Origin: Geodermatophilus sp. YIM 151500
Lineage (GTDB): Bacteria; Actinomycetota; Actinomycetes; Mycobacteriales; Geodermatophilaceae
DNA: 53,806 bases
Reading direction: 5' to 3'
Assembly: GCF_025716945.1 (NCBI RefSeq)
Contig: NZ_JAOVZT010000019.1
Span: 1-53,806, forward strand
The translations under genes were made by a program, and so were the position numbers. Below are positions 1 through 53,806 of this stretch, piece by piece; position 1 is the first letter of the stretch, and each line of letters starts with the position of its first letter. Under the pieces are notes generated by a model. That model had not been told where the DNA came from and did not search any database. It worked only from the letters and a program-made list of their open reading frames with translations.

Positions 1-38
1 CTCAACGACGAGTAATCACCGGGTTACCCAACACCCTC

Positions 39-1187
39 TCAGGCGGCGAGGGCCAGCGAGTCGTACGCCGCGTTCACGAAGTCGACGCTGCGTCGGTCGA
101 AGGCGCCCTCGACGTGCCGGTTCATGACGTAGGCGATGGTCATCCGGGCGTCGAGGTCGACGAGGACCCACGAGCCGCCGGAGCCTCCCCAGAAGGCCAG
201 CCGCCGGCCCTCGACGCGCGGGCCGTACAGGTCTGCGACGAGCGGGCTGCCGATGCCGTAGCCCATGCCCCAACGCACCGGCAGGCCGAGCACCAGGTCC
301 GTCCCGTCGGCCACCTGCTCGAGGGCACGCGCGCACCCGGCCTCGGACAGCAGGCGCACGCCGCCGACCGTGCCCCCGCAGGCGAGGACCTGCTGGACGC
401 GAGCGAGCGAACGCGCGTTGCCGTGGCCGTTGCTGCCGCCGAGCTCACCCCGGCGCCACGCCGTGGTGCTGGCGTCCGCGGGAGTGACGTACGGGTTGAA
501 GAAGACCCGCTCGGGGATGCTGCCCGCGGGGTCCCGGGGGCGGGGCGGAGTGCCCGCGATCATCGGGGACACCCGCGCGTCGGCCTCGGCAGGTGCGCCG
601 ATGTGGCAATCGGCGCCGAGCGGGCCGGCGATCTCCCCGGCGAAGAAGCGGGTCAGCGTCATCCCCGTGGTCCGCCGGACAACTTCACCCAGCAGCGGGC
701 CGTAGGTGATGGCCTCGTACCCCGCCGCCGTCCCGGGTTCCCACCACGGGGCCTGCCGGGCCAGCAGGGTGGTCGCCTTCTCCCGGTCGAGGACGTCGGC
801 GATGGTCATGGGCCCGTCCCAGCCCGGGAGGCCGCAGGTGTGCCCGAGCAGCTGCCGCACCTCGACGCGCTCCTTGCCCTCGGCCGCGAACTCCGGCCAG
901 TAGCGGGCCACCGGAGCGTGCAGGTCGATCACCCCCCGGTCGGCCAGGACCAGCGCGCACAGGGCGGTCATGGTCTTCGTCGAGGAGAACATGTTCACGA
1001 TCGTGTCGCGCTGCCACGGGCGGGAACGCGCCTCGTCGACGTGGCCGCCCCAGATGTCGACGACCGCTTCGCCGTCGATGAAGACCGCTACCGAGGCGCC
1101 GACGTCGGCGCCGGCGTCCAGGTTGCCGGCCAGCAGGCTCCGGACCTCGGCGAACTGGTCGGAGCACGCGCCGTGGACCTCGCTCAT
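39..1187 (-). CDS. Serine beta-lactamase-family hydrolase (class C / EstB-like)
   Basis: A 382-residue protein of the beta-lactamase/transpeptidase-like family (PF00144), which includes class C beta-lactamases, EstB-type esterases and D-aminopeptidases. The SxxK nucleophile motif is visible as SSTK at residues 68-71. A PGTxxGY segment places the likely catalytic tyrosine at Y157, followed by GEVVRRTTG, typical of the EstB-like branch. An HTCGLPGW segment near residue 116 is also characteristic. I see no signal peptide, so the enzyme is probably cytoplasmic. The ATG start at 1187 follows a GGAGG ribosome site six bases upstream. The true substrate cannot be read from sequence; esterase activity is more likely than drug resistance. 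A small - strand gene lies 58 bases upstream and may be co-transcribed. Confidence 0.9.
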   Translation of the reverse strand: MSEVHGACSDQFAEVRSLLAGNLDAGADVGASVAVFIDGEAVVDIWGGHVDEARSRPWQRDTIVNMFSSTKTMTALCALVLADRGVIDLHAPVARYWPEFAAEGKERVEVRQLLGHTCGLPGWDGPMTIADVLDREKATTLLARQAPWWEPGTAAGYEAITYGPLLGEVVRRTTGMTLTRFFAGEIAGPLGADCHIGAPAEADARVSPMIAGTPPRPRDPAGSIPERVFFNPYVTPADASTTAWRRGELGGSNGHGNARSLARVQQVLACGGTVGGVRLLSEAGCARALEQVADGTDLVLGLPVRWGMGYGIGSPLVADLYGPRVEGRRLAFWGGSGGSWVLVDLDARMTIAYVMNRHVEGAFDRRSVDFVNAAYDSLALAA

Positions 1188-1245
1188 GAGCTGCCTCCAG
1201 ATCGGTTCGGACGTCGGGGTGCGTCGCCACCGTGCGTCGCCACCG

Positions 1246-1488
1246 TCACGGGATCCGGACGTGCTCGACCCGCGTCGCGGTGGCTCGCACGGCCACGTAG
1301 TGCGGCAGCAGGCCGAGCGCGGCCGCCTCGTCCTCCGCCCTCACCGACCACCAGATCTCGTGACCTCCGCACGGGCACGAGGCGAGGGCGTCCGTCCGGC
1401 GCAGCGGGCTGTCGAACCCGCGGAACGCCGAGAAGACGACCCCGCAGTCGTCGGCCGCGTGGTGGTGGTGAATGACGAACTGCGCCAC
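1246..1488 (-). CDS. Small conserved-looking Cys/His-rich protein, function unknown
   Basis: An 80-residue protein starting at GTG 1488 and ending in VEHVRIP. It looks like real coding sequence because it has a protein-like pattern of hydrophobic and charged residues in contrast to the Arg/Pro/Ala-rich shadow frames. Notable residues are four consecutive histidines at 7-10, C15, and a C-P-C-G-G-H cluster at 38-43 followed by E-I-W-W. These could bind a metal, but that is inference. No signal peptide or membrane segment is seen. The ribosome site is weak and the same frame stays open upstream, so the start is uncertain. The gene is divergent from the LuxR regulator at 1586 and reads towards the hydrolase at 1187. 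I do not recognise a named family. Confidence 0.6.
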   Translation of the reverse strand: MAQFVIHHHHAADDCGVVFSAFRGFDSPLRRTDALASCPCGGHEIWWSVRAEDEAAALGLLPHYVAVRATATRVEHVRIP

Positions 1489-1585
1489 GGATCGAGGGTC
1501 GCGGCTACCCTGTCCCGCGACATCGGGGCCGCACCCTGAGCGCACCCTCGTCCGGCGCGCGGTCCTCGTCCCGCTGGGGGTGGCG

Positions 1586-4471
1586 ATGTCCGGAGCCGGG
1601 GACCCACTGGTCGGGCGTGATGCCGAGCTGGCGGCGTTCACCGCCGTCCTGGACCGGCTCGAGCGGGGCCACCCGGAGTTCGTCGCGCTGCTGGGTGAGC
1701 CGGGCATCGGCAAGACCCGTCTGCTCGCCGAGCTGGGCGCCCTGGCGGACGCCCGGGGGATGCTGGTGCTGTCCGGCAGCGCGTCGGAGTTCGAGCGCGA
1801 CCTGCCTTTCTGGGTCCTCGTCGACGCGCTGGACGAGCACCTGCGCGGCCTGGCCCCCGGCCGGCTGACCGGGTTGGACGACGACGCCCGGGCCGAGCTC
1901 GGCCACGTGCTGCCGTCCTGGCCGGCGCTGCTCGTCGACCGCGGGCCGGGCCGGCAGGACCAGCGCTACCGGACGCACGGGGCGGTGCGCCGCCTGCTCG
2001 AGGTGCTCGCCGAGCCCGTGCCGCTCGTGCTCCTGCTCGACGACCTGCACTGGGCGGACTCCGGCTCCATCGAGCTCCTCTGCAGCCTGCTGCGGCGCCC
2101 GCCCGCCGCACCGGTCCTCCTCGGGACGGCCTACCGCCCGCGGCAGGTCCCGCCGCGGCTGTCCGACGGCGTCGAGCGCGCCGACGCGCTCACCCGCCTC
2201 GACCTGACCGGTCTCGACCTGGAGGGCGTGCGCCGTCTGCTGGGTCCGGGCTGTGACCGGAGGGTCGCCGCGGCGCTGCACGAGGTGAGCGGCGGCAACC
2301 CGTTCTACCTGCGCCAGCTCGCGCACTCCCGGCGGGCCGTGGACCCGGACGCCGCCGTCGTCCTGGCCGACGAGGTCCCGCCGGCCGTCGCCGCCGCGCT
2401 CTCGGCCGAGCTGGCCCTGCTCGACGACACCACGCGCACGGTCCTGGAAGGCGCGGCGGTGACCGGGGACCCGTTCGTCCCCGAACTCGCCGCGGCCGCC
2501 GCCGCCGTGCCGGAGGTGACGGTGACCGCCGCCCTCGACGAGCTGCTGCGCCGCGACCTCGTCCGGGTCACCGACGTGCCACGGCGTTTCCGCTTCCGGC
2601 ACCCGCTGGTGCGGCACGCGGTCTACCACTCCGCGCCCGCCGGGTGGCGGCTGGGCGCCCACGAGCGGGCCGCAGACGCGCTCGCCAGGTCGAGTGCCGC
2701 GCCGGCGACTCGGGCGCGCCACGTGCTCGTGGCGGCACGGAGGGGTGACACCGCCGCCGTGGAGCTGCTCCGTGCGGCCGGTGTGGCCGCGGCGCAACGA
2801 GCGCCCGGGGAGGCCGCGCGCTGGTTCCGGGCCGCGCTCGACCTGCTACCCGAGACCGCGCACGGAGCCGCCGAGCTCGCCCTGGAGACCGAACTCGCCG
2901 GTGCGCTCGCGGCCACCGGTCGGCTCGCGGAGGCCCGCGACGCCCTCGTGCGCGGCATCGGGCTCGTGCCCGCCGACGCGGTCGCCGACCGGGTGCGGCT
3001 GGTCGCGGAGTGCGCCGGGCTCGAGCTGACGCTCGGCCGGCACGACGCCGCGCACCGCCGCCTGATGGCGGTGCTGGCGGAGCTGCCCCCGACGCACACC
3101 GCTCAGGCCGTCGCGCTCCTGAGCGCCCTGACCCAGGACAGCCTGTACCGGCTCGAGTACCCGCAGGCGCGGGAGTGGGCCGCGCGGGCGGACGCCGCGG
3201 CCACCCGGCTCGGCGACCCGGTGGCGGCCGCGTCGGCGGCCGCGTGGCGGGCGGTCAGCTGCGCGTTCGACGGCGCGGTCGACGAGGCGCGCGCCGCCTG
3301 CGCGGCGGTCGCGCCTCTGGTCGACGCCCTCACCGACGAGCAGCTCGCGCACCTCCCCGATCCCGGCGTGAACCTGGCCAGCGCCGAGCTGTTCGTCGAC
3401 CGCTACGACCCGGCCGGGAGGCACATCGAGCGCGTCCTGCTCGCCGGACGGTCGTTCGGCAGGGAGAACCACTTCCCCGCCCTGTTCTGGACCGGCTGCG
3501 TGCGGACCGCCCGCGGCCGGTTGCCGCAGGCGGCCGCACTCCTCGACGAGGCGGCCGAGGTCGCCCGGTCCACCGGCCCGTCCACGATGCTCGGCTGGCA
3601 GCTGCTCGCCCGCTCGCTCACCGCGACGGCCGCCGGGGACGTCGACGTCGCGCTCGCGACCGCCGAGGAGAGCGCCGACACCATGGCCGGCCCCGTCCGC
3701 AGCCTGTCCTCGACGTGGGCCGCGTTCGCGCACGCGGCGGCGCTGCTGCTCGCGGGAGAGCCCGCGGCCGCGGCCGACCTGCTGACCGCCGCGGCGGGTG
3801 GTCGGGATCTGCCCGCGCTGCCGTCCCCGCTCCGGCCCCGCGCGCTCGAGGTGCTGACCCGCTGCGGGCTCGCGCTCGACCGCCCGCTCGAGGCCTCCGA
3901 CGCGGCCGCGGCGGCGGACGCCTGTGCCGGCGAGTCCGGGCTGCCGACCGCCCGCGCCGTGGCCGACCGCGCGGCGGCCGCCGTCTCGCTGCACGAGGGC
4001 GACCCGCACCGCGCCGCCGCGCTGGCGCTGGCCGCGGCGCGCGCCGAGGGGGACGTCGGAGCGGTGGTCGACGCCGCGGAGTCCCGGGTCCTCGCCGCCC
4101 GCGCCCTCGCGGCGGCGAACCGGACCGGACCCGCGAGCGAGGAGCTGCAGCGGGCGGCCGCCACGTTCGACCGGTGCGGGGCGGCGCGCCGCTGCGCCGC
4201 CGCCGAGCGGGAGCTGCGCCGGCTCGGTCACCGGCGGCTGCACCGGCGCACGCAGCCCGGCAACCCCGGGCTCGGGGGCGTGGACGCGCTGACCGAGCGG
4301 GAACTGCAGGTCGCCCGCATGATCGTGGACCGGCGGACCAACGCCGAGATCGCGGGGATGCTGTTCCTCAGCCCCAAGACCGTGGAGACCCACGTCAGGA
4401 ACCTGTTCACCAAGCTCGGGGTGTCCTCCCGCGTCGAGGTCGCGCGGGTCGTCGAGCGCTCCGCGCGGTAG
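1586..4471 (+). CDS. Large AAA-ATPase LuxR-family transcriptional regulator
   Basis: A 961-residue regulator of the LAL/MalT-like type: an N-terminal AAA_16 ATPase, a long alpha-helical TPR-like middle, and a C-terminal LuxR (GerE) helix-turn-helix. Walker A is GEPGIGKT at residues 37-44, and Walker B lies in LVLLLDDLHWAD near residue 150. The DNA-binding domain occupies roughly the last 65 residues, with LTERELQVARMI and the recognition helix around SPKTVETHVRNLF. I chose ATG 1586, preceded by a GGGGGTGG stretch; GTG 1580 is an in-frame alternative and the frame is open back to 1472. A TACCCT hexamer at 1506-1511 could be a -10 element. Ligand and target genes are unknown; the divergent small gene and hydrolase are the nearest candidates. 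Confidence 0.93.
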   Translation: MSGAGDPLVGRDAELAAFTAVLDRLERGHPEFVALLGEPGIGKTRLLAELGALADARGMLVLSGSASEFERDLPFWVLVDALDEHLRGLAPGRLTGLDDDARAELGHVLPSWPALLVDRGPGRQDQRYRTHGAVRRLLEVLAEPVPLVLLLDDLHWADSGSIELLCSLLRRPPAAPVLLGTAYRPRQVPPRLSDGVERADALTRLDLTGLDLEGVRRLLGPGCDRRVAAALHEVSGGNPFYLRQLAHSRRAVDPDAAVVLADEVPPAVAAALSAELALLDDTTRTVLEGAAVTGDPFVPELAAAAAAVPEVTVTAALDELLRRDLVRVTDVPRRFRFRHPLVRHAVYHSAPAGWRLGAHERAADALARSSAAPATRARHVLVAARRGDTAAVELLRAAGVAAAQRAPGEAARWFRAALDLLPETAHGAAELALETELAGALAATGRLAEARDALVRGIGLVPADAVADRVRLVAECAGLELTLGRHDAAHRRLMAVLAELPPTHTAQAVALLSALTQDSLYRLEYPQAREWAARADAAATRLGDPVAAASAAAWRAVSCAFDGAVDEARAACAAVAPLVDALTDEQLAHLPDPGVNLASAELFVDRYDPAGRHIERVLLAGRSFGRENHFPALFWTGCVRTARGRLPQAAALLDEAAEVARSTGPSTMLGWQLLARSLTATAAGDVDVALATAEESADTMAGPVRSLSSTWAAFAHAAALLLAGEPAAAADLLTAAAGGRDLPALPSPLRPRALEVLTRCGLALDRPLEASDAAAAADACAGESGLPTARAVADRAAAAVSLHEGDPHRAAALALAAARAEGDVGAVVDAAESRVLAARALAAANRTGPASEELQRAAATFDRCGAARRCAAAERELRRLGHRRLHRRTQPGNPGLGGVDALTERELQVARMIVDRRTNAEIAGMLFLSPKTVETHVRNLFTKLGVSSRVEVARVVERSAR

Positions 4472-4519
4472 GAGGACGCCGTCCCTCTCACCGGAGCCAC
4501 ACCGGACCGACCTGCCCCG

Positions 4520-5074
4520 TCACGGGTCGCGCGCCGACCGGGCCCGCACGCCCTCGGCGATCTCCGCCAGCCCGTTGAGGACGGCGAAGACGGCCAGGTT
4601 GACCACCAGCCCCGTCGGGCTCCGCTCCGGTGCGACGAACACCGTGCAACCGGCCACGATCCCCAGGAGGGCGAGCAAGGCCGGTACCCAGCGGATCCGG
4701 ACCGCGTGCCCGAACTCGAGAGCCGCGCGGAGCCGCAGCGCCCCCATGACGACGACCCAGACGGCGAGCACGTGCAGCAGCGCCCGGGCGGTGACGTCCG
4801 GCCAGATCACGACGCAGGCCGCCGTCGCGAGGGAAGCCATCCCCTCGACTGCCTGCTGCCACCTCCGGTGGCCCGGGTGGAGCAGCCCGACCAGCACGAG
4901 CACCCCGTCGAGAAGCGCATAGCTCGCGACCACGACCACCAGCGCGGTGAGGGACGCCTCCGGCCACACGGCGATCGCCACGCCCACGGCGACGCCGGTC
5001 AGCCCGCGCACCGTCGTGCCACGCCTCTCCGCAGCGACCGCCTCGCCGAGCCGCACCGCCGGGCGGCGGGACAT
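4520..5074 (-). CDS. HdeD-like (DUF308) integral membrane protein
   Basis: A 184-residue hydrophobic protein with about six predicted membrane helices arranged as short repeats: a helix starting VRGLTGVAVGVAIAV, then LTALVVVVASYALLDG, and later WVPALLALLGIVAGC. This is the pattern of the HdeD/DUF308 family, known in enterobacteria for acid resistance but mostly uncharacterised in actinobacteria. I use ATG 5074, which lacks a clear ribosome site. GTG 5128, 12 bases after an AGGGG, would add 18 residues and is possible. The gene follows the carboxylesterase gene in the same direction with a 101-base gap and faces the LuxR gene across 48 bases. Membrane function is inferred from hydropathy and family only. 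Confidence 0.85.
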   Translation of the reverse strand: MSRRPAVRLGEAVAAERRGTTVRGLTGVAVGVAIAVWPEASLTALVVVVASYALLDGVLVLVGLLHPGHRRWQQAVEGMASLATAACVVIWPDVTARALLHVLAVWVVVMGALRLRAALEFGHAVRIRWVPALLALLGIVAGCTVFVAPERSPTGLVVNLAVFAVLNGLAEIAEGVRARSARDP

Positions 5075-5175
5075 GGCCGACCACGCGACGTCGTGGAACG
5101 ACGCCGTCCCGGCCTGCAGGGAGCGCACGGTGCGGTCGGGCCCCTGGTCCCGGGCGGACGCCGCCTCACCGGGCC

Positions 5176-6732
5176 TCACAACGTCACGCCGTCCCACAGC
5201 CTGCGCTCCTCGGCGAGCGGGTCGTCGACGACGCGGCTCTCGACGTCCAGCCACATCGTCGCCCGGCGGTCGACGTCGTAGGCCGGCCACTCCGGGAGGC
5301 GGGGGTGCCGCGGCACGCCCGTGCGGACGAACTCCACCCACGCCCCGTGCACCGCGTCGACGAGCTCCTCCGGAGGTCGCGCGCCCGCGAGCTCGAAGAA
5401 CGGCGCGGCCGCGTCGTCCAGCCGGTTCCAGACGAACGGCAGGTCGAGGCCGTGGTAGGCGCCGAGCCCGCGATCCGACGGCGGCGAGCCCCACACCAGC
5501 TGGAAGGCGTAGACCCGCGTGCTGTGCGGCCGGGCGGCCTCCAGGAGCCGGATCTGCGGGATGCGGAAGATCACGTCGGTCAGCAGCCGGCTCCGCCGCG
5601 CCCGCTCGCTCCCGCCCGGCGCGGACGCGTACGTGGCCAGGACCTGCTCCGGCGTCCGCCCTGAGGCCCCGAAGGCGGCCTCCGCGACCGACGGCGCGAC
5701 CGCCGAGAACTCCTCCGGGAACAGGTCGACCTCGTCGAGGGTGCTGCCGACGAGCAGGTCGATCCCGCGCGCGGCACCGTCCGCGACCGCCTGGAGCGCA
5801 GGTCTGGGCACCACGTCCCCACCGGTCGTGGACAGGCAGACGACCCGCGTGGCCAGCGTCATAGGACGCGGCCGGACACCGTGCGCGTCGAGCACCTCGA
5901 ACATCCGCGGCTCGATCGAGTCGTAGGCCGCGAGGAGGTCGGCGTCCGTCACGGCGGCAAGGCCCTCCTCGTCGTCGGGCCGCACGTCGAGCCGGTCGAG
6001 CACCGCGGTCCCGAGCACGGCCGAGGTCTCGACGGGGACGTCGAACGACGCCGACCCGCTCTGCAGGACGCCGCGGCGGAACAGGCCGCGCGCCGCCGGC
6101 GCGCCGAGCAACTGGCCGACGCTGTGCGCACCGGCCGACTCCCCCGCGACCGTGACGAGGTCGGGATCACCACCGAACGCGGCGATCTCGTCCCGCACCC
6201 ACTCCAGGGCGGCGATCTGGTCCAGCAGGCCGAACGCGCCCGCACCCGGCCGGCCCTCGACGTTGAGGTACCCGGCGGCGTGCAGCCGGTAGTTCAGCGT
6301 CACCACGACGACGCCGTCCCGGGCGAACGCCGCGCCGTCGTACAGCGCGTCCGAGCCGGCGCCGAGCTTCAGGCTGCCCCCGTGCAGCCAGACGAACACC
6401 GGCAGCCCACCAGCGGCCGGGTACGGCGTCCACACGTTGAGGTTCAGGCAGTCCTCACCCGCCGGCGGCCGGGCGCCCACCCGCATGATGCGGCCCTCGA
6501 CCGGGTCGTGGCTCTGGGGGTGCGTGGGCCCGAAGCGCGTGGCGTCGCGCACGCCGTCCCACGGTGCCCGCGGCGCCGGCGGGCGGAACCGCAGCCGGCC
6601 CACCGGCGGCTCGGCGTAGGGGATGCCGCGGAAGACGCAGATCCCGTCCTCGACCGAACCGCGGACGGCCCCGGCGGTGGTGCGCACGACGGGTCCGGTC
6701 GGTCGTGCCCTGGTGTCGACGGTCGGCAGCAT
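5176..6732 (-). CDS. Type-B carboxylesterase / lipase family protein
   Basis: A 518-residue alpha/beta hydrolase of the COesterase family (PF00135). Family signatures appear in order: FRGIPYAEPPVG near residues 34-45, EDCLNLNVW at 93-101, the oxyanion loop HGGS at 117-120, and the nucleophile elbow GESAG at 197-201 (S199). The likely acid is in GSTLDEVD, and the catalytic His in AYHGLDLPFVW. No signal peptide is seen, so it should be cytoplasmic. The ATG start at 6732 is well supported by AGGAGGA seven bases upstream. Substrates are likely short-chain or aryl esters, but the family is broad. The gene is divergent from the PepSY lipoprotein, with a 225-base intergenic region that holds the promoters of both. 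Confidence 0.93.
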   Translation of the reverse strand: MLPTVDTRARPTGPVVRTTAGAVRGSVEDGICVFRGIPYAEPPVGRLRFRPPAPRAPWDGVRDATRFGPTHPQSHDPVEGRIMRVGARPPAGEDCLNLNVWTPYPAAGGLPVFVWLHGGSLKLGAGSDALYDGAAFARDGVVVVTLNYRLHAAGYLNVEGRPGAGAFGLLDQIAALEWVRDEIAAFGGDPDLVTVAGESAGAHSVGQLLGAPAARGLFRRGVLQSGSASFDVPVETSAVLGTAVLDRLDVRPDDEEGLAAVTDADLLAAYDSIEPRMFEVLDAHGVRPRPMTLATRVVCLSTTGGDVVPRPALQAVADGAARGIDLLVGSTLDEVDLFPEEFSAVAPSVAEAAFGASGRTPEQVLATYASAPGGSERARRSRLLTDVIFRIPQIRLLEAARPHSTRVYAFQLVWGSPPSDRGLGAYHGLDLPFVWNRLDDAAAPFFELAGARPPEELVDAVHGAWVEFVRTGVPRHPRLPEWPAYDVDRRATMWLDVESRVVDDPLAEERRLWDGVTL

Positions 6733-6957
6733 CGCGGTCCTCCTCGTCCTCCGACGCCCCGGCACGGTCCCGCGCCGCCGGACCGCGGGACATCGGGGAG
6801 GGACCCTGACCCACGCCCTGACCGCGGGCCGCCCGCGGGAGCGCCCCTCGGCGGACCGGGGCCCGTGCGGCATGGGCGGTTGCCTTGCCGCCGGGACGGG
6901 TGACGGGGTATCCAGAACCGCTCACACCGCGGACGACGGGCCACCGGGGAGGCCATC

Positions 6958-7404
6958 GTGGAGAAGGTGCTCCGTGCCGGTCTGATGGGCATGGTGCTCG
7001 CCCTCGGAACCGCCGGGTGCACCAGCGGTACGGGCGATCCCACCGCCTCGTCGACGGGTGGGAGCGCCACGGTCCTTCCGCCCGCGTCGGCGGAGCAGGC
7101 GCCCCCGCCCGCTGCGGAGCCGACCCTGCCGGTCGACGGGCCGCGCCTGCCGGTCGGCGGGCCTTCCACGCCGGTCGGTGAGCCCGCCCCACCGGCCGGT
7201 GGGCCGGCGCTGACCGCCGGGGACGCCGAGGCCATCGCGCTGGGGGCGGTCGGCGGCGGTGAGGTCGTGCGCATGGAGGTCGACGACGTCGACGACGTGC
7301 TGCAGGTCTGGGAGGTCGCCCTCGTCACGACCTCCGGCGAACGCCGGGACGTGACGATCGACCGGACCACCGGACGCGTGCTCGGCAACGAGCTGGACGA
7401 CTGA
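6958..7404 (+). CDS. PepSY-type lipoprotein upstream of a response regulator
   Basis: A 148-residue secreted lipoprotein. The N-terminus has a basic residue, a hydrophobic core and a lipobox ending T-A-G-C with the lipidated cysteine at C21. A Pro/Gly-rich spacer follows (residues 58-85, four imperfect seven-residue repeats). The C-terminal part, with LTAGDAEAIALGAVGGGEV and a strand ending DVTIDRTTGRVLG, matches a PepSY-like fold. The GTG start at 6958 follows GGGGAGG. The gene lies 35 bases before the OmpR-type regulator and is probably in its operon. PepSY lipoproteins in this position often accompany two-component systems and may modulate the sensor; that role is inference here. Confidence 0.85.
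   Translation: MEKVLRAGLMGMVLALGTAGCTSGTGDPTASSTGGSATVLPPASAEQAPPPAAEPTLPVDGPRLPVGGPSTPVGEPAPPAGGPALTAGDAEAIALGAVGGGEVVRMEVDDVDDVLQVWEVALVTTSGERRDVTIDRTTGRVLGNELDD
7129..7212 (+). repeat. Four 21-bp tandem repeats coding a Pro/Gly spacer
   Basis: Four in-frame 21-base units, each beginning CCGGTCG or CCGGCCG, encode PVDGPRL, PVGGPST, PVGEPAP and PAGGPAL. They form the flexible linker between the lipidated cysteine and the PepSY domain. Such coding minisatellites can change in copy number between strains. Confidence 0.75.
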
Positions 7405-7439
7405 CGCGGCCTGCCGCGGCGGAGGACGGGACGGCGACG

Positions 7440-8114
7440 ATGCGCGTGCTGGTGGTCGAGGACCAGCCGAAGATGCAGGACCTGCTGTGCCGCGGGCTCC
7501 AGCAGGGCGGCTACGCGGTCGACACCGCGGCGGACGGACCGTCGGCCCTGCACCAGGCGACCGAGAGCGCGTACGACGCGATCCTCCTCGACGTGATGCT
7601 GCCCGGTCTCGACGGCTTCGAGGTGCTCCGCCGGCTGCGCGCGGCGGAGCGGTGGACGCCCGTGCTCATGCTCACCGCCCGGGACGCGGTGCAGGACCGG
7701 GTGCGAGGGCTCGACGGGGGGGCCGACGACTACATCGTCAAGCCGTTCGCCTTCAGCGAGCTGCTCAGCCGGCTCCGCGCGGTCATCCGCCGGGGACGGC
7801 CGGCCCGGCCGGTGGTCCTGCGCTGCGGTCCGCTGGAGCTGGACCCCGCGACCCGGACGACGACCGTCCGCGGCACGGAGGTGGCCCTGTCACCCCGCGA
7901 GTTCGCGCTCCTGGAGATGCTGCTCGACCGGGACGGCGCGGTCGTCACGCGCACCGAGCTGCTCGACCACGTGTGGGACTCGTCCTACGACGGCGTCTCG
8001 AACGTCGTCGACGTCTACGTGCGGAACCTGCGCGACAAGATCGACCGTCGGTTCGGGGTGCGGCTCATCCACACCGTGCGCGGCGCGGGCTACCGCATCG
8101 CGGAGGCCGCCTGA
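7440..8114 (+). CDS. OmpR/PhoB-family response regulator
   Basis: A 224-residue two-component response regulator with an N-terminal receiver and a C-terminal winged helix. The phosphoacceptor is D51 in AILLDVMLPG, with acidic residues at E7-D8 and the conserved lysine K101 in YIVKPF. The output domain begins near residue 125 and contains SPREFALLEMLL and VRGAGYRI, typical of OmpR/PhoB members that bind direct repeats with 10-11 bp phasing. The gene follows the PepSY lipoprotein gene by 35 bases. No histidine kinase is adjacent; the nearest is at 21059 on the same strand, after the glycosyltransferase/kinase cluster. The 440-base downstream region carries 11-bp-phased repeats that could be its target. 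Confidence 0.95.
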   Translation: MRVLVVEDQPKMQDLLCRGLQQGGYAVDTAADGPSALHQATESAYDAILLDVMLPGLDGFEVLRRLRAAERWTPVLMLTARDAVQDRVRGLDGGADDYIVKPFAFSELLSRLRAVIRRGRPARPVVLRCGPLELDPATRTTTVRGTEVALSPREFALLEMLLDRDGAVVTRTELLDHVWDSSYDGVSNVVDVYVRNLRDKIDRRFGVRLIHTVRGAGYRIAEAA

Positions 8115-8245
8115 CCACCCCGTTCCTCGGCCGCGCAGCCGGTCGGGCCTCCGCCGCGGGAAACGCCGGACCACCGCCGAAGAACCCTTCGTGATACCAA
8201 CAATACCCACCGTGCTCGTCGCGCGGCGTGACGAAATCGGTGCGC

Positions 8246-8265
8246 ATTCGTCGGGCCTCGTCTGG
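8246..8265 (+). promoter_or_regulatory. Upstream copy of operator-like repeat
   Basis: A 20-base element of the form ATTCGTCGG, one base, CCTCGTCTGG. It closely matches the element at 8392-8412: same order of half-sites, with G in place of A in each TCATC. The two TCGTC half-sites are 10 bases apart. It may be a second regulator-binding site; this is inferred from similarity alone. Confidence 0.4.
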
Positions 8266-8391
8266 AACGATGAGGAGCAGGCCGGTGAAAGCCGCCTCTC
8301 CGTCACCTCCAGGCAGCTCACCGTCACGGAGCGCGGGGACGAATGCGCAGGTAGAAGCCGGATCCGGTCGATGGACCGGACTCGTCCCCAC

Positions 8392-8424
8392 ATTCATCGG
8401 TTCCTCATCTGGCGTTCATGATCC
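8392..8424 (+). promoter_or_regulatory. Triple direct repeat with exact 11-bp phasing (OmpR-type site candidate)
   Basis: TTCAT (8393-8397), CTCAT (8404-8408) and TTCAT (8415-8419) recur at exactly 11-base intervals, one helical turn apart. This is the usual geometry of sites for OmpR/PhoB-family regulators and resembles actinobacterial PHO-box repeat units. It lies about 135 bases upstream of the epimerase start and 280 bases after the regulator gene, so autoregulation or cluster control is plausible. Confidence 0.5.
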
Positions 8425-8554
8425 GTGAAGGTGTTACGGGTTAATGTCCCGCGGGGCGGTCTATTGTCACGTCCCTCGGACCGCCCCTACAGTCCCCGCC
8501 ACCGCGCACGATTCCCATCGGGAACCGGGCGCACGACGTCGAGCGGGGGCCGCT

Positions 8555-9658
8555 GTGAGCGCCACATTGCTGACCGGCGCGGCCGGTTTCATCGGGAGCC
8601 ATCTCGCCGAACGACTCGTGGCCGACGGGTGCTCCGTGCGCGGGGTCGACGCGTTCACCGACACGTACGCGCCGGCGCAGAAGCGGGACAACGTCGCCCT
8701 GGTGTCGGCAGACCCGCGGCTGGAGCTGGTCACCGCCGACCTCGCCCGCGACGACCTGAGCGGTCTCCTCGACGGCGTCGACGCCGTCGTCCACCTGGCG
8801 GGCGAGCCCGGCGTGACGGCGTCCTGGGGCACGGCGTTCGCCACCTACGTCGAGCGCAACGTCGTCGCTACGCAGCGCCTGCTGGAAGCCGCGACCGCAG
8901 CCGGCGTGCGCCGCTTCGTCTACGCATCGAGCTCGTCGGTCTACGGGCCGGAGATCGGGCCGCTGACGGAGTCCGCGGTGCCGCGACCGCTCAGCCCGTA
9001 CGGCGCGAGCAAGCTCGCCGGTGAGGTCCTGGTGGGGGCGTACGCCCAGCAGCGCGGGCTGTCCACGGTCTCGCTGCGCTACTTCTCGGTCTACGGACCG
9101 CGGCAGCGTCCGGACATGGCGGCGCACCGGTTCATCGAGGCCCTGCTCGACGGCCGACCGGTCCCGGTCCACGGTGACGGCCGGCAGGCCCGCGACTTCA
9201 CCTACGTAGCGGACGTCGTCGCGGCGACCGCCGCGGCGCTCACCGCCCCGGTGCCCACCGGGACCGTGCTGAACGTCGCCCGCGGTGAACCGGTGGAGGT
9301 GCGCGAGCTCATCGCCGTCCTGGCCGAGGAGCTGGGCGTCGCGCCGCGCGTCGAGCGTCGACCGGAGCGAGCGGGTGACACCCCGCGCACGGAGGGCCGC
9401 GCCGACGCGGCGCGCGCCGGCCTCGGCTGGGAGCCGCTCACCGACCTGCGCACCGGGCTGCGGCAGCAGATCGAGTGGCACATGCACCGACGACTCGCGA
9501 CCCCGTCGTCCGCGCTCGCCGACGCCCTGCGGTCCTCCCCCGTCCCCACCGGCCTGCGCGTGCCCGTCCACGAACCCCCGGGCGGCTTCGCCGCCGAGGT
9601 CGTCGGCGCCGGGAGCGACGCGTTCCGGGAGGCCGTGCGATGGGAGGCCGTGCGATGA
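8555..9658 (+). CDS. NAD-dependent nucleotide-sugar epimerase/dehydratase
   Basis: A 367-residue extended short-chain dehydrogenase of the UDP-glucose/UDP-glucuronate 4-epimerase type. The Rossmann motif is TGAAGFIGSH (residues 7-16). The serine strand is YASSSSVYG (123-131), and the catalytic Y149-x-x-x-K153 lies in SPYGASKLAGE. It probably supplies an epimerised or dehydrated UDP-sugar for the neighbouring glycosyltransferases; the exact sugar is not readable. The GTG start at 8555 follows GCGGGGGC, and the Rossmann motif begins at residue 7, so an upstream extension is unlikely. It is the first gene of the cluster and its stop overlaps the next start by four bases (ATGA). About 30 Pro-rich C-terminal residues extend beyond the usual fold. 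Confidence 0.9.
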   Translation: MSATLLTGAAGFIGSHLAERLVADGCSVRGVDAFTDTYAPAQKRDNVALVSADPRLELVTADLARDDLSGLLDGVDAVVHLAGEPGVTASWGTAFATYVERNVVATQRLLEAATAAGVRRFVYASSSSVYGPEIGPLTESAVPRPLSPYGASKLAGEVLVGAYAQQRGLSTVSLRYFSVYGPRQRPDMAAHRFIEALLDGRPVPVHGDGRQARDFTYVADVVAATAAALTAPVPTGTVLNVARGEPVEVRELIAVLAEELGVAPRVERRPERAGDTPRTEGRADAARAGLGWEPLTDLRTGLRQQIEWHMHRRLATPSSALADALRSSPVPTGLRVPVHEPPGGFAAEVVGAGSDAFREAVRWEAVR

Positions 9659-10947
9659 GCGCCTCCTCGGAGCCGCGGCTGCTCATCTACTCCCAGGACG
9701 GGTTCGGCCTCGGCCACCAGCGACGGACGACGCTGCTCGCCGACCAGTTCCTCCGCAGCTGCCCGGGCTCCAGCGCGCTCACCGTGTCGGACTCACCGCT
9801 CGGCAAGTTCTTCTCCTCCGCGGTCGGTCACGACTACTGCAAGCTGCCCTCGGTGCGGAAGGTCGGTCCCGGGGACTGGCGTCCGGTGTCGCTGTCCTCG
9901 TCGTTCGACGACGTCCTGGACATGCGGCGGACGATGCTGATCTCGGCGGTGCGGGCCTTCCGCCCGGACGTGCTGCTCGTCGACCACATGCCGCACGGCG
10001 CCATGGGCGAGCTGGTGCCCACCCTGGAGATGCTGCAGGACGAGCCGACCGTCGTCGTGCTCGGGCTGCGCGACATCCTCGACGCGCCGGGCGTCGTGCG
10101 GGAGCGCTGGCGGCTGGAAGGCGCGTACGAGGCCGTCGAGCAGTACTACGACCGGGTGCTCGTGTACGGCTCGTCCGACGTGTTCGACCTCGCCGCCGAG
10201 TACGCCTGGCCGGCTGCCGCGAGCGCGAAGATCGAGTACTGCGGCTACGTGTGCGCCCCCGTGCAGCCCGAAGCGGTGTCGGAGTCGGTGCGGTCGCGGT
10301 ACCTCGACGGAGCGGGCGACGAGCGGCTCGTGGTCGCCATGGCGGGGGGCGGCGCGGATGCGTACCCGCTCTTCGACGCCCTGTTGTCCGCGGTGCCGGC
10401 GATGCAGGAGGGCGGCCGGTGCCGCGTCGTCCTGGTGACCGGCCCGTTCCTGCCCGCCGAGCGGCACCGCGAGCTGGTGGCCCGCGCGCAGGACCTGCCG
10501 GTGGACGTGCTGATCTCGGTGTCCGACCCCGTCCGCTACGCGGCGTCGGCGGACCTCGTCGTGGCGATGGCCGGGTACAACACCACCGCGGAGATCCTGT
10601 CGGTCGGCGCGCCGGCGCTGCTGGTGCCCCGCTCCGGTCCCAGCGCGGAGCAGCGGATGCGCGCGCGGCTGTTCGCCGAGCGCGGCTGGGTCGACTGGCT
10701 GCCGCCGTCCGAGCTGGGTGCCGAGCCCCTGGCCGCCGCCGTGCGGTCGGCGCTCGAGCGGACGCCGGGCCCCCGGCACGTGCGCCCACCGGACCTGGAC
10801 GGACGCGATGTCGCCACCGACCGGCTCGTGGAGTCGCTGGACCGGACCTGGGCGCACGGCCTGGTCCCCGTGGGTGCCGACCTGGCGATGGCCCCCGCGC
10901 GGCGGCCGGGCCGGAGCCTGCGCGACGACGACTGCCTCCTGGCGTGA
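9655..10947 (+). CDS. MurG/GT28-like glycosyltransferase
   Basis: A 430-residue GT-B protein. The N-terminus has a QDGFGLGHQRRT loop (residues 14-24), the acceptor-side Gly-rich loop seen in MurG-like enzymes. The C-terminal donor-binding half has VAMAGYNTTAEIL (303-315) followed by GAPALLVPR, the typical GT28 nucleotide-sugar site. It probably transfers a sugar from a UDP donor, perhaps made by the upstream epimerase. No membrane helix is evident; such enzymes usually attach peripherally to the inner membrane face. The ATG at 9655 overlaps the upstream stop (ATGA), implying translational coupling. The acceptor is unknown. A MurG function in peptidoglycan synthesis is unlikely, given the setting outside a cell-wall cluster. 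Confidence 0.85.
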   Translation: MSASSEPRLLIYSQDGFGLGHQRRTTLLADQFLRSCPGSSALTVSDSPLGKFFSSAVGHDYCKLPSVRKVGPGDWRPVSLSSSFDDVLDMRRTMLISAVRAFRPDVLLVDHMPHGAMGELVPTLEMLQDEPTVVVLGLRDILDAPGVVRERWRLEGAYEAVEQYYDRVLVYGSSDVFDLAAEYAWPAAASAKIEYCGYVCAPVQPEAVSESVRSRYLDGAGDERLVVAMAGGGADAYPLFDALLSAVPAMQEGGRCRVVLVTGPFLPAERHRELVARAQDLPVDVLISVSDPVRYAASADLVVAMAGYNTTAEILSVGAPALLVPRSGPSAEQRMRARLFAERGWVDWLPPSELGAEPLAAAVRSALERTPGPRHVRPPDLDGRDVATDRLVESLDRTWAHGLVPVGADLAMAPARRPGRSLRDDDCLLA

Positions 10948-10993
10948 CGATGCCCGCCGCCGCGCCGGTGCACGCCCCACGGAGGGCGTGACC

Positions 10994-13219
10994 GTGCCGT
11001 CCCTCCTCGCGGCCGCCCCGGCGGCCGCAGCCGACCCCGCGCTGCCCGGGCTCGCCGCCGCCCTGTCCGCGTCCCCGCCGGGCACGGCCGCCGGGGACGA
11101 CTGCCGCGTCCGCTCCGTCGAGTGGCTGCCCCGCCGCCGCTGCCGGGTGGTGCACGAGGTCCGGTCGCCCGGCCGCCCGGCCGCGCTGCTGTGCTGCGAG
11201 GTCACCCCGACGGGGACGGTGGTCCGCGGGCCGGCCGACGACGCCGACCTCCCCGGGCTCGCGGTCGCATTGGACCCGGACGGCGTCCGTGACCGCCTCG
11301 CCGCTGTCGCAGGGCGCCCGGTCGAGGTCCTCGAGGTCACGCCCGTCGCCTGGCGACCCGGCGCCCGGGCCGTCGTCGCGTACGACCTCGCGACCGGGTC
11401 CGGCCGGACGACGCTGTACGCGAAGCTGCTCGCCGAGGGGCCGGACCGGTACGCCGCCGCCGCGGCCGCGCTCACCGCCTCGGCCCGCGGGCGGGGCACC
11501 CCCGCTCCGGTACCCGAGGTCGTCGCCGTGTGGCGCGACCTCGGCGCCGTCGTCCAGCGGGCGGCGCCCGGCCGCGTGCTCTCCGACGTGCTCCGCGACG
11601 GGTCGTTGCCCGAGGGCGAGCGCCTGGCCGCCACCGGGCGGCTGGGCCGGTTGCTCGCCGACGTCCACGCCGCACCCGCGGACGGCCTGCCGCCCTGGGG
11701 CGCTCCGGACGAGCTGGCGGCGCTGGAGGCGCTGCTCCCCGCGGCGTGGCACGCGGACCCCGCCGCCGGCCGGTCGCTCGCCTCCGTGGTCGACCGCCTC
11801 GCCGACGCGGCGCCGGCCGAGGCGGACCCCGTGCTCGCGCACGGGGCCTTCCGCACCGGCCAGGTGCTGCTCGACGGCGGCCGGGCGGTGCTGCTCGACC
11901 TGGACACGGGAGGCCGGTCCGACGCCGCGCGCGACGCCGGCAACGCACTGGCCTACCTGGCCTGGGCCGAGGCCCGCGGCGCGCTGCCCGCCGGCCTGGC
12001 GAAGGGTCTGCGGCCGGCCTTCCTCGCCGGCTACGCCGAGGCACGCACGCCGCCGGGCAGGACCGCCCTGGCCTGGTGGTCCGCCGCGGCCATGGCGAAG
12101 ATCGCCGGCCGCCGGTTCCGGACGTTGTCGACGGCGGAGTGGCGCTCCGTGCCCGACCTGCTGACCCGGGCCGCGGCGCAGCTGGTGGCGGCCGGCGCAG
12201 CGGGCGGCGGTGCCGGGACCGCCGCGCGGCCGCAGCCCGCGCCCGAGGCCGACCCGTCGGACACCGACGGGATGACGGCGGTGCTGCGCGCCGAGCCCTC
12301 CCTGCGCGCGCCAGGCCCGGTCCGGGTGATCAGCGCCCGGACGCTCGCGGAGTCGGCCGGCCGGCGCTGCGTCGTCCGGTACCTGGTCGAGGGCCTCGAC
12401 CCCGACCGGCCGGTGCCGCTGATCGGGAAGCTGCACACCGACCGGCACCGCTCGTGGCTCGCCCACGAGAACCTCCGCCTGCTGGCCGAGGTGTTCGCCG
12501 CGACCCCGCAGCTCGGCGTCCCGGCGCGGGTCTGCCACCTCCCCGAGCTGCGGATGGTGCTCTACCGGGAGGTGCCCGGCACCGCGGTCGACCGGCTGCC
12601 CGGGTCCGCCGCCGTCGCGGCCGCCGGCCTCGCCGGCCGGTGGCTGGCCACGCTGCACGGGTCCGCTGCCGTCCTCGGCCGCCGCCTGGACCTGGCGCAC
12701 GAGGTGGTCGACGTCGAGGAGTGGGCCGCCCGCGTGGGCGCGGCGCTCCCCGACGCGCGGGCCGCGGCGTCCGCCCTGGCCGGCCGGCTGGCCGCCGCAG
12801 CCGCGGAGCTGCCCGCCGCGCCGGAGGTGCCCGTCCACCGCGACCTGCACGCCGGTCACGCGCTCGCGGTCGGCGACGGGCCGGGCGGCTCCGGAGCCGG
12901 CTCGGGCGTCGCGGTCATCGACCTGGACGAGGCCCGCATGGGCGACCCGGCGCTGGACGTCGCCCACTTCACCACCTACCTCGACGTCGCGGCGGCGCCC
13001 GCCGCGCGGGGGGTGCGAGAGGCGTTCCTCGACGGCTACGGACCGCTGCCCGGCCCCTCCCCCGACGTCCGGACGGCTTTCTTCACCGCCCACACGTGCA
13101 TGAAGATCGCCAAGCAGCTGGTCACCCGCCGCGGCCCGCTGACCGCGCCCCCCGGCCCGGCGCGGTCGGCGGCCGTGCAGGCGGTCCTCCGGAAGGGGGC
13201 CGCGTGCCTGGACGGGTGA
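10994..13219 (+). CDS. Tandem kinase-fold protein: pseudokinase-like domain plus APH-type domain
   Basis: A 741-residue protein with two aminoglycoside-phosphotransferase-fold domains. The first half has a beta-rich leader with RRRCRVVHEV, the linker DADLPGL (83-89), a lysine strand LYAKLLAE, and a catalytic-loop equivalent HGAFRTGQ at 283-290. There the catalytic Asp is replaced by Ala285, although the metal-site DLDT remains. The second half has RRCVVRYLVEG, LIGKLHTD, an intact HRDLHAGH (615-622, D617) and IDLDEARMGDPALD. The N-terminal domain thus looks inactive or scaffolding and the C-terminal one active; this is inference from residues. I chose GTG 10994 because GGAGG (10981-10985) is ideally spaced; GTG 10988 is the alternative. 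Its 3' end overlaps the next gene by 16 bases. Substrate unknown. Confidence 0.85.
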   Translation: MPSLLAAAPAAAADPALPGLAAALSASPPGTAAGDDCRVRSVEWLPRRRCRVVHEVRSPGRPAALLCCEVTPTGTVVRGPADDADLPGLAVALDPDGVRDRLAAVAGRPVEVLEVTPVAWRPGARAVVAYDLATGSGRTTLYAKLLAEGPDRYAAAAAALTASARGRGTPAPVPEVVAVWRDLGAVVQRAAPGRVLSDVLRDGSLPEGERLAATGRLGRLLADVHAAPADGLPPWGAPDELAALEALLPAAWHADPAAGRSLASVVDRLADAAPAEADPVLAHGAFRTGQVLLDGGRAVLLDLDTGGRSDAARDAGNALAYLAWAEARGALPAGLAKGLRPAFLAGYAEARTPPGRTALAWWSAAAMAKIAGRRFRTLSTAEWRSVPDLLTRAAAQLVAAGAAGGGAGTAARPQPAPEADPSDTDGMTAVLRAEPSLRAPGPVRVISARTLAESAGRRCVVRYLVEGLDPDRPVPLIGKLHTDRHRSWLAHENLRLLAEVFAATPQLGVPARVCHLPELRMVLYREVPGTAVDRLPGSAAVAAAGLAGRWLATLHGSAAVLGRRLDLAHEVVDVEEWAARVGAALPDARAAASALAGRLAAAAAELPAAPEVPVHRDLHAGHALAVGDGPGGSGAGSGVAVIDLDEARMGDPALDVAHFTTYLDVAAAPAARGVREAFLDGYGPLPGPSPDVRTAFFTAHTCMKIAKQLVTRRGPLTAPPGPARSAAVQAVLRKGAACLDG

Positions 13220-14463
13220 TGTACCTGGTGCGCAGCTGGCCCCGGCTGTCGCAGACCTTCGTCGTCAACGAGGTGCTCGCGCAGGAACGGCTGGGCACCC
13301 GGCTGGAGCTGTACAGCCTGACGCGCTCGGAGGAGCGGCTCGTGCAGCCGCAGGTGTCCGCGGTGCGGGCGCAGGTGCACTACCTCGACGAGCGGCCCCG
13401 CCGTCCCCGGTTCGCCGCCCTGCGCGAGCACGCGCTGGTGGCCCGCTCGGCGCCGCTGGCCTACGCCGCGACCGTGGTCTACGCCGCCGCCCGGCCCCAG
13501 CTCTCCCGCGGGTACGCGACGCTGTCGACCCTGGGCTGCCTCGCCGCGGCCGTGCGCGTGGCCGCGGCGGTGCACCGGGCGCGGCGGGCCGGCGACCCGG
13601 TCGAGCACCTGCACGCGCACTTCGCCCACGACCCCGCGCTGGTGGCGCTGCTGACCAGCCGGATGACGGGCGTGCCGTACAGCGTCACCGCGCACGCGCG
13701 GGACCTGTACCAGATCCCCGTCCCGAGCCTGCGCGCCCGTGCCCGCGCCGCGGTCGCCGTCGTGACCTGCTGCGCCGCGAACGTCGACTACCTGCGTTCG
13801 GTGCTGCCGGCCGACCTGCACACCCGGCTGCGGCTGATCCACCACGGTGTCGAGCTCGACCGGTTCGTCCCGGCCGACCGGCCCGACGCCCCGCCGCCGG
13901 TGCGGATCGTGTCCGTCGGCCGGCTGGTCGAGAAGAAGGGCTTCGCCGACCTGCTGCACGCCTGCGCCGAGCTCCGGTCGAGCCGGCCGGAGGCGGCCTT
14001 CCGGCTGCGCGTCCTCGGTGACGGGCCGCTGCGGCCGGAGCTCGCCGGGCTGCGCGACCGGCTCGGGTTGCGGGAGGCGGTCGAGTTCGCCGGCGAGGTC
14101 GACCGGGACGGTGTCCTGCGGGCCTACCAGGACGCCGACGTCTTCGCGCTCACGCCGTGGGTCCCCGCCGACGGCGACCGGGACGGCGTCCCGAACGTGG
14201 TCGTGGAGGCGATGGCGTGCGGGCTGCCGGTCGTGACCACCGACGCGGGCGGCGTCACCGAGGTGGTGGAGCACGGCCGGACGGGTCTGGTCGCGACGCC
14301 GCGCGACGTCGGCGCGATCGCCGGGCACCTCGCCGAGCTGGTGACGGACCCCACCCGCCGGCGGGAGCTGGGCGCGGCCGGGCGGCGCCGGGTCGAGCAG
14401 GGCTTCGACGTCCGGTCGGCCGCCTCGGAGCTGTCCGCCGTCTTCGCCGGGGCGGCGTCGTGA
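13204..14463 (+). CDS. GT4-family glycosyltransferase
   Basis: A 419-residue GT-B retaining glycosyltransferase (Glycos_transf_4 / Glyco_trans_1_4). The N-terminal LVRSWPRLSQTFVVNE is the typical start of this family. A VGRLVEKKGFADLLHA strand opens the C-terminal donor domain, and DGVPNVVVEAMACGLPVV carries the E-x7-E-like donor motif. It should use a nucleotide-activated sugar to extend a glycan or glycolipid on the cytoplasmic side. GTG 13204 has a strong GGAAGGGGG site and lies inside the end of the preceding gene; ATG 13219 (TGATG overlap) is the alternative and removes only five residues. The next gene starts at a four-base overlap. Confidence 0.92.
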   Translation: MPGRVMYLVRSWPRLSQTFVVNEVLAQERLGTRLELYSLTRSEERLVQPQVSAVRAQVHYLDERPRRPRFAALREHALVARSAPLAYAATVVYAAARPQLSRGYATLSTLGCLAAAVRVAAAVHRARRAGDPVEHLHAHFAHDPALVALLTSRMTGVPYSVTAHARDLYQIPVPSLRARARAAVAVVTCCAANVDYLRSVLPADLHTRLRLIHHGVELDRFVPADRPDAPPPVRIVSVGRLVEKKGFADLLHACAELRSSRPEAAFRLRVLGDGPLRPELAGLRDRLGLREAVEFAGEVDRDGVLRAYQDADVFALTPWVPADGDRDGVPNVVVEAMACGLPVVTTDAGGVTEVVEHGRTGLVATPRDVGAIAGHLAELVTDPTRRRELGAAGRRRVEQGFDVRSAASELSAVFAGAAS

Positions 14464-15788
14464 CGCGCCTCGACCTGCCCGGCGCCCCGGCCCGCGGGAC
14501 GACGGGCGCGACGGCGCAGCTGCGCCGCGTCGAGGAGGCGCTGGACGCCCGGGCCATGGGCCCCCGCCTGGCGGCGGCGCTCGGGTCCGCCGGCCGCGGT
14601 GGCTGCGCCGTCCTCGACGCCAAGTACGAGCCGGGTGCGCGGTGCACGGTGCTCTACCGGGCCGGGGACCTGCTCGTCCGCGGTGACCTGCTCGCCGGGC
14701 ATCCCGGCGACCCGCCCCCCGGGGGCCCGGCGCGCCCCGTCGTCGCTCCGGGCGTGCGGCTGTCCGTCTTCCCGGACGACCCCGACCTGCCCGGCCTCGC
14801 CGGCGCGCTCGACCCCTCGGCGCTGCGCGGCGCGCTGCGGGACGCGCTGCCCGGTGGCGGGCCGGTCCTCCGGTGCCGGGCGGAGCTGCTGCGGTACCGC
14901 CCGGCGCGGCGGGCGACCCTCGCCGTCGAGGTGCGCGGACCGGCCGCCCCACGGGGACGGCGCCTGGTCGTGAAGAGCTACCACGACGGCCGGAAGGCGG
15001 CCGCGGTGGCGGCGGAGGCGGTCCTGCTGCCCGCGACGGCCGACCCGGATGCGCCGCTGCGCTTCGCCCCGGTGCTCGCCCACCTGCCCGACCGGGCGCT
15101 GGTCGTGCAGGAGCACGTCCGCGGGATCCACCTCGACGAGGTGCTGCGCCGATCCGGCCCGGCACCGGCGGACGCCCTCCGCCGCGCGGCCGTCGCGCTG
15201 GCGGCGCTGCACCGGCAGCCGGTGGTCAGCCGGCGGACGCGCACCGTCGACGCCGAGCTCGACCGCTTCGCGGCCCGCGCCCGGCGGGTGGCTGGGGTCG
15301 CCCCGGCCGCCGGCGCGGTGCTGGTGGACCTGGCCGCCCGGCTCGCCGCAACGGCCGACGGCCTCGGGCCGGGCGCCGTCGCCCTGGTGCACGGCGACTG
15401 CAAGCCCAGCCAGTTCCTGCTGCGCGGCGAGCGGGAGGTGGTCCTGCTCGACCTCGACTCGTGCGGGCGGGCCGATCCGGCCGGCGACGTCGGCACCTTC
15501 CTCGCGACGCTGCGGCAGCACGCGCTGCGCGCGCTGCTGGCGCGGCGGCTGACGCCGGCCGCCGCCCGCGCGCGGGCGGCCCTCGCCGAGGAGTTCCTCG
15601 ACGCGTACCTCGCGGCGGCGGGCGGCACGCGCGACCCCGGCCTGCGGCGACGGATCACGTGGTACGAAGCCGTCGCGCTGGAGCGCAAGGCGCTGCGGTG
15701 CTTCGCCCGGGCGCCCCGGTCGCCGCTGACCGGCGCCCTGGTCGCCGCCGGGCACGGGCGCCTGGATCGACTGGGAGGTGGGCGGTGA
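14460..15788 (+). CDS. APH/maltokinase-like phosphotransferase (paralogue 2)
   Basis: A 442-residue kinase-fold protein. The N-terminal segment contains GARCTVLYRAGD, then the linker DPDLPGL at 107-113 shared with its cluster paralogues. The kinase proper has a lysine strand RRLVVKSYHDG, the catalytic loop HGDCKPSQ at 311-318 (D313), and the metal motif LLDLDSCG. Gln318 stands where APH enzymes have Asn; as I recall, actinobacterial maltokinases also have Gln here, which favours a sugar substrate over an antibiotic. No signal or membrane segment is seen. The GTG at 14460 overlaps the previous stop by four bases and its own stop overlaps the ABC exporter start. The phosphoacceptor is unknown. 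Confidence 0.85.
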   Translation: MTRLDLPGAPARGTTGATAQLRRVEEALDARAMGPRLAAALGSAGRGGCAVLDAKYEPGARCTVLYRAGDLLVRGDLLAGHPGDPPPGGPARPVVAPGVRLSVFPDDPDLPGLAGALDPSALRGALRDALPGGGPVLRCRAELLRYRPARRATLAVEVRGPAAPRGRRLVVKSYHDGRKAAAVAAEAVLLPATADPDAPLRFAPVLAHLPDRALVVQEHVRGIHLDEVLRRSGPAPADALRRAAVALAALHRQPVVSRRTRTVDAELDRFAARARRVAGVAPAAGAVLVDLAARLAATADGLGPGAVALVHGDCKPSQFLLRGEREVVLLDLDSCGRADPAGDVGTFLATLRQHALRALLARRLTPAAARARAALAEEFLDAYLAAAGGTRDPGLRRRITWYEAVALERKALRCFARAPRSPLTGALVAAGHGRLDRLGGGR

Positions 15789-18043
15789 GCGCGCTGCGGT
15801 CCGCGACGGCCGGCGTGCCGTCGGACACGAGAGCACCGGAGCGGCCCTCGGCGCCGCCGCGGGTGGGCCTGTCGGACTACCGCCGCGGCCTCGCGCTGCT
15901 GCGCCGGTTCCACGGCGGGCGGCGCCCGTTCGTCCTGGGCGCGCTGCTGCTGCTGGTCGAGGCCGGGGCCGCCGTCCTCGAGCCCATCCCGATCGCCTAC
16001 CTCATCGACTACCTGCAGGGCAGCTCACCGGCGCTGCGCGACCTCGGCTGGCCCGACCTCGGCCTCTCCGACCGGACCGGGACGCTGCTGCTCCTCGTGC
16101 TCGGCATCGTCCTGCTCGCCGCGGTCAACAGCGCCGCGGACTCGCTGGCCGAGGTCAGCCTCGCCCGCGGCGGCCGGGTGCTCGGGTACAACGTCCGCGT
16201 CGCGCTGTACTCCCAGTTGCAGAGGCTGTCCCTGGCCTACCACGACAAGCGCCGCACCGGCGACGTCCTGACCCGGGTCACCGGTGACGTCCTGGTCGTC
16301 GAGGACTTCGTCGTCAAGTCGCTGAGCAACCTCGTCGGGAGCTTCCTGGTCCTCATCGGCACGGTCGTCGTCCTGCTGTGGCGCGAGTGGACCGTCGCGC
16401 TCATCGCCGTGGTCGTCATCCCGACGCTCGCGTTCGTCTCCGACTACTTCTCGCGCCGGATCAAGGCCGTCTCGAAGACCCAGCGGGCCCGCGAGGGCGA
16501 GCTGGCGTCGACCACGCAGGAGATGCTGACGTCGATCCGGCTGGTGCAGAGCTACGGCCGCGGCGGCGTCGACCTGCGACGGTTCTCCGAGCAGACCGAC
16601 CAGAGCATGCGCGCGGCGGTCGGGGTGTCCCGCGTGCAGGCGACGTTCAGCTTCGTCATCGCGCTGCTCGAGGCCCTGGCGATCTCCGCGATCGTGTGGA
16701 TCGGTGTCCTGCTGGTCGACCGGGACGCCATCTCCGTGGGCACCCTGGTCTTCTTCATCCTCGTCCTGCAGAACATGTTCAAGCCGTCACGCAAGATCGT
16801 CAGCGAGTGGTACAAGATCGGGAAGGTCCTCGCCAGCGTCGACCGCATCGACGACCTGCTCCAGCTGGAGCCCGCCGTGGTGGACGCGCCCGACGCCCGG
16901 CCCGCCCCCGCCTTCACCGGGCAGCTGGCCTTCCGGGACGTGACCTTCGCCTACCACGCCGAACCGGGCGACGACGCCCCGCCGGTGCTCCGCGACGTGA
17001 GCTTCGAGATCCGGCCGGGTGAGATCGTCGCGCTCGTGGGGCGCAGCGGCGCGGGCAAGAGCACGATCGCCCAGCTCGTCCCCCGGCTCTACGACCCGGA
17101 CGCCGGCGCCGTCCTGGCCGACGGCGCCGACCTGCGCGGCTTCACGCTCGAGTCGCTCCGCTCCCAGGTGAGCCTCGTCCTGCAGGACACCGTCCTGCTG
17201 AGCGGCAGCATCGCCGAGAACATCGGCTACGGCGTCGACGGCGCCACCCCCGGGGAGATCGAGGACGCGGCTCGCTGCGCCAACGCCCACGACTTCATCG
17301 AGAGCCTGCCCGACGGCTACGGCACGGAGATCGGCGAGCGCGGGGCGACCCTGTCCGGTGGGCAGCGTCAGCGCATCGCCATCGCCCGGGCCTTCATCCG
17401 GCGCGCGCCGGTCCTGGTGCTCGACGAGCCGACGACCGGTCTGGACGCCGACTCGACGCGCCTGGTCGTCGGCGCGCTCCGGACGCTCATGCACGGGACG
17501 ACCACCATCATCATCTCCCACGACCCCGATCTCGTCCGGTGCGCCAACCGGGTGCTGGTCGTCGACGGCGGCGGCATCGTCGAGGAGGGCACCCCGGCGG
17601 AGCTCCAGCACGCGGGCGGTCTGTACGCCGACCTGATGCAGCGCTGGTCGGTCGGCTCCGCCGGCGCGCACGAGGCGACCGAGGACGGGACGGCGGGCGG
17701 GACGGCGGGCGGCCCGACCGTCGGCGCGATCCTCGCCCGGCTGCGGGCCGAGGGCCGCCGGCCGGCGGCCGGTCGCCGGACCCGGGAGCGCACGCCGCAC
17801 CCCGACGGCGCGGTGCCGCAGAGGATCGACGGCACCGGCGACGGACCGGACCGGGAGGGGGTCGCCGCCGCGACCGGGTCGAGCCCCGACGGGAGCGCGG
17901 CAGCGAACGGGGCCCGTCGGGACGGTGCTGCCGTGAACGGTCAGCGCCGGGACGGCGCCGAGGCGCCGTCCCGGGTGGAGGCCACGGCGCGACGGTCCCC
18001 CCGGGAGGCCGTCCCGGCGGCGGACGGCGGGCCGCCGCGGTGA
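15785..18043 (+). CDS. ABC exporter (fused membrane and ATPase domains)
   Basis: A 752-residue half-transporter with an N-terminal ABC_membrane domain (about six helices, residues 35-340) and a C-terminal ATPase. Walker A is GRSGAGKS (419-426), the Q-loop LVLQDT, the signature LSGGQ (523-527), and Walker B VLVLDEP (543-549). Type IV exporters of this kind work as dimers and move lipids, glycolipids or small molecules outward. It is the only transporter in the cluster and probably exports the product. Beyond residue ~620 is an unusual tail of about 130 Gly/Arg/Ala-rich residues with repeated RRDGA, likely disordered. The GTG start overlaps the previous stop by four bases. Confidence 0.93.
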   Translation: MSALRSATAGVPSDTRAPERPSAPPRVGLSDYRRGLALLRRFHGGRRPFVLGALLLLVEAGAAVLEPIPIAYLIDYLQGSSPALRDLGWPDLGLSDRTGTLLLLVLGIVLLAAVNSAADSLAEVSLARGGRVLGYNVRVALYSQLQRLSLAYHDKRRTGDVLTRVTGDVLVVEDFVVKSLSNLVGSFLVLIGTVVVLLWREWTVALIAVVVIPTLAFVSDYFSRRIKAVSKTQRAREGELASTTQEMLTSIRLVQSYGRGGVDLRRFSEQTDQSMRAAVGVSRVQATFSFVIALLEALAISAIVWIGVLLVDRDAISVGTLVFFILVLQNMFKPSRKIVSEWYKIGKVLASVDRIDDLLQLEPAVVDAPDARPAPAFTGQLAFRDVTFAYHAEPGDDAPPVLRDVSFEIRPGEIVALVGRSGAGKSTIAQLVPRLYDPDAGAVLADGADLRGFTLESLRSQVSLVLQDTVLLSGSIAENIGYGVDGATPGEIEDAARCANAHDFIESLPDGYGTEIGERGATLSGGQRQRIAIARAFIRRAPVLVLDEPTTGLDADSTRLVVGALRTLMHGTTTIIISHDPDLVRCANRVLVVDGGGIVEEGTPAELQHAGGLYADLMQRWSVGSAGAHEATEDGTAGGTAGGPTVGAILARLRAEGRRPAAGRRTRERTPHPDGAVPQRIDGTGDGPDREGVAAATGSSPDGSAAANGARRDGAAVNGQRRDGAEAPSRVEATARRSPREAVPAADGGPPR

Positions 18044-19473
18044 CCGCGGCCACCGCCCCCGCCCCGGACACCGCCCGGGAGTCCCTGGCCTCGGCGCTCA
18101 CCCGGCGCTCCCCCGGGATCGCCGCGGCGCTCGACCCGGAGCGAGCCCGGTTGCGGGCGGCGGCGTGGGCGGCGCGCGCCGTGCCGGACGCCGCGGTCTC
18201 CGACGTCCGGGTGGGGTCGGTGCTGTGCCGGCCCGACGGCAGCTGCACGCTGCGCTACCGGGTCCGGCTCGCCCCCTCCGGCAGCGAGCGGGTCCTCCTC
18301 GTCGAGGTGCCGCGCTCGGGGGCGGACGTCGTGGTCCGCCCGTTCCCGGCCGACCCCGGCCTGCCCACCCTCCCCCGCGCCGTGGACCCGGTGGTCATGC
18401 GCGAGGTCCTCGGCCAGGTCGTCCCCGGCACCGGAGGTCCCCGGGCCGTCGGGTGGTTCGCGGTCGACGTCGTCCACCACCCGCGGCGCGACCGGTGCGT
18501 CCTGCGGTACCGGCTCGCGCCCGGCACCGGCGGTCCCGGCCGGCCGCGGCACCCGGTCGTCTTCGGGAAGGTGTACGCCGACCCCGCGGCGCCGGCCGCC
18601 GCGGCGGCGGCGCTGCGCCTGCTCCGCACCGGGCTGCGGCCGCTCCCCGACGGGACCCGCGTGGCCGTTCCGCGGCCGCTCGCCGTCGTCCCGGGGCTCC
18701 GGCTCGGCCTCGTCGAGGAGATCCCCGGGCGGCCGGTGCTGCCCGAGCTGCTCACGACCGCGTGCCGCGCCGGCGAGCACCCGGGCGGCACCGACCCGCA
18801 CGAGCTGCCGGACGCCGTCGCCACCGCCGCCCGGCTGGCCGCCGCCGTCCACGCCTGCTCCCCCGACGGCGCACCGCTGCCGGTGCGGACGCTCGACGGC
18901 GAGCGAGCCGCCACCGAGTCCGAGCTCGCGCTGCTCGAACCCGTGTGGCCCGGCCCCGCCGCACGCCTGCGGCGGGGTCTGGACCGCGCCCTCCGCGCCG
19001 CCGGCGACCCGTGCGGCCCGGCCGCCACCCGCGGGCCGTCCGGGTCCGGGCTCGCCCACGGCGACCTCACGCCGGGCCAGGTGCTGGTCGACGGCACCGG
19101 CGGCGCCGGCCTGGTCGACGTCGACACGCTCTGCCTCGCCGAGCCCGCTCTCGACCTCGGCCGCTTCCTGGCCTACCTGCAGGTCACCGGCGTCCGGAGG
19201 GCACCGTCGGCCGAGCCCCTGCTGGCCGAGCTGTCGGCGCTGTTCGTGGCGTCCTGGCTGGGGAGCCGGCTCGACCAGCGCCCGGCGGCCGGCGGGACGC
19301 GCCCGCCCGCGGCGGCCGCCGTCCGCGAGCTCCGGACGCGCACGGCCGCCTACCGCGCGCTGGCCCTGGCGCGGATGGGCGCCAGCGCGTGCCGGCAGCT
19401 CAAGGACGACCGGCTGGGCGCGGTCCTGCACGTGCTCGACTCCGCAGCGGATGGACGAGGAGCGGATGGATGA
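18040..19473 (+). CDS. APH/maltokinase-like phosphotransferase (paralogue 3)
   Basis: A 477-residue kinase-fold protein sharing the cluster plan. Its beta-rich leader contains DGSCTLRYRVRL, the linker is DPGLPTL (105-111), and a second strand RDRCVLRYRL precedes the lysine strand VVFGKVYAD. The catalytic loop is HGDLTPGQ (340-347, D342) with the metal motif LVDVDTLCLAEPALDLGRF. The catalytic residues look intact, and Gln347 again replaces the APH Asn. About 100 residues follow the active site, with a final ARMGASACRQLK helix. It is translationally coupled to both neighbours by four-base overlaps. It should be a cytoplasmic ATP-dependent kinase, probably of a sugar or sugar-containing intermediate; the substrate is not inferable. 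Confidence 0.85.
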   Translation: MTAATAPAPDTARESLASALTRRSPGIAAALDPERARLRAAAWAARAVPDAAVSDVRVGSVLCRPDGSCTLRYRVRLAPSGSERVLLVEVPRSGADVVVRPFPADPGLPTLPRAVDPVVMREVLGQVVPGTGGPRAVGWFAVDVVHHPRRDRCVLRYRLAPGTGGPGRPRHPVVFGKVYADPAAPAAAAAALRLLRTGLRPLPDGTRVAVPRPLAVVPGLRLGLVEEIPGRPVLPELLTTACRAGEHPGGTDPHELPDAVATAARLAAAVHACSPDGAPLPVRTLDGERAATESELALLEPVWPGPAARLRRGLDRALRAAGDPCGPAATRGPSGSGLAHGDLTPGQVLVDGTGGAGLVDVDTLCLAEPALDLGRFLAYLQVTGVRRAPSAEPLLAELSALFVASWLGSRLDQRPAAGGTRPPAAAAVRELRTRTAAYRALALARMGASACRQLKDDRLGAVLHVLDSAADGRGADG

Positions 19474-20972
19474 CGGGAATCCTGGACGACAGGGACGCGC
19501 TCGGGGCGCTGGAGGCGTTCGCCGAGCTGCCCGACTGGCTCGCCCGGGTCATGGCGCCCGGACGGGCCGCCGCTGCGCTGCGCGAGGCCGTGCCGGAGTT
19601 CACCCGGCCGGGCGTCGAGCTCGTCGGCGCGGAGGTCGACCGGCTGCGCGCCAAGGGCGAGCTGTGGCTCGTCCACTGCCGGGTCACGCTGGTCGAGGAC
19701 GACGCGACGACGGAGCTGGTGCTCACCGGGCGGCTGCTCCCGCCGGGCTCGCCGCCCCCGCCGGCCGCGCCCGGCGCGGCGCTCGGCGAGCCGGGGTGGT
19801 GGTGCTGGCTGCCGGACCTGCGGCTGCTGCTGGAGGTCGAGGACGCCGACCCCGGACTGCCCGCGCTACCCGCGCTGGTCGACGCCGACGAGGCCGCCGC
19901 GGTGCTGCAGCGCAGCCTGCGCGACGCCGGGCACGACGTCGAGGTCGCCGGGTGCGAGCCCGACGTCGTCCGGTACAAGCCCGGCAGCCGCTGCACGATC
20001 GTCTACCGCATGCGCTACCGGGGCACGCCGGGTCCCGACCCGCTGGTGGTCAAGACCCACCAGGGCGACAAGGGGCGCACGGCGTGGGAGGCCATGCGCG
20101 CGCTGTGGGAACGGCCGGTCGCCCGGGACGGCGTCGTGACGCTCGCCGAGCCGCTCGCCTACCTCCCGGAGGAACGCGTCCTCGTCCAGGGGCCGGTGCC
20201 GGAAGAACGCACGCTCAAGGACCTGGCCCGGGACGCGCTCGGCCAGGCCTGGGCGGCGGCACCGGCCGGGCCGGCCGGGGCGGGACGCGCGGCGCTCGGC
20301 GAGCTGCGCGAGATGCTCGCCCGCACGGCCGCGGCGCTGGCCGCCCTGCACGGGAGCGGCGCCGAGTACGGGCGGACGGCGAGCTGGGACGACGAACTGG
20401 CGGAGGTGCGCGACGTGCTCGCCCGGCTGGCGCTGAGCGTGCCGCACATCGGCACGGCGGCCGAGCCCCTGCTCGCCCGGCTCGAGGCGCTGGACTCGTC
20501 GGCAGCGGCCGATCCGCTCGTGAGCGCCCACCACGACTTCCGGCCGGCCCAGGTGCTGCTGCACGCCGGGCGGATCGGCTTCATCGACTTCGACGGGGCC
20601 TGCCGCGCCGAACCGGCGCTGGACCTCGGCCGGTTCCGCGCGAAGCTCCGCGACATCGGGATGACCGCGATCCCGGCGGCCGACCGGCCGCGGCCCGGCG
20701 ACCCCCGGCTCGACCGCCACCTCCGGCTGCTCGACGACCTGTGCGACGGCTTCCTCGCCGGATACCGGCGGCACGCGTCCGTCACGCCTGCCCGCGTGGT
20801 GCTCTGGGAGACCACCGACCTGCTCACCGCGCTGCTGCACGCGTGGACGAAGGTCCGCACCGCCCGGGTCGACCCGCGGCTGGCCCTGCTGCGCCACACG
20901 CTGGCCACCGATCCCGCGCTCGCCCCGGACCGGGCGTCCACCGGCGCCGCGGAGGGCGTGCCGGTGCCTTGA
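19470..20972 (+). CDS. APH/maltokinase-like phosphotransferase (paralogue 4)
   Basis: A 500-residue kinase-fold protein, last of the coupled cluster. Its N-terminal segment (residues 1-125) is the most diverged but still leads into the linker DPGLPAL (127-133). Then come GSRCTIVYRMRYRG, the lysine strand LVVKTHQG, the catalytic loop HHDFRPAQ (354-361, D356), and the metal motif FIDFDGACRAEPALDLGRF. All catalytic positions look functional. An ATGA overlap couples it to paralogue 3. After its stop, 86 bases separate it from the histidine kinase, so the sensor may be co-transcribed. Its unusually long N-terminal part suggests substrate recognition or protein contacts, but that is speculative. 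Confidence 0.85.
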   Translation: MTGILDDRDALGALEAFAELPDWLARVMAPGRAAAALREAVPEFTRPGVELVGAEVDRLRAKGELWLVHCRVTLVEDDATTELVLTGRLLPPGSPPPPAAPGAALGEPGWWCWLPDLRLLLEVEDADPGLPALPALVDADEAAAVLQRSLRDAGHDVEVAGCEPDVVRYKPGSRCTIVYRMRYRGTPGPDPLVVKTHQGDKGRTAWEAMRALWERPVARDGVVTLAEPLAYLPEERVLVQGPVPEERTLKDLARDALGQAWAAAPAGPAGAGRAALGELREMLARTAAALAALHGSGAEYGRTASWDDELAEVRDVLARLALSVPHIGTAAEPLLARLEALDSSAAADPLVSAHHDFRPAQVLLHAGRIGFIDFDGACRAEPALDLGRFRAKLRDIGMTAIPAADRPRPGDPRLDRHLRLLDDLCDGFLAGYRRHASVTPARVVLWETTDLLTALLHAWTKVRTARVDPRLALLRHTLATDPALAPDRASTGAAEGVPVP

Positions 20973-21058
20973 GCCGGCCCGCGCGAACTCCCACACTGAC
21001 CCCCGACCGGCGGAGGTGGTGGCGTGCGCGCGTGCGGGGCGGCGGGCCGGCCGGCGCG

Positions 21059-22549
21059 ATGGCGCCGACCCCGGCGTCGTCGTGCGGAGCCGGCGCCGTG
21101 AGGACGTCGGCGCCGTCCGGAGCCCGCATCCGGCGGCTGCCGATCAGCGTGCGGCTGGGGGCCACCTTCGCGGTCGTGTTCCTCGTCGTGCTGGCCGCGA
21201 TGTGCGGGCTGGCCTGGTTCGGCCTGGGCCAGAGCCTGCGGGAGGAGATCGACCGGAGCCTCGTCACCGCCGCGCAGGCGCTGGACCGGCCCGGCCGCAG
21301 CCTCGTCGACCTGGAGGACGCGCGCGTCGGCGGCGTGGAGCTCCCGGAGTTCGAGACGCAGATGATCGCGCCCGACGGCCGGGTGGTCGGCGGCACCGAC
21401 GACGACCTGGACGAACTGCCCGTGCTCTCCCCGGAGCAGACCACCGCGACGCGGCAGGACGACGCGTTGTTCGCCGACGTCCTGGACGAGGAGGGGGATG
21501 CCCACCGGGCGCTGGCGGTGCCGGTGGACCGGCCCCGGGGTCATGTGCTCGTCGTCATGGCCGAGCTGGACTCCGTGCAGGACGCGCAGTCCGGTCTCCT
21601 GCAGCTGGCCGCGCTGCTGTCGCCCCTGGCGTGCCTGCTCGCCGGGGCGGCGGGCTGGTTCATCGCCCGCAAGGGGCTGCAGCCGGTCGCCCGGATGACC
21701 GCCGACGCCGAGCGCATCAGCGCCCGCGACCCCTTCCCGCGGCTGGCGGTCCCGCCGTCGCGGGACGAGGTGGCCCGGCTCGGGACGACGCTGAACCGGT
21801 TGCTCGACCGCATCGAGGAGGCCCGGCGACGGGAGCGGGAGTTCACCGCGGACGCCAGCCACGAGCTGCGCACCCCGCTGTCGATCCTGCGGGCGGAGCT
21901 CGAACTCGCCCGCAACCGCGCCACCGACCGGCAGTTCGTCGAGGCACTCGACAGCGCCCTCGAGGAGAGCGACCGACTCGGCCAGCTCGTCGACGACCTG
22001 CTCCTGCTCGCCTCGACCGACGCCGGCAAGGTGCGGCCCCGAACCCTGGTCGACGTCGCCGAGGTCGTCGACGGGCTGCTGCCCGGCTTCCGCACGCTGG
22101 CGGGCCGGCGCGGCATCTCCTTGGCCAAGAGCGGTGACGCCGTCGTCCGCGCCGATCCGCGGGCGCTCAGCCGGGCGGTCGCCAACCTGCTCGACAACGC
22201 CGTCCGTCACGCCCCGGACGGCGGCACGGTCGAGCTGACCGTCGACCAGCGGCCCGACGGCACGGCGATCACGGTGACCGACGACGGTCCCGGCGTCCCC
22301 CCGGAGGAACGGAGCCGGTTGACCCAGCGCTTCACCCAGAGCGATCGTGCGGCGGCGCGGACCGGGGGGGCCGGACTCGGGCTGGCCATCGTGGCCTCGG
22401 TCGCGGCCGCCCACGGCGGTCGCGTCGAGATCGCGGACGCACCGACGGGCTCCGGGCTGGCGGTGACGATCCTGCTGCCCACCCCCGCGGCGGGGCCACC
22501 CGTCCGCAGCGGGCCGTCATCCGGCGGCGAGGGCCCCGCCCGGGTCTGA
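21059..22549 (+). CDS. Two-component sensor histidine kinase
   Basis: A 496-residue membrane sensor. It has a first helix near residues 34-57 (LGATFAVVFLVVLAAMCGL), an extracytoplasmic sensor of about 120 residues, a second helix around 185-205, and HAMP. HisKA has TADASHELRTPLS (phosphorylated H268). The HATPase_c domain carries LLDNAVRHAP (N box), DDGPGVPPEE and GGAGLGLAI. I used ATG 21059; GTG 21098, nine bases after GGAG, is a strong alternative that removes 13 residues of poor sequence. It is the likely partner of the orphan regulator at 7440, given the same strand and the absence of other candidates. Its 3' end overlaps the opposing STAND gene by 33 bases. Confidence 0.92.
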   Translation: MAPTPASSCGAGAVRTSAPSGARIRRLPISVRLGATFAVVFLVVLAAMCGLAWFGLGQSLREEIDRSLVTAAQALDRPGRSLVDLEDARVGGVELPEFETQMIAPDGRVVGGTDDDLDELPVLSPEQTTATRQDDALFADVLDEEGDAHRALAVPVDRPRGHVLVVMAELDSVQDAQSGLLQLAALLSPLACLLAGAAGWFIARKGLQPVARMTADAERISARDPFPRLAVPPSRDEVARLGTTLNRLLDRIEEARRREREFTADASHELRTPLSILRAELELARNRATDRQFVEALDSALEESDRLGQLVDDLLLLASTDAGKVRPRTLVDVAEVVDGLLPGFRTLAGRRGISLAKSGDAVVRADPRALSRAVANLLDNAVRHAPDGGTVELTVDQRPDGTAITVTDDGPGVPPEERSRLTQRFTQSDRAAARTGGAGLGLAIVASVAAAHGGRVEIADAPTGSGLAVTILLPTPAAGPPVRSGPSSGGEGPARV

Positions 22550-25126
22550 CCGGGCCGTCCCGCAGGCGAGCGCGACGGCCTCGGCCAGGGGCAGGCGCAG
22601 CCCCTCCGCGACGGCCGAGCCGAAGCTCGCCGCGCCGAGGGCGTCCCGCAGCGCGGTCTCGGTCGCGGCGTGGGTCGCGGCGTCGGTCACCCAGACACCG
22701 ACGCCGACCGAGCGCCGGACGCCCTCGGCCGCGCCGAACACGACGGCACCCGTCCCGGGGTCGCCCGCACGGACGGCGACGGCCGCGAGCGCCTCGAGTG
22801 CGCGGGCCGTCACCACCCGGTCGGTGGCGCCGGCGGCCGTGACCGCCTGGCGGAAGGCGCGCCGGGCGGCGACCACGTCACCCAGCCCGAGCCGGGCCCA
22901 GCCGAGGTTGAGCACGGCGTAGCCGAGCAGCGGGAACGGACCGGTCTCGCCGGCCTGCCGTTCCACCCCGGCCAGCCGGACGCTCTCCTCGAGCAGCGGG
23001 ACGGCCTCGGCGTGCCGGCCGCCCAGGAGCAGCACGCGGCCCAGGGCGAACTCCGCGAACGCCCGCTGCCACGGCCGGCCCAGACGCCGCAGCACGGCCA
23101 CGGCCGTCCGGCCGAGGCGCTCGCCTTCCGCGAGGTCCTCGAGCGCGACGACCACGCCGAGCAGGATGGCGTCCAGGGCCGCCCGCCGCACGTCCCCCAG
23201 CTCCTCGTGCACGGCACGGGCACCGGCCAGGGCGAGCCGGGCGGTCGCCATGTCGCCGTGGGCGAACGCGAGGGATCCGCGGACGAAGTCGGCACCGGCC
23301 CGCCCGGCCGGGCCGAGCGCGGCGCTCGCCCGTGCCCGCTCCATCCAGCCGATCCCCTCGTCGAAGGTCGCCCACCCCCACCACACCGGCCAGAACTCCT
23401 CGCCGACGGCCACCACGCGATCGGGCTGCCCCCGCTCCAGCAGATGGTGGAGCGCCGTGCGCACGTTGTCCGCGTCGGCCGTCAGCCGTGGCCAGCTCTG
23501 CCCCTCCGGGCCGGAGCCGAGCCCGACGACCGAGGCGCGCGCCAGGCGTTCGAAGAAGTCGGCGTGCCGGTGCTCGACGCGCTCGCGCTCGCCGGACCCG
23601 GCCAGGGCCTCGGCGGCGTACTCCCGGACGGTGTCCAGCAGGGTGAAGTGCGGGATCTCCGCCCCGACGGGGTCGGCGCGGACCAGGCTCTTGTCCACGA
23701 GGGAGGTCAACCCGTCGAGGACGTCGACGACGAGGTCCGCGTCGCCGCAGACCTCCTCGGCGGCGTCGAGGAAGAACCCGCCGCAGAAGACCGCCAGCCG
23801 CCGGAACAGCCGGCGGTCCCGCTCGTCGAGCAGGTCGTGGCTCCACTCGATCGTGGCCCGCAGCGCCTGTTGGCGCCGCGCGGCGTCCCGCGGCCCGCCG
23901 GTCAGCAGCACCAGCCGCCGGTCGAGCCGGCGCAGGACGACCTCCGGCTCCAGCATCCGCACCCGCGCGGCGGCCAGCTCGATCGCCAGCGGCAACCCGT
24001 CCACGCGCCGGCAGATCTCCGCGACGACCCGCAGCCGGTTGCCGTCCAGGGGCAGGTCGGGACGGACGGCGCGGGCCCGGTCGACGAACAGCTCCACCGC
24101 GGAGGACCGGACGGCGGAGCCCGGGTCGCCCGGGTCGCCGACGGACAGCGGCGGCACGGCGAAGACCCGCTCCCCGGCCAGGTGCAGCACCTGCCGGCTG
24201 GTGACCAGCACGTGCACCTGCGCTGCCGCAGCGAGGATCCGGCTGATCGTCGGCGCGGCCTCGACGACCTGCTCGAAGTTGTCGACCAGCAGCAGCATCC
24301 GGCGGTGGCGGAGGAAGTCGACGACGGCGTCCAGCGGCGCCCGGCCGAAGGTCTCCGGCAGGCCCAGCGCGCCGGCGATCTCGGCCGGCACGGCCTCGGC
24401 CGAGCCGGTCGCCGCGAGCAGGACCGGGACGACGCCGTCCGGGAACTCGTCGCACACCTCGGTGGCGGCCGCCAGGGCGAGCCGGGACTTGCCGATGCCG
24501 CCCGGACCGACCAGCGTGACCAGCCGGACGTCCTCGGTCGTCAGCAGCCGCCGCAGCTCCTCCAGCTCCTCGGCGCGCCCGACCAGGCGGTCGGGTTGCT
24601 CGGGCAGCCGCCACCGCCCGGGCTCGGGCGTGACCGCCGGCGGCGGCGCGGGCGGCGCCTCGGCGGGGCCGAAGCGCTCGCTGAGCAGGACGGCGAGGTC
24701 GTCGACGACGTAGCCGGCCAGCTCCTCGGGCGTGCCGAACCGCCGGTAGGACAACCCGTCGTCCGCGATGCGCCGCAGCAGCGCGACCAGCCGCGGATCC
24801 CGGTCCGGCGCCGGCGTCCGGACGTACACCAGCCTCGGCTTGCCGGTCGCCGCCCGGTACTCGTCCTCCAACCCCGACACGGACTCCCCCGGCGCCACCC
24901 ACCCGTACTGGTCGCCGTAGATGCCGACGAACACGTGGCTCTGCCGCAGGTAGGCCAGGTACAGCTGCTTGGGCGGGTGCGGCCGGGCGCCCAGCTCGAA
25001 GAGCACCGGCGTCAGGTGCAGCTGCTCCACCGCCGCCCGGACGGCGGCCCGCTCGGCGGCCAGTTCCTTCATCGTCGAGCTGATGAACACCCGGACCCGC
25101 TGGTCGGGCGTCTGGATCGTCGCCAC
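22517..25126 (-). CDS. STAND ATPase: DUF4062 - NB-ARC - TPR
   Basis: An 869-residue multidomain protein. Residues ~9-150 form a DUF4062-like effector/sensor domain, recognisable by VFISSTMKELAAERAAV and VGIYGDQYGW. An NB-ARC-type NTPase follows, with Walker A GPGGIGKS (207-214), Walker B LLLVDN (278-283), and GLPLAIELAAAR. The C-terminal half is TPR-like helices. No DNA-binding domain is present, unlike AfsR/LuxR-type ATPases. The layout resembles bacterial NLR-like signalling ATPases, some of which act in phage defence; whether this one does is unknown. GTG 25126 was chosen for its GGAGG five bases upstream. It follows the DUF1353 gene by 104 bases and overlaps the histidine-kinase gene tail to tail. 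Confidence 0.9.
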   Translation of the reverse strand: MATIQTPDQRVRVFISSTMKELAAERAAVRAAVEQLHLTPVLFELGARPHPPKQLYLAYLRQSHVFVGIYGDQYGWVAPGESVSGLEDEYRAATGKPRLVYVRTPAPDRDPRLVALLRRIADDGLSYRRFGTPEELAGYVVDDLAVLLSERFGPAEAPPAPPPAVTPEPGRWRLPEQPDRLVGRAEELEELRRLLTTEDVRLVTLVGPGGIGKSRLALAAATEVCDEFPDGVVPVLLAATGSAEAVPAEIAGALGLPETFGRAPLDAVVDFLRHRRMLLLVDNFEQVVEAAPTISRILAAAAQVHVLVTSRQVLHLAGERVFAVPPLSVGDPGDPGSAVRSSAVELFVDRARAVRPDLPLDGNRLRVVAEICRRVDGLPLAIELAAARVRMLEPEVVLRRLDRRLVLLTGGPRDAARRQQALRATIEWSHDLLDERDRRLFRRLAVFCGGFFLDAAEEVCGDADLVVDVLDGLTSLVDKSLVRADPVGAEIPHFTLLDTVREYAAEALAGSGERERVEHRHADFFERLARASVVGLGSGPEGQSWPRLTADADNVRTALHHLLERGQPDRVVAVGEEFWPVWWGWATFDEGIGWMERARASAALGPAGRAGADFVRGSLAFAHGDMATARLALAGARAVHEELGDVRRAALDAILLGVVVALEDLAEGERLGRTAVAVLRRLGRPWQRAFAEFALGRVLLLGGRHAEAVPLLEESVRLAGVERQAGETGPFPLLGYAVLNLGWARLGLGDVVAARRAFRQAVTAAGATDRVVTARALEALAAVAVRAGDPGTGAVVFGAAEGVRRSVGVGVWVTDAATHAATETALRDALGAASFGSAVAEGLRLPLAEAVALACGTARSDPGGALAAG

Positions 25127-25230
25127 GCGCACCTCCGCCGCCCCGTGCCGGTCACCCTGACGACGCGCGCCGCCCGCGTCAAGGCTGGTGGCGCGGCGGC
25201 GCTGCACGGCGCCGGACGGCGCCTCCGTGA

Positions 25231-25770
25231 TCAGGTGCGCAGCGAGCGGACGTCGGTGGGTGGCCGCCGCGTCATGAGCGAGACCAGGTGCTCCACCAGG
25301 CCGTAGACGGTCAACATGACGGCGATCAGCACGCCGGGCGGCAGCACGACCGGTGCCGCGAGGACCGAGATGACGATCACGCCAGGTGCGCTGGCCACCC
25401 AGCCCACCCGGCGCCGCGGCTGGGTGAGGGCACCGAGGCGGACGCCGGCCCACATGAGCCAGCGCCGGACCACGGGCACGCCCTGCTCGCGCATCACCCG
25501 CCGGAAGATGCCGTCGGCCTGCCGCGAGGTGACCACGCCCGAGCGCAGGCCCTCGGTGACCAGCCAGTCGTGCAGCACGGCCGCCATCGTGTACCGGCCG
25601 AACTGCGGGATCAGCCAGATGACCACCCGGGGCACCGTGGCGAAGTCGGTGAGCAGGCCGGCCGGGACGACGAACCGGTCGCGGCGGCCGAGGTAGACCA
25701 GGGGCTCGCGGGTCCGCCACCACCTCTCGTCGACGCGCTCGACGACCAGCGTGTCGCTGACGAACGGCAT
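25231..25770 (-). CDS. DUF1353 protein with C-terminal membrane hairpin
   Basis: A 179-residue protein. The N-terminal ~125 residues match DUF1353, with the hallmark LLTDFATVPRVVIWLIP and TMAAVLHDWLVTEG segments. Two predicted membrane helices near residues 127-165 (PGVIVISVLAAPVVLPPGVL and following) are an addition to the plain domain, which is often found in phage and plasmid genes. ATG 25770 has a weak ribosome site; GTG 25785 is an alternative. The gene sits 23 bases after the ybdD-like gene, so it may belong to the cstA transcript. Function is unknown; a peptidase-like role has been speculated for the family, but I see nothing decisive here. Confidence 0.82.
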   Translation of the reverse strand: MPFVSDTLVVERVDERWWRTREPLVYLGRRDRFVVPAGLLTDFATVPRVVIWLIPQFGRYTMAAVLHDWLVTEGLRSGVVTSRQADGIFRRVMREQGVPVVRRWLMWAGVRLGALTQPRRRVGWVASAPGVIVISVLAAPVVLPPGVLIAVMLTVYGLVEHLVSLMTRRPPTDVRSLRT

Positions 25771-25793
25771 GCCGCACTGTCGCACCGGCCAGG

Positions 25794-26006
25794 TCAGCAG
25801 CAGCGGGCGCCCGGGTTGCGCTCCTGCGCGTCGGCCCGGTGACGCTCGAACTCGCGCCGGCTCATCGGCTCGTGACCGTGCTCGGCGCAGTGCCGCAGGT
25901 ACTCGTCCCAGCGCGCCTCGCCGCTGAACTCGCGCAGGTACCAGCGCACCCCGCGCCAGGCACGGGCGGCGGCCGTCCGGACGTCGGTGGTGATCCTTCC
26001 GGTCAC
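25794..26006 (-). CDS. YbdD/YjiX-family small protein (CstA partner)
   Basis: A 70-residue protein of the YbdD/YjiX family (DUF466). The signature is visible as the central DEYLRHCAEHGHEPMSRREF and the family-typical Arg-rich C-terminus. These proteins are encoded directly after cstA-type transporters and are needed for or tuned to their activity in enterobacteria. Here the GTG at 26006 overlaps the cstA stop by four bases, strongly implying coupled translation. The protein ends in two cysteines (A-R-C-C), an unusual C-terminus for the family. No membrane segment is present, so it should act on the cytoplasmic face. Confidence 0.88.
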   Translation of the reverse strand: MTGRITTDVRTAAARAWRGVRWYLREFSGEARWDEYLRHCAEHGHEPMSRREFERHRADAQERNPGARCC

Positions 26007-28240
26007 CGCGGCGGGCCCTCCTCCGTGAAGGTGCCGTGGCTCCGCGCACCCGCGCCGACCAGCCGCTCGTGCTCCGCCATCGCGCGCTTCTCCTCCGCCG
26101 TGGCGAACAGGCCGGAGGGCTCGACGATGTCCGACGGCACGGCCCGCTCCTCGGTGGTGGGCACCGGGCCGCGGGCCTGCAGCGCCCTGGCGATCACGAC
26201 GACGGCGTTCACCACGACCACGACGACGAGCAGCGCGAAGGCCGCCTGCAGGATCCCGTTGAGCGTCGAGTTGTAGACGATCCGGTCCATCTGCTCGGGC
26301 GTCTGCGCCGGCGCCAGGAGTTCCCCGGCGTCCTGGGCCTCGGCATAGCGGGCCCGCTGCGCGAAGTAGCCGACCGCCGGGTCGGAGGAGAACACCTTCT
26401 GGAAGCTCGCCGTCATGGTCGTGGTGAGGTCCCATGCGAGCGGGACGGCGGTCACCCAGGCGTACTTGACCTTTCCGTGCTTGATCAGCAGCACCGTGAC
26501 CAGGGTCAGCGCGATGGCGGCCAGCAGCTGGTTCGCGATGCCGAACAGCGGGAAGAGCTGGTTCACGCCGCCGAGCGGGTCGGTGACGCCGACGTAGAGT
26601 ATGTAGCCCCACAAGCCGACCACCGCGGCGCTGGCCATGATGTTGCCCGGCCGCCAGGACAGGTCACCGAAACGCCTCCAGACGTTGCCGATCGTGTCCT
26701 GCAGCATGAACCGACCCACCCGGGTGCCGGCGTCGACCGCGGTGAGGATGAACAGCGCCTCGAACATGATCGCGAAGTGGTACCAGAAGGCCGCCATCCC
26801 CGCGCCGAAGGCGTCGGAGAGGATGTTCGCGATGCCGACGGCCAGGGTCGGGGCACCGCCCGTGCGGGACACCAGGCTCGGCTCCTGCACCGCCGCCGAC
26901 GCCGCGGCGAGGTCCTGCGCCGTGGTGGGGAACCCGAGCCCGCTCACGTAGGCCGCCGCCGTCTCCGGCGTCCCGCCGGTGGCCCCGGCCGGCGCGTTCA
27001 TCGCGAAGTAGAGGCCCTGGTCGATGACCACCGCCGCGATGAGCGCGCTGATCGCGACGAAGGACTCCATCAGCATGCCGCCGTAGCCGATGAGCCGGAC
27101 CTGGCTCTCCTTGGCCACCATCTTCGGCGTCGTCCCCGAGGAGATCAGGGCGTGGAAGCCCGAGAGCGCACCGCAGGCGATGGTGATGAAGACGAACGGG
27201 AACAGCGAACCTGCGAAGACCGGCCCGGTGCCCTCCCTGGCGAACTCGGTGACGGCGTCGGCCTGCAGCACCGGCCGGGCGATGAGCAGCCCGATGGCGA
27301 GCAGGACGATGACGCCGATCTTCATGAACGTCGACAGGTAGTCGCGAGGCGTCAGCAGCAACCAGACCGGGAGCACCGAGGCCACGAAGCCGTAGAGCAC
27401 CAGCGCCAGGACCAGCCACTCCTTGGAGAGCGTGAGCGCCTCCGCCAGGCCCGTGCCGTCGATCCAGCCGCCACCGACCACCGCCAGCAGCAGCAGGACG
27501 ACCCCGATGGCCGTGGCCTCGAGCACCCGGCCCGGGCGGAGCACCCGCAGGTAGACGCCCATGAACAGCGCGATCGGGATGGTGAGCGCTATGGAGAACA
27601 CGCCCCACGGGGACTCGGCGAGCGCGTTCACCACGATCAGCGCGAGCACGGCCAGGATGATGATCATGATGGCGAAGACGGCGATGAGCGCCGCTATCCC
27701 GCCCACGATCCCGATCTCCTCGCGGACCATCTGGCCGAGGCTCTTGCCGTTGCGGCGCATCGAGAAGAACAGGACGGTCATGTCCTGCACCGCACCGGCG
27801 AAGATGACGCCGACGATGATCCAGGTGGTGCCGGGCAGGTAGCCCATCTGGGCGGCCAGCACCGGTCCGACCAGCGGTCCGGCGCCGGCGATCGCGGCGA
27901 AGTGGTGCCCGAACAGCACCCGGCGGTCGGTCACGTCGAAGTCGATGCCGTTGTGCAGGCGCTCGGCCGGGGTGGCCCGTCGGTCGTCGACCTGGAGCAC
28001 CCGGCGGGCGATGAACCGCGCGTAGAAGCGGTAGGCGATCGCGTAGGAGCACAGCGCGGCGAACAGCATCCACAGGGCCGACACCGTCTCCCCGCGCGCC
28101 AGGGCCAGGACGGTCCAGGCGGTGGCGCCCACGACCGCCACCGCCGTCCAGACGACCACCGTGCGGACGGACGGACGTCGGCGTCCGGTTCGTGCGGGAG
28201 GGGCCCCGCCGGCGTCTGACCTGCTGGCTGTGGTGGACAT
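26003..28240 (-). CDS. cstA: CstA-family pyruvate/peptide transporter
   Basis: A 745-residue polytopic membrane protein of the CstA (carbon starvation) family, known for pyruvate uptake and formerly linked to peptide uptake. Family segments include GPLVGPVLAAQMGYLPGTTW, AVQDM, SSGTTPKMVAKESQVRLIGY and VDAGTRVGRFMLQDTIGN. About 16-18 membrane helices are apparent, and the length is close to the E. coli protein (about 700 residues). The ATG at 28240 follows GGGAGGG by six bases. It forms a coupled pair with the ybdD-like gene. An upstream 187-base gap, beginning with the hairpin after the VOC gene, holds its promoter. It should import pyruvate under carbon limitation; the exact substrate is inferred from family. 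Confidence 0.94.
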   Translation of the reverse strand: MSTTASRSDAGGAPPARTGRRRPSVRTVVVWTAVAVVGATAWTVLALARGETVSALWMLFAALCSYAIAYRFYARFIARRVLQVDDRRATPAERLHNGIDFDVTDRRVLFGHHFAAIAGAGPLVGPVLAAQMGYLPGTTWIIVGVIFAGAVQDMTVLFFSMRRNGKSLGQMVREEIGIVGGIAALIAVFAIMIIILAVLALIVVNALAESPWGVFSIALTIPIALFMGVYLRVLRPGRVLEATAIGVVLLLLAVVGGGWIDGTGLAEALTLSKEWLVLALVLYGFVASVLPVWLLLTPRDYLSTFMKIGVIVLLAIGLLIARPVLQADAVTEFAREGTGPVFAGSLFPFVFITIACGALSGFHALISSGTTPKMVAKESQVRLIGYGGMLMESFVAISALIAAVVIDQGLYFAMNAPAGATGGTPETAAAYVSGLGFPTTAQDLAAASAAVQEPSLVSRTGGAPTLAVGIANILSDAFGAGMAAFWYHFAIMFEALFILTAVDAGTRVGRFMLQDTIGNVWRRFGDLSWRPGNIMASAAVVGLWGYILYVGVTDPLGGVNQLFPLFGIANQLLAAIALTLVTVLLIKHGKVKYAWVTAVPLAWDLTTTMTASFQKVFSSDPAVGYFAQRARYAEAQDAGELLAPAQTPEQMDRIVYNSTLNGILQAAFALLVVVVVVNAVVVIARALQARGPVPTTEERAVPSDIVEPSGLFATAEEKRAMAEHERLVGAGARSHGTFTEEGPPR

Positions 28241-28401
28241 GGGCGCCCTCCCTGCATGCCGGACGGCGCGGGGCCGTCCCGTGGACGAAGGGAGCATGAC
28301 AAGCCCTCGACCCGTCCGCTCGGTGGAGCCGGGCCGGATGCGGGATCCGGTGCGCGAGGTGCCGTGACCGCGCCCGGAGGTCCGCACGCAGGCCCGAACC
28401 G

Positions 28402-28422
28402 CCGTCCGGTCGTGCCGGACGG
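28402..28422 (-). terminator. Perfect 8-bp hairpin after the VOC gene
   Basis: CCGTCCGG and CCGGACGG form a perfect 8-bp stem with a five-base loop, starting five bases beyond the VOC stop on the - strand. There is no T-tract, as is common in GC-rich actinobacteria. It would separate VOC transcription from cstA. Confidence 0.5.
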
Positions 28423-28427
28423 GGTGG

Positions 28428-28844
28428 TCAGCGGGCCGGGGTGCGCACCTCCTGCACCGACCAGGTGTTGCCGTCCGGGTCGTCGAAGAACAGGAACGTC
28501 GCGTAGTCCTGCCGCTGCGGGTCGGGGCCGGGGGTCATCACGCCGTCCACGAAGTGCACCGGCCCGCTGTGCCCGACGCCGGCCGCGTCGAGCTGGGCGA
28601 TGGCTTGTTCGATGTCCGCGACGGAGAACTGGCTGCCCTTCAGCGACCCCGGCGGCCCGCCGGGCATGCCGGCGCCGAACACGATCGAGCACGCCGACCC
28701 CGGTGGGGTGACCTGGACGACGCGGAAGTCCTCCGCCGCCCGGTAGTCGGTGTCCTCGCGGAAGCCGAGCTTTCCCGCGTAGAACTGCTTGGCCCGGTCC
28801 ACGTCGGTGACCGGGACCAGGACGACTTCCAGCTTCCAGTCCAC
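28428..28844 (-). CDS. VOC (glyoxalase/bleomycin-resistance fold) protein
   Basis: A 138-residue member of the vicinal-oxygen-chelate superfamily. The opening LEVVLVPVTDVDRAKQFYAGKLGF is the classic first beta-alpha-beta module, and the end has FLFFDDPDGNTWSVQEV with the usual metal-ligand Glu near the C-terminus. The family covers glyoxalases, dioxygenases and antibiotic-binding proteins; small stand-alone actinobacterial members like this are mostly uncharacterised. The GTG start at 28844 has an excellent GGAGGAG eight bases upstream. It appears to be a single-gene unit with its own hairpin terminator, between the AMIN-like lipoprotein and cstA. Confidence 0.9.
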   Translation of the reverse strand: MDWKLEVVLVPVTDVDRAKQFYAGKLGFREDTDYRAAEDFRVVQVTPPGSACSIVFGAGMPGGPPGSLKGSQFSVADIEQAIAQLDAAGVGHSGPVHFVDGVMTPGPDPQRQDYATFLFFDDPDGNTWSVQEVRTPAR

Positions 28845-28989
28845 CTGGCACTCCTCCGGTATGGCCGGCCAGGCCGCCGTCGTCGCACGGATCCCGGAGC
28901 CGGCACGGCCGCTCGATCCTCGCGCGCCACCGCGCGCCGGGAAAGGGAGGTACGACGCGGCGCCGGGGCGCCGCGCGGGGGGCCCGGTG

Positions 28990-30147
28990 TCAGCGCGCGC
29001 TGCCGGCATCCAGGTCGAGGGTGCCGACCATCGCGTCGAGCACCTCGACGTTGCGCCGGTGGTCGAAGCACGGCAGCCCCACCGTGTCGGCGACCAGCGT
29101 GCGGGGCGCGCCGTCCGTACCGTCGGACAGGTCGATCGCGTAGGTCGTGAGCGGCGTGCCGGCGGGCCAGAGCCCGCCCTCGGTGACCTGCTCGGTGCGG
29201 ACGGCGTCCCGGCCGTCGACCGTCAGCCGCTCGCGGGAGACCTCACCGGGTCGCTCGCCGGTCACCCGGTCGAAGGCGACCGGCTCGACGGAGAGGGCGA
29301 TCGCGGCGACGCGGACGTCGGACGCCACGGGCAGGGCGAAGTCGTCCGGCGCGAACCGGCTGCACGCGGGCACCGTCTCCCCGGCGTTGACCGACCAGTC
29401 CGACGGGTAGCCGACGCGGAACCCTGCCGGGTTGGTGCAGGTCGCGCCGAGCGTTCCGCCGCCGCCGTCGCCCGGGTGCCGCACGTCGACCACCAGCCGG
29501 GGCGGGTCCTGCAGGACGGCGACGCCGAAGGGCACCCGCTCCTCGACGCCGACGGTCCAGGCCGCCATCGCCTCGAAGCCCCCGGTCCTCACGACCTCGG
29601 TGACCACCCCGGCGAGCGGCGGGTCCAGCCGGTCGGGACCGGGGTAGGTCCGGCGGGGCTGCTCGCCGGACAGGTCGACGCCGGAGGCCGGGGTGGCCCG
29701 GATCTCCAGGAAGGCCGAGCCCGCCACCTGGACCGGGGCGCCGGAGCCGTCCTCGGTGACCGGCGGCTCGACGTAGGCCACCCGGTAGCCGGGCACCCGT
29801 TCGTCGAACTCGAGCACGACGCGGTCGAAGGTCGCCTGGCCGGCCGCCCGGACATCGGTGAGGGCGGCGACCGGTCCCCCGCCGTCGGGGAAGCCGCCGG
29901 CCTCGCGGGGCTGCGTCCCCGGCTCGCCGAGGGGTTCGATCGGGTCGCCCGCGGTCGTGCCGGCGCCCAGCAGCGTCGCAGCGGCCGCGACGGTCGTCGT
30001 CCCGGCGGCGTCCCCCGGCGGGCCGACCGCGCCACCCGCACCCGCCGCGCCCCCGGTACCCGCCGCGCACCCGGCGAGCGCCGCGGCGCCCCCGACGGCG
30101 GCCAGGCGGCGAAGCGCTCGCGGGCCGGTCCCGGTCGTCGTTCTCAC
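28990..30147 (-). CDS. Secreted lipoprotein with AMIN-like domain
   Basis: A 385-residue putative lipoprotein. The N-terminal signal has arginines, an Ala-rich core and a lipobox ending L-A-G-C (C27). A Gly/Ala/Thr-rich spacer reaches about residue 85. An AMIN-like domain follows, recognisable by FDRVVLEFDERVPGYRVAYV, TYPGPDRLDPP and PPRLVVDVRH. The final ~130 residues (GATCTNPAGFRVGYPSDWSV onward) form a separate domain with three cysteines (one each in ATCTN, PACSR and LPCFD) that resembles PsbP-like or lipid-carrier secreted domains, but I cannot name it firmly. AMIN-like domains are thought to bind cell envelope components. Start choice is uncertain: GTG 30147 is used, and GTG 30153 or ATG 30219 are possible. 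It follows the 5'-nucleotidase gene by 95 bases. Confidence 0.8.
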   Translation of the reverse strand: MRTTTGTGPRALRRLAAVGGAAALAGCAAGTGGAAGAGGAVGPPGDAAGTTTVAAAATLLGAGTTAGDPIEPLGEPGTQPREAGGFPDGGGPVAALTDVRAAGQATFDRVVLEFDERVPGYRVAYVEPPVTEDGSGAPVQVAGSAFLEIRATPASGVDLSGEQPRRTYPGPDRLDPPLAGVVTEVVRTGGFEAMAAWTVGVEERVPFGVAVLQDPPRLVVDVRHPGDGGGGTLGATCTNPAGFRVGYPSDWSVNAGETVPACSRFAPDDFALPVASDVRVAAIALSVEPVAFDRVTGERPGEVSRERLTVDGRDAVRTEQVTEGGLWPAGTPLTTYAIDLSDGTDGAPRTLVADTVGLPCFDHRRNVEVLDAMVGTLDLDAGSAR

Positions 30148-30242
30148 ATCCACGACCGTGCCGTTCCGCACCGGGCGGACGGCGAAACCGGGGGGCGCGC
30201 GACGCCACCGGATCGTCATGCGACGCCGGGGGTTCCTCGCGG

Positions 30243-32021
30243 CTACGGCAGGCGGATGCGGTCGTCGGTCGGCGCGGCGACCGGCTCCCCCGCGCCCAGG
30301 TAGGCGGTGAACGCGTCCAGGTCGATCGGCCCGGTCACCGGGTTCGTGCCGGCGGTCAGCGTGGTGAAGCCGTCGCCCCCGCCGGCGAGGAAGTTGTTCA
30401 CGGTGACCCGGTAGGTCGCGGCCGGGTCGACGGCGGTGCCGCCGATCGCCAGGCTGCCGCCGACGACACGCGTGCCGGTGCACGGATCGGCCCCGACCGG
30501 CGCGCTGGCGCCGGCCGGGTCGACGACGTAGGACACCGACGCCGACGGGTAGAGCGTCCGCCCGACCTGGAACTGCTGCTCGAGCACGCAGCGCAGCTGT
30601 TCGCCGGTGAGGTCGAGGGTGACGAGGTTGTTCGCGAACGGCTGGACGGTGAACGCCTCCTCGTAGGTCACCTCGCCGGCGTCCAGGTCCGCGCGGACGC
30701 CGCCGGGGTTCATCAACGCGGCGACGGCGCCGGCCTCGTCGTCGGTGGCGGCCAGCTGCGCGTCGGCGATCACGTTGCCCAGCGGTGACTCGCCGAGGGC
30801 GTAGGTCGGCGTGCCGTCGGGCGCGGTGCCGGACTGGAACAGCTGCTCCTGGGCGCGGGTGAGCGGCTCCGCCGTCGCGCCGACGACCTCGCTCGCGATC
30901 GGGCCGAGCGCCTCGCGGTACCGGGTGATCAACCCGGTCTGCTCGGCGTCGGCGGCCACGTCGCGGGTGACGACCACGTTCTCGGCCGCCGCGGTGAGCA
31001 CCTCCCCGCTGCGGCGGTCGATGCTCAGGTCGATGTCGGTGACCAGCCGGCCGTTCGAGCTGGCGCTGGTGACGAGCGTGCCGTCCAGTTCGCAGTTGTA
31101 CGCCGTATGCGTGTGGCCGCTGACGATGACGTCGACGGCGTCGTCCATCCCGGCGGCGATGTCGACGATCGGCCCGCTCAGCCCGCTGCAGCCGTTGACG
31201 TCCCAGGCGGTCGCCCCGGTCTGCACGCCGCCCTCGTGGAGCAGCACGACGATCGCCTCGACCCCCTGTTCCCGCAGCTCGGCGACGTACCGGTCGGCGG
31301 TCTCCACCTCGTCGGCGAAGCCGAGGCCCGCCGCGGCCTCCTGGCTGACGATCTGCCCGGTGCCCTCGAGGGTCATCCCGATGAACCCGATCTCCACGCC
31401 CTGGACCTCGTGCACGGCGTACGGCGGGAGCAGCGGCTCCCCGGTCCCGGTGAGGAAGGCGTTGGCCGACAGGTACCGGAAATCGGCGCCCTCGAAGGGG
31501 GTGCCGTCGGCGCAGCCGTCGACGGGGTGGCAGCCGCCGTCCTGCATGCGCAGCAGTTCCGCGGCGCCCTCGTCGAACTCGTGGTTGCCGACGCTGGCGT
31601 AGTCCAGGCCGGCCAGGCCGAGCGCCTCGATCGTCGGCTCGTCGTGGAAGGCCGCCGACAGCAGCGGCGAGGCGCCGATCAGGTCGCCCGCGGCGACGGT
31701 GACGGTGTTCTGCTTCCGCTGCTGCTCGGCCAGCGCCGTCAGCCGGGTGGCCAGGAACTCCGCACCGCCGGCGTCGACGGTCACCGGCGCGCCGGCGGCG
31801 TCCACCCCCGTCTGGATGCGACCGCCGGACCCGGCGGGCGGCTCCAGCGCACCGTGGAAGTCGTTGAGGGCCAGCAGCTGGACGTCGACGGCGGGCGGCC
31901 CCTGCGCCGCGGTGCCCGGGCTGCCGGCCGAGGCCGGGGCGACGCCGGCGACGAGCACGGCGGACGTCGTGGTGACTGCGACAGCGGCCGCGGCGACGCG
32001 GCGGAGGCCTGGACCTGGCAT
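30243..32021 (-). CDS. Secreted 5'-nucleotidase / bifunctional metallophosphatase
   Basis: A 592-residue UshA/YfkN-type enzyme. A signal peptide with an Ala-x-Ala cleavage region (APASA, near residue 31) sends it outside the membrane. The metallophosphatase half has LNDFHG, AAGDLIGASPLL, GNHEFDEG and SGHTHTAY, supplying the two-metal site. The C-terminal 5_nucleotid_C half has GNVIADAQL, MNPGGVRADL and FTVQPFANNL, which bind the nucleoside. It should hydrolyse extracellular nucleotides to nucleosides and phosphate. No LPxTG-like anchor is apparent, so it is probably released or loosely held. ATG 32021 was chosen because the signal peptide follows directly. It is divergent from the diiron protein gene across 233 bases. 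Confidence 0.92.
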   Translation of the reverse strand: MPGPGLRRVAAAAVAVTTTSAVLVAGVAPASAGSPGTAAQGPPAVDVQLLALNDFHGALEPPAGSGGRIQTGVDAAGAPVTVDAGGAEFLATRLTALAEQQRKQNTVTVAAGDLIGASPLLSAAFHDEPTIEALGLAGLDYASVGNHEFDEGAAELLRMQDGGCHPVDGCADGTPFEGADFRYLSANAFLTGTGEPLLPPYAVHEVQGVEIGFIGMTLEGTGQIVSQEAAAGLGFADEVETADRYVAELREQGVEAIVVLLHEGGVQTGATAWDVNGCSGLSGPIVDIAAGMDDAVDVIVSGHTHTAYNCELDGTLVTSASSNGRLVTDIDLSIDRRSGEVLTAAAENVVVTRDVAADAEQTGLITRYREALGPIASEVVGATAEPLTRAQEQLFQSGTAPDGTPTYALGESPLGNVIADAQLAATDDEAGAVAALMNPGGVRADLDAGEVTYEEAFTVQPFANNLVTLDLTGEQLRCVLEQQFQVGRTLYPSASVSYVVDPAGASAPVGADPCTGTRVVGGSLAIGGTAVDPAATYRVTVNNFLAGGGDGFTTLTAGTNPVTGPIDLDAFTAYLGAGEPVAAPTDDRIRLP

Positions 32022-32254
32022 GCGGAGCGCTCCGGACGACGATGCGGACGGGAGGACCTCGGGACGGTCGGCACCTTCCCGCACTCACCGGGCGTCAACC
32101 CCCGCGCCGGCGTCCGCGCTCCGTGCGGCGGGTGGATCCCGTGCGACCACCGGCGGTCGGTCTGCCGGCCGCCCTCGGGCATGTGCCCACCGCCACCGGG
32201 TGAACGGATCGCGCCGGGGCATCGTCGGGCGCCGTCCTGGGCAAGGACGGCGGC

Positions 32255-33271
32255 ATGCGACTGCCCGAGCCCCGCGGCCCGCTCAGCGCCGCCCTGCGCG
32301 CCGACCTGGCGACCGGCACCGATCTCGCCGCGACCACCCCCGAGCTCGCCCGGTCGGTGGCCGCCACCGCGACCGATCCGCTGCTCGACGACGACCTGCA
32401 GCTCTCCCTCGCCGTCTGCTACGAGCTGCACTACCGCGGCTTCGACGACGTCGCCGACGAGTGGGAGTGGTCGCCCGGGCTCATCGGCGTCCGCCGGGTG
32501 CTGGAGGAGCGGCACACCACCGCGCTGCGCGCGCTCGTGCCCGCGGTGCCTGTCTCCGACGACCCCGTCGACGTGCAGCTGTCCGCGGTGATCGCCGCGG
32601 ACGACGGGCCCTCGCTGTCCCGCTGGCTGGCGCGCCACGGCAGCCTCGGGCAGTGGCGGGAGTACCTGACGGTCCGCTCGGTCTACCACCTCAAGGAGGC
32701 CGACCCGCACACCTTCGCCGTCCCCCGGCTGTCGGGTCGGGCGAAGGCCGCGATGGTGGAGATCCAGGCCGACGAGTACGGCGGTGGCTCGGCCGAGCGC
32801 ATGCACAGCGAGCTGTTCGCCGGGCTCATGCGCGACCTCGGCCTCGACGCCGCCTACGGCGCGCTGTGGGACGACGCCCCGGCGGTGGCGTTCGCCTCGG
32901 TGAACACCATGTCGCTGTTCGGCCTGCACCGCCGGTGGCGCGCGGCCGCGCTCGGGCACCTGGCCGCGGTGGAGATGACGTCGTCCGAGCCGAGCCGGCG
33001 GTACTCGTCCGGGCTGCGCCGGCTGGGCTTCGGTCCGCGGACGACGGTCTTCTACGACGAGCACGTCGAGGCCGACGCGGTGCACGAGCAGATCGCCGCG
33101 AGCGACATGTGCGGGTCGCTGGTGGACGAGGACCCGTCGCTCGCCGCCGACGTGCTCTTCGGCGCCGGCTGCTCGCTGGCCGTGGACGGCCTGGCGGCGA
33201 CCCACCTGCTCGGCGCCTGGGAGGCCGGCCGGTCGGCGCTGTACGGCGCACCCGAGCCGACGGCGGCCTGA
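32255..33271 (+). CDS. Haem-oxygenase-like iron-containing redox enzyme
   Basis: A 338-residue all-alpha protein of the iron-containing redox enzyme family (haem-oxygenase-like diiron oxidases). Candidate iron ligands are E57 and H59 in CYELHYRGF, E169 and D173 or E174 in VEIQADEYGG, and H184 in RMHSELF; the spacing E...H and E-x3-D/E...H fits the fold. Further histidines lie in FYDEHVEADAVHEQI. Members carry out varied O2-dependent oxidations, so the substrate cannot be given. The gene is convergent with a CDGSH iron-sulfur protein 24 bases away. As I recall, these two families are often neighbours in actinobacteria, which suggests a shared redox role. Confidence 0.85.
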   Translation: MRLPEPRGPLSAALRADLATGTDLAATTPELARSVAATATDPLLDDDLQLSLAVCYELHYRGFDDVADEWEWSPGLIGVRRVLEERHTTALRALVPAVPVSDDPVDVQLSAVIAADDGPSLSRWLARHGSLGQWREYLTVRSVYHLKEADPHTFAVPRLSGRAKAAMVEIQADEYGGGSAERMHSELFAGLMRDLGLDAAYGALWDDAPAVAFASVNTMSLFGLHRRWRAAALGHLAAVEMTSSEPSRRYSSGLRRLGFGPRTTVFYDEHVEADAVHEQIAASDMCGSLVDEDPSLAADVLFGAGCSLAVDGLAATHLLGAWEAGRSALYGAPEPTAA

Positions 33272-33295
33272 CCCGGCGGGCACGGCCGGCCGCGG

Positions 33296-33670
33296 TCACC
33301 CGCGGTCGGCCGCCCCCAGGCGCGACGCCGGGCGGGGCCGGCGCGGGGCGCTGCCGGCGACGAACCCGGCGCGCTTGTGCGTGCCGTCGCAGAACGGCTT
33401 GATACCCGACTTGCCGCAGCGGCACAGGGCGACGGTCCGCCGGCCGGGGTCGATCTCGGTGCCGTCCTGGTCGACCAGCCGGAAGTCACCGCGCACGAGG
33501 AGCGGCCCGTCGCGGTAGGGCGTGATCGTGGCGCCCGTCCGGGCGAGCGGGTCGTCGTGCCCGTCGTCGTGGCCGGCCGGGCCGGCCTCCGGCAGGGCGG
33601 CGTCGGCCGGGTGGTCGGTGGGGGCGTCGGTCGGGGCGTCGGTCGGATCGTCGGGCAGGGGCCGGGACAC
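33296..33670 (-). CDS. CDGSH-type iron-sulfur protein
   Basis: A 124-residue protein with a mitoNEET-like CDGSH domain at the C-terminus. The [2Fe-2S] ligands are C83, C85, C94 and H98 in CRCGKSGIKPFCDGTH. The N-terminal 45 residues are a low-complexity acidic stretch with TDAP repeats, probably disordered. GTG 33670 is used; GTG 33703 is in frame and possible, and neither has a strong ribosome site. The protein is probably a cytoplasmic electron carrier or iron-sulfur donor. It ends 24 bases from the convergent diiron redox gene, and follows glnE on the - strand by about 50 bases. Confidence 0.9.
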   Translation of the reverse strand: MSRPLPDDPTDAPTDAPTDHPADAALPEAGPAGHDDGHDDPLARTGATITPYRDGPLLVRGDFRLVDQDGTEIDPGRRTVALCRCGKSGIKPFCDGTHKRAGFVAGSAPRRPRPASRLGAADRG

Positions 33671-33720
33671 CCGGTCGTCGTGCCCCGCACCGCCGCTCCG
33701 CACACCCGGCGGAACCCCGC

Positions 33721-36700
33721 TCACCCCGTCGGTGGACGGTCGTAGAAGACCTGCTCGACGACCGAGCGGGCGTGCCGGGTGGCCCGCCGGTAGTCGTCGA
33801 CGAACCGGCCGGGGTCGTCGTCCGGGCCGTAGCCGCAGGCGCGGGCCACCCCGGCGAGCTCGGGCCCGGGCCGCGGCAGCTGGTCGCTGGGCCGCCCGCG
33901 GACGAGGAACACCGCGTTGCGGGCCCGGCTGGCCAGGTCCCACGCCTCGCGCAGCGCATCGGCCTGCTCGCCGGTCAGCAGGCCGGCGGCGCGGCACGCC
34001 TCGAGCGCCGCCACCGTGGTGGCGACCCGCAGCTGCGGCAGCTCGGCCGCCGAGCCCAGCTGCAGCAGCTGCACGGTCCACTCGACGTCGGCCAGCCCGC
34101 CCCGGCCGAGCTTGGTGTGCGTGGCCGGGTCGGCCCCGCGCGGCAACCGCTCCCGCTCGACCCGCGCCTTGATCCGCCGGATCTCGGCCACCTGCTCGGC
34201 GCTCAGCCCGTCGGCCGGGTAGCGCAGCGGGTCGACCAGCGCGACGAAGGCCGCGCCGAGTCCGGGGTCGCCGGCGACCGGCACGGCGCGGAGCAGCGCC
34301 TGCACCTCCCACACCGACACCCAGCGCTCGTAGTACTCGCGGTAGGCCGACAGACTCCGCACCAGGGAGCCCTGGCGGCCCTCGGGGCGCAGGTCGGCGT
34401 CGACCTCGAACGCCGGGTCGGGCGCCGGCTCGGCCAGCAGCCGGCGCAGGGTGTGCGCGACGGCGTTCGCCGCGGCGGCGGCCTTGTCCTCGTCGGCGCC
34501 GGCGCGCGGGCGCTGCACGTACAGCACGTCGGCGTCCGAGCCGTAGCCCATCTCGCCGCCGCCGAGCCGTCCCATGCCGATCACAGCCAGGTCCATCGGC
34601 AGGTCTGCGGGGTCCAGCCCGGCCTCCTGCGCGTGCGCACGGACGGCGGCGTCCAGACCCACCCGCAGCGTGGCGACGGCGATGTCGGTGAGCGCCGTGC
34701 CGACCCGGACGACGTCGAGCCGGCCGAGCAGGTCGGCGCAGGCGACCCGCAGCAGCTCGTGGCGGCGCAGCCCGCGCAGCACGCGGACCGCCGCCTGCGG
34801 GTCGGCCGCCCGGCCGGCCGCCTGCCCCCACGCGCCGGTCAGCGCGTCCGCCGAGCGCGGCTCCAGCTCTGCGTCGTCGGCGAGGATGCGCAGCGCCTCG
34901 GGCGTCCGGGTGAGCAGACCGGCCACGTACTGGCTGGAGCCGAGCAGCTGGGCCAGCCGCTCGGCCACCTGCCCCTCGTCGCGCAGCAGGCGGAGGAACC
35001 ACTGGTCCCCGCCGAGCGCCTCGCTCACCTGCCGGTAGGCCAGCAGGCCGGCGTCGGGGTTGGGGCAGGAGGCGAAGGTCTGCAGCAGGACGGGCAGCAG
35101 CAGCCGCTGGAGGGCCGCCGTCCGCGACACCCCGCCGGTCAGCGCGCCGAGGTGGCGCAGCGCGCCGTCCGGGTCGCCGAAGCCGAGCGCGCGCAGCCAG
35201 TCCCCGGCCGCCTTCGACCCCAGCGACAGGCGCTCGCCGGGCACCCGGGCCACCGCCGACAGCAGCGGCCGGTAGAACAGCTTCTCGTGCAGCCGCCGCA
35301 CCTCGCGGGTGTGCAGGGCGAGCTCGGCCCGCAGCACGGCCACGGCGTCGCCCCGGTGGTCGGGCTTGTAGCCCAGCGAGCGGGCCAGCCAGCGCAGCTG
35401 CTGCTCGTCGGTGGGCAGCAGGTGGGTGCGCCGCAGCCGCAGTAGTTGGAGCCGGTGCTCGACGGTGCGCAGGAAGCGGTAGGAGGCGATGAGCGTGGCG
35501 GCGTCGTCGCGGCCGACGTAGCCCCCGGCCGACAGCGCGGCCAGCGCGGGCAGCGTGCCGCCGGTCCGCAGCGAGGTGTCGGCCCGCCCGTGCACCAGCT
35601 GCAGCAGCTGGACGGCGAACTCCACGTCGCGCAGCCCGCCGCGGCCGAGCTTGAGCTCGCGCTCGGCCTGGGCCGGGGGGATGTGCGCCTCGACCCGCCG
35701 GCGCATCGCCTGCACCTCGCCGACGAAGCCGGGCCGGTCACCGGCCTCCCACACCAGCGGCCACAGCGCGTCGACGTAGCCGCGCCCGAGGTCGGGGTCG
35801 CCGGCGACCGGGCGCATCTTCAGCAGCGCCTGGAACTCCCAGGTGCTGGCCCAGGTGCGGTAGTACGCCTCGTGCCCCGCGACGGTGCGCACCAGGGCAC
35901 CGGCCTTGCCCTCGGGCCGCAGCGCCGCGTCGACCTCCCAGGCGGCCTGGCCGCAGATCCGCATGAGGGCGGCCGCGACCCGGGTCGCGCTGGCCACGGC
36001 GGGCGCCTCTGCGTCGGTGGGGTCGACCGGCTCGGCGGCGAAGACGACGTCGACGTCGCTGACGTAGTTGAGCTCCCGGCCGCCGCACTTGCCCAGCCCG
36101 ATGACCGCCAGGCGGCAGGGCGCGGCGCCCTCCGGCTGCTCGGCGACGGCGAGGGCGAGGCCCGCGGTGAGCACCGCGGCGGCGATGTCGGCCAGCTCCT
36201 CGGCGACCTCGTCGGGCGGCAGCCCGTCGCCCAGGTCGCGCCCGGCCAGGGAGAGGACGGCGCGCCGGTAGGCCAGCCGCAGGGCCGCCACCCGCTGCGG
36301 GTCCGCGTCCGGGGCCGCCCGGCCGAGGCGGACCCCCCACGGCGGGTCGTCGGGATCGGCGCCGACCGCGGCGAGCAGGTCGCGCTCCAGCCGCCGCGCC
36401 GTGGGCCGCTCGCCGCCGCGCGGCACGCCCTCGTCGTCCTCGTCGAGCACGGTCCAGTCGTCGGGGTTGGCCACCAGGTGGTCGGCGAGCCCCGCGCTGG
36501 CGCCGAGCACCGACAGCAGCCGCGCCCGCAGCAGACCCGACCCGCGCAGGCCGGCCAGCAGCGCCGCCGCCTGCCCACCCGTCGGGTCGGCCCGGTCGAG
36601 CGACTCGACCAGCCGGCTGAGCGACAGCACGGCGAGGTCCGGGTCACCCGCGCGGGCCAGCGCCGAGACGACCGCACCGGCCTCCGGGTCGGCCGGCTCG

Positions 36701-36831
36701 TTGGCCTCCAGGTCCCACAGGCCCAGCGCCGGGTCGGAGAGCAGCCGGGCGGCGCGGGCGCCGTCGTCGAAGCCGAAGCGGGCCAGCCGCACGACGGCCC
36801 GGCGCGGCACCTCGGTGTCGGCGCTGGTCAC
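33721..36831 (-). CDS. glnE: Bifunctional glutamine synthetase adenylyltransferase/deadenylase
   Basis: A 1036-residue GlnE with two nucleotidyltransferase halves. The N-terminal deadenylylating domain has CGGRELNYVSDVDVVFAAEP. The C-terminal adenylylating domain has GRLGGGEMGYGSDADVLYV. Each is followed by RLGRGGLRDVEF-like and KLGRGGLADVEWT helices from the GlnE/GlnD linker regions. It tunes glutamine synthetase activity by adding or removing AMP on a tyrosine according to nitrogen status. Length is normal for actinobacteria. The start is GTG 36831 with GAGGGGAA upstream. It lies downstream of the amidotransferase and glnA2, an arrangement resembling the mycobacterial glnA2-glnE locus. Confidence 0.97.
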   Translation of the reverse strand: MTSADTEVPRRAVVRLARFGFDDGARAARLLSDPALGLWDLEANEPADPEAGAVVSALARAGDPDLAVLSLSRLVESLDRADPTGGQAAALLAGLRGSGLLRARLLSVLGASAGLADHLVANPDDWTVLDEDDEGVPRGGERPTARRLERDLLAAVGADPDDPPWGVRLGRAAPDADPQRVAALRLAYRRAVLSLAGRDLGDGLPPDEVAEELADIAAAVLTAGLALAVAEQPEGAAPCRLAVIGLGKCGGRELNYVSDVDVVFAAEPVDPTDAEAPAVASATRVAAALMRICGQAAWEVDAALRPEGKAGALVRTVAGHEAYYRTWASTWEFQALLKMRPVAGDPDLGRGYVDALWPLVWEAGDRPGFVGEVQAMRRRVEAHIPPAQAERELKLGRGGLRDVEFAVQLLQLVHGRADTSLRTGGTLPALAALSAGGYVGRDDAATLIASYRFLRTVEHRLQLLRLRRTHLLPTDEQQLRWLARSLGYKPDHRGDAVAVLRAELALHTREVRRLHEKLFYRPLLSAVARVPGERLSLGSKAAGDWLRALGFGDPDGALRHLGALTGGVSRTAALQRLLLPVLLQTFASCPNPDAGLLAYRQVSEALGGDQWFLRLLRDEGQVAERLAQLLGSSQYVAGLLTRTPEALRILADDAELEPRSADALTGAWGQAAGRAADPQAAVRVLRGLRRHELLRVACADLLGRLDVVRVGTALTDIAVATLRVGLDAAVRAHAQEAGLDPADLPMDLAVIGMGRLGGGEMGYGSDADVLYVQRPRAGADEDKAAAAANAVAHTLRRLLAEPAPDPAFEVDADLRPEGRQGSLVRSLSAYREYYERWVSVWEVQALLRAVPVAGDPGLGAAFVALVDPLRYPADGLSAEQVAEIRRIKARVERERLPRGADPATHTKLGRGGLADVEWTVQLLQLGSAAELPQLRVATTVAALEACRAAGLLTGEQADALREAWDLASRARNAVFLVRGRPSDQLPRPGPELAGVARACGYGPDDDPGRFVDDYRRATRHARSVVEQVFYDRPPTG

Positions 36832-36915
36832 GGCTTCCCCTCGCCGGCGCTCGTCGGCGTCGTGACCGACGGTGCCGTGCCCGTGCGTGACCTCGGGAGC
36901 CCGGCCACGTCGCCC

Positions 36916-37656
36916 TCAGGCCGCCTGTCGCGCGCGGGACCGGACCAGCGCGGCGAAGCGCGCGGCGAACGGCGCCCACACTTCTTCCAGGTCCGGGTGG
37001 ACGGCGGCGGCGCGCGCGATGATCGTCTCCCGGTCGAACGGGCTGGCGGCCACGCCGATCTCGTCGCGGGTGGCCCACTCCTCGACGATCTCCGGTGTCG
37101 TCTCGATGTGGAACTGCAGCCCGTAGACGTGCCGACCCACGCGGAAGGCCTGGTTCGCGTAGAACGGGTTGCTGGCCAGCAGCGTGGCGCCGGCCGGCAG
37201 CTCGGCGATCTCGTCGTGGTGGAACTGGAGCACGTCCGGCGAGAGCGGCAGCGGGCCGAACACCGGGTCGTCGTCGGCGGCGTCCCGCTTGGCCACGAGC
37301 GTGGCGCCGACCTCGGGGCCGTCGACGCCCTTCCGCACCCGGCCGCCACCGACCTCGGCGAGCAGCTGGGCGCCCAGGCAGATCGCCAGGGTCGGCACGT
37401 CGCCGGCCAGCGCCTGCCGCAGCAGCTGCCGGACGCCGGTCAGCTCGGGGCTGGTCGCCTCGTCGTCCAGCGCCGACTGCGGCCCGCCGAGCACCACCAG
37501 CCCGTCGTGGCCGCTCAGGTCGGCCGGCAGCTGGTCGCCGGCGTCGCTCCGGCGGACGTCGAGGTCCAGTCCGGCGTCGCGGAGCCACTCCCCCAGCCGG
37601 GCGGGCGGATCGGTGTCGCTGGGGACGACGACGAGCAGGCGGGCGGGTGCAGGCAC
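36916..37656 (-). CDS. Class I glutamine amidotransferase
   Basis: A 246-residue stand-alone GATase1 protein. The catalytic triad is clear: C93 in AICLGAQLLA, H183 and E185 in LQFHIE. An N-terminal GLVVLGGPQSA forms the oxyanion strand. It resembles GMP-synthase-like amidotransferases without a synthetase domain, and homologues cleave or form gamma-glutamyl bonds. Its place between glnA2 and glnE suggests a role in glutamine or glutamylated-amine metabolism, by context only. GTG 37656 has no ribosome site but a TACCCT hexamer seven bases upstream, which points to a leaderless mRNA. Confidence 0.9.
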   Translation of the reverse strand: MPAPARLLVVVPSDTDPPARLGEWLRDAGLDLDVRRSDAGDQLPADLSGHDGLVVLGGPQSALDDEATSPELTGVRQLLRQALAGDVPTLAICLGAQLLAEVGGGRVRKGVDGPEVGATLVAKRDAADDDPVFGPLPLSPDVLQFHHDEIAELPAGATLLASNPFYANQAFRVGRHVYGLQFHIETTPEIVEEWATRDEIGVAASPFDRETIIARAAAVHPDLEEVWAPFAARFAALVRSRARQAA

Positions 37657-37663
37657 GCCGCCG

Positions 37664-37669
37664 AGGGTA
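37664..37669 (-). promoter_or_regulatory. Putative -10 box for leaderless amidotransferase transcript
   Basis: TACCCT on the - strand, seven bases before the GTG start at 37656. It fits the TANNNT -10 consensus at the spacing expected if transcription begins at the start codon. The absence of a ribosome site supports this. Confidence 0.45.
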
Positions 37670-37731
37670 GTTCGCGCCGCGGCATCGTCCCGCGCGCACG
37701 CCGCGCCACTCCCCGGCGCTCCTGCGGTCTC

Positions 37732-37786
37732 CCCTGCACTCTTGCGGTCTTGCAGCGCCGCCGGAGTGCAGGGAACACCGCAAGAG
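37732..37786. repeat. Interleaved inverted repeats (A-B-A'-B' order)
   Basis: Arm A CCCTGCACTC (37732-37741) pairs with A' GAGTGCAGGG (37764-37773). Arm B CTCTTGCGGT (37739-37748) pairs with B' ACCGCAAGAG (37777-37786). Both pairs are perfect over 10 bases, and the crossed order is that of an H-type pseudoknot rather than a nested hairpin. TGCGGTCT also recurs directly at 37723-37730 and 37744-37751. It lies upstream of the amidotransferase gene and may be a dispersed intergenic repeat. Confidence 0.65.
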
Positions 37787-37791
37787 CCGTC

Positions 37792-37950
37792 GGGGCGCCC
37801 GTCCGCGGGGCGCCCGGCCGCGGGGCGCCGGACGCGAGGAGCCCGACCGCGAGGAGCCCGACCGCGGGGCGCCCGACCGCGGGGCGCCGGACGCGAGGAG
37901 CCCGGACGCGGGGCGCCCGGCCGCGGGCGCCCGGCCGCGGGCGCCCGGCC
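37792..37950. repeat. 14-15-bp GC-rich minisatellite, about 11 units
   Basis: Tandem units of three types fill the space after glnA2: GGGGCGCCCGNCCGC, GGGGCGCCGGACGC and GAGGAGCCCGACCGC. The order is A A B C C A B C A followed by two shortened A units. Most units contain the palindrome GGGCGCCC or a close variant. With the interleaved repeat beside it, this explains most of the 298-base gap between glnA2 and the amidotransferase gene. Confidence 0.85.
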
Positions 37951-37954
37951 TCGC

Positions 37955-39304
37955 TCACATGGTGGGCAGGTAGCGCTGCAGCTCGAACGGCGTGACGTTG
38001 CGCCGGTAGGCGGCGAACTCCTCGCGCTTGTTGCGCAGGAAGAAGTCGAACACGTGCTCGCCGAGCGTCTCGGCGACCAGCTCGCTGCCCTCCATCGCGG
38101 CCACCGCGTCGCCCAGCGACACCGGAAGGTCCTCGTAGCCGGCCGCGCGGCGCTCGGTGTCGGTGAGCGACCAGACGTCGTCCTCGGCCTCCGGGGGCAG
38201 GTCGTAGCCCTTCTCGATGCCGCGCAGCCCGGCCGCGAGCAGCACCGCGAAGGTGAGGTACGGGTTGCAGGCGGAGTCCGGCGAGCGCACCTCGACGCGG
38301 GCGGAGTTGGCCTTCGAGGGCTTGTAGGAGGGCAGCCGGACCAGCGCCGAGCGGTTGGCCCGACCCCAGGTGGCCGCGGTCGGCGCCTCGGTGCCGGCCA
38401 GCAGCCGGCGGTAGGAGTTGACCGTCTGGTTGGTGACGGCGGTGAACTCCCGCGCGTGGTGCAGGATCCCGGCGATGAACTGCTTGGCCGTCGTCGACAG
38501 CCGCATCGGGTCGGCGGCGTCGTGGAAGGCGTTGCGGTCGCCCTCGAACAGCGACAGGTGGCTGTGCATGGCCGACCCGGCCAGGTCGGTGAACGGCTTG
38601 GGCATGAACGTGGCGTGCACGCCCTGGCTGAGGGCGACCTCCCGGACGACGTGCCGCAGCGTCATGATGTTGTCGGCCATCGACAGCGCGTCGGCGTAGC
38701 GCAGGTCGATCTCCTGCTGCCCGGGGGCGACCTCGTGGTGGCTGAACTCCACCGAGATGCCCATGGCCTCCAGCGCGAAGACCGCCTCCCGGCGGAAGTC
38801 GTGCGCCACGTTGTGCGTGGACAGGTCGAAGTAGCCGCCGGTGTCGGCCGGCTCGGGCGGGCTGCCGTCGGCCGGGAGGTCCTTGAGCAGGAAGAACTCC
38901 ACCTCGGGGTGGGTGTAGAAGGTGAAGCCCATGTCGGCGGCCTTGCCCAGTGCCCGGCGCAGCACGTGCCGCGGGTCGGCCCACGCCGGGGAGCCGTCGG
39001 GCAGGGTGATGTCGCAGAACATCCGCGCGGTGTCGCTGGCCCGGCCCTGGGTGGCCGGCAGCACCTGGAAGGTGCCCGGGTCCGGCTTGGCCAGCATGTC
39101 GGACTCGTAGACGCGGGCGAAGCCCTCGATCGCCGAGCCGTCGAAGCCGATGCCCTCGGCGAACGCCGCCTCGATCTCGGCGGGGGCGACGGCCACCGCC
39201 TTCAGGTAGCCGGTGACGTCGGTGAACCACAGCCGCACGAAGCGGATGTCGCGCTCCTCGAGGGTGCGCAGGACGAACTCCTGCTGACGGTCCATGCCGG
39301 CCAT
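37955..39304 (-). CDS. glnA2: Glutamine synthetase, GlnA2-like
   Basis: A 449-residue type I glutamine synthetase-family protein, very similar by eye to mycobacterial GlnA2 (for example RTLEERDIRFVRLWFTDV near the N-terminus and RVEVRSPDSACNPYLTFAVL). Metal and substrate motifs include PEVEFFLL, FSHHEVAPGQQEIDL, GSAMHSHLSLF and NRSALVRLP. A tyrosine occupies the usual adenylylation position in KGYDLPPEA. GlnA2-type enzymes are not always the main glutamine synthetase; some act on polyamines or have low activity. ATG 39304 was chosen over ATG 39295 because GAGGGA lies eight bases upstream. The minisatellite follows its stop; the amidotransferase gene and glnE lie further downstream. Confidence 0.95.
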   Translation of the reverse strand: MAGMDRQQEFVLRTLEERDIRFVRLWFTDVTGYLKAVAVAPAEIEAAFAEGIGFDGSAIEGFARVYESDMLAKPDPGTFQVLPATQGRASDTARMFCDITLPDGSPAWADPRHVLRRALGKAADMGFTFYTHPEVEFFLLKDLPADGSPPEPADTGGYFDLSTHNVAHDFRREAVFALEAMGISVEFSHHEVAPGQQEIDLRYADALSMADNIMTLRHVVREVALSQGVHATFMPKPFTDLAGSAMHSHLSLFEGDRNAFHDAADPMRLSTTAKQFIAGILHHAREFTAVTNQTVNSYRRLLAGTEAPTAATWGRANRSALVRLPSYKPSKANSARVEVRSPDSACNPYLTFAVLLAAGLRGIEKGYDLPPEAEDDVWSLTDTERRAAGYEDLPVSLGDAVAAMEGSELVAETLGEHVFDFFLRNKREEFAAYRRNVTPFELQRYLPTM

Positions 39305-39386
39305 GATCGCGTTCCCTCGTTTCGCAGGTGTGACGACAGCCCCAGCCTGCCCCGTGCCGCCCGATCGCACACGACCGGCGCGCGGA

Positions 39387-40616
39387 TCAGCCCAGCAGCG
39401 ACCCCAGGGCCACGTCCGGATCGGTCAGCCGGTCGACGTCCACCGGCCGGTCGGACCGGACCAGGCCCTGGATCTCGTCGGTGACACCCCAGACGTTCAC
39501 GTTCATGCCGGCCACCACCCGACCGTCGCGCAGCCAGAACGCGACGAATTCGCCGTCGTCGACCCGGCCCCGGACGACGACGTCGTCGTCCGGCCGCCCC
39601 AGGCCGGAGTACTCCATGCCGAGCTCGTACTGGTCGGTGAAGAAGTACGGCACCCGGTCGTAGGTGACCGGCTGGCCCAGCATGGACCGCGCGGCGGCCG
39701 GTCCGCCGTTCAGCGCGTTGGCCCAGTGCTCGACCCGCAGGTGCCGCCCCGCGTACGGGTTCCACACGGCGGCGACGTCGCCGGCGGCGTGCACATCGCG
39801 GTGCGAGGTGCGCAGCGCCGCGTCGACGACGACGCCGTCACCGACGTCCAGCCCGGCCGCCTCGGCCAGGGCGGTGTTCGGGACGACGCCCACCCCGACC
39901 ACCACCAGGTCGGCGGGCAGCTCCTGCCCGTCGTCGGTGCGCACCGCACGAACCCCGCCGTCGGCACCGGCGATCTCGCGCACGCCGGTGCCGGTGCGCA
40001 CGTCGACCCCGTGATTTCGGTGCAGCCGGGCGAACACCTCGCCCATGGTCGGGCCGAGGGCCTCGTGCAGCGGCGTCGGCCGCGGCTCTACCACGGTGAC
40101 GTCGTTGCCGTGGGTGCGCGCGGCGGCGGCCACCTCGAGGCCGATCCACCCGGCGCCGACGACGACCACCCGCCGTCCGCCGGCGGTGAGGTCGGCCCGC
40201 AGCGCGTCGGAGTCGGCGAGGGTGCGCAGGTACCGGACGCCGCCGAGGTCCGCTCCGGGGAGGTCGGGACGGCGCGGTGCGGCGCCGGTGGTCAGCAGCA
40301 GGCGCGCCCAGGTCAGCCGCTCGCCCGACGCCAGGACGACCGCGTGCGCCGCGAGGTCCAGCGACGCCACCCGGACACCGGTGCGCAGCTCGACGTCGTG
40401 CCCGGCGTACCAGCCGGCGTCGTGCACGAACGCGCCGTCCCGCTCCGCGGAGCCGAGCAGGTAGCCCTTGGACAGCGGCGGCCGCTCGTAGGGCCGCTCC
40501 GGGTCGTCGCCCAGCAGCACGACCGGGCCGTCGAAGCCCTCGGAGCGCAGCGTCTCGGCGGCCTTGGCACCGGCGAGACCCGCCCCGACGATCACGTACG
40601 CAGCGGCTGCGGCCAC
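39387..40616 (-). CDS. Ferredoxin-reductase-like FAD/NAD(P)H oxidoreductase
   Basis: A 409-residue pyridine-nucleotide-disulphide-type flavoprotein of the ferredoxin/rubredoxin reductase group. FAD binding is shown by VIVGAGLAG (8-16) and by DVHAAGDVAAVWNP. The NAD(P)H site is VVVVGAGWIGLEVA. The C-terminal reductase_C domain includes FVAFWLRDGRVVAGMNVN. It probably passes electrons from NAD(P)H to a ferredoxin serving a cytochrome P450 or dioxygenase, but no such partner is encoded nearby. GTG 40616 lies nine bases after GAGGAG, so it is preferred to GTG 40625. It precedes glnA2 by 82 bases on the same strand. Confidence 0.92.
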   Translation of the reverse strand: MAAAAAYVIVGAGLAGAKAAETLRSEGFDGPVVLLGDDPERPYERPPLSKGYLLGSAERDGAFVHDAGWYAGHDVELRTGVRVASLDLAAHAVVLASGERLTWARLLLTTGAAPRRPDLPGADLGGVRYLRTLADSDALRADLTAGGRRVVVVGAGWIGLEVAAAARTHGNDVTVVEPRPTPLHEALGPTMGEVFARLHRNHGVDVRTGTGVREIAGADGGVRAVRTDDGQELPADLVVVGVGVVPNTALAEAAGLDVGDGVVVDAALRTSHRDVHAAGDVAAVWNPYAGRHLRVEHWANALNGGPAAARSMLGQPVTYDRVPYFFTDQYELGMEYSGLGRPDDDVVVRGRVDDGEFVAFWLRDGRVVAGMNVNVWGVTDEIQGLVRSDRPVDVDRLTDPDVALGSLLG

Positions 40617-40665
40617 GGCGGGCACCTCCTCGGACGGTGGGGAGCGCCGGGGTCGGAGCGGGCGC

Positions 40666-43392
40666 TCAGGTGTCGAGGGCGAGGGCGACGAGCTCCGTCC
40701 GGCTGGTCACCCCGAGCTTCGCGAAGACGTTGCGCAGGTGGAAGTCGACCGTGCGCGGGCTGAGGAACAGCCGTGCCGCGACGTCGCGGTTCGACAGACC
40801 TTCGCGGACCAGCGCCGCGACCTGCCGCTCCTGCGGGGTCAGCTCCGGCGTGGTGGCGGCAGAGATGTCGCGGCGCCGCGCGGTCTCCCCCGACGCGCGC
40901 AGTTCCTGGCGGGCGCGCTCGGCCCACGTCTCGGCGCGGAGGTCCTCGAACGTCTCCAGTGCGGCCCGCAGGTGCGCCCGGGCGTCGACGCGCCGGCGGG
41001 CGCGGCGCAGGAACGCGCCGTACGCCAGCTCGGTGCGGGCGCGGTCGGGGGCGCGCAGCGACCGGGCGTGGTGCTCCAGGGCCCGCTCGAAGTGGCGACC
41101 GGCGACCTCGCCGTCGGCCAGCAAGGCCCGGCCGTGCTCGACCGAGGCGTGCGCCCAGCCGGTGCCGGTCGGATCGGCGAAGGCCGCCAGCTCGGCCACC
41201 CAGTCCGCCGCGGCGTCGCGGCGCCCTGCTCGGACGGCGGCCTCGAGCCGGTCGACCGCGGCCATCTGCCGCACGGTGGGCAGCCCGATCTGCGCGAACT
41301 GGTGCAGCGCCGCGTCACCGTCGGCGAGTGCCCCCCGGGTCCAGCGGACGAGGTCGCGCACGAGCCCGGCGAGCACGCCCAGCGACCGTTCGGCGGCGAT
41401 CCGCTCCGCGGCGGCCAGATGCTCCCCACCGTCCGCGCCGCCGCGGAGCGCCGCCACCAGGGCCAGCAGCGCGTGGGGCAGCGCGGCCAGCGCCGGCTGC
41501 CCCGAGTTCTCCGCGAGCAGCAGCGACTCGGTGGCGCCCGCGGTGCAGGCCCGCCAGTTGCCGGTGGTGATCTCGCTGAACGCCCGGCGGGTCAGTGCGT
41601 GCAGGATCACCATCGGCGCGGCAGCGGCGCGGCCGGCGGCCAGCAGCCGGCCCTGCAGTCGCAAGGCGGCCGCGTCGTCCCCGACGTACCACGTCGCGAC
41701 GGCCACGTTGACCAGCAGCTCGGAGTCGGCGTCGTCGTCGAGCTCGTCGGCCAGCGCGATCGTCCGCGAGATCGCGGGTGCCGCCTCGGCCCAGGCGCGG
41801 CGGGACACCGCGTCGAGGCCGCGGGTCAGGTCCGCGAGGCAGCGGTCGTGCACCGGTGCGTCCGGTGCCACGGCCCGGACGAGCTCGGCCGGGCCGGGCC
41901 GCACCCCGGCCGACCGCGCACCGACCGCGGCCAGTGCCGCGCCCAGCATGGCCAGGTCGGCCGACCGGCGGGCGTCCGACGCGGCGACCTCGGCGGCGGC
42001 CTGCACGACGATCCGGTAGCCGGTGTCCAGCGAGCCGGTGTTGAACTCGATGTGCCCCTGCAGCCGGCGCAGGTCCGCCCGCAGGGTGGGTCGGGGGACC
42101 AGGGCGAGGCCGGCTTCGGCCAGCACCCGGGCGCGCTGCGGCTGGGCCGCCGTCCAGGCGGAGGAGGCCGCGCGGTGCAGCCGCTCGGCACGCGCCTCGC
42201 CCTCGGACAGCTCGGCGGCCCTCTCCCACGATGCCGAGGCCGCCTCGTGGCCTCCCCGGTGCACCGCGCGCTCGGCGGCCCGGTCCAGTTCGGCCACGAC
42301 GGCCTCGTCGGGCCGGTCCACCGAGGCCGCGAGGTGCCAGGCGCGGCGGTCGGCATCGGCCGCGCCGGTCATCGTCGCCGCCAGCGCGTGGTGCACCCGC
42401 CGTCGCTCCACGCTGGTGACCGCGCCGTAGACGGCGGAGCGGACCAGCGGATGGCGGAGGTCGACCGAGCCGTCCTGCACGCGCACCAGCCCCGACCGCT
42501 CGGCGGCGGCCCACCCCTCGTCGTCGGCGCCCAGCGCGCCCGCGGCCGCACGAACCGTGGTCAGCCGTCCGGAGTCGTCCGCGGCGGCGGCGAGCAGCAC
42601 TGCCTGCGCCGACGCCGGCAGCCGGCGGTAGCGGTCGAGGAAGGCCCGCTCGACGCCCGTGGTGAGCGGCAGCCGGGCGGGCAGGGGTTCGGCGCCGGTC
42701 AGCTGCCGGGCCGGGAGGGCATCGGTGAGCTCGAGCAGGGCCAGCGGGTTGCCGCCCGTGCCCTCGACGAGCGCGCGGCTCACGTCCACCGGCACGGGCA
42801 CACCGGCGCGCTCGGCGAGCAGCGCCCCGGCGGCCACGGGATCGATCCCGGCGAGGACGAGGCCGGGCAGGTCGCCGCCGTCGAACTCCCGGACGTCGCC
42901 GTGGCGGGCGGCGAAGAGCAGGGCGACGCGCTCGTCCTGCAGCCTGCGCGCCACGAACAGCAGGGCGGCCGCCGAGGCGTCGTCGAGCCAGTGTGCGTCG
43001 TCCACCACCGCCAGCACCGGGGCCTGCTCGCCCGCCTCGGCGAGCAGGCTGAGCACGGCGAGGAACACCAGGAACCGGTCCGCGTCGCCCGCGGCGATCT
43101 CGCCGAAGGCGGCCCGCAGGGCGGTCGACTGCGGCGCCGGCAGCCGGTCCGTGCAGCCCAGGGCGGGCCGGAGCAGCCGCTGCAGCGCGGCGAAGGCCAG
43201 CGGCGACTCCGACTCGATGCCCTGGGTGCGCAGGACGGTCATGCCCTCGGCCCGGGCGACCGCGTCGGCCAGCAGGGCCGACTTGCCGACGCCGGGATGA
43301 CCGCGCAGCACGAGAGCCCCACCGCGTCCGGCGGCCGCGTCGGCGAGCAGCGCGTCGACGCGCGCCCGCTCGTCCTCCCGCCCCTGCAGCAC
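40666..43392 (-). CDS. AAA-ATPase LuxR-family transcriptional regulator (second)
   Basis: A 908-residue LAL-type regulator. Walker A is GHPGVGKS (31-38), Walker B VLAVVDDAHWLD (around 125), the middle is helical repeats, and the C-terminal LuxR domain contains LTPQERQVAALV and SPRTVDFHLRNVFAKLG. It is only distantly similar to the regulator at 1586. GTG 43392 is chosen because TAGGCT lies exactly seven bases upstream, suggesting a leaderless transcript; the frame stays open to 43434. The gene begins just 11 bases beyond the stop of a shortened monooxygenase, so its promoter lies inside that gene's 3' end. Target genes are unknown. Confidence 0.93.
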   Translation of the reverse strand: MLQGREDERARVDALLADAAAGRGGALVLRGHPGVGKSALLADAVARAEGMTVLRTQGIESESPLAFAALQRLLRPALGCTDRLPAPQSTALRAAFGEIAAGDADRFLVFLAVLSLLAEAGEQAPVLAVVDDAHWLDDASAAALLFVARRLQDERVALLFAARHGDVREFDGGDLPGLVLAGIDPVAAGALLAERAGVPVPVDVSRALVEGTGGNPLALLELTDALPARQLTGAEPLPARLPLTTGVERAFLDRYRRLPASAQAVLLAAAADDSGRLTTVRAAAGALGADDEGWAAAERSGLVRVQDGSVDLRHPLVRSAVYGAVTSVERRRVHHALAATMTGAADADRRAWHLAASVDRPDEAVVAELDRAAERAVHRGGHEAASASWERAAELSEGEARAERLHRAASSAWTAAQPQRARVLAEAGLALVPRPTLRADLRRLQGHIEFNTGSLDTGYRIVVQAAAEVAASDARRSADLAMLGAALAAVGARSAGVRPGPAELVRAVAPDAPVHDRCLADLTRGLDAVSRRAWAEAAPAISRTIALADELDDDADSELLVNVAVATWYVGDDAAALRLQGRLLAAGRAAAAPMVILHALTRRAFSEITTGNWRACTAGATESLLLAENSGQPALAALPHALLALVAALRGGADGGEHLAAAERIAAERSLGVLAGLVRDLVRWTRGALADGDAALHQFAQIGLPTVRQMAAVDRLEAAVRAGRRDAAADWVAELAAFADPTGTGWAHASVEHGRALLADGEVAGRHFERALEHHARSLRAPDRARTELAYGAFLRRARRRVDARAHLRAALETFEDLRAETWAERARQELRASGETARRRDISAATTPELTPQERQVAALVREGLSNRDVAARLFLSPRTVDFHLRNVFAKLGVTSRTELVALALDT

Positions 43393-43399
43393 GCGGGCG

Positions 43400-43405
43400 A
43401 GCCTA
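43400..43405 (-). promoter_or_regulatory. Putative -10 box for leaderless LuxR transcript
   Basis: TAGGCT on the - strand, seven bases before GTG 43392: the same hexamer type and spacing as at 37664. No ribosome site precedes the start. The box overlaps the stop codon of the shortened monooxygenase. Confidence 0.45.
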
Positions 43406-44179
43406 GAACCGGCAGGGTCCGGCGCCGGCTGCACACCGGCGCCGGGCGGTGCGCCTGCGACTCAGGCGGCGGCCGAGCCGTGAGTCCACCGAGGCGCGGA
43501 TCAGCCCGGTGCGGGTCAGCCACCAGAACAGGTCCCGGCCGAGCGGACGCTGCGGCACCGCCCGCGGGCGGCTCCCCACGGCGAGGGCGACCTCGCGGCC
43601 GGCGGCCGCGAGCTCCTCGGCGATCTGCACCCCGGAGTTGCCGGCCCCGACGACGAGCACGGGGCCCACCGGAAGCTGCCCCGGACGGCGGTACGCCGAG
43701 CTGTGCGGCTGGACCACCTCGGGCGCCAGGTGCTGCGCGAGGGCCGGGACGCGCGGGACCGAGAACGGCCCGGTGGCGACGACGACCTGGCGGGCCCGCA
43801 GGGTGCCGGTCGGGGTCTCGGCCGCGAAGTGGTCGCCGGACCGGCGCAGCCGGATGACGCGGGTACGCAGCCGCACGGGCAGGTCGGGGGTCGCCGCGTA
43901 CCGCTCCAGGTAGTCGGCCACGTCGTCCTTGCCGGGGTAGGTGCCGGCGTCGCCCGGGAAGGGCAGGTCCGGCAGGGAGTCGTGCTCGGCGGCGGTGCAC
44001 AGCCGCAGCGAGTCCCAGCGGAACCGCCAGACGTCGCCGGTCCGCTCCCCTGCGTCCACCAGCAGGAAGCGCACGTCGCGCTGCTGCAGGTACCGGCCCA
44101 GGGCGAGGCCGGCCTGACCGGCGCCGACGACGAGGACGTCGAGGGTCTCGGCGGGGGATGTCGTGGTCACGGAGGGCAT
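43403..44179 (-). CDS. C-terminally shortened flavin monooxygenase (CzcO-like)
   Basis: A 258-residue flavin-dependent monooxygenase-like protein. The FAD motif is VVGAGQAGLALG near residue 17, and the NADPH motif GPVLVVGAGNSGVQ near residue 190. Family members are usually about 350-400 residues. Here the sequence stops after DLFWWLTRTGLIRASVDSRL and a short Arg-rich tail, and lacks the closing segment with the conserved ATGxxPD-type motif. None of the other - strand frames before 43392 continues the protein. It may be a decayed gene or a minimal variant. ATG 44179 is used; GTG 44170 has better ribosome-site spacing. It lies 21 bases after the copper ATPase gene. Confidence 0.75.
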   Translation of the reverse strand: MPSVTTTSPAETLDVLVVGAGQAGLALGRYLQQRDVRFLLVDAGERTGDVWRFRWDSLRLCTAAEHDSLPDLPFPGDAGTYPGKDDVADYLERYAATPDLPVRLRTRVIRLRRSGDHFAAETPTGTLRARQVVVATGPFSVPRVPALAQHLAPEVVQPHSSAYRRPGQLPVGPVLVVGAGNSGVQIAEELAAAGREVALAVGSRPRAVPQRPLGRDLFWWLTRTGLIRASVDSRLGRRLSRRRTARRRCAAGAGPCRF

Positions 44180-44200
44180 CCTCTCGGGAGCGTGTCGGGG

Positions 44201-47200
44201 TCAGCGGGCCTCGACCGTGAAGGGCACGGTGAGGACGTCGCCGTCCGCCGTCCGGAACTGGCCCCACAGCCGGTGGACGCCCGGGGTGGCGAACTCGGTG
44301 TGGACGTCGAGCTGCGGGCCGAACTCCTGGCCGGGGAGGGCGAACACCGGATCGCCGTCGGCGTCCTCGACGTCGGCGTGCTCGTGGGCGAAGGCGCTGC
44401 CGTCGGCCGGCATCACGACGACGTGGCCGGCGGCGGCGAGGTAGGGCCGCAGGTCGTCGACCGGCCGGCCGGTGGCGGCGTCGGTGAAGGAGAAGGCGAG
44501 CTCGCTCTCGCGCCCGGCCACGGCATCGCCGGACAACTCGACGCGGATGCCGTCGACGACCTGGGTGCGCGGACCGGCCGCGAGGGTGACCGGCGCGGGC
44601 TCCGCACCGGTGATGCGCACGGTCTGCGCGTCGTGCAGGTCACCCATCTCGCCCCGGAGCCGGAACTCGGTGTCGATCCGGTACGTGCCGGCGGTCGGGA
44701 ACACCAGCTCGACGGCGAGCTCGCCGGGCCGGCCGGTCGGCTCGGGGTGCACGTGCGCGAACGTGCCGAGGTCGGCGCGGGTCGCGATGAGGTGCGCCCA
44801 CACCTCGTGGCTGCGGGACAGGTCGGCCACCGGCTCGCCGGTGGCGGCGTCGATCAGGCGGACGACGACGAGCGCCGGCTCCCCGGGACGGACGTCGTCC
44901 GGCAGGTCGATGCGGACGGCGACGCCGGCGTCATCGGCCGCGGCCGGGTCGATCTCCGCGGTCATCATCGTGCTCATCGCCGGGCGCATCGGCATGCCGG
45001 TGGACTGGGTCCAGGCGAGCACGCCGTTCATCCCGCGCGAGGCGGCGTCCGTGCGGCTGAGCGCGGTCAGGCCGGCGCCGACGGCCAGGGCGGCCACGGC
45101 GACCGTGCCGAGGAAGGCGTACTGGCCGAGCCGGGTCCGCAGCGGTGGCCGGAGGATCTCCGCGACGCCGGTCGGGCGCCGGAAGCCGCGCAGCCGCAGC
45201 GCGTTGGTGACCACGCTGACCGAGCTCATCGCCATCGCCGCCGCGGCCAGCACCGGGTCGAGCAGCAGGCCGTCGGCCCAGTACAACGCCCCGGCGGCCA
45301 CCGGGATCAGCAGCACGTTGTACGCGAACGCCCAGGCCAGGCCCTGCTTGATCGTGGTGACCGTCTGCCGGGACAGCGCGATCGCCGACACGATGCCGCG
45401 CAGGTCGCCGCCGAGGAGCGTGACGTCGGAGGCGGCGACGGCCACGTCGGTGCCGGTGCCGACGGCGATGCCCAGGTCGGCCTGGGCCAGCGCCGGGGCG
45501 TCGTTGATGCCGTCGCCGCACATGGCGACGACGTGGCCCTCGGCCTGCAGCGCCGCCACCCGGGCCGCCTTGTCCGACGGCCGGACCTCGGCGAGGACGT
45601 TCGCGATGCCGACCTCGGCGGCGACGGCGCGGGCCGTGGCCTCGGTGTCGCCGGTGAGCATCCACACCTGCAGGCCGATCGCCTCCAGCTGGGCGATCGC
45701 CTCGGCCGACTCGGGCCGGACCGGGTCGGCCACGGCGACCAGCGCGGCCGGCCGGCCGTCGACGGCGACGTACACCGGGGTGGCGGCCGCCCGCGCGGCC
45801 GCGTCGGCGGCGGCGGTCAGCGGCGCGACGTCGATCCCGGCGGCGGCCATGAGGGCGTGGTTGCCGATGCGCACGCGGTGCGCACCCACGGTGGCCTCGA
45901 TGCCGGCGCCGGGCAGCGCCTCGAACGCGCCGAGGGCGGGCACCGCCAGCCCGCGCCCGCGGGCGGCGGCGACCAACGCCTCGCCGAGCGGGTGCTCGCT
46001 GCCGGTCTCGGCCGCGGCGGCCAACGCCAGCACGTCGTCCTCCCGCCAGGTTCCGGCCGTGGTGACCCAGGTGACCTCGGGCCGGCCGCGGGTGATCGTG
46101 CCGGTCTTGTCGAGCACCACGGCGGTCAGCCGCTTCGCCGTCTCGAGCGCCTCGCCGTCGCCGACGAGGATGCCGAGCTCCGCGGCGCGGCCGGTGCCGA
46201 CCATGACCGCGGTCGGCGTGGCCAGCCCGAGGGCGCACGGGCAGGCGATGATCAGGACGGCGATCGTCGTGCCGATGGCCATGGTCAGCCGCCCGGTGTC
46301 GGGGCCGAACAGGGCCCAGCCGGCGAAGGTGAGGACGGCGGCGACGAGCACGGCGGGCACGAACCAGGACGACACCCGGTCGGCCAGCCGCTGCATCGGC
46401 GCCCGGAAGCCCTGGGCGTCCTCGACCAGCCGGACGATCTGCGCCAGGGTCGTATCGGCCCCGACCGCGGTGGCGCGGAGCAGCACCGATCCCGTGCGGT
46501 TGAGGGTGGCGCCGATCACCGAGTCGCCGACGGACTTCTCGACCGGCAGGGGCTCGCCGGTGAGCATGCTCTCGTCCACCGTGGAGGCGCCCGCGGTGAC
46601 GACGCCGTCGACCGGGACCTTCTCGCCCGGGCGGACGCGCACCAGGTCGCCGACGGCGACCTCCTCGACCGGCACGTCTACCTCGACGTCGCCACGGACG
46701 ACGCGGGCCGTCCGCGGTGCCAGGCCGACGAGGGCGGTGATCGCGGCGGCCGTTCGCTTCTTCGCCCGCCCCTCCATCCACCGGCCCAGCAGCACCAGGG
46801 CGACGATCACCAGCGACGTCTCGTAGTAGACGTGCAGCGGCAGGCCCCACCGCTCGGCCGCCGCCGGCCACAGGGTGACGAAGGCGCTGTAGCCGTAGGC
46901 GACCAGCGTGCCGAGGGCGACCAGCGTGTTCATGCTGGTGGCGCGGTGGCGGGCGGCCGCCCAGGCGGCGGTGTAGATGCCGCGGCCGGCCCAGAACTGG
47001 ACGACGGTCGCGACGACCAGGATCGCCGGCATCAGCCAGTCCATGGCGTCGATCGGCAGCGGCACGTACATCAGCACCATCAGGCCGAGGCCCGCGGTCA
47101 GGGCGACCTGCCAGCGGCGCCGCAGGCCGGCCAGCTCGGCGTCGCGCGGATCCGCGTCGGCCGGGCCGGGCCGGTCGGCGTCCGGCGCGGTGGTCGCCTC

Positions 47201-47461
47201 GTCGCGGCGCGGGGTGGCGGTGTAGCCGGCCGCCTCCGCGGCCCGCGCGAAGTCCGCCGTCCCCACGCGGGTGGGGTCGTGGTCGACCGTCGCCGTCCCC
47301 GTGGCCAGGTTGACGCGGGCGTCGAGGACGCCGTCCAGCCGCTGCAGGGCCTTCTCGACGCGCGCGACGCAGGACGCGCAGGTCATGCCACCGATGTCGA
47401 GCGCGCAGGTCTGGACCACCGGGGTCCCGGTGGCCGGGGTGGGCGGCACCGTCGTCGTCAT
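44201..47461 (-). CDS. copA: Copper P1B-ATPase fused to an extracytoplasmic copper-handling domain
   Basis: A 1086-residue copper-exporting ATPase. It has an N-terminal heavy-metal domain with GGMTCASC (C28, C31), six-plus-two membrane helices, MLTGEP, the transport-site CPC at 407-409, phosphorylated D451 in DKTGT, and GDGINDAP. After the last helix near residue 810 comes a Met-rich linker ([12 protein letters not shown], about 818-834) and a ~250-residue domain with two or more beta-sandwich-like repeats ending [13 protein letters not shown]. It contains FAHVHPEP and [10 protein letters not shown]. Typical CopA enzymes are 700-850 residues and end soon after the last helix. The extra part probably accepts Cu(I) outside the membrane. 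ATG 47461 follows GAGGAGA. Confidence 0.92.
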
Positions 47462-47675
47462 GGGGATCTCCTCGTCGGGCTGTTCCAGCGGCCGGCAGCG
47501 TCGATCCGGGGCGGGCGGCCTCGCGCCGGGAGAACCGCCGGGTCGGTCACCGGCCGGCCGCCGTCGGCCGCATGGGCGTCGTCGGGACGGATGTGATCCG
47601 GGTCTCATCCCGTCGGGGTGACGACGTGCGCCGGGGGCTCCCGCGGCCCGGGGAGAGGAGGCATGCTTCCCCGCC

Positions 47676-48218
47676 ATGACGGTGACCGCAGGCGTACCGG
47701 ACCTCGTCGCCTCGTCGACGGCCGCCCTCGCCGCCGAGCAGTGGCGGGTGGCCGGCGCGCTGAGCGCCGTCTCGTCCCGGGGGGCCTGGCGGGCCCGGCT
47801 GTCCCCCGACGCCAGGTGGCAGCTGGTCCGCGTGGGGCACTTCCCCGCGTACGCCGCGGAACTCGACTGGACGCCGCGCGAGATCGCCGGGCACCTGCGG
47901 GACAGCGCGCGCGTCTTCACCGAGCGGATCCGGCGGCTGTGCGCCGAGGACGAGCCGCGGGTGGCCGACTTCGTGACCGACTCTCCGGAGCGGGTCGCGG
48001 ACTACCGGGCCACGCCCCCGGACGTGCTGCTGGACCAGCTCCGGACGGCGCAGGCCGAGCTGCTGCAGGCGGTCGCCGGCGTGGGCGTCGGCGAGCTCTC
48101 GCGCCGCGGGGTGCACGAGGTCGACGGCCCGTTCACGCTGGCCGACGTCCTCCGCTTCCTCCCCGACCACCAGCGTGACCACGCCGAGCAGCTGAGGGCC
48201 CTGCTCCCCCGCCGGTGA
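47676..48218 (+). CDS. DinB-family protein
   Basis: A 180-residue four-helix protein of the DinB/YfiT-like superfamily. Candidate metal histidines lie in [17 protein letters not shown] and near the end in [10 protein letters not shown], the usual three-His arrangement. Actinobacterial members include thiol transferases using mycothiol or bacillithiol-like cofactors, but many are unassigned. The ATG at 47676 has GAGGAGG about 14 bases upstream, farther than ideal, so the start is only fairly sure. It is divergent from the copper ATPase across a 214-base region and precedes the CopZ-like gene by 123 bases. Confidence 0.82.
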
Positions 48219-48244
48219 CCCGCCGGCGCTGCGCGCCCGCGCTC

Positions 48245-48261
48245 GGGTGACCTGATCACCC
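48245..48261. promoter_or_regulatory. Inverted repeat upstream of the CopZ-like gene
   Basis: GGGTGA (48245-48250), five bases, then TCACCC (48256-48261) form a perfect dyad 80 bases before the chaperone start. It could bind a metal-responsive regulator, but it does not match the CsoR or CueR operators I know. Confidence 0.35.
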
Positions 48262-48341
48262 TGGCGGTTTCCCCGGCGCGAGGCCGGCGCGGCCGCCCCG
48301 AACCTCGGTGTCGTCCCAGCACGACGACCGAGGAGTTCCCG

Positions 48342-48575
48342 ATGCTCACCAGCACCCCCCGCGCCTTCGTCGGCAGCACCACCGTGTCGGTGCGCGGCAT
48401 GACCTGCGGCCACTGCGAGCGCGCCGTCACCGAGGAGATCGGCCGCGTGGACGGCGTCCGCGGCGTCTCCGTCGACCTCGCCGCCGGCACCGTGACCGTC
48501 ACCGTCGAGCACCCGGTCGACCGCGCCGACATCGCCGCCGCGATCGACGAGGCCGGTTACGCGCTCGTCCCCTGA
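48342..48575 (+). CDS. CopZ-like heavy-metal-associated (HMA) protein
   Basis: A 77-residue single HMA domain with GMTCGHC at residues 19-25 (C22 and C25 bind Cu(I)) and the ferredoxin-like ending AAIDEAGYALVP. It should ferry Cu(I) in the cytoplasm, most likely to the N-terminal HMA domain of the ATPase encoded divergently at 44201-47461. The ATG at 48342 is preceded by GAGGAG. A dyad at 48245 may be its operator. The next gene downstream encodes a Met/His-rich membrane protein. Confidence 0.94.
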   Translation: MLTSTPRAFVGSTTVSVRGMTCGHCERAVTEEIGRVDGVRGVSVDLAAGTVTVTVEHPVDRADIAAAIDEAGYALVP

Positions 48576-48701
48576 CCCGCCCGGCCGGCCGGCCGGTCGC
48601 GAGCCCGGTGACCACCCCGGTGCTCCCGCCGGCGCGAGGCGCGTCGCCTCCGCGGTCGGATCGGCCCGCCCCGTCCCCTCCAGCCTGCGAAGGATCCCCC
48701 G

Positions 48702-49217
48702 ATGCCTCCCGTGAACATCCCGCCTCCCGTGAACATCCCGCCTCCCGTGAACATCCCGCCCACCGTCCCCGCCCACGCCCCCGTGCCGGCCGAGGTCGTC
48801 GCCCGCGCCGGCGAGCAGACCGCCGCCCGCCGGCGCCGCTGGCGGAAGTACGTCGTCCACTACCTGGAGATGGTCGTCGCCATGGCCGTCGGCATGGTCG
48901 TCCTGCACCCGGTGTGGGCCTGGGCGTTCGCCGCGCTCGGCTGGTCCGCGGTGCTCGACCGACCGGAGCCGATGGCGCTGGTGATGGCGACCAACATGAC
49001 CGTCGCGATGTCGGCCTGGATGAAGGTCCGCGGCCACGGCCGGCGCCCGATCGCCGAGATGGCTGCGGCCATGTACCTGCCGTTCGTCGTCCTCTTCGTG
49101 CCGATGTGGGCCGGCGTGCTCTCCGCCGACGGCATGCTCCTCTGGGGGCACGTGCTGATGCTGTTCGCGATGGCCGGCGCCATGGCCATCCGCCCGCACG
49201 AGTACGCCCACTGCTGA
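48702..49217 (+). CDS. Met/His-rich membrane protein with PPVNIP repeats
   Basis: A 171-residue membrane protein of unknown function. Residues 2-19 are three identical PPVNIP repeats. An Arg-rich segment near 45 is followed by about four helices: around 50-77 (VVHYLEMVVAMAVGMVVLH), 89-106 (MALVMATNMTVAMSAWM), 118-137 and 143-163. The helices are unusually rich in Met, with histidines at or near membrane edges (VVHYLEM, VLHP, RGHGR, WGHVLM, HEYAHC). Together with the CopZ-like gene 126 bases upstream this suggests copper sensing or transport, by inference. The ATG at 48702 follows AAGGA by seven bases. I do not know a named family. Confidence 0.8.
   Translation: MPPVNIPPPVNIPPPVNIPPTVPAHAPVPAEVVARAGEQTAARRRRWRKYVVHYLEMVVAMAVGMVVLHPVWAWAFAALGWSAVLDRPEPMALVMATNMTVAMSAWMKVRGHGRRPIAEMAAAMYLPFVVLFVPMWAGVLSADGMLLWGHVLMLFAMAGAMAIRPHEYAHC
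48705..48758 (+). repeat. Three perfect 18-bp coding repeats
   Basis: CCTCCCGTGAACATCCCG occurs three times without change, directly after the ATG, encoding PPVNIP each time. The perfect identity suggests recent slippage; each unit also carries an in-frame GTG that could serve as an alternative start. Confidence 0.9.
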
Positions 49218-49278
49218 TCCGCGTGGCGGGCGGGGGCCGGCGCCCCCGTCCGCCTCGACGACCCCGGGAGGACTGCCC

Positions 49279-49743
49279 GTGCCGATCGGACCCGGTCACG
49301 TCGAGGTCCGCCGTGCCGAGCCGGCCGACGCCGCGACGGTGCGCGCGATGCTCGTCGAGCTGGCCGCGGAGGACGACCCCACCCACACCGTCGAGGTGAC
49401 GCCCGAGCGATGGGCCGAGATGCTGGCCCGCCGGGATGTCGTCGTCCTGCTGGCCGAGCGCGACGGCGTCCCCGTCGGATACGTCTCCGCCGTCCGCAAG
49501 CTGCACCTGTGGCTCGGCTCCGACGTCCTGGCCCTCGACGACCTCTACGTAAGGCCCGGGCACCGGGACGCCGGCGTCGGGCGGCTGCTGATGACCGAGC
49601 TGGCCCGCCGGGCAGGCGGACGGCTGATCCGCTGGGAGATGCGCGAGGACAACATCGCGGCGCAGCGCTTCTACCGGCGCCTGGGCGCGACGCTGCGGAC
49701 CAAGGTGGTGGCCGCGTGGTGGCCGGGGTCACAGCCGCGCTGA
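49279..49743 (+). CDS. GNAT-family N-acetyltransferase
   Basis: A 154-residue GCN5-related acetyltransferase. The opening VEVRRAEPADAATVRAML is the usual first strand and helix. The acetyl-CoA-binding motif A is LYVRPGHRDAGVGRLLMTEL (Q/R-x-x-G-x-G/A form), and motif B has NIAAQRFYRRLGA. The substrate, protein or small molecule, cannot be inferred. The GTG at 49279 has GGGAGGA six bases upstream. It lies between the Met-rich membrane protein and nadE on the same strand. Confidence 0.93.
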   Translation: MPIGPGHVEVRRAEPADAATVRAMLVELAAEDDPTHTVEVTPERWAEMLARRDVVVLLAERDGVPVGYVSAVRKLHLWLGSDVLALDDLYVRPGHRDAGVGRLLMTELARRAGGRLIRWEMREDNIAAQRFYRRLGATLRTKVVAAWWPGSQPR

Positions 49744-49791
49744 CCTGCCCTCGCCTGGTCACCCGCTCCGCCGAGCGGGAAGACTGGGGTC

Positions 49792-51627
49792 GTGACGATC
49801 CAACTGCGGGTGGCCTGCGCGCAGGTCGACACCCGGGTCGGTGACCTGGCGGGCAACGCCGAGCTGGTCACGAGGTGGACGGCGGAGGCCGCCGAGGCCG
49901 GCGCGCACCTCGTCGTCTTCCCCGAGATGACGCTGACCGGCTACCCGGCCGAGGACCTGGTGCTGCGCGAGTCGTTCTCCCGCGCGTCCGAGCACGCGCT
50001 GGAGACGCTGGCCGCCGACCTCGCCGAGCGAGGGCTGGGCGGGGTCGCCGTCGTCGTCGGGTACCTGGCGCACACGCCGGGCGGCGGGCCGGCGCCGGTC
50101 GAGTCGCCGCCGATCGCCGACGACCGACCCGGCGACGCCAACCCCCGGCACGGTGCGCCGCGCAACGCCGCCGCGCTGCTGCACGGCGGGCGGGTCGTCG
50201 TCCGGTACTACAAGCGGCACCTGCCCAACTACGGCGTCTTCGACGAGGCGCGCTACTTCGTGCCCGGGCACGACCTGCCGGTCGTGCGGCTGCACGGCGT
50301 CGACGTCGCGCTGACCATCTGCGAGGACCTCTGGGTGGACGACGGCCCGTGCGCGGTGGTCGGGCAGGCCGGCGTCGACCTCGTGGTCTCACCCAACGCC
50401 TCCCCCTACGAGCGGTCCAAGGACGACCAGCGGCTGCCGCTGGTCCGCCGCCGGGTGGCCGAGGCGCGGGCGCCGATCGTCTACTGCAACCAGGTCGGCG
50501 GGCAGGACGAGCTGGTGTTCGACGGCGACTCGCTCGTCGTCGGGGCGGACGGCGGGCTGCTCGCCCGCGCGCCGCAGTTCGTCGAGCACCTGCTCACGGT
50601 CGACCTCGCATTCGACCCGTCGTCCGGGCCCTCCCCCGAGTCGGAGCGCACCGAGGGCCGGGTCGGGCCGATGACGGTGACCCGGCACGTGCTCTCCGAC
50701 GACCGGGTGCCGGCGTTCGAGCCGCGGCCCGGGCGGGTCGCCGAGCCGCTGGGCGACCTGGAGGAGGTGTGGCGGGCCCTCGTGCTGGGCCTGCGCGACT
50801 TTATCGAGAAGAACGGCTTCCCGTCGGTGGTGCTGGGCCTCTCCGGCGGCATCGACAGCGCGCTGTGCGCCACCATCGCCGTCGACGCGCTCGGCCCGGA
50901 CCGGGTGCACGGCGTCGGCCTGCCGTCGGTCCACTCCAGCGAGCACTCGTTGGCCGACGCCGCCGACCTGGCCAAGCGGCTCGGCTGCCACTACGACGTC
51001 GTGCCCATCGCGCCGATGGTCGACGCGTTCCACGGCGCGGTCCACCTGTCCGGCGTCGCCGCGGAGAACCTGCAGTCGCGGGTGCGCGGCACGCTGCTCA
51101 TGGGCCTGTCCAACCAGCACGGGCACCTGCTGCTGACCACGGGCAACAAGAGCGAGATCGCCGTCGGGTACTCGACGCTCTACGGCGACTCGGCCGGTGG
51201 GTTCGCACCGATCAAGGACGTGCCGAAGACCCTGGTGTGGGACCTGGCCCGCTGGCGGAACGCGCAGGCGGCCGAGCGCGGCGAGACCGAGCCCATCCCG
51301 CAGCACTCGATCGACAAGCCGCCGTCGGCCGAGCTGGCCCCGGGGCAGGTCGACACCGACTCGCTGCCCTCCTACGACGAGCTCGACGCGGTGGTCGCCG
51401 ACTACGTCGACCGCGACCTCGGCATGCACGAGCTGCTCGAGCGCGGCCACGACCCGGACGTCGTCGCCCGGGTGCTGCGCCTGGTCGACGCCGCGGAGTT
51501 CAAGCGCCGGCAGTCGGCACCGGGAACGAAGATCTCGCTGAAGGCGTTCGGCCGGGATCGGCGTCTGCCGGTGACCAACCGCTGGCGGGAGAGCCTGCCC
51601 AGCGTCCGCGAAGGAGCGGCGGAATGA
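49792..51627 (+). CDS. nadE: Glutamine-dependent NAD+ synthetase
   Basis: A 611-residue two-domain NadE. The N-terminal nitrilase-type amidase has the triad E45 ([10 protein letters not shown]), K141 ([15 protein letters not shown]) and C177 (TICEDLW), and releases ammonia from glutamine. The C-terminal synthetase has the PP-loop SGGIDSA at 351-357 and [17 protein letters not shown]. It turns nicotinate adenine dinucleotide into NAD+. The GTG start at 49792 lacks a strong ribosome site; an AAGACT six bases upstream might be a weak -10 of a leaderless transcript. Its last four bases overlap the panB start (ATGA), coupling NAD and pantothenate/CoA supply. Confidence 0.97.
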
Positions 51628-52469
51628 CCAGCGCATCCTCGGGCGAGTCGGTCGTCTACGGCGGCGGGTCGGCGACCCGGGTGCGGGTGCACCACCTGCT
51701 GCAGGCCAAGGAACGCGGCGAGAAGTGGGCGATGCTCACCGCGTACGACGTGCTGTCGGCGCAGGTGTTCGAGGAGGCCGGCATCCCGGTGCTGCTGGTC
51801 GGCGACTCCGCGGGCAACGTCGTCCTCGGGCACTCGACGACGGTGCCGGTGACCGTCGACGACATGCTGGTGCTCACGCGGGCCGTCGTCCGCGGGACCC
51901 GGCGCACCCTCGTCGTCGCCGACATGCCGTTCGGGAGCTACGAGGCCGGCCCCGCGCAGGCGCTGGCGACCGCGGTCCGGCTGATGAAGGAGGGCGGCGC
52001 GCAGGCGGTGAAGCTGGAGGGCGGCGTCCGGGTGGCCCCGCAGATCCGGATGCTGACCGAGGCGGGCATCCCGGTGATGGCGCACGTCGGCTTCACGCCG
52101 CAGAGCGAGCACGCCCTCGGCGGCTACCGGGTGCAGGGCCGCGGTGCCGGCGCCGAGCGGCTGCTGGCCGACGCGCGGGCGGTGCAGGAGGCCGGCGCGT
52201 TCTCCGTCGTGCTGGAGATGGTGCCCGCCGACGTCGCCGCGCAGGTGACCAAGGAGTTGACCATCCCCACCATCGGCATCGGCGCCGGCGTCGACTGCGA
52301 CGCCCAGGTGCTGGTGTGGCCGGACATGGCCGGCTTCACCGGCGGGCGGGTGCCGCGGTTCGTGAAGCGGTACGCCGATCTGCGCGGTGAGCTGCTGCGC
52401 GCGGCCCGGGAGTACGCCGACGACGTCCGCGCCGGCAGCTTCCCCGGGCCGGAGCACTCCTTCGATTAG
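51624..52469 (+). CDS. panB: 3-methyl-2-oxobutanoate hydroxymethyltransferase
   Basis: A 281-residue PanB, first committed enzyme of pantothenate synthesis, which adds a hydroxymethyl group from methylene-THF to 2-oxoisovalerate. The barrel motifs include [40 protein letters not shown] and the catalytic glutamate in VVLEMVP, ending with [15 protein letters not shown]. Metal-binding aspartates are in GDS and ADMPF. The length is normal and the start is fixed by an ATGA overlap with nadE. A GC hairpin follows 31 bases after the stop. Confidence 0.97.
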
Positions 52470-52500
52470 CACCGGGCCCGCTCCCGCGACGCGCCGGTCG

Positions 52501-52517
52501 ACCGCCGGGTGGGCGGT
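52501..52517 (+). terminator. Hairpin downstream of panB
   Basis: ACCGCC and GGCGGT form a perfect 6-bp stem with loop GGGTG, 31 bases after the panB stop. There is no clear T-tract; it is a weak candidate for a GC-type terminator. Confidence 0.35.
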
Positions 52518-52635
52518 TGCGGCCGCCGACACAGGCGGAGGCGCCGTTCGGACCGACCGGAAGTGCCCACTCGGCGCGGTGGGGCGCGCGGTTGCAGGTC
52601 TTGCGGGCGTTCGGGGGCCGCGGCAGCGTGCTCGC

Positions 52636-53772
52636 ATGCGGGTGCTCGTGGTGGGCTCGCCGATGGTAGGGCACGTGCTGCCACTCGTCCCGCTGGCCCG
52701 CGCCTTCGGCGAGGAGGGGCAGGACGTCGTCCTCGCCACCGCCGGCGAGGGCGTCGACGCCGCGCGGAGGGCGGGCCTCCCGGCTCGGGACGTCGCCCCA
52801 GGCCTGAGCATGCAGCGGATCGGGCTCGGCGCGCTGCTGCGCCACCCCGTCCACATCGGGCGCCTGGCGTGCGGTGGGCAGGGCACCCACGACAGCGCCG
52901 GGGCGCTGTTCGCGCCCGTCAACACCCGCATGGCGGACGGCGTCCTCGCCCTCGCCGAGGAATGGCGGGCGGATCTGGTGCTGCACGAGGCGCTGATGCC
53001 GCTCGGTGCCCTCGCCGGCGCGCGACGCGGTGTGCCCGCGGTGCTGGTCGACGCGCTCGTCTACGACGGCGGCGCGCTGTTCACCGCGGTGGCGCGGCGC
53101 CTCGGGCCGCTCGCCCGCCGCCACGGGCTTCGATCCGTCCCCGGACCGGACGACGTCGTCACGACCATTCCGCCCAGCCTCGCCGGCGCGCGTCCCGGCC
53201 ACCCGATGCGCGCCGTGGCACCGGCGATCCCGGGCGACGCGCCACCCGACCTCGCCCTGTCGGGCGCGCGGCCGACCGTCCTGGTCACCCGCTCGACGGC
53301 GGGCGATCGGCGGCGCGACCGGTTGATGTCCACCGTCGTCGAGGCCGCCGAGGGCGCCGACCTCGACGTCGTGCTCGTGCGGCCGGACAGGTGGGTCACC
53401 CGCCGGCCGTTACCGGCCAGTGTGCGCGCCACCGGCTGGCTGCCCTTCGCCGACGTGCTCCCCCACGTCGCCGCCGTGGTGCACCACGGAGGGTCGGGCA
53501 CGGTGCTGGCCGCGCTCGCCGCCGGGGTGCCGCAGCTCGTCGTGCGGGGTCCTGGCGACCGGTCGCTGCACGCGCGGCTGCTCCGCGAACGGGGCGCCGG
53601 ACTCGGCGTCCCCCTCGACCGACTGGGCAGGGCCACGCTCGAGCGGCTCGTCGGCGACCCGGCCCTGCGCTCGGGGGCGCAGGAAGTCGCCGCGGAGATC
53701 GCCGCCATGCCGCACCCGCGCGAGCTGGTCGGCCCGCTCATCGAGCTGACGGGTCGGCCGGCCGCCGGCTGA
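52636..53772 (+). CDS. UGT-like (GT1/MGT) glycosyltransferase
   Basis: A 378-residue GT-B enzyme of the macrolide/UDP-glucuronosyltransferase-like group. The N-terminus MRVLVVGSPMVGHVLPLVPLA is the acceptor-side start, and the donor-binding signature is HHGGSGTVLAALAAGVPQLV from residue 283. It probably glycosylates a small hydrophobic molecule; no biosynthetic partner genes are visible before the window ends 34 bases later. No ribosome site is clear before ATG 52636. The sequence shows no signal peptide. The assignment to the family is firm, the substrate unknown. Confidence 0.9.
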   Translation: MRVLVVGSPMVGHVLPLVPLARAFGEEGQDVVLATAGEGVDAARRAGLPARDVAPGLSMQRIGLGALLRHPVHIGRLACGGQGTHDSAGALFAPVNTRMADGVLALAEEWRADLVLHEALMPLGALAGARRGVPAVLVDALVYDGGALFTAVARRLGPLARRHGLRSVPGPDDVVTTIPPSLAGARPGHPMRAVAPAIPGDAPPDLALSGARPTVLVTRSTAGDRRRDRLMSTVVEAAEGADLDVVLVRPDRWVTRRPLPASVRATGWLPFADVLPHVAAVVHHGGSGTVLAALAAGVPQLVVRGPGDRSLHARLLRERGAGLGVPLDRLGRATLERLVGDPALRSGAQEVAAEIAAMPHPRELVGPLIELTGRPAAG

Positions 53773-53806
53773 GCAGCGGGAACTGTCGGACCCCGTGGCT
53801 ACGGTG

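Follow-up and report, generated by a model that had tools for sequence, protein, structure and literature searches.

A putative OmpR/PhoB-type direct-repeat operator between a response regulator gene and a glycosyltransferase-exporter cluster in Geodermatophilus

In the pho box of Escherichia coli, tandem 11-bp TGTCA repeats are bound head-to-tail by PhoB in place of the -35 box. The element described here lies in a window of 53,806 nucleotides from Geodermatophilus sp. YIM 151500 (contig NZ_JAOVZT010000019.1; the whole stretch of DNA that was analysed); it has 11-bp tandem repeats at the -35 place as well, and differs from the E. coli box in sequence and regulator. Direct-repeat units of 11 nt are attributed to PhoP at the actinobacterial PHO box in excerpts of PMC7866108, and the unit is given as GTTCACC in excerpts of PMC9019756. 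The window element resembles this box in its 11-bp direct repeats, its TCA core and the distance to a downstream hexamer (see below). It differs in the unit, YTCATC/G, which has neither the fixed leading G nor the C after TCA, and in adjoining another regulator and a cluster without an obvious role in phosphate metabolism. The PhoP site of Mycobacterium tuberculosis, TCACAGC-N4-TCACAGC in the excerpts of PMC9019756, likewise consists of direct repeats containing TCA with an 11-bp period, whereas its flanking letters and its regulator are different. The Streptomyces CutR site, TAWATAAA in excerpts of PMC12802291, is comparable as the site of an actinobacterial two-component response regulator, which is what is proposed for the window element; a CutR-type site was rejected, since the motif is wholly different and TAWATAAA is absent from both strands of positions 8115-8554. 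The kind of operator considered here is thus already known, and neither this member nor the motif of its regulator branch was recognised in the literature, among the matches listed.

We propose that positions 8393-8425 form an operator of the OmpR/PhoB type, and consider it probable that through it the adjacent regulator (7440-8114) activates the gene cluster from a promoter, P1, with its -10 hexamer at 8442. If so, an uncharacterised cluster that encodes glycosyltransferases and an exporter would gain a concrete candidate pair of regulator and operator, and YTCATC at an 11-bp phase may prove to be the motif of an entire PepSY-linked branch of such regulators. The switch is of an ordinary kind and leaves the understanding of OmpR-type regulation as it was.

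The triple repeat, its gene neighbourhood and its conservation

The regulator gene (7440-8114, + strand; PF00072 and PF00486) encodes an OmpR/PhoB-family response regulator and follows a gene for a PepSY-domain protein (6958-7404, +; PF03413, E 1.5e-6), which is probably a lipoprotein as judged by eye. No phased repeats were found before this PepSY-regulator operon itself. Downstream of the regulator stop codon (8114), an intergenic region of 440 bp extends to the GTG start codon at 8555 of a NAD-dependent sugar epimerase/dehydratase gene (8555-9658, +; PF01370, E 5.3e-59), the second gene being that of a GT28-like glycosyltransferase (9655-10947, +; PF04101, E 1.3e-9). The cluster continues with glycosyltransferases, APH-like phosphotransferases and an ABC exporter, and at its far end there is a gene for a sensor histidine kinase (21098-22549, +; HisKA, HATPase and HAMP domains; start codon chosen by eye). 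Between 10970 and 20972 two proteins, one of them over two stretches, matched the Pfam APH phosphotransferase family and adjoin the ABC exporter; the proteins encoded at 14457-15785 and 19470-20969 gave no Pfam match and by eye are similar to the APH-matching ones.

The intergenic element consists of three direct-repeat units on the + strand. Half-sites starting at 8393, 8404 and 8415 had been claimed from the sequence alone, and all three (TTCAT, CTCAT and TTCAT) are where they were said to be, exactly 11 bp apart from start to start. With one flanking base on either side they read ATTCATC, CCTCATC and GTTCATG; the full units are TTCATCGGTTC (8393-8403), CTCATCTGGCG (8404-8414) and TTCATGATCCG (8415-8425). 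A position at 8426-8436 (TGAAGGTGTTA) may represent a degenerate fourth unit.

When the 440-bp region was shuffled 2000 times with its dinucleotide content kept, the pattern YTCAT-N6-YTCAT-N6-YTCAT did not arise on either strand. A looser pattern, any such word recurring three times with equal spacing at a period of 8-13, turns up in 3% of these shuffles (+ strand) and at 34 places in the window itself, so that periodicity alone is weak, after-the-fact evidence. YTCA-N7-YTCA-N7-YTCA has two matches on the two strands of the 4.77-Mb genome, against one for the reversed pattern; with a terminal C required, the triple has none genome-wide, unit 3 having no such C. The pair YTCATS-N5-YTCATS occurs three times in this genome, twice inside the element (control, 0), and the looser YTCAYS pair 18 times (control, 3). 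Across 20 chosen genomes, 13 of which were picked because they encode the regulator or one of its relatives, YTCATS-N5-YTCATS was matched 33 times, against 3 for the control. Its sole match in the genome of Blastococcus capsensis is the operator-like site before the cluster.

The other genomic YTCA-N7 triple (L089:4910-4935, - strand; G000:C11:408909-408934) comes after what appears by eye to be an ATPase-like gene, the product of which has a C-terminal DNA-binding stretch of the OmpR type; TAGCGT lies at offset 48 from this site. It is likely the operator of that second, ATPase-like regulator.

For comparison, 16 loci were gathered by homology to the glycosyltransferase encoded at 9655. The three nearest, from a Modestobacter metagenome-assembled genome (L001), B. 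capsensis (L002) and Geodermatophilaceae URHB0062 (L003), encode regulators 84-90% identical to that of the window. The repeat had been expected to be conserved in relatives if functional, and the comparison bore this out: all three carry the triple at the matching place (at 4835, 5667 and 4758, respectively), with TTCATC of unit 1, YTCAT of unit 2 and YTCA of unit 3 kept throughout, and L003 has a fourth unit (CTCAGCGACCG). The window included, the triple is thus present in 4/4 loci having the regulator, and it was found on neither strand in the 13 glycosyltransferase loci without the regulator in the DNA covered, four of which (L008, L012, L014 and L016) weigh less because they reach less than 1 kb upstream of the glycosyltransferase. 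Among 112 genomes of the family, the four with a regulator of at least 84% identity are the same four that have a glycosyltransferase of at least 76% identity. B. capsensis gave no epimerase match, only a short remnant being visible by eye (L002, about 5848-6004); despite the apparent loss of this gene, the operator and promoter are kept and the repeats still precede the next gene.

When one mismatch was allowed, the triple pattern gave 11 matches in nine of the 112 genomes and none for the control. Three were at the cluster (that of B. capsensis was missed) and three, in genomes G072 and G073 (L075:5037, L076:4163 and L077:321), consist of three phased YTCAT units directly before a gene for a distant (about 35%) glycosyltransferase; no regulator was found in the DNA surrounding the latter loci, which counts against binding by an adjacent regulator. 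The remaining five (in G001, G011, G080 and, twice, G045) were scored neither for nor against, those in G011, G045 and G080 lying by eye at gene starts. Elsewhere, G072 and G073 encode a regulator whose helix reads SNVVDVYVRYLR, in a locus that also has a CTCATC pair.

Promoter sequences and a proposed mechanism

The -10-like hexamer of P1, TAATGT (8442-8447, +), begins 49 bp past the start of unit 1. A TANNNT hexamer occurs at this same offset in all four loci (TAATGT in the window, and TACCGT, TAGACT and TAGGGT); such sharing was not seen in 200000 mononucleotide shuffles, the TANNNT rule having been picked after the sequences had been seen. In the four loci the spacer after unit 3 has 5-10 identities out of 22, as against 17-22 out of 26 for the units. 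The place of the -35 box is taken up by unit 3 and the degenerate fourth unit, an arrangement expected of promoters that depend on a PhoB-like activator. Since the pstS promoters with PHO boxes of the same four genomes have a -10-like hexamer at offset 48 from the first unit in three cases out of four, this geometry is a general one.

A second, sigma-70-like promoter, P2 (TTGTCA-N18-TACAGT; 8464-8493, +), is the only consensus promoter found within 8112-8600. Sequences of the type TTGTCA-N17/18-TACAGT are present in all four loci, with TTGTCC in L001, at a variable distance from the repeats: unit 1 is separated from the -10 hexamer of P2 by 95, 90, 108 and 106 bp, with no helical phase. A weak terminator-like stem of 5 pairs (8445-8458) lies between P1 on one side and P2 and the gene on the other (one found, against a shuffle mean of 0.2); it could be due to chance or serve as an early stop for P1 transcripts. 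Positions 8000-8700 gave no match to a known RNA family at E up to 1.

The window kinase is 70% identical to the far-end kinase of the Modestobacter contig (L118:6648-8018) and 52-54% identical to those encoded right after the regulator in L002 (about 4226-5626) and L003 (about 3313-4737). A kinase is accordingly linked to the cluster in 4/4 cases in two arrangements: two loci have its gene at the far end, and the remaining two have it immediately behind the regulator gene. No kinase remnant was found in the gap behind the window regulator (best E 0.38). In the mechanism that we envisage, this kinase would phosphorylate the regulator, with the PepSY protein perhaps tuning the kinase; the 11-bp units would then be occupied head-to-tail by regulator molecules, all on the same side of the helix and where a -35 box would otherwise stand, and these molecules would bring RNA polymerase to P1. 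Activation of P1 would raise the expression of the epimerase, glycosyltransferase, phosphotransferase and ABC exporter genes, for which P2 could provide a separate, basal promoter.

The candidate binder and rival readings

Motifs of the same kind accompany most of the closest relatives of the regulator. Nine of ten relatives at 64-74% identity (L063-L071, all from the same family) have 11-bp-phased YTCA within 300 bp; the tenth (L090, 65%) has no phased repeats, and its residue at the helix position discussed below is Q. Several relatives of the former group adjoin a divergent gene that by eye resembles the PepSY protein. Homologues outside L063-L071 (54-66% identity) have a phased pair in just 4 of 26 cases. 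Over 35 regulator relatives, period 11 accounts for 13 loci and 28 matches, and each of the periods 7-10 and 12-15 for 0-5 loci, although counts of this sort are not independent because of shared ancestry. Of the control words searched at period 11 in these 35 loci, YACT, YCTA and YTAC gave none, YATC 13 and YCAT 8; the last two can be read inside YTCATC.

The presence of repeats follows residue 192, in the recognition helix, which is V in the window regulator: repeats accompany 13 of the 18 regulators with V and none of the 17 with Q (Fisher p 7e-6, an optimistic value because the sequences are related). It is tempting, though rather doubtful, to generalize that V-type (SNVVDVYV) PepSY-linked actinobacterial OmpR-type regulators read YTCATC-N5-YTCATC and Q-type (SNVVDQYV) ones do not, the V-type serving, in a few Geodermatophilaceae, as a switch with hardly any target other than a glycosyltransferase-exporter cluster of patchy distribution.

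The sequence-only reading had named two candidate binders, the adjacent OmpR-type regulator and a PhoP-like phosphate regulator. From the co-occurrence of regulator and triple (4/4 against 0/13 loci) and from the repeats beside nine of ten relatives we infer, with good support, that the former is the binder. The latter fares worse, as its unit differs. That the triple is a PHO box, through which PhoP controls the cluster under phosphate limitation, appears improbable, even though the two elements have the 11-bp phase and the TCA core in common, the hexamer of the pstS promoters stands at nearly the same offset, and unit 3 of L002 is GTTCACC. Before pstS, all four genomes have PHO boxes of the form GTTCACC-N4-GTTCAYC; the window units share the 11-nt period and depart from the unit form, units 1 and 2 having no leading G and having T after TCA. 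Two matrices, built from 43 units beside regulator relatives and from eight PHO units, both small and without cross-validation, were used for scoring. The regulator-subfamily matrix is preferred over the PHO matrix in all four loci, by 5.2 bits in the window and by 16.2, 2.4 and 3.8 bits in L001, L002 and L003, respectively, and the PHO units favour the PHO matrix, for which they were the training set, by 48.2 bits in sum. The margins are modest in the window, L002 and L003, and in these three loci unit 3 is the better fit to the PHO matrix. The absence of the triple from all 13 glycosyltransferase loci without the regulator also speaks against a PHO box. Judged from these sequence comparisons, PhoP would be a less likely binder than the adjacent regulator, the two motifs being related.

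A paralogous regulator with the same type of helix might also be the binder, alone or together with the adjacent regulator. The product of G000:C53:116479 (61% identity), for example, likewise has V in this position of the helix, with a CTCATC-N5-CTCACC pair next to its gene; given that close relatives of the adjacent regulator co-occur with the cluster and the repeats in four genomes, we assign little probability to this. Somewhat less remote, yet still unlikely, is a role of the repeats in long-range action on P2, or in repression, instead of the activation of P1. P2 is kept in all four loci and is the sole consensus promoter of the region, but its distance from unit 1 varies without phase, whereas that of P1 is fixed. 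A chance periodicity devoid of function, to which the frequency of equally spaced words in shuffles and in the window might point, is contradicted by the same place and the same spacing of the repeats in three relatives, and we regard it as extremely improbable. The adjacent regulator, acting at P1, therefore remains our preferred reading.

The upstream look-alike

A related copy of the element had also been reported at 8246-8265. The sequence there (+ strand), ATTCGTCGG-G-CCTCGTCTGG, does resemble the element, with two mismatches and a gap between the halves that is shorter by 1 nt; the 11-bp phase and the TCA core that would make it an equivalent site are absent. Its half-sites, TTCGT at 8247 and CTCGT at 8257, are 10 bp apart and both have TCG in place of TCA, with motif scores of 1.4 and 3.9 bits as against 8.8, 11.1 and 5.4 bits for the units of the element. 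None of 2000 shuffles equalled the quality of this match; elsewhere in the window the best match has five mismatches. Shuffles overstate its rarity, however, since places matching the look-alike's own words with three mismatches occur in the 13-kb loci of two of the three relatives, at unrelated positions, which indicates that real DNA contains such words more often than shuffled DNA does.

No copy was found at the matching place in L001-L003, the corresponding gap being occupied by the kinase gene in L002 and L003. Searching the whole of 8115-8392 in 108 genomes of the family yielded only short matches elsewhere and none over 8246-8265, a search that a lone 20-bp element could escape. On account of the 10-bp spacing, the TCG core and the absence from the matching place in the three relatives, a second phased operator was rejected; the look-alike may be a decayed duplicate. 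One arm of a perfect 12-bp inverted repeat (TGCGCATTCGTC at 8241-8252 and GACGAATGCGCA at 8338-8349, with 85 bp between the arms) overlaps the look-alike at 8246.
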